From an uncultured Lachnospiraceae bacterium (GTDB lineage: Bacteria > Bacillota > Clostridia > Lachnospirales > Lachnospiraceae): DNA of 36,851 nucleotides. This document shows, piece by piece, positions 1-36,851 of this stretch. The translations under genes and the position numbers were made by a program. Under the pieces are notes generated by a model. The model did not search any database. It saw only the letters and a list, made by a program, of their open reading frames with translations, and was not told where the DNA came from. Numbering within the stretch: position 1 is the first letter of the stretch; each line of letters begins with the position of its first letter. The DNA lies in NCBI GenBank assembly GCA_947570615.1, contig CANOVJ010000041.1, positions 1 to 36,851 of the forward strand, in the 5' to 3' direction.

Positions 1-12
1 GGAGAGATGATT

Positions 13-567
13 ATGAACGAAACCGCTATTGTAAAAATTGAAGAACACAGGAATGAAAAAGTGGTCTGCTTTACAGCGGACTGCATTGATCCGGAAAATG
101 AAGCGTGGGGCCAGATGTCAAAATGGTGTAAAATGAATGTACCGGACCGCACTGCCAGAAGATATGTGGGAGTAGCATTATCCGGTCATCATCCTCAGGT
201 AGTGGAACATCAAAACGCATCTGAACATGTAAAGCACCCTTACAAAGCAATGATGTATCTCATAGGCGATGAGTGTGGCCGGAAAGAATTTTGCGGTTTG
301 AAGGTGGAGGATGCTCCCTCGGGTTTGTTTTTGACAAACGACGTTATACTGAATCAGTTTGATGAGGATAATAAGGTTGATATAGCCCTTAGTATGATGA
401 AAGCTTCCGAGGCTTTTGTTGAATTTATAAAAAATACTCCGGATTATGAGTTTGATTGTCCGGCAGGCATCTTTTATGAAGAACATATTTTTTCGGAAAG
501 ATGGTTCGAGAACGGAGGGGTTCCGGATGGATTTCGGATGTGGGTGCCGATTGTCAGAGTCAGATAA
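13..567 (+). CDS. GyrI-like effector-binding domain protein
   Basis: The product is about 184 residues and resembles the stand-alone GyrI-like / AraC-type effector-binding fold, a small-molecule-binding domain often tied to drug sensing. Supporting signs are the alternating beta-strand pattern, a central YLIGDE segment and a C-terminal strand FRMWVPIV typical of the last strand of this fold. No DNA-binding helix-turn-helix is present, so it may be a sequestering protein or solitary sensor. I chose the ATG at 13 because GGAGAG at 1-6 touches the alternative ATG at 7 but is 6 nt from this one. The promoter lies outside the window. A second protein with a related domain is encoded at 15916-17030. 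The ligand is unknown and the family call is moderate. Confidence 0.6.
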   Translation: MNETAIVKIEEHRNEKVVCFTADCIDPENEAWGQMSKWCKMNVPDRTARRYVGVALSGHHPQVVEHQNASEHVKHPYKAMMYLIGDECGRKEFCGLKVEDAPSGLFLTNDVILNQFDEDNKVDIALSMMKASEAFVEFIKNTPDYEFDCPAGIFYEEHIFSERWFENGGVPDGFRMWVPIVRVR

Positions 568-673
568 TTATTGAAAATTTATTGTATTTGAAAGGTTTCG
601 GCAATCTATAAAACAAAGCTGTAGAGAAAATTGCAGCGGAATTATGGCAAAACGGGGCAGATGGAACAGAAGC

Positions 674-1051
674 ATGGAAACATACGCGCAGCATTCAGTC
701 CGACATTGCACAGATATGATTGCCCCCTTTGAAATGCCCAATGAGCGGGAAGAAGGCGGCTTCTATGCGGATCGCGAGTAATTCATGCTGTGTATTTATT
801 TCAACCATTTTCAGAATATTAATGAGTTCGCAAAGACTTTGTACGAGGAAGACAAGGATTGATTTCAATGGTTTGAAAAACAGTTTCCCGAGAGATTATG
901 CAAATGCCCGAATAACCGGAGCGTTTATTTTGGCAGCGAGCCAAGGCGTATCTGCGGACTTTCAAACCGGGCGGAGATCGTCAGCCCAGACGATCAGGAT
1001 CTGGACAGGGCATTATATATTTTAAGAAGATTCCGGAATATTGACCTGTAA
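674..1051 (+). pseudogene. Decayed ORF remnant with two in-frame stops
   Basis: Read from the ATG at 674 in one frame, the sequence has protein-like composition but is interrupted by TAA at 779-781 and TGA at 860-862 before a final TAA at 1049-1051. The last segment, ending in LDRALYILRRFRNIDL, looks like the amphipathic C-terminal helix of a real protein. I do not recognise the family. The stops without a frame change suggest a gene decaying by point mutation. It could also be chance open sequence. Confidence 0.3.
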
Positions 1052-1121
1052 TTTACAGGAGCCTCGGAGGATATATGGGTATTTCGGAAAGCATAACAAA
1101 AAGAAGAAGGAGAGAAAAAAC

Positions 1122-1247
1122 ATGATCACGGAAGCTTTTGACAATCAATCACCGGCAATCATCAATCCGCAAATTAAGGAAAATGTACCCCGGGTCGATG
1201 GGTGTATTCTGACTTTTTCCCATGTGATCGAAAAGTTTGTATTTTAA
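1122..1247 (+). pseudogene. Truncated start of a nucleoside phosphorylase-like gene
   Basis: An ATG at 1122, preceded by AAGGAGAG at a workable distance, opens a 41-codon frame beginning MITEAFDN and ending in TFSHVIEKFVF before a stop. This start resembles the N-terminus of clostridial nucleoside-phosphorylase-family proteins, which continue for about 200 more residues. Nothing matching a continuation is seen downstream, so I read this as a 5' fragment left by a deletion. The family assignment rests on remembered similarity over a short stretch and is tentative. Confidence 0.35.
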
Positions 1248-1344
1248 AATGGTGTACCAGATGAATGGCGGGAGAGTGTCTTGGGTGTAAGTGATTTTCG
1301 ATTTTGATTCATGCTTTTCATGTTAATATTTCAGAAAAATCAGA

Positions 1345-1373
1345 TTGTGAGTCCTTGCACGACGGGATATAAT
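1345..1373 (+). promoter_or_regulatory. Sigma-A-type promoter for the PD-(D/E)XK gene
   Basis: TTGTGA at 1345-1350 and TATAAT at 1368-1373 are separated by 17 nt, a good vegetative promoter spacing. It lies about 60 nt upstream of the GTG start at 1432, with no other gene between. Confidence 0.55.
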
Positions 1374-1431
1374 AATAGTAACTTAATGATGAGATGGCAA
1401 AAGAAAAGACAGTCAAGAAGGCGGTGATTAA

Positions 1432-2230
1432 GTGGCTGGAGAAGAAATACGGCAGGATACCAGAACTGTAGAGCAGATTGTTGACGGCATGAGCTTATTC
1501 GATGATGATCTGATGTCTATGGTGTTTGATGGCAATATAGAAGCAACAGAGCTTCTGTTAAAGATTATACTGAAAAAGGACGATATTCAGGTTATAAGCG
1601 TTGTAGGGCAGAGAGAATTGCAAAGTCCTGTGGTTAGCGGGCGGGATATCCGTTTAGATATTCTGGCAAAGGACAGTACGGGAAAGCACTACAATGTTGA
1701 GGTACAGCAAAAGCCGGAGGGGGGCGCACATACGCCGCGCCAGATTTAATAGCAGTATGATGGATTCCCGGATGCTGAAAGCGGGACAGGAGTTTTCGGA
1801 GTTACAGGATTCGTATATGGTATTTATCACCCGGACGGATATCTTTAACCGGGGGATACCAATTTATACGATTAATCGTCATTTTGAGGAAACGAAGGAG
1901 TTGTTTGATGATGGTTCTCATATTGTGTATGTGAATGGAAACTATAAGGGAGATGATACAATTGGAAGATTGATACATGACTTTGGCTGTAAGGAATCAA
2001 AGGATATGTATTATCCGGAATTGGCTAAAGGGGTGCGGCATTTTAAGGAAGAAGGAGGTCGAGAGAGAATGTGCGAAGCGGTTGAGAAATATGCGGAAAA
2101 TACAAGACTGAATAGTCTTTTGGAGTCTATAAAGAATTTGATGGATTCCATGAAGTGGTCTGCAGATCAGGCTATGACGGCTATGAAGGTATCTGATGCA
2201 GATAAGGCTATACTTTTGAAGAAACTATGA
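1432..2230 (+). pseudogene. PD-(D/E)XK nuclease family (Rpn/transposase-like) gene, frameshifted
   Basis: The first part (1432-1749 frame, GTG start after AAGGCGG) encodes the N-terminal half of a PD-(D/E)XK nuclease of the Rpn / 'nuclease family transposase' group. It includes LFDDDLMSMVFDGN and the catalytic RLDILAKD...NVEVQQ block (D and ExQ). The second part, in the +1 frame, continues with RRARFNSSMMDSRMLKAGQ, FITRTDIF and a helical C-terminus ending at 2230. One extra G in the six-G run at 1719-1724 explains the break: removing it restores KPEGAHIRRARFNSS. Family members are roughly 270-300 residues, matching the joined length. Rpn proteins are RecA-independent recombination and defence nucleases. 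The gene is either inactivated, expressed by slippage on the G run, or carries a sequencing error. An internal in-frame C-terminal product, as known for some rpn genes, is possible but not shown. Confidence 0.7.
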
Positions 2231-2545
2231 GTAGTGAAATAAATAATAGAAATTTGTTTGATTGGATTGTTATAAAAATGATGTTTTGGCAAGGATATTT
2301 GTGGGAATACCCTTATATGCAATATTTATATGTTTTAGATTACAAAAAGGATTAAAAATATCATCCATTTTATGCTTATCTGCAAATATACAAGTAGAGA
2401 GTTGAAGAAATTTTTAATCTCCATTGCAATGATTTTTTCAAGCTTATGTCTGTAGTATCTATTCTGTTGGAAATATACTGTTCAATAGTATTGGTAGAGA
2501 TAGAAGGCTACGGATTCCGGGCATCCATTGGCGGTTGTAGGCTGA
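2231..2545. other. A+T-rich intergenic stretch without a gene
   Basis: I see no supported coding frame, RNA gene or clear promoter between the end of the PD-(D/E)XK gene and the palindrome at 2546. Short open frames on either strand lack ribosome sites and protein-like composition. Confidence 0.5.
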
Positions 2546-2574
2546 GTTACTACACCAAAAAAAGGTGTAGTAAC
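2546..2574. repeat. Perfect 11-bp inverted repeat with poly-A loop
   Basis: The arms gttactacacc and ggtgtagtaac are exact complements separated by seven A residues. There is no T-run after it on the plus strand, so it is not a standard terminator in that direction. On the minus strand the loop would be poly-U. It may be a remnant of a mobile-element end or a structured transcript element. Confidence 0.6.
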
Positions 2575-2610
2575 GATATATAACGGGTGATATTCTAAAT
2601 TCTGGTACGC

Positions 2611-2645
2611 GCGAACCCGCATAAACACTGGGTTCGCAAAATTTT
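2611..2645. terminator. Possible terminator hairpin upstream of clpB
   Basis: gcgaaccc (2611-2618) and gggttcgc (2630-2637) form an 8-bp perfect stem with an 11-nt loop, followed by AAAATTTT. The tail is weaker than a classic T-run. It sits just before the clpB promoter, where it could insulate it from upstream transcription. Confidence 0.4.
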
Positions 2646-2654
2646 AATAAATAA

Positions 2655-2697
2655 CTAGCACTCACCTCTTGACACTGCTAACAATCAGTGTTATATT
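2655..2697 (+). promoter_or_regulatory. clpB promoter overlapped by CIRCE-like and second inverted repeat
   Basis: TTGACA (2669-2674) and TATATT (2692-2697) with a 17-nt spacer form a strong sigma-A promoter. Overlapping it, ctagcactc (2655-2663), nine bases, then cactgctaa (2673-2681) matches the HrcA operator CIRCE consensus (TTAGCACTC-N9-GAGTGCTAA) at about 8/9 and 7/9 positions. A separate inverted repeat, acactg (2672-2677) and cagtgt (2686-2691), lies inside the spacer. Heat-shock control by HrcA is therefore plausible for clpB. The degenerate second half-site is the main doubt. Confidence 0.6.
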
Positions 2698-2762
2698 CAC
2701 TCTAGAACAAAGAGGATGACCTGACGGAGAAACCAACCTCATGTTAAGCATGCATTAAGCAA

Positions 2763-2787
2763 TGGGCGGTGTGCTTCGCAGACTGCC
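2763..2787 (+). other. Hairpin in the clpB 5' leader
   Basis: The leader between the promoter and the clpB start is about 240 nt. It contains an imperfect stem-loop (gggcggtgtgc with gcagactgccc, one mismatch and one G-U pair). No ligand-binding riboswitch class is recognised. A role in leader stability or thermosensing is only a guess. Confidence 0.35.
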
Positions 2788-2942
2788 CTTATGTTCAGCA
2801 ACAGGAATATATTTAAGCCTCCGGTCGGATATACTGTTATCACGGGCCGATTTGATCACAATAAGCTGGCGCGCGAAGTGCGGCAGCAATTTGTATGGGC
2901 CCGCCGTTTTCCGACAGAAGGGGAAGGCAGGAAGGAGCGCTT

Positions 2943-5525
2943 ATGAACATATCAAAATTTACACAGAAATCCATGCAGGCAGTGGAGGGCTGCGAGAAGC
3001 TGGCCTACGAATATGGCAATCAGGAGATCGAGCAGGAGCATCTGCTCTACAGTCTGCTGACCATCGACGACAGCCTGATTTTAAAGCTGGTGGAAAAGAT
3101 GGAGATCAACACCCAGTATTTCCTGAATAAGGTGGAGGAAGCTGTAGGCAGACGGGTGAAGGTGCAGGGCGGAAAGGTCTATGTGGGCCAGGATCTGAAC
3201 AAGGTTTTAGTCTCTGCCGAGGAGGAGGCGAAGGCCCTTTCCGACGAATATGTGTCTGTGGAGCATCTTTTTCTGGCGATGATAAAGCATCCGAATAAGG
3301 CGGTTAAGGCCCTGTTCCAGGAGTTTGGCATTACCAGGGAGCGGTTTTTGCAGGCGCTCTCCACGGTCAGAGGCAACCAGCGGGTGACCAGCGACAACCC
3401 GGAGGCCACCTACGATACGCTGGCCAAATACGGTCAGGAGCTGGTGGAAAAGGCCAGGGAGCAGAAGCTTGATCCGGTGATTGGCAGGGACTCCGAGATC
3501 CGCAACGTGATCCGTATTCTTTCCCGGAAGACCAAGAACAATCCGGTGCTCATCGGCGAGCCCGGCGTGGGCAAGACGGCGGTGGTGGAGGGCCTGGCTC
3601 AGCGGATTGTCCGGGGCGATGTTCCCCAGGGGCTGAAGGATAAGAAGATCTTTGCGCTGGATATGGGCGCGCTGGTGGCGGGAGCCAAATACCGGGGCGA
3701 GTTCGAGGAGAGGCTGAAGGCGGTTCTGGAGGATGTGAAGGGGAGCGACGGTCAGATCATTCTTTTCATCGACGAGCTCCACACCATCGTGGGGGCCGGC
3801 AAGACGGACGGCGCGCTGGACGCCGGGAATATGCTCAAGCCCATGCTGGCCAGAGGCGAGCTTCACTGCATCGGGGCCACCACCCTGGATGAATACCGGC
3901 AGTATATCGAGAAGGACGCCGCCCTGGAGCGGAGATTCCAGCCGGTGATGGTGGAGGAGCCCACGGTGGAGGACACGGTTTCCATTTTGCGTGGACTCAA
4001 GGAGCGCTACGAGGTCTACCATGGGGTGAAGATCATGGACAATGCCCTGGTGAGCGCGGCGGTGCTCTCTAACCGCTATATATCGGATCGTTTTCTGCCT
4101 GATAAGGCCATCGACCTGGTGGACGAGGCCTGCGCCCTGATCAAGACGGAGTTGGATTCCATGCCCACGGAGCTGGACGAGTTACAGCGCCGGGTGATGC
4201 AGATGGAAATAGAGGAGACGGCCCTTAAGAAGGAGGATGACCGGATCAGTCAGGAACGGCTGGAGGCCCTGCAGAGGGAACTTGCCGAGCAGAAGGAGGA
4301 GCTGAGCAACCGCAAGGCCCAGTGGGAGAATGAAAAGGCTTCCGTGGAAAAGCTCTCAAAACTCCGGGAGGAGATCGACGCGGTGGGAAGCCAGATCGAG
4401 ATCGCCCAGCGGGAGGGAGACTACGAGAAGGCGGCGGAGTTAAGCTACAGCAAACTGCCTTCCCTGAAAAAGCAGCTTGAGATCGAGGAGGATCAGATTA
4501 AAAAGAAAGACCTCTCTCTGGTACACGAGAGTGTGTCCGAGGAGGAGATCGCCCGGATTATTTCCCGGTGGACCGGAATCCCGGTGGCGAAGCTGACGGA
4601 GAGCGAGCGAAACAAGACGCTGCATCTGGACGACGAGCTGCACAGGCGGGTGGTGGGACAGGACGAGGGCGTTACCAGAGTGACAGAGGCCATCATCCGT
4701 TCCAAAGCGGGGATCAAGGATCCCACCAAGCCCATCGGCTCCTTCCTTTTCCTTGGCCCTACGGGCGTGGGAAAGACAGAGCTGGCCAAAGCCCTGGCGG
4801 CCTCCCTGTTCGACGATGAGAGCAACATGGTCCGGATCGACATGAGCGAGTACATGGAGAAATACTCCGTATCCAGACTGATCGGAGCTCCTCCCGGATA
4901 TGTGGGCTATGAGGAGGGTGGACAGTTGACCGAAGCGGTCAGAAGAAAACCCTACTCAGTGGTTCTATTTGACGAGATCGAGAAGGCCCACCCGGATGTG
5001 TTCAACGTGCTGCTGCAGGTTCTGGACGACGGGCGGATCACAGACTCTCAGGGACGGACGGTGGATTTCAAGAATACCATCCTGATTATGACCTCCAATA
5101 TCGGAGCGTCTTACCTCCTGGACGGGATTGACCAGAACGGTCAGATCAGTGAGGCGGCGGAAAATCTGGTACTGAATGACCTGCGGGCTCATTTCAGGCC
5201 GGAATTTTTAAACCGTCTGGACGAGACGATCCTGTTTAAGCCTCTCTCCAAAGACAATATCGGCGGCATTATCCGGCTGATCATTGCGGATCTGAACCGG
5301 AGGCTCTCAGACAGAGAGCTTAAGGTGAAGCTCTCCCCGGAGGCGGAGAACTTTATTGTAGAAAACGCCTACGACCCGGTTTACGGCGCAAGGCCCCTGA
5401 AACGGTATATCCAGAAGTATGTGGAGACCCTTTCCGCGAAGCTGATTCTGGCGGACCGGGTTCAGCAGGGGGATACCATCCTGATCACAGTGCGAAACGG
5501 GGAGCTCGCGGCACAGGCAGGATAA
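2943..5525 (+). CDS. clpB: ATP-dependent disaggregase ClpB
   Basis: ClpB is a hexameric AAA+ chaperone that, with DnaK, pulls apart protein aggregates in the cytoplasm. The 860-residue length is typical. Order of parts: N-terminal Clp repeats (about 1-145), first AAA+ domain with Walker A GEPGVGKT at 205-212 and Walker B ILFIDELH, the M-domain coiled coil (about 400-530, rich in Glu/Lys), second AAA+ domain with GPTGVGKT from residue 605 and [10 protein letters not shown], then the C-terminal D2-small domain ([12 protein letters not shown]). The M-domain separates it from ClpA and ClpC. The ATG at 2943 follows GGAAGGAG at good spacing and matches the family N-terminus ([10 protein letters not shown]). 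It is driven by the promoter at 2669-2697 with a CIRCE-like operator, and is followed closely by a DUF4250 gene that may be co-transcribed. Confidence 0.97.
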
Positions 5526-5607
5526 AAGCACAGGAAGAAGTTCCAGGCAAAGTGCAGGCAAAACCTGCAAAAAGGCCTGCGGTTTGAAGAAAGGTACAGG
5601 TACTGAC

Positions 5608-5784
5608 ATGCAGATTCCGAAGGATCCCATTATGCTCTTAAGCTTTATCAATTTAAAACTCCGGGACTATTACTCCGGTCTGGACGCCCTGTGCGAGGAT
5701 CTGGAGCTGGATCCCGGGGAAATTAAGGAAAAACTTAAAGGCGCGGGCTATTCCTACGACAGTGACCGCAATCAGTTTGTGTGA
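5608..5784 (+). CDS. DUF4250 domain small protein
   Basis: A 58-residue protein beginning MQIPKDPIMLLSFINLKLRD and ending YSYDSDRNQFV, matching the compact DUF4250 family common in Clostridia, whose function is unknown. The conserved features are the N-terminal PKDP-LLSF-N-LRD block and the terminal Y-Y-NQF motif. The ATG at 5608 fits the family start. Its ribosome site is weak (AAAGG about 13 nt upstream), so expression may depend on read-through from clpB, 80 nt upstream. A strong terminator follows at 5904. Confidence 0.85.
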   Translation: MQIPKDPIMLLSFINLKLRDYYSGLDALCEDLELDPGEIKEKLKGAGYSYDSDRNQFV

Positions 5785-5903
5785 AGCCTGGAAGTAAACT
5801 TTCAGACGTTCTGCTGGTGCAGTACCACGGGTCTTATCCCGAGGGGGATCCGGCGGATTTTCCGGGGGCCATCCGTGGTGTGCAGGGGTATAAGGGTGAG
5901 ATG

Positions 5904-5945
5904 ACCGGCATGTGCAGAAAAAGTGCATGTGCCGGTTATTTTTGT
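5904..5945 (+). terminator. Rho-independent terminator after clpB-DUF4250
   Basis: accggcatgtgca pairs with tgcatgtgccggt around a GAAAAAG loop with two central mismatches, followed by TTATTTTT. This is a convincing end for the clpB transcript. The region 5785-5903 holds no gene that I can support. Confidence 0.75.
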
Positions 5946-5964
5946 GCAGAATTTACGAAAATGG

Positions 5965-5992
5965 TTGTCTTTTTCATGAACTCATGTATAAT
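5965..5992 (+). promoter_or_regulatory. Promoter of the UroD-family gene
   Basis: TTGTCT (5965-5970) and TATAAT (5987-5992) with a 16-nt spacer. The predicted transcript would start at about 6000, exactly at the 12-bp tandem repeat, and then run into the GTG-initiated gene at 6069. Confidence 0.6.
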
Positions 5993-6000
5993 GATATTAC

Positions 6001-6048
6001 AAATCATATTTAAAATCATATTTAAAATCATATTTAAAACCTGATTTA
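6001..6048. repeat. Four-copy 12-bp tandem repeat in 5' leader
   Basis: Three exact copies of aaatcatattta (6001-6036) are followed by a degenerate fourth, aaacctgattta (6037-6048). The array lies between the predicted transcription start and the ribosome site of the UroD-family gene. It may be an operator array or a slippage-prone spacer. It is too short and has no spacers, so it is not a CRISPR. Confidence 0.8.
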
Positions 6049-6068
6049 TAACCGAAAGGAGAAGTAAG

Positions 6069-7046
6069 GTGGATAAAAGGACAAGGGTACTGGCGGCAAT
6101 GAACGGAGAGAAGGTGGATCATGTCCCTGTGGGATTCTGGTTTCACTTTGCGGGAAAGGAGGCGGAGGGAGACGCCTGCGTACAGGCGCATTTGAAGTAT
6201 TACAGGGAGACTGACCTGGATTTCGTGAAAATCATGTGCGATGGCTATTTCTCCTTTCCCCTTCCGCAGATCCGGTGTGCCGCGGACTGGAAAGAAGTGG
6301 AGCCGCTTGCAAAGGACCATCCGTTTATCAGGGAGCAGGTGGACCGGGCGAGGGCGATTGTGGAGGAGATTGGAAAGGAACGCTGCGTGTTTTACAATGT
6401 GTTTGCCCCCTTTTCCTCCCTGCGGTTCGGCGCGGAGGCCATCGGGCTGGATGACGTGGCGGTGATGGCCCATGTGCGGGAGGACCGCGCGGCGGTGATG
6501 CATGCGCTGGATGCGATCGCCTGGTCAAACGCGCTGCTTACGGAGCTTCTGATCACGGAGGCAGGCTGTGACGGAGTGTATTATTGTGTGCAGAGCGGGG
6601 AGTATGACCGGTTTGCGCCCCAGGAGTACGAAGCGGTGGCGGCCCCCGGCGATCTCTATGTTCTCGAGCATGCCAACCGGTTTTCGGACAATAATATCAT
6701 CCATATGTGCGGATGGGCGGGAAGCCGGAACCGGCTGGAGCTGTGGAGGAATTATCCTGCGAAGGTGATTAACTGGGCTGTCCATGTGGAGGGAATGGAT
6801 CTGGAAGAGGGAAGAGCTTATTTTGGGAACAGGACATCCCTGGGCGGCTTTGAGACGCACTGGGACGGAACGGTTCGGGAAGGGATTATTTATAACGGAA
6901 CAAAGCAGGAGCTGCAGGAATATACCAGAGAACTGATTCTGGACCATGGAAAAAGAGGGCTTATGCTGGGCGGAGACTGTACAATCGACGCAGGCATCGA
7001 CCGGGAAAGGATCCGCTGGATTGTGGAGGCCGCCAGAAGCCTGTAG
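6069..7046 (+). CDS. Uroporphyrinogen decarboxylase-family protein, MtaA/MtbA-like
   Basis: The 325-residue protein has the UroD TIM-barrel pattern (MNGEKVDHVPVGFW at the start, SGEYDRFAPQEYE in the middle). It carries H212-x-C214 in IIHMCGWAG and C304 in GGDCTIDAG, the arrangement of the H-x-C...C zinc site of MtaA/MtbA corrinoid:coenzyme M methyltransferases, rather than the haem-pathway enzyme. A zinc-dependent methyl-transfer role is therefore inferred; the acceptor is unknown. No corrinoid protein or haem genes are nearby. The GTG at 6069 follows AAAGGAGAAGTAAG. The gene lies just upstream of a GntR regulator and two large glycosidases on the same strand, so it probably belongs to a sugar-use block. 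A catabolic UroD paralogue of another activity cannot be excluded. Confidence 0.75.
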   Translation: MDKRTRVLAAMNGEKVDHVPVGFWFHFAGKEAEGDACVQAHLKYYRETDLDFVKIMCDGYFSFPLPQIRCAADWKEVEPLAKDHPFIREQVDRARAIVEEIGKERCVFYNVFAPFSSLRFGAEAIGLDDVAVMAHVREDRAAVMHALDAIAWSNALLTELLITEAGCDGVYYCVQSGEYDRFAPQEYEAVAAPGDLYVLEHANRFSDNNIIHMCGWAGSRNRLELWRNYPAKVINWAVHVEGMDLEEGRAYFGNRTSLGGFETHWDGTVREGIIYNGTKQELQEYTRELILDHGKRGLMLGGDCTIDAGIDRERIRWIVEAARSL

Positions 7047-7055
7047 ACGGCAACA

Positions 7056-7096
7056 AAAGCTCTCGGAGCTTTGGAAGGAGCATGGTTATAAATATG
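7056..7096 (+). repeat. Hairpin-RBS-ATG cassette, copy A
   Basis: aaagctc-tcg-gagcttt (7056-7072) forms a perfect stem that directly abuts the Shine-Dalgarno GGAAGGAG (7073-7080), followed by CATGGTTATAAATATG. The same arrangement with about 36 of 40 bases identical occurs at 18406-18447 before sbcC. In both copies two in-frame ATGs occur 12 nt apart, one just after and one 13 nt after the Shine-Dalgarno. Confidence 0.75.
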
Positions 7097-7735
7097 GAAC
7101 TGACAAAACCGAAAAAGAAGACGCTGACCGACAGGGTGCATGACGGAATATTGGAGATGATTATCCGGAACACCACTCAGGATGAGATTGTCTTTAACGA
7201 AAGCCAGCTGATGGAAGCATTCGGCGTCAGCAAGGCTCCTGTAAGGGAGGCGCTGGTCAGGCTTTGCAGCGAGGGGGTCCTGAGGATTATCCCGCGCTAT
7301 GGGTATGTGGTGGAAAAGCTCACGGACAGGGACGAGGAGGATGTGATCCGGATGCGGATCCTTCTGGAAACAGAGGCGTTAAAGTCGAACTTTTCCCGCA
7401 TTGTACCACACCGTCTGGATGAAATCAGAGCACAGATCGAACGTTCCTGTGCAAGCGCTGATATGGATGTCTGGGGGATATGGGAATATAACGAAGAATT
7501 TCATCTGATGCTGGCTTCTTATGGAGAGAATCAGATTCTGACCCGTTTCCTCGGGGAGAGCTTGCAGATACACAAACGCATCTATGCCAGGCGGTGGTGG
7601 AGGGAGCGCAGCAGCCTGAATACCCGATCCGATTCGGCTCCCCACATGAGAATTTATCAGGCGCTGTGCGAGGGCGACCTGGAAGCGGGGATGCGTGTTT
7701 TAAGGCAGGATATTGCTTCCGGGTGTATTACCTGA
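7094..7735 (+). CDS. GntR-family transcriptional regulator (FCD type)
   Basis: About 213 residues. The N-terminal winged helix-turn-helix (about 5-75) has the GntR pattern: TLTDRVHDGILEMII, FNESQLMEAFGVSKAPVREAL, then VLRIIPRYGYVV. The C-terminal part (about 80-210) is all-helical, with RMRILLETEAL and an EYNEEFHLMLA segment that fits the FCD ligand-binding domain of FadR-like members. These regulators usually bind carboxylic acids or sugar acids. It sits between the UroD-family gene (47 nt gap) and the GH2 gene (48 nt gap), so it probably controls this block. Two ATGs are in frame; I chose 7094 by analogy with sbcC, which has the same leader and a family-defined start at the second ATG. A start at 7082 is possible. 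Confidence 0.85.
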   Translation: MELTKPKKKTLTDRVHDGILEMIIRNTTQDEIVFNESQLMEAFGVSKAPVREALVRLCSEGVLRIIPRYGYVVEKLTDRDEEDVIRMRILLETEALKSNFSRIVPHRLDEIRAQIERSCASADMDVWGIWEYNEEFHLMLASYGENQILTRFLGESLQIHKRIYARRWWRERSSLNTRSDSAPHMRIYQALCEGDLEAGMRVLRQDIASGCIT

Positions 7736-7783
7736 ACATCGATGGAAAAGCCGGAATAACAATAAGGCACAAGGAGGGAGAGC

Positions 7784-10700
7784 ATGAAAGAATATATCTG
7801 GAGCAGACCCCAGATTACGCCGTTACCGGCGCTGGTTGAGGGGAGAGAGGGGGCGGTGCGCTTATTAAGCGGCGGCGGATGGCGCCTGTGGCGCAGCCGG
7901 GAGAGAGACTTTTGTCCCAAAGACCTGGACGGGATCAATCGGGAAGGCGCGGGATGGGAAGACGTGGAGATTCCCATGCAGTTAAAGCCCTTCGATCGGG
8001 AATACGCTTACGCTTATGAGCTGGAGATCCCGGCGCAGTGGAGAGGGAAGAGGATCTTCCTGCGCTTTGACGGCGTGAACTGCAAAGCCCGCGTCATGAT
8101 AGACGGCAAACCGGTCAGAGAGCATTACGGCGGGTTTGTGAGCTGGGACTGTGAGATCACGGATGCTGTGGCCGGCGGCGGAAGGCATCTTCTGGCCCTT
8201 GGGGTGAAGGACGATCCGGGCGGGATTTGTACCTTCCATTTCGGGGGAATCATTCGCGATGTATCCCTGTTTACCGTCCCGCAGGTTTATTTATCCCGGT
8301 TTCATGGCGAAACCTCCTTTGATGCGGCGTACCGGGATGCGGAGCTGAAAATTTATGCGCAGCTGCGGGGAGGGGACGGGGAGATTTCCTTTTCCCTCAC
8401 CGACCCTTACGGCAGGGAGACAGCGCTGGGAAAGGCGGATCTGAAAGAAGGGGCGGAGCAATGTATTTCTTATAAGATTACGTCCCCGCTGAAATGGGAC
8501 AGCGAGCATCCTTATCTGTATATGTTGACCGCTTCGGTCATAACAGAGGGAAGCGTCAGGGAAACAGCGGTGAGGCGGATAGGTTTCCGGCAGATCGAAA
8601 AGCGGGGGAGGGAAGTGTTCCTCAACGGGGACCGCTTAAAGCTCCGGGGGATCAACCGGCATGATACCCACCCTCTCAGGGGCAGGGCGATTACTCACGA
8701 GCTGGTGGAAGAGGATGTGCGTCTGTTTAAAGAGGCGAACATCAATTTTATCCGCACCAGCCATTACCCGCCCCGGCCGGATTTCCTCGATCTGTGCGAC
8801 GAATATGGCATTTATGTGGAGGATGAGACGGCGGTTGCCTTTCTGGGACAGGAAATTGGATGGCGGGAAAACGATCCGGCCTTTAAGGCTCAGTTTATGG
8901 ATCAGTTTGCGGAGCTGATCGAGCGGGACAGATCGCACCCCTGCGTCATCCTGTGGTCTCTCGCCAACGAAAGCGTCTGGGGAAGGAATCTGGCGCTGGA
9001 GAATGCGTATGCCCATCAGGAAGATCCGGGGCGGCTGACGATTTTCAGCTATCCGGTCACTCAGCATGAGGATGATGAGCGGGCCGATATTTTCAGCATG
9101 CACTACGCGGCATGGGATCAGGAACCGGATGCGCTGGTGGACAGCTTTAACCGGAGCCGCATGGAGGCGCCGGACTGGCCGGTGCTGCATGATGAGTCAA
9201 CCCATATCCCCTGCTATGACAGAGGTGACCAGCGCAGGGATCCGGGCGTGAGGGATTTCTGGGGGCAGACGATCCGGCAGTTTTGGGACAGACTCTGGAA
9301 AGCGGAAGGAGTGCTGGGCTGCGCGATCTGGGCCGGACTGGACGAAGTGCGCGCTCTGGACGATAAGAACGCCGCCGGGGGCTATGTGGGCGCGCCCTGG
9401 GGAATTCTCGACGGATGGCGGCGCAGGAAGCCGGAATTCTGGCACGTGAGGAAGGCCTACTCCCCCATACGCCTGACCGGCGGACCGAAGGAGGAAGGGG
9501 GAAAAATTCTTCTCCCCATAGAGAACCGGTTTAACCACACGAATTTAAAGGAGACGGATGTTTTCTGGCAGACAGGAGATCGGGAGGGGCATCTGCCAGG
9601 GCCCGACGTGGCGCCGGGGGCGCAGGGGATTTTGGCGTTCCCTGTCTCTTCCCTGTCGGAGAGCGGGCTTACCCTTTCCTTTACAGATCCCTTTGGGAAC
9701 CTGGTGGAGGATGCCAGGTTCCATCCAGGCGAGACGGAGCCGGAATTGCCGGTTCTGGATGGCGGCACGCCCGATATCAGGTTTGACCGGGATAATCTGA
9801 CGGTTGAGGGGGAGGATTTTATCCTGCGCTTTTCAAAGGAGACGGGACTGATCACGCAGGGATATGTCCGGGGCGTTCTGACCGTGACAGGAGGGCCGTA
9901 TTTACATCTCACGGGACTGTATCTGAAGCCCTGGCAGCTGAATGAGATAGCAGGGGAGGTTACGGACGGCTGTGCAATAGTCACGATCACCGGCGGCTAT
10001 GGGGAAGTGCGGGTTCGTTTTCGGGTCAGGATTGACAGGACCGGTCTGATGGAGACCGCCTATGAGCTGCTGGATATGCCTTACCCCAGCCCCAGAAAGC
10101 TGGCCATGCGGGTGGGGGACGACACGGACAGCGGCGGATATGAGGAGGTCGGGATTTATTTTTGCGTTCCACCACAGATGGATCTCCTGTCATGGAAGCG
10201 CACAGGCCTGTGGAATACGTATCCGGACTGGCACATCGGGCGTCTTTCGGGGCAGGCGCAAAAGCACGGGCCGTGCAGGGCAGGCGGGGAGGAGGCCGCG
10301 CCTTCGGGGGAGTGGCAGCTGGATGAAAAGGATTCGGTGCTGTTTGGTAAATATGATGTGGGCCGCCGGGGCACCCGTGATTTTTCCAGCATGAAATCCC
10401 ATATCACATACGCCTGTCTGAGCAATCCGGAGAACGGAACCGCATTTGAGGTTTTGTCGGACGGCAGGGATTCCGTCCGTGTCAGGCTGACCCACAATCC
10501 GGATGCCGTGATCGGATGGGATGATCCGCGGGTGGATTACCGGGGAAGCTGGTCAGAACAGGAAAACGCCCAGGGAAGCGGCGGAAGGACGGAGATGTGG
10601 TCGGACACGGAAGGCGATACCTGTACCTGCCATTTCTATGGAACCGGATGCGCGTGGATCTCGAGCTATGATATCCTGGGGGGAATGGCTCAGGTCAGTG

Positions 10701-11062
10701 TGGATGGACAGGTCAGGGACAGTGCCGTCTGTCTGGGGTTCAGCCAGCCCAGGCCCGGCATTGCGCGGGGATATGAAAAGGATCCCCACAGACTGGTGTA
10801 CGCGGTGGAAAATCTTGGGGAGGGCGAGCACACTCTGCAGATCATGGTAAAGGGGGAAAAGACGCCGGGATCCGGCGGCGCTTATGTGTTCGTGGATCAG
10901 TTCCTCGTGTTCGGGAAGGAGGATTACGGGGACAGCCACCTGATCATTGACAGCGAGTATAACTATCCCGAGCTTTCATGGGGATGTTATACGAAAGAGC
11001 CCATCCAGGTTGATACGGGTTATTGCGGCAGGGTTTATACCAGGCTGACAGCCCGGGATTAG
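7784..11062 (+). CDS. Glycoside hydrolase family 2 enzyme (beta-galactosidase-like)
   Basis: A 1092-residue GH2 enzyme, likely a beta-galactosidase or related exo-beta-glycosidase. Domains in order: jelly-roll sugar-binding (about 35-175), immunoglobulin-like (about 180-270), TIM barrel (about 275-600) with the signature NFIRTSHYPP and LCDEYGIYVEDE, beta-sandwich regions like the LacZ C-terminal domains (about 660-900), and an extra C-terminal beta domain (about 945-1050, GTGCAWISSYD...YVFVDQFLVFG) that looks like a carbohydrate-binding module. The acid/base is E396 in WSLANES and the nucleophile E471 in LHDESTH. No signal peptide is present, so it acts in the cytoplasm. AAGGAGGGAG precedes the ATG. 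It follows gntR closely and precedes the GH50-like gene by about 100 nt, suggesting one operon. The substrate cannot be fixed from sequence alone. Confidence 0.9.
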   Translation: MKEYIWSRPQITPLPALVEGREGAVRLLSGGGWRLWRSRERDFCPKDLDGINREGAGWEDVEIPMQLKPFDREYAYAYELEIPAQWRGKRIFLRFDGVNCKARVMIDGKPVREHYGGFVSWDCEITDAVAGGGRHLLALGVKDDPGGICTFHFGGIIRDVSLFTVPQVYLSRFHGETSFDAAYRDAELKIYAQLRGGDGEISFSLTDPYGRETALGKADLKEGAEQCISYKITSPLKWDSEHPYLYMLTASVITEGSVRETAVRRIGFRQIEKRGREVFLNGDRLKLRGINRHDTHPLRGRAITHELVEEDVRLFKEANINFIRTSHYPPRPDFLDLCDEYGIYVEDETAVAFLGQEIGWRENDPAFKAQFMDQFAELIERDRSHPCVILWSLANESVWGRNLALENAYAHQEDPGRLTIFSYPVTQHEDDERADIFSMHYAAWDQEPDALVDSFNRSRMEAPDWPVLHDESTHIPCYDRGDQRRDPGVRDFWGQTIRQFWDRLWKAEGVLGCAIWAGLDEVRALDDKNAAGGYVGAPWGILDGWRRRKPEFWHVRKAYSPIRLTGGPKEEGGKILLPIENRFNHTNLKETDVFWQTGDREGHLPGPDVAPGAQGILAFPVSSLSESGLTLSFTDPFGNLVEDARFHPGETEPELPVLDGGTPDIRFDRDNLTVEGEDFILRFSKETGLITQGYVRGVLTVTGGPYLHLTGLYLKPWQLNEIAGEVTDGCAIVTITGGYGEVRVRFRVRIDRTGLMETAYELLDMPYPSPRKLAMRVGDDTDSGGYEEVGIYFCVPPQMDLLSWKRTGLWNTYPDWHIGRLSGQAQKHGPCRAGGEEAAPSGEWQLDEKDSVLFGKYDVGRRGTRDFSSMKSHITYACLSNPENGTAFEVLSDGRDSVRVRLTHNPDAVIGWDDPRVDYRGSWSEQENAQGSGGRTEMWSDTEGDTCTCHFYGTGCAWISSYDILGGMAQVSVDGQVRDSAVCLGFSQPRPGIARGYEKDPHRLVYAVENLGEGEHTLQIMVKGEKTPGSGGAYVFVDQFLVFGKEDYGDSHLIIDSEYNYPELSWGCYTKEPIQVDTGYCGRVYTRLTARD

Positions 11063-11165
11063 ATCGGAAACTGGAAAAGGAGGCGGATTTGCGCCTGGGC
11101 CCGGATTTTGGGGCGCGAAGTGACGGGGCCGCCCTGTGGCAGTGCCTGCAGGCTGAGAGAAAGGA

Positions 11166-13187
11166 GTGGTTTTTACGTTAAAGATTGACTGGACAAAAGG
11201 AGAGCTTCGGGACGCCGTCATGTTAAAGGCCGGCGTAGACGAGTGCGTGGCCGAGCTCGGCAGCGCCGGAGGCGGAATCAGCATCCCGCAGCTTATGGAG
11301 ACCAGAGATCGGTATGTGGTGGGGGATGTGGAGATCCTGGAGGAGCACTCTGCGGCCATGATGTTGCGGTGCTTCGAAAAGGGGAAGGAGCGGGAAACGC
11401 TGTACCTGCGTTTTGGGCTTCTGCCCGGATTTCCCACCCGCATCTGTCTGGATTTGAAGCTGCTGGACAACAGCACCATCTATACCAACAGGACGCCGGG
11501 GATGTTAAAGCTGGTGTGCCACGGGCAGCGCATGGCGCGGGAGGAGGCGGCGCGCTTCGAGCTGGGGATTGAAAAAGTATTCCATAACGTAAAGGTGCGC
11601 CTTTCTCATTTTTATACCACGGATACCATGCCCGATGCGTTTCCCATACCGGATAAGAAGGTGGTGGACGAGTTCGGCCAGTGGAAGGGGAAGGAATGGC
11701 CCGGCAGGATTCATTCCCTGCAGGAGCTGAAGGAAAGCCTGGAGGCCCAGGAGGGGACGGCGGAATATCCCTTTCCCTCCTGGAACCGCTGGGGCGGGGA
11801 CAAGGCAAGGAAGCTGACGGAAGGAACCGGCTTTTTCTCCACCCTGAAGACATCGGACGGACGGTGGCATCTGGTCGACCCGGACGGGTGCGATTACTTT
11901 TCCATGGGGCCCTGCGGCACCCGCGCCGGGGACGGCTGCCGGATCGACGGCTTTGAAACGGTATGCGACGCTCTGCCGGATGAAAAGGATCCGGCGTGGC
12001 GGAAGTTTTACACGGAGGGTACACGGCGCAGGACCGCCTATATGGAACCGGAGCACTTTAAAATCCTGAATTTCGCCGGTGTGAATCTGAAACGGGTTTA
12101 TGGGGATCGCTGGAAGGAAAAATGGGAGGAGATCGCCATGCGCTCCCTTAAAGGAAGCGGGATCAATTCTCAGGGTAACTTTCCGGGCCTGCATGTAAAC
12201 GACGGGCATGAGAGCCTGCCTTATGTGCGGGAGCTTCCCGGCTTTCCCACGACCATGACCCTGATCTTCCGGGATTTCCCGGACGTATTGTCCCAGGAAT
12301 ACAGGGAGAATGCCAGGGCTTACGCCGCGCAGCTTAAGGAGTGGAGGGACGATTCGTGGCTGATCGGGTATTTCCTGCGCAATGAGCCGGAGTTTAATTT
12401 TGTGGAAAATCTGGTGATCGCGGACGAGGTGCTGCGCAGCCCTGCGCTTACCTGCTGTAAACGGGGGCTGATTGAGTTCCTGAAGGAGCGCTATCACACG
12501 GCGGAGGCGCTGAATGCGGCATGGGGAGCGGACTTTGGGGATTTCTCCGATCTGGAAAAGCCCATCGACGGATGCCTTAAGCGTTTTCCGAAGGCGGAAG
12601 GCGACCTGCGGGCGTATTCCGTCTTTTTAATCCGGGAATACAGCCGGATCCCCTCAGAGGCCTGCAGAGCGGTGGATCCCTGCCATCTGAATCTGGGGCT
12701 TCGCTGGTCGAAGGCAAATAACCGGGATATGATGGCGGGATGGGAATATTTCGATGTGTTTTCCATCAACTGCTACGACTTTAACCCCACGAAAGATATG
12801 GATTTTGTGAAAAACGCGGGGGTGGATCTGCCCATCCTGATGGGGGAATTCCACAGCGGCGCTTTGGATCGCGGGCTGACGGCCACCGGTTTAAAGGGCG
12901 TACCGGATCAGAAGCAGCGTGCTGTGATGTACCGTCATTACGTGGAAAAGGCGGCCGCCCATCCTTACGGCGTGGGCGCCCACTGGTTTCAGTATAACGA
13001 CCAGTTCTGTCTGGGGCGCTTCGACGGGGAGAATTACCAGATCGGCATGGTGGACATCTGTATGCAGCCCTGTGCAGAGCTGATGGAGGCGGCGCGGGAG
13101 AGCGCAGCCGTCCTTTATGAAGTGAAAAACGGGGAAAGGGAGGCGTTTGATCAGGAGCCTTTGTCAATCCCCATGATCGGATATTGA
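11166..13187 (+). CDS. GH50-like glycoside hydrolase (agarase-type, clan GH-A)
   Basis: About 673 residues with no signal peptide. The C-terminal half matches the pattern of GH50 beta-agarases: acid/base E407 in FLRNEPEF, and nucleophile E561 in GEFHSGALDRG, followed by VGAHWFQYNDQ and the DGENYQIGMVDI block. An N-terminal beta-sandwich (about 1-190) precedes GFFSTLKTSDGRWHLVDPDG, the usual barrel entry. GH50 enzymes cut beta-linked galactans such as agarose; distant relatives in gut Clostridia have undefined substrates. Pairing with the GH2 gene suggests stepwise breakdown of a galactose-rich glycan. The start is uncertain: the GTG at 11166 overlaps its AAGGAG site, and the next ATG (11220) lacks a ribosome site. 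The region 11063-11165 has no gene. Confidence 0.75.
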   Translation: MVFTLKIDWTKGELRDAVMLKAGVDECVAELGSAGGGISIPQLMETRDRYVVGDVEILEEHSAAMMLRCFEKGKERETLYLRFGLLPGFPTRICLDLKLLDNSTIYTNRTPGMLKLVCHGQRMAREEAARFELGIEKVFHNVKVRLSHFYTTDTMPDAFPIPDKKVVDEFGQWKGKEWPGRIHSLQELKESLEAQEGTAEYPFPSWNRWGGDKARKLTEGTGFFSTLKTSDGRWHLVDPDGCDYFSMGPCGTRAGDGCRIDGFETVCDALPDEKDPAWRKFYTEGTRRRTAYMEPEHFKILNFAGVNLKRVYGDRWKEKWEEIAMRSLKGSGINSQGNFPGLHVNDGHESLPYVRELPGFPTTMTLIFRDFPDVLSQEYRENARAYAAQLKEWRDDSWLIGYFLRNEPEFNFVENLVIADEVLRSPALTCCKRGLIEFLKERYHTAEALNAAWGADFGDFSDLEKPIDGCLKRFPKAEGDLRAYSVFLIREYSRIPSEACRAVDPCHLNLGLRWSKANNRDMMAGWEYFDVFSINCYDFNPTKDMDFVKNAGVDLPILMGEFHSGALDRGLTATGLKGVPDQKQRAVMYRHYVEKAAAHPYGVGAHWFQYNDQFCLGRFDGENYQIGMVDICMQPCAELMEAARESAAVLYEVKNGEREAFDQEPLSIPMIGY

Positions 13188-13312
13188 GAAAGGGGGTAAA
13201 ACCCCGGATAAGAGTGAAAACGTATTACAGCCCTGGCGGCAGAAACGAATCGGATGCATGAGCGCAGCGCGGGCGCATATAAATAGAGTAAGTGTTCGGG
13301 AGAGAACGTTTT

Positions 13313-13993
13313 ATGAATCTGAAAAAGAGAATCCTGTCATGTATTCTTATTCTTGTCCTGCTTGCGCTGGTGTGCCTTGTGGGGGTGCTCCAGGGAGGGA
13401 CGCTGTCGGTTTTCGGGCGGGAGCTGGAGATGAAGGACAGCAGAAAGATCGCCCTTACCTTTGACGACGGCCCCCATCCTTTTTACACGGAACAGCTTTT
13501 GAACGGGCTGAAGGAGCGGGGGGTGAAGGTATCCTTCTTTATTACGGGGAAAAATGTGGAGGCCTATCCCGAGATTGTGAAGAGGATCCATGAGGAGGGC
13601 CATCTGATCGGGAACCACACCTACAACCACACCCAGCTCACCGGTAAAAACCACGAGAGCTTTAAGCAGGAGCTGATCAGAACCAACGAGGCGATCCGGG
13701 AGGTGACGGGGGAGGACACCATCTATGTGCGCCCGCCCTACGGGAGCTGGAACAGGGAGTTTGAAAAGGAACTGAACATGTTTCCCGTGCTCTGGACCAT
13801 CGATCCCCTGGACTGGTGCAGCAGCGACGTCTCCCGCATTGTCAGAAATGTCTGCGCCAAAGTGGAGGAGAACGATATCGTACTCATGCACGATCAGTAT
13901 AAGACCACGGTGACGGCGGCTCTTAAGATCGTGGACGAATTGCAGGAGGAAGGCTATGAATTCGTCACGGTAGACGAGCTGCTTTTTGACTGA
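13313..13993 (+). CDS. Polysaccharide deacetylase, NodB domain, membrane-anchored
   Basis: A 226-residue secreted or anchored enzyme of carbohydrate esterase family 4. Residues 7-27 form a single hydrophobic signal anchor. The NodB motifs are all visible: TFDDGP (D51, D52), HxxxH (H102, H106 in GNHTYNH), RPPYG, WTIDPLDW and IVLMHD. It probably removes acetyl groups from peptidoglycan or another surface glycan, using a metal ion. The ATG at 13313 follows GGGAGAG by 8 nt. A GTG further upstream is less likely because the hydrophobic segment would be displaced. A 9-bp inverted repeat begins at its stop codon (13993-14028). Confidence 0.9.
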   Translation: MNLKKRILSCILILVLLALVCLVGVLQGGTLSVFGRELEMKDSRKIALTFDDGPHPFYTEQLLNGLKERGVKVSFFITGKNVEAYPEIVKRIHEEGHLIGNHTYNHTQLTGKNHESFKQELIRTNEAIREVTGEDTIYVRPPYGSWNREFEKELNMFPVLWTIDPLDWCSSDVSRIVRNVCAKVEENDIVLMHDQYKTTVTAALKIVDELQEEGYEFVTVDELLFD

Positions 13994-14028
13994 GACCCGC
14001 GAAAGCGGTGGGAAAAGTCCGCGGGTCT
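13993..14028. repeat. Inverted repeat between deacetylase and pcp
   Basis: agacccgcg (13993-14001) and cgcgggtct (14020-14028) are perfect complements with an 18-nt loop. There is no T-run, so it is more likely an intercistronic mRNA structure than a terminator. It overlaps the last base of the deacetylase stop codon. Confidence 0.55.
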
Positions 14029-14070
14029 GGACGGGCTGAATGCGGCCCATAACACAGGAGGAACCATACA

Positions 14071-14697
14071 ATGAAAATACTGGTAACCGGCTTCGAACCC
14101 TTCGGGGGAGAGGCTGTCAATCCGTCCATCGAAACTGTAAACCGGCTGCCGGATCAGATCGCCGGAGCCAGGATCATCAGGCTGGAGATCCCCACCGTGC
14201 GGGGAAAATCCCTCCAGGTGATCGAGGAAGCTCTCAGGCGGCATGATCCCGATGTGATTCTCTGCGTGGGACAGGCAGGCGGCAGAGCGCAGATCAGTGT
14301 GGAGCGGGTGGGAATCAACGTGGACGACTTCTCAATCCCGGACAATGAGGGCAATCAGGTCACGGATCAGCCGGTCTGTCCCGGGGGACCGGACGCCTAC
14401 TTTGTGACCGTGCCCATCAGGGCCATGGCAGAGCGGATCAGAGCGCGGAAGATACCTGCCGGTATCTCCAACACGGCGGGGACCTTCGTGTGCAACCATG
14501 TGACCTACGGGGTCTGTCACATGATCGCCACGAAGTATCCTGGAAAGCGAAGCGGGTTTATCCATATCCCGTTTCTGCCGGAGCAGGTAGCTGAAAAAGG
14601 GGGGACGTCCCAGGCAGGCGCACCGTCCATGTCCGGGGAGATGATGGTGGAGGCCATGTGCGCGGCCATCGAAGCCATTGTGGATACGTCGCAATGA
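14071..14697 (+). CDS. pcp: Pyroglutamyl-peptidase I
   Basis: A 208-residue cytoplasmic cysteine peptidase (family C15) that removes N-terminal pyroglutamate from peptides. It starts with MKILVTGFEPFGGEAVNPS, the family hallmark. The catalytic triad is visible as E78 (VERVGINVDDF), C141 (NTAGTFVCNHV) and H165 (GFIHIPFLPEQ), with spacing like that of characterised enzymes. AGGAGG lies just upstream of the ATG. The gene ends only 4 nt from the end of the convergent erm-like gene, and no terminator is visible between them, so antisense read-through between the two is possible. Confidence 0.95.
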   Translation: MKILVTGFEPFGGEAVNPSIETVNRLPDQIAGARIIRLEIPTVRGKSLQVIEEALRRHDPDVILCVGQAGGRAQISVERVGINVDDFSIPDNEGNQVTDQPVCPGGPDAYFVTVPIRAMAERIRARKIPAGISNTAGTFVCNHVTYGVCHMIATKYPGKRSGFIHIPFLPEQVAEKGGTSQAGAPSMSGEMMVEAMCAAIEAIVDTSQ

Positions 14698-14701
14698 GAG
14701 C

Positions 14702-15505
14702 TTATCCCTTCCTGTCCGGGCGAAAGCGCTGGTAACATCGAAATAAGCAGAGCCACTGGATATACAGGGTGATGCCGCTCTCACAGGCCGGGGGAAGCCC
14801 CGCCCGTTTTAAGGCGGTGTCAGCCTGTTTTCTGGTGAGAAGCCCCGCCCTGCCGCAGACTCCGTATTTCATGGAATGCTCGATAAACCTGCGGAAAGCG
14901 CTCAGGCTGCCGGCGGGAAGGTCGGGCGTGTCCTTTCGTTTCAGGTGAAGCAGAACGGAATCCACGCGGGGCATTGGATGAAAGTCCTCTCTGCGGAAAT
15001 GGTAAAGGATGTTCAGATCCCAGTTTACCTTAAGGAGCAGGGATTTTGTGGTTTCCCGGGGAAATCCCGCAAAGCGCCGGGCCGCGCCCTTTTCCATGAT
15101 CAGCCAGATCTCCGAGGGGGGATTGGAGGCGTTTGTGAGTTTTTCCATGATCTGTGTGGTGATAAAGTAGGGAATGTTGGCAAAAACCTTATAGCCGCCT
15201 TTTTCGGGCAGAGGCATTTCCAGGAAATCGCCGTGGATCAGCTTCAGATTGGTCAGATGAGACAATTTTGCACTGGTGTGTTCAAAGAGCCTGCGGTCAA
15301 GCTCCACGGAACAGACCAGGCCGCTTACTGCGCAGAGGGCTTCGGTGAGATGGCCTTTTCCCGCGCCGATTTCAAGAACGGTATCGTTTTTGCCGATACT
15401 GCTCAGGCTCAGGATTTTGCGGATCAGCTGTCTTCTGGTGAGAAAATTCTGGGAATGGGAGAGTTGTTTTGTATAGTCCCTGCTCTGGGATGTGTTTTTT
15501 TGCAT
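14702..15505 (-). CDS. erm: Erm-family 23S rRNA adenine N6-methyltransferase
   Basis: A 267-residue methyltransferase with the Erm pattern: SQNFLT near the start (18-23), S-adenosylmethionine motif EIGAGKGHLT (45-54), acidic E68 in SVELD, HGDFLEM (91-97), and catalytic NIPY (110-113). Erm enzymes methylate A2058 of 23S rRNA and give resistance to macrolides, lincosamides and streptogramin B. NIPY rather than NLPY, and the C-terminal GITLYIQWLCLFRCY block, argue against the housekeeping KsgA/RsmA. AAGGAGG lies 6 nt from the ATG. It has its own promoter and a leader of about 310 nt with a leader peptide and intrinsic terminator, as expected for drug-inducible expression. I cannot assign a numbered Erm class, and activity is untested. 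Confidence 0.88.
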   Translation of the reverse strand: MQKNTSQSRDYTKQLSHSQNFLTRRQLIRKILSLSSIGKNDTVLEIGAGKGHLTEALCAVSGLVCSVELDRRLFEHTSAKLSHLTNLKLIHGDFLEMPLPEKGGYKVFANIPYFITTQIMEKLTNASNPPSEIWLIMEKGAARRFAGFPRETTKSLLLKVNWDLNILYHFRREDFHPMPRVDSVLLHLKRKDTPDLPAGSLSAFRRFIEHSMKYGVCGRAGLLTRKQADTALKRAGLPPACESGITLYIQWLCLFRCYQRFRPDRKG

Positions 15506-15527
15506 GGCGCGCCTCCTTCATGTCCGG

Positions 15528-15575
15528 AAGCCTGATTATCACGGCCGGAGCGCTTTCTCCGTGCCGGTCAGGCTT
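15528..15575 (-). promoter_or_regulatory. Long hairpin just upstream of the erm ribosome site
   Basis: On the minus strand AAGCCTGA (15575-15568) pairs perfectly with TCAGGCTT (15535-15528). Inside, CGGCACGGAG pairs with CTCCGGCCG with one bulged base. The hairpin ends about 12 nt before the AAGGAGG of erm. It does not contain the Shine-Dalgarno itself, so it may position or protect the site rather than hide it. Confidence 0.6.
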
Positions 15576-15615
15576 CGTATCGCTGCGGATGAATCAGAAT
15601 CCGAAAAGAAGGCAA

Positions 15616-15654
15616 TAAAAAACAGGACATACTCTGCAAATGAGTATTTCCTGT
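15616..15654 (-). terminator. Intrinsic terminator inside the erm leader
   Basis: On the minus strand ACAGGAAATACTC and GAGTATGTCCTGT form a 13-position stem with a single mismatch and a 7-nt loop, followed directly by TTTTTATT. It lies about 110 nt before the erm start and after the leader peptide. This is the layout of transcription attenuation, as described for ermK, rather than only translation attenuation. Confidence 0.8.
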
Positions 15655-15679
15655 CGCAGCGGTTCGTCCCCAGGGGGCT

Positions 15680-15718
15680 CTATGATCTGTTCGCACACAA
15701 AAAAATCCCATTTAACAT
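15680..15718 (-). CDS. Possible second leader peptide of the erm leader
   Basis: A 12-codon frame MLNGIFLCANRS starts 18 nt after the end of the first leader peptide. No good Shine-Dalgarno precedes it. It could be translated by reinitiation, or be chance. It ends 25 nt before the terminator stem, so ribosomes on it could affect terminator folding. Confidence 0.3.
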   Translation of the reverse strand: MLNGIFLCANRS

Positions 15719-15736
15719 GAGTTGGTCAATCTGTTT

Positions 15737-15784
15737 TTATTGCCCCTCAAAACGGGTGCGTGCGCAACGAATAATAATACCCAT
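15737..15784 (-). CDS. Erm leader peptide MGIIIRCARTRFEGQ
   Basis: A 15-residue frame begins about 35 nt after the predicted transcription start, behind AAAGGCGG at 8-10 nt. It contains R-T-R, the Arg/Lys-X-Arg/Lys pattern at which macrolide-bound ribosomes are known to stall (the ErmD leader uses R-L-R). A second basic pair, R6 and R9, lies before it. Stalling here would place a ribosome over the end of the frame and change folding of the RNA towards the terminator at 15616-15654. The translation and stalling are inferred. Confidence 0.65.
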   Translation of the reverse strand: MGIIIRCARTRFEGQ

Positions 15785-15825
15785 GTGTAAGCCGCCTTTG
15801 CTTTAACAGTCTCAGTAACAGTTTC

Positions 15826-15854
15826 AGCATAACACAGGGCGGAGGAGTTGTCAA
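15826..15854 (-). promoter_or_regulatory. Promoter of the erm transcript
   Basis: On the minus strand TTGACA (15854-15849) and TATGCT (15831-15826) have a 17-nt spacer. The -35 hexamer overlaps, on the opposite strand, the -35 hexamer of the divergent gene at 15916. Confidence 0.7.
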
Positions 15855-15885
15855 ATCTTTCAGAATTATAGTATAATTATCTGAA
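15848..15885 (+). promoter_or_regulatory. Promoter of the divergent GyrI-domain gene, with inverted repeat
   Basis: TTGTCA (15848-15853) and TATAAT (15872-15877) with an 18-nt spacer. The -10 box sits between ttcaga (15859-15864) and tctgaa (15880-15885), an inverted repeat whose inner sequence is also nearly palindromic, so a repressor or activator could bind here and affect both divergent promoters. Confidence 0.6.
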
Positions 15886-15915
15886 AAGTTACATAATCGG
15901 AAAGGAGTACGAGCT

Positions 15916-17030
15916 ATGACGCCATTATATGAAAATTTCCACTGGTATGAGCCGGAACAGGACCAGGCGCAGGGAAAAACGCCGCAGGAGAGGTATCGAA
16001 AACTGGTTGACTGGGCCAGTCAGACGCGGGGATTAACCCTGTTGCTTTTGACGCGGTGACACAGTGGCTTCGGGGAAGCGGCAGCTGGAGCGGGGAGGAA
16101 TTTGCCCGAAACCGGAAAATGTTCATGGACGGGATTGTCGGACGTTTTGCGGAGCAGAACCGTCTCCTTGAGGCGGAGCTGAGGGCTCTCGAGCCCTCGG
16201 AAGTGGTTAACCTGGCGGTGTTTGACGCGCTTTCGCGTTTTGACAGCGAACTGTCAGGGGAGAGCGGCGCGGAGGAGCTGCGGGAGGCGGTGGCCCGGGT
16301 TTTTCAGGATTTTTCTGCACTGAGAGAGCGCGGAATCAGGGAGGCCTTTGCGGGGAATGAAACCGGCCCTGCCGGGACGGACAGCGTGGACGTGTACGGC
16401 TATGTGAATGTTCTGAAGGACTGCGACGCATCGGTGCAGTGGACGCTGTTCATGCCGGACTGCGTGGAGCGGCAGCAGGAGGGCTTTCGGGTGGAGAGCT
16501 TTGAATATGTGAAGCTTCCCGCCGTGCGCTTTGTGGGGATGGGCCACGAGCTTACGGAGAGTATGCCGGATCTGGAGCTGGTTACCCGCACTCTTGACGC
16601 CATGGAGAGAGCGCGCAGCGGCTTTGACGCGGACCTGCTTTTGACCCACCATTTCGGCGAGGGCGTGGATGTGCGGCCCTGCCGTCTTGTGTGGGGGCGC
16701 TTTATGCGGGCGGACACGCCGGTTCCGGAGGGCTTTGAGGCTGTGGACTTTCTTCCTCAGTGGGATGGAAAAAAGGGACAGCCCTGTCTGTCGGAGTTTG
16801 CCTTTGCAAAGTTTGAGGGGGATATGGACGCCATGCACAGCCGGGAGGGGTTCGACAGCGACGCCATGTACGACGTGACGCGCAACATCATCCTGGGCCA
16901 GAACGTGCCCATTCCCTATCCCGAAAAATACTGGACGGCGGAGGTTTTTCCGGAGGGATTCGCAAAAGACAGCTCCGCCTATCTGTTCAGCGTAGATAAA
17001 TCCGACACGGACAAATCCGACACGGATTGA
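15916..17030 (+). pseudogene. GyrI-like effector-binding domain protein, frameshifted near its start
   Basis: The ATG at 15916, after AAAGGAG, opens a frame starting MTPLYENFHWYEPEQ that stops after 47 codons. The following sequence (INPVAFDAVTQWLRGSGSW) continues in another frame to 17030. One missing G in the run near 16030 (CGCGGGGATT) explains the break. The joined protein would be about 370 residues: a helical N-terminal half, then a C-terminal GyrI-like beta-rich domain (VKLPAVRFVGMGHELTES to WTAEVFPEGF). It ends with a short DKSDTD duplication from a 15-bp direct repeat near 16997-17029. It may be a drug or small-molecule sensor, which would suit its position divergent from erm. The open downstream frame has a GTG at 16056 but no ribosome site. 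Sequencing error cannot be excluded. Confidence 0.6.
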
Positions 17031-17107
17031 TCCGGTCTGGACACGGTGTATGATGCGCGCACACAGATCTGACATGCCCAAAATGCGCAGTAGAAATGAG
17101 GACAATC

Positions 17108-18367
17108 ATGAGGTTTCTTCATATTTCCGATTTACATATCGGCAAGAGAGTCAGCGAATTTCCCATGATCGGGGAGCAGAAGTATATCCTGGAGCAGATT
17201 CTTGATATCGCCCGGGAGAGCCAGGTGCAGGGGGTGCTCATCGCCGGGGACATTTACGACCGGCAGTCCCCCTCTGCGGAGGCGGTGCAGGTGTTCGACT
17301 GGTTTCTCACCAGCCTGGCGGATCAGGGAAAAAAGGTGTTCGTGGTCAGCGGCAATCACGACTCCCCGGAGCGGCTCTCCTTTGGGGCGCAGCTGATGCG
17401 GGGGCGTCAGGTGTATGTGGCCGGCGTCTACGACGGACAGGCTCTGAGAGTGAGGCTTGAGGACGAGTATGGGGCGCTGTGGGTGCATCTGCTTCCTTTT
17501 TTGAAACCCGCCGTGATGCGGTATGTGCTGGAAAAGGAGGCAGGGGCTTCGGGGGAGGAGCCCTTTGAAACGGAGGCCGCAGAGCCTGACCGGGCGGATG
17601 CCGGAGCGTCTGGCCGTGTACAGATGCAGGACGGAAGGGCGAAGATCCCGGAAACGTATCAGGAGGCCGTGTTCCTGGCGGTGAGCCGCATGGAGACGGA
17701 CAGGACGCAGCGGAATATCCTGGTGGCCCATCAGTTTGTGACGGGAGCGGGACGCTGTGAGTCGGAGGAGGTGTCGGTGGGCGGCCTGGACAACGTGGAT
17801 GCGGAGATTTTTGACGGCTTTGACTATGTGGCGCTGGGACATATCCACAGCCCCCAGTGGGTGGGCCGGGAGAGCGTGCGCTACTGCGGCACGCCGCTGA
17901 AATACTCCTTTTCCGAGGCGGAGCAGGAAAAATCTGTGACCATCGTCACCCTGAAGGAAAAGGGGAATCTGGAGCTTGCCACGATCCCCCTTCGGCCCCT
18001 CCATGATCTGCGCCGGATCCGGGGGACGTATATGGAGGTGACCAGCCCCGCCTTTTACCGGGGAGGGCCTGACAGGGAGGATTATCTGCAGATCACCCTG
18101 ACCGACGAGGAGGATGTGATCGACGGCTTTATGAAGCTGCGGACCATCTATCCGAATCTGATGCGGCTTGCCTACGATAACAGCCGTACCCGGCAGGATC
18201 AGACGCTGGAGACGGCCCGGGAGCCGGAGCGGAAATCGGAGCTGGAACTCTTCGAGGAGTTTTATGAGCTCCAGAATAACCGGCCCATGAGCGGACAGCA
18301 GAGGGAATTTGTCAGGGAGCTGATCGAGAGCTGTCTGGAAACGGACAAAAACGGGGGGAAAGATTGA
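17108..18367 (+). CDS. sbcD: Exonuclease subunit SbcD
   Basis: A 419-residue Mre11-type metallophosphatase. With SbcC it forms a complex that opens hairpins and trims blocked DNA ends. Metal-binding motifs are in order: DLHIGK, GDIYDR, GNHDSPERL, VAHQFV and GHIHSPQ. I chose the ATG at 17108 because it gives the canonical MRFLHISDLHIGK start and has GAGG at 7 nt; the ATG at 17096 would add four residues. The segment about 150-190 (rich in E, A, G) is a variable linker. Its stop codon is the first part of a 12-bp inverted repeat, and sbcC follows after 77 nt rather than overlapping, as is common. Confidence 0.95.
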   Translation: MRFLHISDLHIGKRVSEFPMIGEQKYILEQILDIARESQVQGVLIAGDIYDRQSPSAEAVQVFDWFLTSLADQGKKVFVVSGNHDSPERLSFGAQLMRGRQVYVAGVYDGQALRVRLEDEYGALWVHLLPFLKPAVMRYVLEKEAGASGEEPFETEAAEPDRADAGASGRVQMQDGRAKIPETYQEAVFLAVSRMETDRTQRNILVAHQFVTGAGRCESEEVSVGGLDNVDAEIFDGFDYVALGHIHSPQWVGRESVRYCGTPLKYSFSEAEQEKSVTIVTLKEKGNLELATIPLRPLHDLRRIRGTYMEVTSPAFYRGGPDREDYLQITLTDEEDVIDGFMKLRTIYPNLMRLAYDNSRTRQDQTLETAREPERKSELELFEEFYELQNNRPMSGQQREFVRELIESCLETDKNGGKD

Positions 18368-18414
18368 AAATTAAAATTTTCAATCTGGAGATTTGTGCTG
18401 CGCACAAAGTCTCC
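18361..18414. repeat. Two successive hairpins between sbcD and sbcC
   Basis: agattgaaaatt (18361-18372) and aattttcaatct (18375-18386) are perfect 12-bp inverted repeats covering the sbcD stop codon. Directly after, ggagatttgtgc (18387-18398) pairs with gcacaaa-g-tctcc (18402-18414) with one bulge. The second stem shares bases with the hairpin of the RBS cassette at 18406-18423, so the two are mutually exclusive. No T-run follows. Confidence 0.7.
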
Positions 18415-18447
18415 CGGAACTTTGGAAGGAGCATGGTTATAATTATG
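18406..18447 (+). repeat. Hairpin-RBS-ATG cassette, copy B
   Basis: aaagt (18406-18410) and acttt (18419-18423) close a small stem next to GGAAGGAG (18424-18431), then CATGGTTATAATTATG. It matches copy A at 7056-7096 almost base for base. The stem is kept although C-G pairs in copy A are replaced by T-A here. Confidence 0.75.
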
Positions 18448-21400
18448 AAACCGGTGAGGCTTTTAATGAGCGCGTTCGGTCCTTATGCGGGCAGGACGGA
18501 AATCGATTTTGAACGGCTGGGAGGGGCGGGGCTTTATCTCATCACGGGCGACACCGGGGCGGGAAAGACCACCATCTTTGACGCCATCGTCTTTGCCCTC
18601 TACGGGGAGGCCAGCGGCGACGTGCGCAGAGCGGATATGTTCCGCAGCAAATACGCCGGGGATCAGACGCCCACCTTTGTGGAGTTTACCTTCGACTACC
18701 GGGAGAGACGCTGCACCGTGCGGCGCAGCCCGGAGTATCTGCGGGCAAAGAGCAGAGGCAGCGGGACCACGGTGCAGAGGGCGGAGGCGGCGCTCACCTT
18801 TGCGGACGGGAGGCCTCCGGTGACAAAGGCAGGCGAGGTGACCAGGGAGGTGACCGCCCTGATCGGGCTGGACAAAAAGCAGTTTACCCGGATCGCCATG
18901 ATCGCCCAAGGGGATTTTCAGAAGCTTCTTCTGGCAGGGACGGAGGAGCGCAGCGGCATTTTCCGGCAGATTTTCGGCACCGGCCTCTACCGGCGGATCC
19001 AGGAACGGCTCAAATGGGCGGCCGGGGAGCAGCGGGATGCCTACAGGGAATTGCAGCGCAGCATCCTCCAGTATCTGGACAGTATCGTCTGCGAGAACAT
19101 GCCCTCGGATAGAACCGCGGACATGCCCTCTGAAATCGGGGACATGCCCTCGGATAGAAACGTGGTACCCGGCGCAGGGGAGGCTTCCGGCCGGGAGGAG
19201 GCGCTTCGGGTCTCTTCCCGGCTTGCGGAGCTTAAGCGGGAGCGGTTCGATGGCAGAATCGGCGAGGGGGCGGCGCTTCTGGAGGAGCTCTGCAGGCAGG
19301 AGGAGGCTCTTTTACAAAGGCTGGACGGAGAGCTTGCGGCGGCAGAGGAAAAAATCCAGGGACAGGAGAGACTGATCGGGACGCTTCACCGGCTCGAGGA
19401 GCAGCGGGCGGAGCTGGCCGAAAACGAGACACGGCTTAAGGAGCTTGCGCCGGAGCTTTCCCGCAGGCAGACCCTCTGGGAGGAGGCGGCCAGGCAGGCC
19501 CGGGAGGGGGAGGCGCTGGCGCTGGAGATCAGCCGAAGGCAAAAGCAAATGGAGCTCTTTGACCGGCTTAAGGAGGAGCAGGCGGCTCTTTCCCGCAAGG
19601 AGCAGGAGATTGAACGGCGGACGGGGGAGGGGCAGGAGCTGGAGAGCGCCAGGGACGGTCTGCAGGATTGTCTGCGAAAGGATGAGGAACAGATCAGAAT
19701 CCTGGCCTTTGCCGGGGAGGAAACGGAGCGGTTTTCCCACCAACAGTCCTGGCTTAAGGAGAAGAAAAAGCGTCTTGAGCAGCAGGCGCAGGGGGTTGGG
19801 CAGGCGCTTGCCACTCTCTCCGGGCAGGAGAAGCTCCTCCTGGTCAGAGAGCAGAGGGTTCAGGAGCTGGCCAGGGCCGTCTCCGGCTGCGAGCAGCAGG
19901 CGGCGGCCCTGGAGGAGTGCGAGCCCCTTCTGGCACAGGCTCTCGCACTGTGGGAGAGGCTCAGGGAGAGAAAGGCCTCTCTGGGGCAGAGCGTACACCA
20001 GTGGGAGAGCCTGAAACAGGAGGCGGAAAAAGCCGGGAAGCGTCTGGAGGGGATCCTTCTCGCGGAAAAGTCGGAAAAGGAGGCGGAGGAAAAAAGAGAC
20101 AGAGCCATAGAGGAGCTGAAAGCCTCCGCCCAGGCAGAGCCACGTTTAGGGCAGAGCGCTCAGCAGGCCGGGGAGCGTCTGGAAGCCTTCCGAAAGCAGA
20201 AGCGGGAGCTGGAAGGAGTCAGAGAAGCGTCCGGGGAGCTGGAGGCGTCCGTCCAGGCGCAATGCGGGCAGATCCAAAAGGAGCGCGACCGAAGGAATCT
20301 CTTAAGGCAGGAGTGGGAGAGCTTAAAGGACGCCCGGGCCCATCAGCTTCTGGCGCAGCAGCAGGCGGCCCGGCAGGAGGAAAAGGGCCGCGGGCGCGGC
20401 GCTCTGGCTCAGGAGCTGGAGAACTGTGAGAGGCACTATCAGGAGCTTCTCTCTGCCAGACGGCATTATCAGGAGGCGGCTCTTTTGAAGGAGCGGCTGG
20501 GGACGGCTTACCGCGGTATGGAGCAGCGGTTTCTGGACGCCCAGGCGGGAATGCTGGCCCGGTCCCTGGAGGAGGGAAAGGCCTGTCCGGTGTGCGGCTC
20601 CCTCAGTCATCCCTCGCCCGCCGGAAAAACGGAGGATGCGCCGGAGAAGGAGGAGCTGCTAAAGGAGAGGGAGCGTCTTTTAAAGGCGGAGGCCTCGGCG
20701 GAGCGGCTCAGCGAGCGGGCAGGATTATTGACCGAAAAGGTCAGTGAAGAGAAAAGGAGCATAGACGCTCTCGCCCGGGAGGCTTTGGGGGATGGGACAG
20801 AGGAAACCGCCCCTTCTGAGAATATGGAGGAATGGCTCGGGGAGCTCAGGCAAAGACTTGCCCGGGAGGAACGCAAAGGCCTTGAGGAGGCAGAGCGCCT
20901 TGCCCGGGAGGTGGAAAGGAGCGGCCGGCAGCTTTGCCGCAGGCAGGAACTGGAAGAGCTTCTGGAACAGCAGGACGCCGCCTTACAGGAGAGGGAGGGC
21001 CGTCTGCGGGAGTCGGAGCAGGCGCTGGCCTTGGCGAAAGGGCAGCGGGAGGAAAAGGAAAAACAGTGGCGGGAGTTTCTCTCGGGGCTGGAGAATATGC
21101 GGCAGGAGCTTCGCCGGGCCGGCGCAGCGCCGGATATGCCGGGCCCCTGGGACGGACTGGAGGGGGAGGACGCCGGCAGACTGGAAGCCTGTCTGGAGGA
21201 AAGCCTTAACGAGAGCCGTCGTCTCCATCAGCAGGCCAGGGAGGCCGCAGAGCGCCTGGTTTTGTCAGAGCAGGAGGCGGTGGAGGCCAGGGAACGCAGA
21301 CGCCGCATCGCGGAGCAGCTTTCCCGCTGTCAGGAGGAGGCCGCAGGCTTGAAGGGACAGGAGCTGGCCCGCAGAAGGCAGGCGCAGCAGGAGGCCCGGC

Positions 21401-23082
21401 GCTCCCGGGAGCTGATGGGCGAGGTCCAGGGCCGGCTGGAGGAGTGGGCGGAGAAATGCCGTCTGGAAAAGACGGAGGTTTCCTTTTGCAGGGAACTTAC
21501 ACAGAGCGGGGGAGGAGCGCAGGAGGATCCATCGGACAATGGTCGTCTGTCGGAGGTATTGTCCTGCCTGGAGCGTCTTCTGGATGTGCTGGAGAGCTGC
21601 GTGGACAGACTCACGCGGCAGGTTGACCTGCGAAAGCGCCTGGAGGAGGAAGGAGCGCAGAAAAAGCGGGAGCAGGGACAGGAGCAGGAGGAGCTCCACC
21701 GGCTGGAGAAGGAGCTGGAAGCCTGCAGAAGCCGCAGGCAGGAGAAGCAGCGGCAGCTTTGGGAGAGTATGGAGGAGCTGAGGCGTGAGTTTGCGAAGGA
21801 GCCCTTAAAGGGGTGCGCCCAGGAGGAGCCGGCAGGGGCTGCGACGCAGGACGGTTCAGAAGTCACAGCAGAAGCCACAACAGAAGCTGCAGCAAACGTG
21901 GCAGCAGAAGCCGAACCGGAGGCTGTAAGCGCCCGGGCCGCCCTTCTTATGCGTGAGCTGGAGACGCGTATCGCAGAAGTTGAGAGCCGCCTTGCCGAAA
22001 GTCAGGAACGGTTTTTGAGGAAGCAGGAGCTGGAGGCGCTTCTCCCTCAAAAAAGCCGGGAGCTGCAGGAGCTTATCGGAAAGCGGCAGCAGGCGGAGCT
22101 TGCGCTGGAACGATTGAAAGCGGAGCGGGAGGCGAAGGCCCGGCAGGTCAGTGCCCTTGCCGAAGAGCTGGGAGGAGAGAAACGGGAGGAAACCCAGGCG
22201 GCCATCGAGGAAATGCAGAGCCGCAGGCAGGCGCTGGAGCGGACCTTAAAGGAGGCGGAGGAGGAGCTGGGAAGATGTCGGGCCGCAGGGCAGAGGCTGG
22301 AGGCGGCGGCGCAGACCCTGCGCAGACAGATCGCCCTTGCCGGCGAGCAGGGGGAGCTCTCCGCGGCGCAGGCGCTTGCCGTCAGGGACGCCTGGCAGCA
22401 GGAGAAAAAACAGATCGGCGCACAAAGGGACAGAGTCGCCAGCGCCTTTACCACCAACCGGGAGCTTTCCGGGAGAATCAGAAAAAGACAGGGGGAGATC
22501 GAGGCGGTGGAGAAAAAATACGCCTGGATGCAGGCGCTCTCTGAGACGGCCAACGGCACGTTAAGCGGAAAGCAGAAGATGGAGCTGGAGACCTTTATCC
22601 AGACCACCTGTTTTGACCGGATCATCCTGCGGGCCAACCGCAGACTCCTGACCATGAGCGGCGGACAGTATGAGCTGAAGCGCCGGCAGGAAGGGGAGGA
22701 CCGTCAGAAAAAGACAGGACTGGATCTGTCTGTGATCGATCATTATAATGGAAGCGAGCGTAGCGTGAAGACCCTTTCCGGCGGAGAATCCTTCCAGGCG
22801 TCGCTATCCCTGGCCCTGGGGCTTTCCGACGAGATTCAGTCCGGCGCAGGAGGAATCCGGCTGGATTCCATGTTTGTGGACGAGGGCTTCGGCTCCCTGG
22901 ATGAGGAGGCTCTTGCCCAGGCCATGAAGGCGCTCAGACAGCTCACCGAAGGAAACCGTCTGGTGGGCATTATCTCCCATGTGTCAGGACTGCGGGAGCA
23001 GATCGATAAGAAAATCCTGGTGACCAGGAGAAGAAGCGCGGACGGCGTGACCAGTCAGGCACAGGTGGAGGTCAGCGGATGA
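18445..23082 (+). CDS. sbcC: Exonuclease subunit SbcC, unusually long
   Basis: A Rad50-type SMC-like ATPase, partner of SbcD. The Walker A is GDTGAGKTT near the N-terminus, the zinc hook is C714-P-V-C717, and the C-terminal ATPase half has the signature LSGGESFQASLSLALGLSD and Walker B SMFVDEGFGSLDEE. The two arms between are long Glu/Arg/Gln-rich coiled coils. At 1545 residues it is well above the usual 1000-1200. Two low-complexity inserts contribute: a three-copy DMPSDR-like repeat (about residues 218-240) and an Ala/Glu/Thr-rich stretch (about 1130-1165). The ATG at 18445 gives the family start MKPVRLLMSAFGPYAG. The stop overlaps the start of the lysozyme gene (ATGA), so those two are translationally coupled. 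Confidence 0.95.
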   Translation: MKPVRLLMSAFGPYAGRTEIDFERLGGAGLYLITGDTGAGKTTIFDAIVFALYGEASGDVRRADMFRSKYAGDQTPTFVEFTFDYRERRCTVRRSPEYLRAKSRGSGTTVQRAEAALTFADGRPPVTKAGEVTREVTALIGLDKKQFTRIAMIAQGDFQKLLLAGTEERSGIFRQIFGTGLYRRIQERLKWAAGEQRDAYRELQRSILQYLDSIVCENMPSDRTADMPSEIGDMPSDRNVVPGAGEASGREEALRVSSRLAELKRERFDGRIGEGAALLEELCRQEEALLQRLDGELAAAEEKIQGQERLIGTLHRLEEQRAELAENETRLKELAPELSRRQTLWEEAARQAREGEALALEISRRQKQMELFDRLKEEQAALSRKEQEIERRTGEGQELESARDGLQDCLRKDEEQIRILAFAGEETERFSHQQSWLKEKKKRLEQQAQGVGQALATLSGQEKLLLVREQRVQELARAVSGCEQQAAALEECEPLLAQALALWERLRERKASLGQSVHQWESLKQEAEKAGKRLEGILLAEKSEKEAEEKRDRAIEELKASAQAEPRLGQSAQQAGERLEAFRKQKRELEGVREASGELEASVQAQCGQIQKERDRRNLLRQEWESLKDARAHQLLAQQQAARQEEKGRGRGALAQELENCERHYQELLSARRHYQEAALLKERLGTAYRGMEQRFLDAQAGMLARSLEEGKACPVCGSLSHPSPAGKTEDAPEKEELLKERERLLKAEASAERLSERAGLLTEKVSEEKRSIDALAREALGDGTEETAPSENMEEWLGELRQRLAREERKGLEEAERLAREVERSGRQLCRRQELEELLEQQDAALQEREGRLRESEQALALAKGQREEKEKQWREFLSGLENMRQELRRAGAAPDMPGPWDGLEGEDAGRLEACLEESLNESRRLHQQAREAAERLVLSEQEAVEARERRRRIAEQLSRCQEEAAGLKGQELARRRQAQQEARRSRELMGEVQGRLEEWAEKCRLEKTEVSFCRELTQSGGGAQEDPSDNGRLSEVLSCLERLLDVLESCVDRLTRQVDLRKRLEEEGAQKKREQGQEQEELHRLEKELEACRSRRQEKQRQLWESMEELRREFAKEPLKGCAQEEPAGAATQDGSEVTAEATTEAAANVAAEAEPEAVSARAALLMRELETRIAEVESRLAESQERFLRKQELEALLPQKSRELQELIGKRQQAELALERLKAEREAKARQVSALAEELGGEKREETQAAIEEMQSRRQALERTLKEAEEELGRCRAAGQRLEAAAQTLRRQIALAGEQGELSAAQALAVRDAWQQEKKQIGAQRDRVASAFTTNRELSGRIRKRQGEIEAVEKKYAWMQALSETANGTLSGKQKMELETFIQTTCFDRIILRANRRLLTMSGGQYELKRRQEGEDRQKKTGLDLSVIDHYNGSERSVKTLSGGESFQASLSLALGLSDEIQSGAGGIRLDSMFVDEGFGSLDEEALAQAMKALRQLTEGNRLVGIISHVSGLREQIDKKILVTRRRSADGVTSQAQVEVSG
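19096..19161 (+). repeat. Imperfect 21-24-bp tandem repeat inside sbcC
   Basis: Three units starting (a/g)acatgccctc encode NMPSDRTA, DMPSEIG and DMPSDRN in the first coiled-coil arm. The unit lengths are multiples of three, so the frame is kept. It looks like a recent in-frame expansion. Confidence 0.75.
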
Positions 23083-23831
23083 GAGGGAAAAGGAAAGCAA
23101 TTCTCTGTCTGTGCATCGTCGCCATGGCCGCGGCTTTTGCTGTTATGGGAAGGAGCCGCGTCAATTCCTTTTTGGCACAGAAATATGAAATGCAGGGAAT
23201 CGACGTCTCTCATTATCAGGGGGATGTGGACTGGAACGCTCTCCGGGAGCAGGGCATCGACTTCGCCTTCATCAAGGCCACCGAGGGCAGCGGATATACC
23301 GACCCCTGCTTTGCCAGAAACTGGAGGGAGGCGCAGAGCACGCTGCCCTGTGTGGGCGCTTATCACTTTTTCAGCTTCGACAGCCCCGCCGAAACCCAGG
23401 CGGAGCTGTTCATCCGCACGGTGAAAGACCTGGCGGGAAAGCTGCCCCCGGCGGTCGATGTGGAATATTACGGGGCCTGGCGGGAGCATCCTCCGGATCA
23501 GGATAAGGTGAGAGAGGAGCTTCTTAAGCTGTGTCGGCTTCTGGAGGAATACTATGGCGCAAAGCCTGTGATCTACACCACATATCCCGTTTATTTCCGC
23601 TATATCCGGGGCGAATTTGACCAATATCCTCTGTGGATCCGCAACGTGTACTGGCCGCCCGGAGCGGAGCTGGGAGCCAGGTGGACCTTCTGGCAATACA
23701 CAGACCGGGCACAGCTGGAGGGGTATCAGGGAGCGGAAAAATACATCGACCGGAACGTTTTCCGGGGCGGGGTGAAGGAGCTTGGGGAGCTTATGCTGCC
23801 GTCCGGACAGGAGGGAACGGATTCTCCCTGA
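23079..23831 (+). CDS. GH25 lysozyme-like muramidase, membrane-anchored
   Basis: A 250-residue protein with a hydrophobic N-terminal segment (7-23, signal peptide or anchor) and a GH25 (Chalaropsis-type) catalytic domain from about 38 to 235. Family motifs are GIDVSHYQG (D42), FAFIKATEG, GAYHFFSF, and the catalytic AVDVEYYG (D127, E129), then WTFWQYTD near the end. It cuts the beta-1,4 bond after N-acetylmuramic acid in peptidoglycan. It overlaps the sbcC stop by 4 nt. Coupling to a DNA-repair operon is odd in function, although chance operon membership is common in this group. Confidence 0.92.
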   Translation: MRGKRKAILCLCIVAMAAAFAVMGRSRVNSFLAQKYEMQGIDVSHYQGDVDWNALREQGIDFAFIKATEGSGYTDPCFARNWREAQSTLPCVGAYHFFSFDSPAETQAELFIRTVKDLAGKLPPAVDVEYYGAWREHPPDQDKVREELLKLCRLLEEYYGAKPVIYTTYPVYFRYIRGEFDQYPLWIRNVYWPPGAELGARWTFWQYTDRAQLEGYQGAEKYIDRNVFRGGVKELGELMLPSGQEGTDSP

Positions 23832-23877
23832 AGAGAGGGGGCGGATACATGAATACAAAACATTTGTTCGCACACCC

Positions 23878-23974
23878 TTTACATTTTTTCGGTTTGGATG
23901 TATAATCAGGGAAAAATCAGGTATTGAAAATTTCCCGGAAATGGATCAGATTTTTCCGGATCAGAGAATTTCCC
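23878..23974 (+). promoter_or_regulatory. Promoter and repeat-rich leader of the R-M cassette
   Basis: TTTACA (23878-23883) and TATAAT (23901-23906) with a 17-nt spacer. Downstream lie several repeats: ggaaaaatc (23910-23918) with its inverse gatttttcc (23949-23957), ggatcag twice (23943 and 23958), and gaaaatttccc/gagaatttccc (23926 and 23964). Such short repeats near the start suit an operator for the ribbon-helix-helix domain of the methyltransferase, a control idea inferred from the layout. Confidence 0.6.
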
Positions 23975-23987
23975 AGGAGTAGGACGG

Positions 23988-25118
23988 ATGAAGCAGGTTC
24001 ATTTGAGAATAGAGGACGAATTATACCACGAGTTAAGCGCCTACGCGGAGTTGACCGGGCAGACCATACAGGACTTTGCCAGGGAGGCGGTGGCCAGCTA
24101 TGTCAGCGATCTGAAAAAGAAGAGCAGGCCGCGCACCCTGCCGGAGGGCCAGTTTTCCTTCATCGATCTCTTTGCGGGAATCGGCGGGATGCGGATTGCC
24201 TTTGAGCGCTGCGGGGGCCACTGCGTGTACTCCAACGAGTGGAATAAATACAGCCAGCAGACCTACTTCGCCAATTTTGGCGAACAGCCCGAGGGGGATA
24301 TCACGAAGGTGAACGCGGCGGATATCCCGGACTGCGACGTGCTGGTGGCGGGCTTCCCCTGTCAGCCCTTCTCCATCGCGGGGGTCTCCAAGAAGAACAG
24401 CCTGGGCAGGGCCACGGGCTTTGAGGACAAGACGCAGGGAACCCTGTTTTTTGACGTGTGCCGGATCCTGAAGGAAAAAAGACCCAAAGCCTTCCTGCTG
24501 GAAAATGTAAAGAATCTTTGCAGCCATGATAGGGGGCGCACCTTTCAGGTGATCAGGGAATCGCTGGACGAGCTGGACTATGAGGTGTTTTATGAGGTTC
24601 TGGACGGCCAGAGGTTTGTGCCCCAGCACAGGGAGAGGATCCTGATCGTGGGCTTTGACCGGAAGAGATACGGCGGCGGGTTCCGGTTTGATTTTGATTT
24701 AAGAGAGGTAAAGCATCCGCCGGTGATGAAGGATATTCTGGAGACGAAGGTGGAGGAGAAGTACACCCTCTCGGATAAGCTCTGGCTCTATCTGCAGGAG
24801 TACGCGGCCCGGCACAGGGCGGCGGGAAACGGGTTCGGCTACGGGATCGCGCCGCCCCAGGGGATCGCCCGGACCTTAAGCGCCAGATATTACAAGGACG
24901 GTTCGGAGATCCTCATCGCCCAGGAGGGGCGAAATCCCCGCCGTCTGACGCCGAGAGAGTGCGCCAGACTGCAGGGGTTTCCGGATTCCTTCAAGATACC
25001 GGTGTCCGACACCCAGGCCTACAGACAGTTCGGGAATTCGGTGGTGGTGCCTCTGATGGAAAATGTGGCCGCTCTGATGACGGATAAGATGAAGGAGCTG
25101 GAGGCACAGGAGAGGTGA
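23988..25118 (+). CDS. dcm: C5-cytosine DNA methyltransferase (Dcm/EcoRII-like) with N-terminal ribbon-helix-helix
   Basis: A 376-residue methyltransferase. Residues 1-45 ([20 protein letters not shown], then an EAVASYV helix) look like a CopG-type ribbon-helix-helix DNA-binding domain. The catalytic domain follows with motif [13 protein letters not shown], motif [10 protein letters not shown] with catalytic C125, motif VI LLENVKN, motif [15 protein letters not shown], the target-recognition region, and motif [12 protein letters not shown]. With the EcoRII-like endonuclease next door, the likely target is CCWGG (methylating the inner C), an inference from the partners. The RHH domain probably autoregulates the cassette, as helix-turn-helix domains do in M.EcoRII and M.SsoII. 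The endonuclease gene starts 6 nt after its stop. Confidence 0.93.
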
Positions 25119-25124
25119 GCGAGA

Positions 25125-26390
25125 ATGGGAGCGGAATATTCCAGCCGGGCCATCAGCGGTGTGCTGAGCGGTTCGGGGGCGTTTTGCAAGTTTTTGTCGG
25201 CCAACGATACCGGGGCTACCGGAGGGCATCAATCCGGGATCCTCGTGTCCAGGTCTGCCATTGCGCTTCTGTTCGGACAGGAGTCCATCCGGGAGCGGAT
25301 CTTAAAGCGTACAGTCAGGATCAGGTGGCAGGACGATTTCGTGACGGAGAGCGCGTTTACCTGGTATGAGAGCAAGGGGGAGCTGCGGATCACCCGGTTT
25401 GGAAGGGGATTTCCCTTCTTAAAGCCCGATCAGACAGGCACTCTTTTTGTGCTGGTCAGACACAGCCGGGAGGACTACTGCGGGTACTTTCTGGAGGCAG
25501 AGGAGGATATCGAGGCCTTCCTGGACGCCTTCGGCCTTGCGCCCACTCAGACCAACAGCCTGATCGATACGGGGCGGATCCAGCCCCGGACGCAGGAAAA
25601 GCTTGCCATACAGGAATTTATCGACGGCCTGAGAGAGGATTTCCCGGCATCGGAGGAAATGTCCGCCGCCGCCAGAAGGATTTATGAGGCGGTATATGGG
25701 CAGAGCGGGGATGGCTTTTCCGGCCCGGGCCCGGGCGCGGGGAGCCGGATGGGGCAGGCGAGGGCCTTAAGCGGCCAGATGGAGGAGAACCGGAACCGGC
25801 AGAAGCTCATCAGCCCGGATAAAAGTCTGATCGAGTGGACGAACATGGAATATACCCTTTTCCGGGCGCTGGAGTATGCCAGATATGGAGAGCTGATCGC
25901 CGGCGGCTTTTCCTCGGTGGAGGAGTTTGTGAGGGTGGCCAACATGGTGCTCAACAGGAGAAAGAGCAGGGCGGGAAAGAGCCTGGAGCATCACCTGTGC
26001 GCGATCTTCGACAGTCGGCAGATTGCCTACACCGCCCAGGCGGTGACGGAGGGAAACAAGAGGCCGGACTTTCTTTTTCCCTCGGCAGAAGCTTATCACG
26101 ACAGGAGCTTTCCGGTGGAGAGACTGACTTCTCTTGCCGCCAAGACCACCTGCAAGGACCGATGGCGTCAGGTCATAAACGAGGCCGACAGACTTAAGAG
26201 CAGGCCCAAATTTCTCTGCACTCTGCAGCAGGGGATTTCCGGTGCGCAGATGGACGAGATGCAGGCGGAGAACGTTATTCTGGTGGTGCCCCGGCCCTAT
26301 ATCAGAACCTACCCGGCGGACCGGCAGAGCAGGATCTGGACGGTGGAGGGATTTGTCAGATACGTGCAGGAGGTAGAAGATGGACATTAA
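25125..26390 (+). CDS. EcoRII-like type IIE restriction endonuclease
   Basis: A 421-residue endonuclease. The N-terminal part (about 1-165) fits the EcoRII effector-binding domain (SGILVSRSAIALLFG, VRIRWQDDFVTESAFTWYESK). The C-terminal part (about 235-420) fits the PD-(D/E)XK catalytic domain: KSLEHHLCAIF, RPDFLFP (D315), and KTTCKDRWRQVINEADR (K340, K344). EcoRII cuts before CCWGG and needs a second site as an effector. The gene lies between the matching methyltransferase and vsr on the same strand, and its end overlaps the vsr start by 11 nt. Specificity is inferred from family. Confidence 0.92.
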   Translation: MGAEYSSRAISGVLSGSGAFCKFLSANDTGATGGHQSGILVSRSAIALLFGQESIRERILKRTVRIRWQDDFVTESAFTWYESKGELRITRFGRGFPFLKPDQTGTLFVLVRHSREDYCGYFLEAEEDIEAFLDAFGLAPTQTNSLIDTGRIQPRTQEKLAIQEFIDGLREDFPASEEMSAAARRIYEAVYGQSGDGFSGPGPGAGSRMGQARALSGQMEENRNRQKLISPDKSLIEWTNMEYTLFRALEYARYGELIAGGFSSVEEFVRVANMVLNRRKSRAGKSLEHHLCAIFDSRQIAYTAQAVTEGNKRPDFLFPSAEAYHDRSFPVERLTSLAAKTTCKDRWRQVINEADRLKSRPKFLCTLQQGISGAQMDEMQAENVILVVPRPYIRTYPADRQSRIWTVEGFVRYVQEVEDGH

Positions 26391-26829
26391 AAGCCAACAG
26401 GAGCGCAGCAAAAATATGGCGGCTATCCGCTCCAGGAACACGTCCCCCGAGCTTTATCTACGAAAGCTGCTTTTTGCCCGTGGCTACCGTTACCGTGTGA
26501 ATGTATCCAATATACCGGGCCATCCCGACCTCTATCTGCGCAAATATAATACGGCGGTCTTTGTAAACGGATGCTTCTGGCACCGGCACGAGGGCTGCAG
26601 GTTCGCCTACACGCCCAAGTCCAGAGTGGAGTTCTGGCAGAAGAAATTCGAGGCCAATAAGCGCCGGGATATGCAGGTGCGCGCGGAGCTTGAGGAGAGG
26701 GGGATCAGGCGCCTGGTTGTGTGGGAATGCGCCATCAGACAGATGAAAAAGAAGCCGGAGCTTTGCGGGGCGTATCTTGAGCAGGTGGAGGATTTTCTGA
26801 AGGGGGAGGAGATGGAGCGGGAGATATAA
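26380..26829 (+). CDS. vsr: Very short patch repair endonuclease Vsr
   Basis: A 149-residue nickase that recognises T:G mismatches made when 5-methylcytosine deaminates at Dcm sites. Motifs: RSRNTSPEL at 17-25, GHPDLYL with catalytic D50, and NGCFWHRHEGC with zinc ligands C65, H70, C73, plus a fourth Cys in VWECAIRQ. N63 replaces the His found at this place in the E. coli enzyme (FVHG), which may change the active-site general base. The gene overlaps the endonuclease by 11 nt and is thus translationally coupled to it. Confidence 0.94.
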   Translation: MDIKSQQERSKNMAAIRSRNTSPELYLRKLLFARGYRYRVNVSNIPGHPDLYLRKYNTAVFVNGCFWHRHEGCRFAYTPKSRVEFWQKKFEANKRRDMQVRAELEERGIRRLVVWECAIRQMKKKPELCGAYLEQVEDFLKGEEMEREI

Positions 26830-26943
26830 GGCGGAGCGGGGGCGCGACTACACGGGATTTTTTGCTATCTTCCTGCTTCTTCCTGATGTGGGTGAGAAAA
26901 GTGAGATCCACTGTCACGGCTGAAATTTCGATTTAGAACAGGC

Positions 26944-26972
26944 TTTACACCCTTTATATAATTTGTTATGAT
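26944..26972 (+). promoter_or_regulatory. Promoter for the small protein at 27018
   Basis: TTTACA (26944-26949) and TATGAT (26967-26972) with 17 nt between. The next gene begins 45 nt downstream. Between vsr and this promoter (26830-26943) no gene is seen. Confidence 0.6.
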
Positions 26973-27017
26973 TAAAGCGTAATAACTATATGGACGGAAA
27001 GAAAGACAGGTGATGGT

Positions 27018-27206
27018 ATGCCGAGTGCGGCGGATATAATAAAAGATTATGTTACAGAATTTTCCAGATTACAGGATTGGATGGTTCCGATTAAGGAAAC
27101 AAATCCGGAAACATATCGTTCAATGCACAGACGATATATTGAGCTGAAAGTCACATTGTCGAGTCTGGGCGTTAATCTGACGGAAATTGACAGGATCAAA
27201 GAGTAA
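27018..27206 (+). CDS. Small conserved-looking protein of unknown function
   Basis: A 62-residue, helix-rich, charged protein: an N-terminal amphipathic helix (ADIIKDYVTEFSRLQDW), then a PETYRSMHRRYIELKVTLSSLGV helix pair, ending IDRIKE. There is no signal peptide or membrane segment. It has its own promoter, a ribosome site (ACAGGTGATGGT) and a strong terminator, so it is a monocistronic gene and probably real. I do not recognise the family. The composition suggests a helical-hairpin protein that could bind another protein or nucleic acid. Confidence 0.75.
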   Translation: MPSAADIIKDYVTEFSRLQDWMVPIKETNPETYRSMHRRYIELKVTLSSLGVNLTEIDRIKE

Positions 27207-27228
27207 TAAACAGCTGACGAAACTGACG

Positions 27229-27265
27229 AAAGGTGTAAAGCACAAAAATGCTTTATACCTTTTTT
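27229..27265 (+). terminator. Terminator after the small protein gene
   Basis: aaaggtgtaaagc and gctttatacctttt form a 13-position stem with one mismatch and an 8-nt loop, followed by a T-run. The remaining space up to the convergent ROK gene contains only a gcggcc/ggccgc repeat. Confidence 0.85.
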
Positions 27266-27319
27266 GGATGCGCGGCGGCCGCAGGGGAATGATAACGGGC
27301 CGCAAAAAGCGCGCGCTCA

Positions 27320-28519
27320 TCATATGGTCAGGCCGCAGGAGAGAAAGAGCTCGTTATAAAAGAACTGACTCAGAACCACGGCCCCGGCTCCGGAGAGGGA
27401 GGTATGCCCGCTGATGCTGCTGAGCCTGATATCGGGGACGCGGCCGGACCCTGCCAGAGAACGGCTGATGCGTCGGCGGATCTTGTCGCAGAGATATTCG
27501 CCCCGGTAGGTGGCCTGTCCGGCGATGATGATCGCGTCAAGAGTCAGCAGATTGTCCAGATTGATCATGCTTCCCGCCAGGTATGACGCCTGCAGCTTTA
27601 GCAGCTCATCACAGAAACGGTCGCAGGAGTCGATCGCCCGGTCCACAATTTTGCGCCAGGAATCCAGACTGCCATCAACCCGTCTGGCGTCATGAACAAC
27701 GGCGGCAGTAGAAGCGTACAAATCCAGACAACCCCGGTTCCCGCAGCTGCACAGACGCCCGTTCACATCAATTGAGGTATGTCCGATCTCGCAGCCGATC
27801 CCGTCGATTCCGGTATAGATTTCTCCGTTCAACACCAGTCCCAGACCGATTCCCGCGTTGATGAAATAGATCGCAAAATTCCTGTATTTTTCGGAGGAAA
27901 CCAGACGCAGCTCGGCGCGGGCGATGGCGGTGGAGTTGTGCTCCGTAAAAACAGGCCAGGGAAGCCGCTTTCGCATTTCGTCCAGCAGGTTGAGTCCGTT
28001 CCACCTGTCGAAAGAGGGAGGGTTAATCATCATGCCGGTGGAGGAATTTAAGGGCCCCGGCGCGATAACGCCGACGCCGATGATACGGCTGTTCGCCGGC
28101 AGATGAGTGCGAATCATATCCTTCAGGGTATCGCACAGAAGATCCAGGGTCTGCTCCACATCGTCGGGATAGGGGAAGTAGCAGGGGGAGAGAACGATAC
28201 TGCCTCCGAGATCGCAGATTCCGGCACAGATTTCATCACGGTCGATGCTGATGCAGCCGATATACCCCCAGGAGGGGGTCAGGGATAAAAGGACGGGTCT
28301 TCGTCCCGCGCCGGTATCCTCCTGCAATTTTCCCGCTTCCTCTATGATGCCGTCCGCCAGCATCTGTCCTGTGAGATTGCCGATGGCGGGCTGGGTAAGC
28401 CCGGTCAGGCGGGAGAGTCCCACCCGTGAGATGGGACCGCCGCTTATGATCCGGAGCACGCGCTGATAATTGCCGATATGCATAGTCTCTTTATTGTTTA
28501 TGTTCGTGATCGTTTTCAT
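27320..28519 (-). CDS. ROK-family transcriptional regulator (NagC/XylR-type)
   Basis: A 399-residue protein with an N-terminal winged helix-turn-helix (about 12-75: QRVLRIISGGPISRVGLSRLTGLTQPAIGNLTGQML) and a C-terminal ROK sugar-binding fold. The fold has EHNSTAIARAEL, NAGIGLGLVLNG, and the zinc motif GHTSIDVNGRLCSCGNRGCLDLY intact. The kinase aspartate of ROK enzymes (END) is changed to EHN, which fits a sensor rather than an enzyme. The ATG at 28519 follows ACAGG; an upstream start at 28573 would overlap the kinase gene. It is last in a minus-strand operon of SIS isomerase, GH38, ROK kinase and this regulator, 19 nt after the kinase. It most likely represses the divergent locus by binding A+T-rich repeats at 32.75-32.88 kb. 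Confidence 0.88.
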   Translation of the reverse strand: MKTITNINNKETMHIGNYQRVLRIISGGPISRVGLSRLTGLTQPAIGNLTGQMLADGIIEEAGKLQEDTGAGRRPVLLSLTPSWGYIGCISIDRDEICAGICDLGGSIVLSPCYFPYPDDVEQTLDLLCDTLKDMIRTHLPANSRIIGVGVIAPGPLNSSTGMMINPPSFDRWNGLNLLDEMRKRLPWPVFTEHNSTAIARAELRLVSSEKYRNFAIYFINAGIGLGLVLNGEIYTGIDGIGCEIGHTSIDVNGRLCSCGNRGCLDLYASTAAVVHDARRVDGSLDSWRKIVDRAIDSCDRFCDELLKLQASYLAGSMINLDNLLTLDAIIIAGQATYRGEYLCDKIRRRISRSLAGSGRVPDIRLSSISGHTSLSGAGAVVLSQFFYNELFLSCGLTI

Positions 28520-28538
28520 ACCTGTCCTGTACCAGCTG

Positions 28539-29528
28539 TTAAAGAGAGTTAATGGCGACGCACACGGGGGCAATGTCGGCGAGCTGTTCTCCGAGACCGG
28601 AGGGGAGCACCCGACAGGCGCTGCAGGAGAGTGGAAGACTCTGCTCCTGCATGGTGCGCAGAGCGGCTTCCCGGAGCAGATCGGTGCTTCGCGTATAAAT
28701 GCTCCCGATTATAATCAGCTCCGGGTTTAAGATATCTGTCAGAAGCGCCAGGGCGCTTCCAAGCTTTTCGCTGCTGATCCGGTAGACCCTGCGGGCCGCC
28801 TCATCACCGGCGTATGCGGCGCTGGCGATGGTCTGAGCAGTGATATTCTGCAAATTTCCAGGGTCAGGGCAGAAGGAAACCTGCCTGCCCTGCTGGATAT
28901 ACTGCAGCGCGATGGTTCTGCCCAGCTCTGCGATGCCGCTTCCGCTGCAAAAGCCCTCCAGGGAACCGGAGCGGCCGTGTCCTACCGGACAGTAAAGGTT
29001 GCCGTCGCCATGCCAGAAGCTTTCGCAGTGCCCGATTTCTCCGGCCATACCGTTGGCTCCCCGATATAACTGACCGTTTAATATGAAACCGGCCCCGAAG
29101 CCGGTGCCAAAGGTCAGAAAGACAAGGTTTGAGCAGCCGCGTCCGGCCCCGAATTTCCATTCAGCCAGCGCGCATGCGTTCGCGTCATTTTCCAGAAAGG
29201 CAGGAACGCTGAATTCCTCCTCCAGATGACGGCAGATCGGGATATGATCCCATCCTGGAAGATTGGGTGGGGAGAGGATTATTCCGTTTTCCGCATCCAG
29301 CGGGCCGCCGCAGCATATGCCGACAGCACGTAAATTTTCTGTTAATATGCCATTATTATCCAACAGTTTATAACAGTTGTCAATGATGGATTGGAGCGTG
29401 GAAGCGTACCCGCTTTTGGGGGTTTCAAAGCGGATCCCGTCGACGATTTGGGGGATATCCGATCCTGTCCCGGCGAGGCTTATCGCCGTTTTTGTGCCTC
29501 CTATGTCAATTCCGATAATATATTCCAT
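28539..29528 (-). CDS. ROK-family sugar kinase with altered zinc motif
   Basis: A 329-residue cytoplasmic kinase. The ATP-binding start is IIGIDIGGTKTAISL, the catalytic region is LENDANACALAEW, and the phosphate loop is TFGTGFGAGFILNG. The usual zinc motif CxCGxxGCLE is replaced by CPVGHGRSGSLE, so two of the standard cysteines are missing, although GH and SLEGFCSG are kept. ROK kinases phosphorylate hexoses (glucose, mannose, N-acetylmannosamine and others). In this operon it probably phosphorylates the sugar released by the GH38 enzyme. It follows GH38 by 24 nt and precedes the regulator. Confidence 0.88.
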   Translation of the reverse strand: MEYIIGIDIGGTKTAISLAGTGSDIPQIVDGIRFETPKSGYASTLQSIIDNCYKLLDNNGILTENLRAVGICCGGPLDAENGIILSPPNLPGWDHIPICRHLEEEFSVPAFLENDANACALAEWKFGAGRGCSNLVFLTFGTGFGAGFILNGQLYRGANGMAGEIGHCESFWHGDGNLYCPVGHGRSGSLEGFCSGSGIAELGRTIALQYIQQGRQVSFCPDPGNLQNITAQTIASAAYAGDEAARRVYRISSEKLGSALALLTDILNPELIIIGSIYTRSTDLLREAALRTMQEQSLPLSCSACRVLPSGLGEQLADIAPVCVAINSL

Positions 29529-29552
29529 TTCCCTGTCCTGGCTCCTTTCCTG

Positions 29553-32081
29553 TCAGCAAATCATCTCGGTGATCTGTTCCTCTTTCCATGTCCCGTCTGC
29601 GCAAAGGCGGATCGTTTTGATTTCCTGCCCCCTGAAGGCCAGTTGAATACTCGCATGAAGCGGCAGGACGTCGATTCTGGCGCTGCAGGGACGGCCTGCG
29701 CATTCCACGAGCCGAAGGATGTATCCCTCTCCATCCTCTGCGGCCTTAAATGCTGTGCACAAAATATTGTCCCGGGATATGCAGATCCCGGTGAGTCTGT
29801 TGGGCAGAGCTCCCCCGTGGTGGGTGTCCATGACAAGGCGCGGGGCCATGGCCAGCAGGAGAGCAGCCCGGACCGCTTCCTCCTGTTTTTCGGATGAAAA
29901 GGGCAGAAGACGGAGGCAAAACTGCTGTGGAACCATGTCCTGATAAGCGGCGTGCCCGTCCCGGTGTCCGAAATGATCCGCGTAAATGGCGCTTCTCGCC
30001 ACCATGACGCGCAGCTCGTTTTGGACCGCGCAGAAGCTGTGCTTGCAGTCGTTGATCAGGGCGATTCCGTAACCGGTCCCGGGCTCCGAGAGGGCGACCC
30101 ATTTCTGGGCCGGCTCCTCCACGCCGTCCGTGCCTTTGACCAGAAAGCCGTAGGGAATGGAACACAGAAAGTCCGGTGAATCCAAAGCGGCGGGGAAGCA
30201 GAGCTTAACCTGTACGTGAGGCTGCCGCAGCGAGAGCGTGCAGTCCATGTGCAGGATGGGGCTGTCATAATAAAGCGCGTATCTGATCCGCAGCTCCGAT
30301 TCCCCATAGCGGAAGAGGGTTTCCACTGCAGCCCGCAGCGGGCCCTGCTCCAGGAGCGTCATACCGCTGAATTCAAAAGCGCCCATCTCTTTATCAAAAC
30401 GAAAAACCCCATGGGCCCAGGTATCGTTGGACTGATCGTCCAACACCAGCGCCTGTCCCAGAGGGCGGTCCGGATCGACCAGCTCGCGGGACGTCTTTTT
30501 GTCGAACATACCGGTAATCAGGCCCCGGGCCGGATCGAAGGTGATGCGGACAAAATGGTTTTCCAGCGCATGGGCGCCGGCCGAGAGGGAGAGGGGCACA
30601 TCGGCCTTCTTTCGTACCGTGCGGTATAAATAGCAGGTTGTATAGCCAAAGGCGGGGAGCTGAACGGGAAACAGGGTATTGTACAGGTCCCCTCCGTTGG
30701 TCTGCTCTCCCCGGACCCGCTGTGTGGGGACGGACGTGCCGGAGGAATCGCAGATGCTGCAGACGTCGGAGTTGACGCTTATGCAGGTGTCTACAGGGAA
30801 GGAATGAGGATTAAAAATCACAACCGGGGCTCCCTCGCCCTCCTTTTCCCAGAGCTGCCACCCGTTTTTTTCTGCAGGAGCATAGTCCGGTAAACGGGAG
30901 GTGCACACGCGCCAGGAGATCCGCGAAGTGGCGAGCATGGCGATATCCTCCGCCCTGTGCGAGACGCTCTGGAAGGCCGCAACCGCTTCATCACAGGCGG
31001 ATTTGATACAGCATCCGGCCAGTATGTCGTGGAATTCATGGAAGAGGAGCGTCTCCCAGGCGTCCCTTAAAGAACCGGAGACCGAAACGGAGGCTGGCGT
31101 CTGTGTCAGGATGCTGTCAAAGGCGGCAAATCGTTCGGCGCATAAAAGGGCGTTTTCCGCCTTGCGGTGGGATTTTTTGATCTCTGACGCGGCGGCGTAG
31201 CAGCCGCTGGCGTGGTGCTGTAAATCTCCCCGAAATTCCGGCAGAGACAATCCGGCCCGGGAGACGTCCGTAAACAGATCCTGCGTATGGGCATAGCGGA
31301 TCCCCTCCCTGCGGTCGCTCTCGAGAAGCTTTGTCAGAGCCCTTAAGCCGGCGATGGTGGGCCCGCCGCCATGGTTCCCGATTCCGTAAAAGGACAGACA
31401 GGGAATACCGTCCCGAATCGCCTGATCCTTTAAAAACAGGGCTTTGGAAACGCTGGGATGCATTCCAGGATAACGCGTCATGGAGGGGCACTGGGGGCCT
31501 TCGTCATTGTAGGCCTGATTGATGCGCGCGGCCATCACGCGGCTGCCATCCGGAGATTCCCAGAAAAAGAGCTCGCCGGGAAGCGTGGCGTTCTCCTCAA
31601 GCGCAGACTCTCCGGGATCCGGGCGCATAAAAATATAAGAAGTGATACCGCTTTTTTGCAGAAGCTGGGGCAGCATCGCGTTGTGGCCGAAGGAATCCAC
31701 GTTATAACCTGTGCGGGCAACGACCTGAAACTTTTCCATGAAATACCGCTGGGAGTAAAGCAGATGCCGGGCGAGGGATTCCCCTGAGGGGAGATTCAAA
31801 TCCGGCTGAACCCAGAATCCTCCCACAAGATCGATCCGCCCCTCCTTAACCCGGAGCCTGATTTCCTCGAACATGTCAGGATCCACCTCCTCTATCCATT
31901 TAAAATAAGAAGGGCAGGCGGAGGTGAAAATGTAGTCGGGAAACTCCTTCATGCGTTCGAGAGCGGAGCGGAAGGTGGAGAGAATTTCCGACATGCCCTC
32001 CGCCCTGCGCCACAGCCATACGGGATCAAGGTGGGCGTTGCCGATCAGATAGACCTTAGATAACTCATTTTCCTTATTCAT
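29553..32081 (-). CDS. Glycoside hydrolase family 38 alpha-mannosidase
   Basis: An 842-residue cytoplasmic enzyme (no signal peptide). The zinc-binding N-terminal motif is NAHLDPVWLW (H17, D19), and the nucleophile is D129 in YNVDSFGHNAMLPQ. The helical middle domain and C-terminal beta-sandwiches follow, as in MngB-type bacterial members. GH38 enzymes remove alpha-linked mannose, and some act on 6-phospho or other mannose-like sugars. The ATG at 32081 follows AAGGGG and gives the family start; the upstream reading frame is the SIS gene in another frame. It overlaps the SIS gene by 8 nt. Confidence 0.92.
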   Translation of the reverse strand: MNKENELSKVYLIGNAHLDPVWLWRRAEGMSEILSTFRSALERMKEFPDYIFTSACPSYFKWIEEVDPDMFEEIRLRVKEGRIDLVGGFWVQPDLNLPSGESLARHLLYSQRYFMEKFQVVARTGYNVDSFGHNAMLPQLLQKSGITSYIFMRPDPGESALEENATLPGELFFWESPDGSRVMAARINQAYNDEGPQCPSMTRYPGMHPSVSKALFLKDQAIRDGIPCLSFYGIGNHGGGPTIAGLRALTKLLESDRREGIRYAHTQDLFTDVSRAGLSLPEFRGDLQHHASGCYAAASEIKKSHRKAENALLCAERFAAFDSILTQTPASVSVSGSLRDAWETLLFHEFHDILAGCCIKSACDEAVAAFQSVSHRAEDIAMLATSRISWRVCTSRLPDYAPAEKNGWQLWEKEGEGAPVVIFNPHSFPVDTCISVNSDVCSICDSSGTSVPTQRVRGEQTNGGDLYNTLFPVQLPAFGYTTCYLYRTVRKKADVPLSLSAGAHALENHFVRITFDPARGLITGMFDKKTSRELVDPDRPLGQALVLDDQSNDTWAHGVFRFDKEMGAFEFSGMTLLEQGPLRAAVETLFRYGESELRIRYALYYDSPILHMDCTLSLRQPHVQVKLCFPAALDSPDFLCSIPYGFLVKGTDGVEEPAQKWVALSEPGTGYGIALINDCKHSFCAVQNELRVMVARSAIYADHFGHRDGHAAYQDMVPQQFCLRLLPFSSEKQEEAVRAALLLAMAPRLVMDTHHGGALPNRLTGICISRDNILCTAFKAAEDGEGYILRLVECAGRPCSARIDVLPLHASIQLAFRGQEIKTIRLCADGTWKEEQITEMIC

Positions 32082-32742
32082 AAGAACCCCTTTCTTCAAA
32101 AAAGCTGTGTTCGAGCATGGCGCACAGACAGTGGTAGACGGGCAGATGAAGCTCCTGCACCTGATAAGTAGACGTGGCGTCCACGCAGATACACACATCG
32201 CAGAGCTCTCGCAGCTGTCCCCCGTCTTTTCCGGTCAGGCCGATCAGATTCATATCGCGAAGCCTTCCCGCGGCCATGGCCAGGCATACGTTGGAGGCGT
32301 TGCCGGAGGTGGAAATCCCAAGCAGACAGTCCCCGGCGGATCCCAGCCCCATAATCTGCTGGGCAAAGGTAAAGTCGCCTCCCAGATCGTTTTCAATGGC
32401 GGTGATCAGGGCGGGAGGGGAGCAGAGGGAAATGGCCGGAAGGGCTCCCTGGAGATGGGCGAGCAGATGATCGGTCTGCGCCTCCCGGCCCTCTCTGCCC
32501 GCAAAGTCGTCTCTGCGCAGGGCGCGCCCGCTTAAAAACCCCTTCATCAACTCTCCCACAATATGTTCGCAGTCCGCCGCGCTGCCTCCGTTTCCACATA
32601 AAAGAAGCTTGCGCTGGTTATGATAGCATCTGGCGATCAGCAGATATGCGTTCTGGATGGATTCCCGGCAGGGCGCAAGCTGCGGATACCGGAGGATCAG
32701 ATCATCCAGAAAATCCTGTGTGCAGTGTATGTCTGATATCAT
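32074..32742 (-). CDS. SIS-domain sugar-phosphate isomerase, GmhA-like
   Basis: A 222-residue protein with the sedoheptulose 7-phosphate isomerase pattern. CGNGGSAADCEHIVGEL carries H60 and E64, ISTSGNASNV binds phosphate, LTGKDGG follows, and VQELHLPVYH has Q196 and H204 exactly eight residues apart, as in the GmhA zinc/catalytic site. GmhA interconverts sedoheptulose 7-phosphate and mannoheptose 7-phosphate. Here it heads a catabolic operon with GH38 and a ROK kinase, and no heptose-synthesis partner genes are near, so it may act in the breakdown direction. AGGAGGT precedes the ATG. Other ketose/aldose phosphates are possible substrates. Confidence 0.82.
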   Translation of the reverse strand: MISDIHCTQDFLDDLILRYPQLAPCRESIQNAYLLIARCYHNQRKLLLCGNGGSAADCEHIVGELMKGFLSGRALRRDDFAGREGREAQTDHLLAHLQGALPAISLCSPPALITAIENDLGGDFTFAQQIMGLGSAGDCLLGISTSGNASNVCLAMAAGRLRDMNLIGLTGKDGGQLRELCDVCICVDATSTYQVQELHLPVYHCLCAMLEHSFFEERGSYE

Positions 32743-32753
32743 GTAAACCTCCT

Positions 32754-32805
32754 GTTAATTAATTAAGTTTAGAAATATACTATCATCATTTGTGTAAAAT
32801 GACAA
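32754..32805 (-). promoter_or_regulatory. Promoter of the SIS-GH38-ROK operon with A+T palindrome
   Basis: On the minus strand TTGTCA (32805-32800) and TAGTAT (32782-32777) have a 17-nt spacer. Just downstream (32754-32766) lies ttaattaattaa, a self-complementary A+T-rich stretch that suits a repressor operator. Confidence 0.55.
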
Positions 32806-32824
32806 TATATTTTTCAAAAATAGA

Positions 32825-32875
32825 TTGACAAGTAGGTAAACAGATATTATTATGGTCATAAATAATTAATTCAAT
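32825..32875 (+). promoter_or_regulatory. Promoter of the permease operon with A+T repeat
   Basis: TTGACA (32825-32830) and TATTAT (32848-32853) with a 17-nt spacer. aataattaattcaattta lies downstream of the -10 and shares aattaatt with the element at 32754-32766 on the other side. Similar sequences at both promoter starts would allow one ROK repressor to control both directions. Confidence 0.65.
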
Positions 32876-32895
32876 TTATAAATGTGGAGGCGCGT

Positions 32896-33825
32896 ATGGA
32901 AAATGGAGGGAGAAGTAAGGGGTTGTGGAACCGGATCTGGAGATACAGAATGATCTATCTGTTTTTGATTCCGGCAATCATATGGTATGCGGTTTTCTGC
33001 TATTACCCCATGTATGGATTGCTTTTGTCCGTTAAGGAATTTAAGTATTCCCTCGGTATTATGAAGAGTCCCTGGGTCGGGCTTAAGTGGTTCCGCAATT
33101 TTCTTTCGGACGGTCAGTTTTATCTTGTGCTGGGGAATACGGTGAAGATCACGGCGCTGAAGCTCCTTGTGGGATTCCCGGCCCCGATTCTGTTCGCGGT
33201 CCTGATCAATGAAATAAGAAGTCATGGATTCAAACGGGTGGTGCAGACGCTTTCCTATCTGCCGTACTTCGTGTCGTGGGTGGTCGCGGCGGCGCTTCTT
33301 ACCAAGCTGTTATCCCCCTATTCCGGTCTGGTAAATGACCTGAGGCTTATGATGGATCCGCAGGCGGAGCCGATTTTTTATCTGGGGGAACCGAAATATT
33401 TTTATCCTGTCGTGATCCTGACGGATCTGTGGAAAAACATCGGGTGGAATTCCATCATTTACATCGCCGCGATCTCCAATATCGATCCGAATCTGTATGA
33501 GGCCGCGGAAATAGACGGGGCGGGAAGGATCGGAAGGATCTGGCATATTACGCTTCCTGCGATCCGCCCTACGATCGCGGTGCTTCTGATCATGTCCATG
33601 TCGGGGATTCTGAACGCGGGCTTTGATCAGATTTATCTCCTGCAGCAGCCCTCTACGCTGCAGGTTGCGGAGGTGATCGACACTTATGTGCTGAAAAAGG
33701 GAATTCAGCAGGCGCAGTTTGAATATGCCACGGCGATTGGAATGTTTAAGTCGCTGATCAGTCTTGTGGTGGTGGTATCGGTTAACTGGATTGTGAGAAA
33801 GCTCAGCGAGGTGTCTTTATGGTGA
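32896..33825 (+). CDS. ABC sugar transporter permease, LplB-like
   Basis: A 309-residue membrane protein with six predicted hydrophobic segments, starting at IYLFLIPAIIWYAVFCYYPMYG. The EAA loop is EAAEIDGAGRIGRIWHITLPAI, which contacts the ATPase. It belongs to the LplB group that imports complex oligosaccharides. GGAGG lies 5 nt from the ATG at 32896; a GTG at 32884 would include the ribosome site in the gene. Its stop overlaps the next permease by 7 nt. No ATP-binding subunit is encoded nearby, so a shared MsmK/UgpC-type ATPase elsewhere is expected. Confidence 0.92.
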   Translation: MENGGRSKGLWNRIWRYRMIYLFLIPAIIWYAVFCYYPMYGLLLSVKEFKYSLGIMKSPWVGLKWFRNFLSDGQFYLVLGNTVKITALKLLVGFPAPILFAVLINEIRSHGFKRVVQTLSYLPYFVSWVVAAALLTKLLSPYSGLVNDLRLMMDPQAEPIFYLGEPKYFYPVVILTDLWKNIGWNSIIYIAAISNIDPNLYEAAEIDGAGRIGRIWHITLPAIRPTIAVLLIMSMSGILNAGFDQIYLLQQPSTLQVAEVIDTYVLKKGIQQAQFEYATAIGMFKSLISLVVVVSVNWIVRKLSEVSLW

Positions 33826-34751
33826 GGAGAAAAGGAGAAAAGTATAAAAAAAGAAGGATGGGGGAGAGAATCGGGGACGGGATGCTCTGGGCTTTCATGC
33901 TGGGCGTGTGCGTATTGTGCCTGTTCCCCTTCTGGTATTTCCTGGTGCTGTCCTTTAACGACGGCTATGACACGCTCTACGGCGGCGTATATCTGTGGCC
34001 CAGGGTGTTTACGCTGGACAATTACCGGCAGGCCTTTGCCTACCCGACGATACTGAATTCCTTTGCGGTAAGTATTGCCCGGGTTCTGATACAGACGCTG
34101 GTGTCCCTGATATTTACGGCGCTGATGGCGTATGCCATGACAGAAAAGGAGCTGCCCGGGAGGAAGGGGATCAATTTCTTTTTCTTCTTCACCACGATTT
34201 TTTCGGGGGGACTGATCCCCTCCTATATCCTGTATCGGCAGATCCATATCCTGAATACCTTCTGGGTGCTGGTTCTTCCGGGGATTTTCAGCTTTTACAA
34301 TACCATTGTGATGCGGACGTTTTTTGAGGAGATCCCCGAATCGCTCAAGGAATCCGCAAAGCTGGACGGGGCGGGAGAGTTTACCATATTTTGCCGGATC
34401 ATACTGCCGCTGTCAAAGGCGGTGATGGCCACGGTCGCGCTGTTCGTGGGAGTGGGGGCGTGGAACGACTGGTTTTCCGGAGCGTATTATATCCAGTTCA
34501 ACCAGAAGCTGGTTCCCGCGGCCACACTGTTATATCAGATTATCGCCGAGGCTTCTTTTAAGGTGAACAACATTAAGACAGGCTCAAACATAATGGCGGC
34601 GGGCCAGGATTCTCTGGCCACTGCCGCCACAACGCCGGAATCACTGCGGATGGCGTTTGTGATCATTATTGTTACGCCGGTGATCTGTATATATCCGTTT
34701 CTGCAGAAATATTTCGTAAAGGGGGTGATGGTAGGCTCGGTAAAGGGATAG
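33819..34751 (+). CDS. ABC sugar transporter permease, YtcP/LplC-like
   Basis: A 310-residue membrane protein, the second half of the permease pair. Hydrophobic segments begin at MLGVCVLCLFPFWYFLVLSF, and the EAA loop is ESAKLDGAGEFTIFCRIILP. The conserved C-terminal IYPFLQKYFVKGVMVGSVKG is a hallmark of this group. Its start overlaps the end of the first permease by 7 nt, so the two are translationally coupled. The region 34752-34827 before the binding-protein gene has no other feature than a ribosome site. Confidence 0.93.
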   Translation: MVRRKGEKYKKRRMGERIGDGMLWAFMLGVCVLCLFPFWYFLVLSFNDGYDTLYGGVYLWPRVFTLDNYRQAFAYPTILNSFAVSIARVLIQTLVSLIFTALMAYAMTEKELPGRKGINFFFFFTTIFSGGLIPSYILYRQIHILNTFWVLVLPGIFSFYNTIVMRTFFEEIPESLKESAKLDGAGEFTIFCRIILPLSKAVMATVALFVGVGAWNDWFSGAYYIQFNQKLVPAATLLYQIIAEASFKVNNIKTGSNIMAAGQDSLATAATTPESLRMAFVIIIVTPVICIYPFLQKYFVKGVMVGSVKG

Positions 34752-34827
34752 GCGAAACGGAAGAACTCTTATTAATGAAAAAGTTAAGCGCAGGGCTATA
34801 CCTGTGGAAAGGAAAGGGTAATATCAG

Positions 34828-36543
34828 ATGAAATACAGAACGAAGAAAACAGCTGCGTTGTTCATGTCCGCCATTTTGGGACTCGGGATTCTGACAGGGT
34901 GCGCAGGCGGGTCGGACAGTGGGAAGACGCAGGAAAACGCCGCAGAGGGAAAGAATAATGCGCAGCAGGAGGCGGCCAGCCCCGAGCATTATGATGTGAA
35001 TTTCCTGTTCTGCTGGAATGGCGGTTCCGTGATGCTGCCTGACGATCAGGATCATAACGCCATACTGGATAAAATCGAAGAAAAAACGGGAGTGCGTCTG
35101 CATATGGAGGCAATCGCCACCAACGAAACGGAAAAACTCAATACGCTCTTTTCCAGCGGCACAGTCCCGGATCTGGTGAGCGCGGCCTACTGGTGGAGCG
35201 GCGCAGGGGAGGCTCTTGCAATCCGTAAGGGGATTGAGGAAAGTCTGGTATATGATCTGACCGATTTACTTCCGGATTACCCCAATGTGGCGAATCTGCT
35301 GGAGGAAGGGCTGGCGGAAGGCTACAAGGAGTTTGACCTGAATCTGCCGGAGTTTAACGGCCGCTCCTATCTCATCCCTACCGAGACGCCCTCCTCCAAC
35401 CCGGCCGATCTCGAGACGCTTACCTACGGTGTGTACTGCAGAAAGGATATTCTGGAGGCGCTGGAAATCGATCCGGCTTCGATTACCTCGGAGGATGCGT
35501 TGTATGATCTGATCGTGAAGATATCGGAAGGGGGATTTAAGGACGCCGTGGGCAATCCTGTGATTCCCGCCGGAGCATGGCACAGCGGCTGGCGGTACAG
35601 CGATCTTGTGGCCGGATTTGATACGGGGTATCATTTGTCCAACTATCGCGAGGACGAAAATGGAAACGTGATTCATTACGCCTTTTCAGAGGAAATGAAG
35701 AATAAAATCCTGTGGATGCGCAGGCTGGTTTCAGAGGGGCTTTTTGATGTGGAATGCTTTACCCAGAATTCCACCACCGCCCAGGAGAAATTCGCAGTGG
35801 GAAGGATCGGCGTATACGGAGGCGGAGCGCAGGCGACGGAATTGTTTAATACCCTGTATAAGACCAATCCGGAAATGGAATATACCCTGGTAGGGCCCCT
35901 TAAAAATCAGGCGGGAGATATCTGCACCACAGTTTCACAGGGCGGGGCGAGCGGCTCCCCGGTGCTTTTCCTTGCAGGCGGAATGGAGGAAAAGAAGGCA
36001 AGGGCGATTCTGGGAATGCTGGATTATATCAACAGCGACGAGGGGCGCCTCCTGGTTAAATACGGAATCGAGGGCGAAACCTGGAATATGGTTGACGGGT
36101 ATCCCACCTATACCGACGAGGTGCAGGCGGCGATGAAGGAGGACGCTTCCGCGCTGGCCAATCTGGGACTGGGCTTTTATGAAAAGGTAGTCGGAGCGAA
36201 AACCTATAACAGTAAGTATCCGGTTCCTGAAAACCAGAAAACGGATGTGGATAAATATCTGGACGCCATTAAGGCAAAGCTCCCTCTCTATATAACAAAT
36301 AAGATCAGCGTGGGCCTGCTGGAGAGAAGCTATGAGGGAATGAACGACTACTATGACAGGGCGTCCACAATAGATCTGGGGCAGATCGAGCAGAGAGCCT
36401 ACTTTGCCGCCAGCGACGAGGAGGCTATGGAGATCTGGGACGAGGCCCTGCAGCAGCTGACGGACGCAGGCATAATGGAAATGTGCGAGAGCATACAGAA
36501 ATCCATGGAAGCCTATGAAAATCCGGACGCGCTCAGCTATTAA
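34828..36543 (+). CDS. Extracellular solute-binding lipoprotein, LplA-like
   Basis: A 571-residue substrate-binding protein. The signal sequence ends in the lipobox ILTGC with C25 as the lipid-attachment site, followed by a Gly/Ser/Gln/Glu linker (26-50). The mature part has the family-1 binding-protein fold (DKIEEKTGVRL, LFSSGTVPDLVSAAYWW, LDYINSDEGRLLVKYG). The long size, above 500 residues, is typical of LplA-type proteins that bind oligosaccharides. It captures the ligand on the outer face of the membrane and passes it to the two permeases upstream. GAAAGGAAAGG precedes the ATG. Confidence 0.93.
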   Translation: MKYRTKKTAALFMSAILGLGILTGCAGGSDSGKTQENAAEGKNNAQQEAASPEHYDVNFLFCWNGGSVMLPDDQDHNAILDKIEEKTGVRLHMEAIATNETEKLNTLFSSGTVPDLVSAAYWWSGAGEALAIRKGIEESLVYDLTDLLPDYPNVANLLEEGLAEGYKEFDLNLPEFNGRSYLIPTETPSSNPADLETLTYGVYCRKDILEALEIDPASITSEDALYDLIVKISEGGFKDAVGNPVIPAGAWHSGWRYSDLVAGFDTGYHLSNYREDENGNVIHYAFSEEMKNKILWMRRLVSEGLFDVECFTQNSTTAQEKFAVGRIGVYGGGAQATELFNTLYKTNPEMEYTLVGPLKNQAGDICTTVSQGGASGSPVLFLAGGMEEKKARAILGMLDYINSDEGRLLVKYGIEGETWNMVDGYPTYTDEVQAAMKEDASALANLGLGFYEKVVGAKTYNSKYPVPENQKTDVDKYLDAIKAKLPLYITNKISVGLLERSYEGMNDYYDRASTIDLGQIEQRAYFAASDEEAMEIWDEALQQLTDAGIMEMCESIQKSMEAYENPDALSY

Positions 36544-36669
36544 TCAGGCAGGACGGCCCGTCGTCGTACGTATCGGAATCTGCCGCCCGTGAGACAGGGG
36601 AGACTTTTGGGGAGGGGCTGTTGCAAAAGTAGATGAATAATCTACCGGAGCAACAGCTCCCTTCCGCAA
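36544..36669. other. Intergenic region with long hairpin at 36614-36661
   Basis: ggggctgttgc (36614-36624) pairs with gcaacagctccc (36650-36661), and inside gtagat (36629-36634) pairs with atctac-like bases at 36639-36645. No T-run follows on either strand. The gggctgttgcaaaa end is like terminal repeats of some insertion sequences or MITEs, but no transposase is visible. It sits between two convergent genes. Confidence 0.5.
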
Positions 36670-36851
36670 TTACAGCAAGTAATTATTTTCCCGGTTTGCA
36701 ATCTGAAAACCGACTAATTTGCAGGTTGCATATCCTCCCATAACCAGCGGTTCCGATTTGCAGATATCTTCCGCTTCTTCACGGCTCTGCGTTTTCAGGA
36801 TATACATACCTGCCATTCCCGGATAGCCTTTAAAGACACCGCAGATTTCCA
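36670..36851 (-). CDS. YciI-like protein, 3' part (runs off window)
   Basis: The minus strand reads from the window edge to TAA at 36672-36670: EICGVFKGYPGMAGMYILKT, then QSREEAEDICKSEPLVMGGY and a final FQIANRENNYLL. The MYILKTQSREEAEDICKSEPLVMGGYA-type pattern is that of the YciI-like (YCII) fold, a small ferredoxin-like domain with unclear enzyme role. The start codon lies beyond the right end. About 60 residues are visible. Confidence 0.7.
   Translation of the reverse strand, partial: EICGVFKGYPGMAGMYILKTQSREEAEDICKSEPLVMGGYATCKLVGFQIANRENNYLL

What the first reader, a model, noticed from the sequence alone, without database searches (positions are those of the whole stretch)
15506..15854. 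Erm leader with an Arg-Thr-Arg peptide and an internal terminator: likely macrolide-sensing attenuator
Seen: a sigma-A promoter, a 15-codon peptide MGIIIRCARTRFEGQ, a strong intrinsic terminator (15616-15654), a second hairpin (15528-15575) and then the erm ribosome site, all in one minus-strand leader of about 310 nt. Known: macrolide-bound ribosomes stall at Arg/Lys-X-Arg/Lys motifs, and ermK is controlled by transcription attenuation. Inference: stalling at R-T-R prevents the terminator and lets transcription reach erm. The peptide is not one of the classic Erm leaders that I know.
Basis: partly seen in the sequence, partly recalled or inferred. Interest (0 to 1): 0.85.

Follow-up and report, generated by a model that had tools for sequence, protein, structure and literature searches.

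The report
Macrolide-sensing switch before erm gene
A short peptide and folding RNA in front of an erythromycin-resistance gene very probably let a gut bacterium make the resistance enzyme only when the drug stalls its ribosomes, and close relatives of the same switch sit in front of several unrelated resistance genes.

Summary
Upstream of a chromosomal erm (14702-15505, minus strand) lie a sigma-A-type promoter, uORF MGIIIRCARTRFEGQ and an intrinsic terminator (T2). Relatives fill in the mechanism. The uORF's last codons, stop codon and following A-run (1b, 15731-15744) are complementary to T2's 3' arm end, U-tract and ATTGCC (15611-15625): this is the antiterminator. The uORF body (1a) pairs with a segment further downstream (2). 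A +X+ uORF is present in 75 of 77 relatives that can be judged. From the predicted P-site codon to 1b is 13 nt in 45 of 51 leaders, although the uORF varies from 7 to 16 codons. Modelled ribosome footprints turn the terminator off up to about the stall codon and on beyond it. The design matches the tested mef(E)/mel attenuator, and mef(A) leaders carry the same 1b:T2 pair. Searches also place this leader before Mef-like pumps, Msr-type ABC-F proteins and, provisionally, an unassigned RlmN/Cfr-like methyltransferase. So this is a new member of a known kind: a new sensor peptide before an unnamed erm, in a wider, apparently portable attenuator family. Drug response is inferred, not measured. The 15528-15575 hairpin is not conserved.

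The parts
15849..15854 (-). -35 element TTGACA
   Evidence: promoter-like sites lie within 130 nt upstream of the uORF in 42 of 49 leaders against 71 of 490 shuffles
15826..15831 (-). -10 element TATGCT, preceded by a TG
15792..15799 (-). Shine-Dalgarno of the uORF, AAAGGCGG; the consensus of 42 aligned leaders has AAAGGTGGCTT
15737..15784 (-). uORF (leader peptide) MGIIIRCARTRFEGQ; R-T-R codons 15752-15760; predicted P-site codon Thr10 at 15755-15757
   Evidence: conserved +X+ uORF in relatives
15758..15779 (-). segment 1a: uORF body that pairs with segment 2 when no ribosome covers it
   Evidence: fold; partner-swap test
15731..15744 (-). segment 1b: GGCAATAAAAACAG (last codons, stop codon and following A-run), 5' strand of the antiterminator
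15699..15721 (-). T1: weak hairpin (-3.7 kcal/mol here, -3.3 to -10.0 in relatives) followed by seven T; proposed RNA polymerase pause site or weak first terminator
   Evidence: role inferred
15680..15698 (-). segment 2: GTGTGCGAACAGATCATAG, partner of 1a
15622..15654 (-). T2: intrinsic terminator hairpin, U-tract follows
15611..15625 (-). end of the T2 3' arm, U-tract and ATTGCC: 3' strand of the antiterminator, partner of 1b
15527..15576 (-). strong hairpin just before the erm ribosome site; sequence not shared by relatives, role unknown
   Evidence: for the fold; comparison by eye of the upstream regions printed
15512..15518 (-). erm Shine-Dalgarno AAGGAGG
14702..15505 (-). erm: 23S rRNA adenine methyltransferase, 267 aa, broad Erm family, no named class

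Best explanation
This is a ribosome-mediated transcription attenuator that senses macrolides (or other drugs that stall ribosomes at Arg-X-Arg). Without drug, ribosomes translate the uORF to its stop codon. The ribosome on the stop codon, and afterwards the 1a:2 stem with T1, keep strand 1b away from the terminator. T2 then forms and transcription ends before erm. With drug, the ribosome halts with the Thr10 codon in the P site and Arg11 in the A site. It covers 1a but leaves 1b at or just outside its leading edge. Strand 1b pairs with the end of the T2 3' arm and the U-tract, T2 cannot form, and polymerase reads into erm. The U-rich T1 probably gives polymerase a pause that lets the ribosome catch up. 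Shown here: anatomy, conservation, complementarity that tracks between partners, register and modelled switching. Inferred: drug-induced stalling, the stalled codon, termination and read-through, and the pause.
For: A +X+ uORF is present in 75 of 77 judgeable erm relatives (tallied), with a T2-type terminator in the closer ones. The window's 1b:T2-tail duplex is -17.4 kcal/mol against -18.0 for the T2 hairpin, so the two are balanced. Own-partner duplex energies in 45 leaders: 1a:2 mean -21.0, other leaders' partners -15.7, shuffled -9.2; 1b:T2 tail -22.8, -21.2 and -8.3; 0 of 2000 partner permutations reach the observed mean in either case. At one variable antiterminator pair 48 leaders have A:U 20, G:U 17, G:C 11 and no A:C; 3 of 51 could not be scored. 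The P-site codon to GGCxxTA distance is 13 nt in 45, 14 in 4, 12 in 1 and 19 in 1 of 51 leaders, while uORFs run from 7 to 16 codons. Where the uORF stops right after R-T-R (L034, L036, L039, L045) 1b is still there, at 13 nt in the three listed singly, so 1b is kept as RNA, not as peptide. Footprint scan over 48 leaders: with the P site 3 nt before the stall codon the antiterminator has probability above 0.4 in 47; from +9 to +39, T2 has probability above 0.5 in 46 to 48. For the window, T2 probability is 0.99 free, 0.01 at -3 and 0.99 at +15. The tested mef(E)/mel attenuator has the same plan (PMC4335068, passages, section 19), and toeprinting put X of R-X-R in the P site for yxjB (PMC6851288, section 11).
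Against: No expression or toeprint data exist for this locus in what I searched. With the footprint exactly at the predicted stall codon the window is split (T2 0.55, antiterminator 0.44) and 12 of 48 leaders favour T2, so the result depends on 1-3 nt of assumed ribosome edge; masking everything up to +15 gives the window antiterminator 0.99. In equilibrium folding without a ribosome only 25 of 48 leaders favour T2, so the OFF state in the others must rest on the terminating ribosome or on folding order. In one search L034 kept T2 (0.99) with a stalled ribosome, and L020 (0.63) and L048 (0.57) leaned to T2. In most leaders a ribosome stopped at other upstream codons also antiterminates (42 to 47 of 48 from -36 to -3; in the window T2 persists at -24 and -27), so the RNA alone does not make the switch drug-specific. 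In mef(E), deleting the 1b equivalent raised uninduced expression, explained there by a new pairing. Two erm relatives (L050, L058) lack the leader.
Confidence: 0.86

Rival explanations
1. Translational attenuation as in ermC/ermB: the stalled ribosome frees the erm ribosome-binding site, and the hairpin at 15527-15576 or long-range pairing hides that site without drug.
For: The full-leader minimum-energy fold pairs the region before the erm start with the leader's 5' end. More distant Oscillospirales-type erm genes do have a sequence before the uORF complementary to the erm Shine-Dalgarno: own mean -13.4 kcal/mol against -4.9 shuffled, 18 loci.
Against: The window's strong hairpin ends 8 nt before the erm Shine-Dalgarno. 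I see no copy of it in the relatives printed, whereas uORF, 1b and T2 recur. It could still act in addition.
Confidence: 0.08
2. General amino-acid or translation-stress attenuator: ribosomes slow on arginine codons under starvation rather than under drug.
For: Footprints at other upstream codons antiterminate in most leaders in the model, and the uORF has three Arg codons.
Against: What is conserved is one +X+ at a nearly fixed distance, with K-S-R in L016 and L035, and not the number of Arg codons. The genes found behind related leaders are mostly drug-resistance families.
Confidence: 0.03
3. Constitutive or decayed leader: the uORF and hairpins are relics and erm is expressed, or silent, regardless of drug.
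For: The window's T1 is among the weakest (-3.7 kcal/mol) and its 1a:2 stem is interrupted by mismatches. The erm is sporadic: 3 of 37 genus genomes, its own included, at E <= 1e-40.
Against: In the window 1b and the T2 tail differ together from relatives (AACAG with CUGUU where most have AGCAG with CUGCU), spacing and reading frame are intact, and the window gives a clear predicted switch.
Confidence: 0.03

Closest known systems
mef(E)/mel (mef(A)/msr(D)) transcriptional attenuator, leader peptide MTASMRLR (PMC4335068; PMC10314930)
   Same: +X+ leader peptide; stem between the uORF region and a downstream segment (their R1/R2); strand just after the uORF (dIR1, here 1b) pairing with the terminator and its poly-U tract (dIR2, here the T2 tail); terminator R5/R6. 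The mef(A) leader fetched as L111 carries GGCAATAAGAAAAGCAG and CTGCATTTTTTTATTGCC; GGCAATAA starts 12 nt from the predicted P codon.
   Different: Different gene (erm, not an efflux pump). Peptide with RCARTR, 15 codons. In the window the antiterminator strand includes the last codons and the stop codon instead of starting 6 nt after the uORF. Their R3/R4 hairpin has no clear counterpart in the window.
ermK / ermD attenuator of Bacillus (leader MTHSMRLRFPTLNQ)
   Same: An erm gene controlled by transcription attenuation with a +X+ leader peptide. The divergent relative L056 has MTHSMRIRK.
   Different: ermK is reported to have two adjacent terminators (stated in PMC4335068). I did not have the ermK leader sequence, so sequence homology was not tested.
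yxjB (RlmA-II) tylosin-induced attenuator of B. subtilis (PMC6851288)
   Same: Stalling at R-X-R in a leader peptide lets transcription pass a terminator before a 23S rRNA methyltransferase gene.
   Different: No overlapping antiterminator was identified there, and there is an added Shine-Dalgarno-sequestering hairpin.
ermC / ermB translational attenuators
   Same: Leader peptide with macrolide-dependent stalling before an erm gene.
   Different: There the control acts on translation of the gene (listed so in PMC5418344, passages; mechanism also recalled); here it is predicted to act on an intrinsic terminator.

Membership tests
mef(E)/mel-type transcription attenuator | uORF with Arg/Lys-X-Arg/Lys and a ribosome site | tested here: met
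   MGIIIRCARTRFEGQ, AAAGGCGG; conserved in relatives
mef(E)/mel-type transcription attenuator | distal repeat beside the uORF complementary to terminator 3' arm and U-tract | tested here: met
   1b:T2 tail -17.4 kcal/mol in the window, mean -22.8 in 45 leaders against -8.3 shuffled
mef(E)/mel-type transcription attenuator | stem between uORF region and downstream segment (R1/R2) | tested here: met
   1a:2 in the fold and partner-swap test
mef(E)/mel-type transcription attenuator | intrinsic terminator (R5/R6) | tested here: met
   15622-15654 plus U-tract; termination itself not measured
mef(E)/mel-type transcription attenuator | middle hairpin R3/R4 needed for expression | tested here: inconclusive
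   Most relatives have an extra, sequence-variable stretch between segment 2 and T2; the window has only a short one there
mef(E)/mel-type transcription attenuator | direct sequence homology of the RNA | tested here: inconclusive
   Erm-only model R1 finds Lachnospiraceae mef-like leaders at E 1e-7 to 2e-4 but not the phage mef(A) leaders L111-L113; the link runs through intermediates such as L046-L048 and L056 and shared anatomy
mef(E)/mel-type transcription attenuator | macrolide-dependent induction | not testable with these tools
   needs toeprinting or a reporter
Erm methyltransferase | match to the broad Erm model above its cut-off | tested here: met
   NF000499 217.6 bits, cut-off 212
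Named Erm class (A, B, C, F, G, 42 and others) | class model cut-off | tested here: not met
   Best class model 140.1 bits against 475; all 1778 plasmid records with a match are below 60% identity
ermC-type translational attenuator | erm ribosome site sequestered by a conserved hairpin | tested here: not met
   Hairpin not seen in relatives (by eye) and 8 nt away from the ribosome site

The most novel reading that the evidence does not exclude
The leader is one copy of a single, portable attenuator RNA that has been passed among unrelated resistance genes: Erm, Mef-type pumps, Msr-type ABC-F proteins and an unassigned RlmN/Cfr-like methyltransferase. Its sensor peptide is interchangeable (R-X-R, K-S-R, or MLIFVR/MLICVR without +X+), while the ribosome-to-antiterminator register stays within about a nucleotide or two. 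If so, unknown genes behind this RNA can be predicted to be macrolide-related resistance genes.
Probability: 0.6. Interest if true: 0.72.

Novelty: new member of a known kind. Interest (0 to 1): 0.58.

Why it matters
It shows how a gut Lachnospiraceae-type erm without a named class is probably kept silent until a macrolide arrives, so genotype alone may mislead about inducible resistance. The near-fixed distance between stall codon and antiterminator is a simple, testable design rule. The leader RNA also works as a search handle: it led to ABC-F, Mef-like and RlmN/Cfr-like genes, which can now be tested for drug induction.

Tried and rejected
Rfam on the window and on the leader alone gave nothing. 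Nucleotide searches of plasmids with the L087 leader (E limit 1e-5) and the window leader (E limit 1) gave nothing. Model R1 in 391 class genomes gave 13 genomes at E <= 0.05; besides the window and L091 there were 11 (L100-L110). I read L100 as a real leader. The other ten score below 30 bits and I took them as chance or coding sequence; L101, L107, L109 and L110 were printed at the wrong place and read properly only, where none showed a T2-type terminator. RNAalifold found no common pair for the mixed alignment A3, so R2 is a sequence-only model. R2 gave 18 of 398 and 22 of 344 genomes; the weak hits L124, L125, L127-L131, L133, L149, L152 and L153 look like coding or unrelated DNA and were dropped; L123, L147 and L150 were left open. 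L144 was printed at the wrong place; one search shows its leader to be the MLHSMRIR kind, gene not examined. Of 21 leaders outside the main erm set tested for a downstream partner of 1b, 11 beat all 30 shuffles, L132 tied, and 9 did not (L126, L148, L100, L095, L122, L121, L146, L150, L123); for L095 the script chose a wrong uORF (its MLIFVR uORF was handled, partner -8.0 kcal/mol, and -16.8 in the near-identical L097). Automatic uORF choice was wrong for L028 and failed for L026; these two, L009 and L011 were set by hand. L006, L039 and L043 were left out of the swap and footprint tests; L028, L038 and L056 were skipped in the swap test. An empty-site test failed because the right-hand neighbour (16056-17030) matches in none of the 36 other genus genomes at E <= 1e-20, and within the fetched flanks only L007 shares the left-hand neighbour.

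Literature: searches for erm leader peptide with transcription attenuation, with Lachnospiraceae, mef attenuation, ermK attenuation (15 of 19 listed), erm leader with gut and phylogeny, sRNA 1300 (none), cfr/RlmN leader (12 of 16 listed) and antiterminator with comparative genomics listed no paper that, from title and start of abstract, I recognised as describing this erm leader family or its sharing among the four gene types. Only open PMC papers were searched. Four papers were opened: PMC4335068 (passages and section 19), PMC6851288 (abstract, outline, sections 8 and 11), PMC10314930 and PMC5418344 (passages).

Full report
What was checked. The minus-strand leader is as described. A TTGACA-17-TATGCT promoter lies at 15826-15854, the uORF MGIIIRCARTRFEGQ at 15737-15784, a terminator hairpin at 15622-15654 with its U-tract, a second hairpin at 15527-15576, and the erm ribosome site at 15512-15518. 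The gene is a member of the broad Erm family (217.6 bits, cut-off 212) and of no named class: the best class model scores 140.1 bits against a cut-off of 475, and all 1778 plasmid records that match are below 60% identity. In its own genome the next best match is 34% identical.

Conservation. One scan of the species-level genome collection found 131 stretches encoding relatives and kept the best 80. Three start too close to a contig end to judge (L066, L071, L083). Of the other 77, all but L050 and L058 have a short uORF with R-X-R or K-X-R upstream: 50 in the main set, 4 more close ones (L007, L029, L044, L057) and 21 distant ones (tally). For the 21 distant ones no Shine-Dalgarno was required. 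A stricter fixed rule gives 56 of 78 real regions (77 loci and the window) against 1 of 780 shuffles for R-[T/I]-R, and 60 of 78 against 40 of 780 for [RK]-X-[RK]. Peptides include MGIIIRCARTRIQGQ, MLICVFRRIRIQGR, MINCVVRIRTRIQGR, MLIARIR, MGIIIRIR, and MGVCNCRKSRIQGQ with K-S-R.

The RNA switch. Comparing leaders shows four elements besides the uORF. Segment 1a (uORF body) pairs with segment 2. T1 is a small hairpin with a run of T that is invariant in the 42 aligned leaders. Segment 1b, typically GGCxxTAAAAAAGCAG, spans the last codons, the stop codon and the following A-run in the common 15-codon form. T2 is the terminator; the end of its 3' arm, its U-tract and the following ATTGCC are the complement of 1b. 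In 45 leaders the own-partner duplex is on average better than swapped or shuffled partners for both pairings, and 0 of 2000 partner permutations reach the observed means. Single comparisons are less clean for the conserved 1b pair: own beats swapped in 1092 of 1780, against 1714 of 1960 for 1a:2. The leaders are related, so these are not 45 independent events. At one antiterminator pair, 48 leaders show A:U 20, G:U 17, G:C 11 and no A:C; 3 of 51 could not be scored.

Register. If X of the last +X+ sits in the P site, the distance to 1b is 13 nt in 45, 14 in 4, 12 in 1 and 19 in 1 of 51 leaders. The leader at 19 is L033, where R-T-R has become R-T-H. The uORFs differ in length from 7 to 16 codons. 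In L034, L036, L039 and L045 the uORF stops directly after R-T-R, yet the 1b sequence persists. So the last residues of the window's peptide are probably there for the RNA.

Folding with a ribosome. Masking a 30-nt footprint and folding 48 leaders gave a sharp transition. With the P site 3 nt before the stall codon, the antiterminator has probability above 0.4 in 47 of 48. At the stall codon it is 36. From +9 to +39, T2 has probability above 0.5 in 46 to 48. The window gives T2 0.99 free, 0.01 at -3, 0.55 at 0 and 0.99 at +15. With everything up to +15 masked the window gives T2 0.00 and antiterminator 0.99. Against the model: without a ribosome only 25 of 48 favour T2; under the stalled setting L034 stayed terminated (0.99), and L020 (0.63) and L048 (0.57) leaned that way. 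The OFF state therefore probably depends on the ribosome finishing the uORF and on folding order. Footprints further upstream also antiterminate in most leaders, though not at -24 and -27 in the window.

What it works like, and membership. [quoted passage not shown] passages, section 19). Leaders of mef(A) on streptococcal and Erysipelothrix phages fetched here carry the same kind of 1b and tail, with GGCAATAA 12 nt after the P codon. yxjB provides the toeprint precedent for X in the P site (PMC6851288, section 11), and NusG-dependent pausing is required there (abstract). That supports, but does not show, a pause role for T1. Erm-only model R1 found Lachnospiraceae mef-like leaders at E 1e-7 to 2e-4 but not the phage mef(A) ones; intermediates bridge the gap. 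Working like the mef(E) attenuator is well supported; common descent is likely but not proven.

Wider family. R1 hit 13 of 299 family genomes: the window, and 12 others whose printed leaders have uORF MLICVR (9) or MLIFVR (3) and run into one of two mef-like genes. The two proteins translated (L086, L095) are Mef(A)-like, 542 and 556 bits under a cut-off of 675. R2, which contained mef leaders, hit 18 of 398 phylum and 22 of 344 order genomes. Genes behind the convincing leaders, for the ten proteins tested: Mef(A) (L116, 783.6 bits, cut-off 675) and Mef-like (L126, L148); ABC-F of the Msr type (L132, L119, L122; all three cut by the locus end, each above the cut-off of the general ABC-F ribosomal protection model); Erm (L140 passes its cut-off, the short frame L151 does not); and an RlmN/Cfr-like radical SAM protein under every specific cut-off (L120, L121). 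L146 was tested against Pfam only and is a radical SAM protein. The 1b partner test passed in 11 of 21 of the leaders outside the main set, tied in one and failed in 9. By gene: Mef-type 7 of 11 pass; ABC-F L119 passes, L132 ties, L122 fails; Erm 2 of 2 pass; RlmN/Cfr-like L120 passes, L121 and L146 fail; L123 and L150 fail. So the wider claim is firm for Mef and Erm, fair for ABC-F, and provisional for RlmN/Cfr-like.

Verdict. The new points are the antiterminator, the 13-nt register, the distribution, and kinship with mef-type leaders. Drug response is not shown. Novelty is moderate: a new sensor peptide and a new host gene for a known attenuator plan, within a family that appears wider than described in the papers I could find (listings and four opened papers only).

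Noticed in passing
L111 206-436, L112 196-425, L113 206-436: Rfam family RF02862, 'Enterococcus sRNA 1300', covers the mef(A) leader over its full model length at 266-271 bits. The named small RNA is probably the prematurely terminated mef attenuator transcript.
   Followed up: partly
L060, L062-L065, L067, L068, L072-L082, 100-280 nt upstream of erm: Distant erm relatives, mostly Oscillospiraceae, use another switch: a UACACCUC-like sequence just before the uORF start is complementary to the erm Shine-Dalgarno (mean -13.4 against -4.9 kcal/mol shuffled, 18 loci). In 5 of the 18 a terminator-like hairpin also starts 10-16 nt after the predicted P codon.
   Followed up: partly
L120 1752-2732, L121 153-1136 (minus), L146 1941-2930: RlmN/Cfr-like radical SAM proteins behind short uORFs MLHSIRIWK or MLHSMRIR; L120 and L121 are below the cut-offs of both RlmN and Cfr models, L146 was tested against Pfam only. 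Candidate drug-inducible rRNA methyltransferases.
   Followed up: partly
L086-L094, L115, L134-L139: A Mef-like pump with leader MLICVR has an identical leader score in nine Lachnospiraceae-family genera and again. The peptide has no +X+ but resembles the LIF of MsrDL (MYLIFM, PMC10314930, passages).
   Followed up: partly
L007 about 250-420: Closest erm relative (74% identical): the terminator runs almost straight into the erm homology, which begins at residue 21, and a pcp homologue lies beside it as in the window.
   Followed up: partly
L050, L058: Two erm relatives without a recognisable +X+ leader; L050 has a terminator-like hairpin of the T2 kind about 350 nt upstream.
   Followed up: no
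window 16056-17030: Neighbouring gene without a Pfam or NCBIfam match; no match at E <= 1e-20 in the other 36 genus genomes searched.
   Followed up: no
window 23988-26829: Open frames that look like a C5 DNA methyltransferase, a restriction-like protein and a Vsr-type endonuclease, judged by eye only.
   Followed up: no
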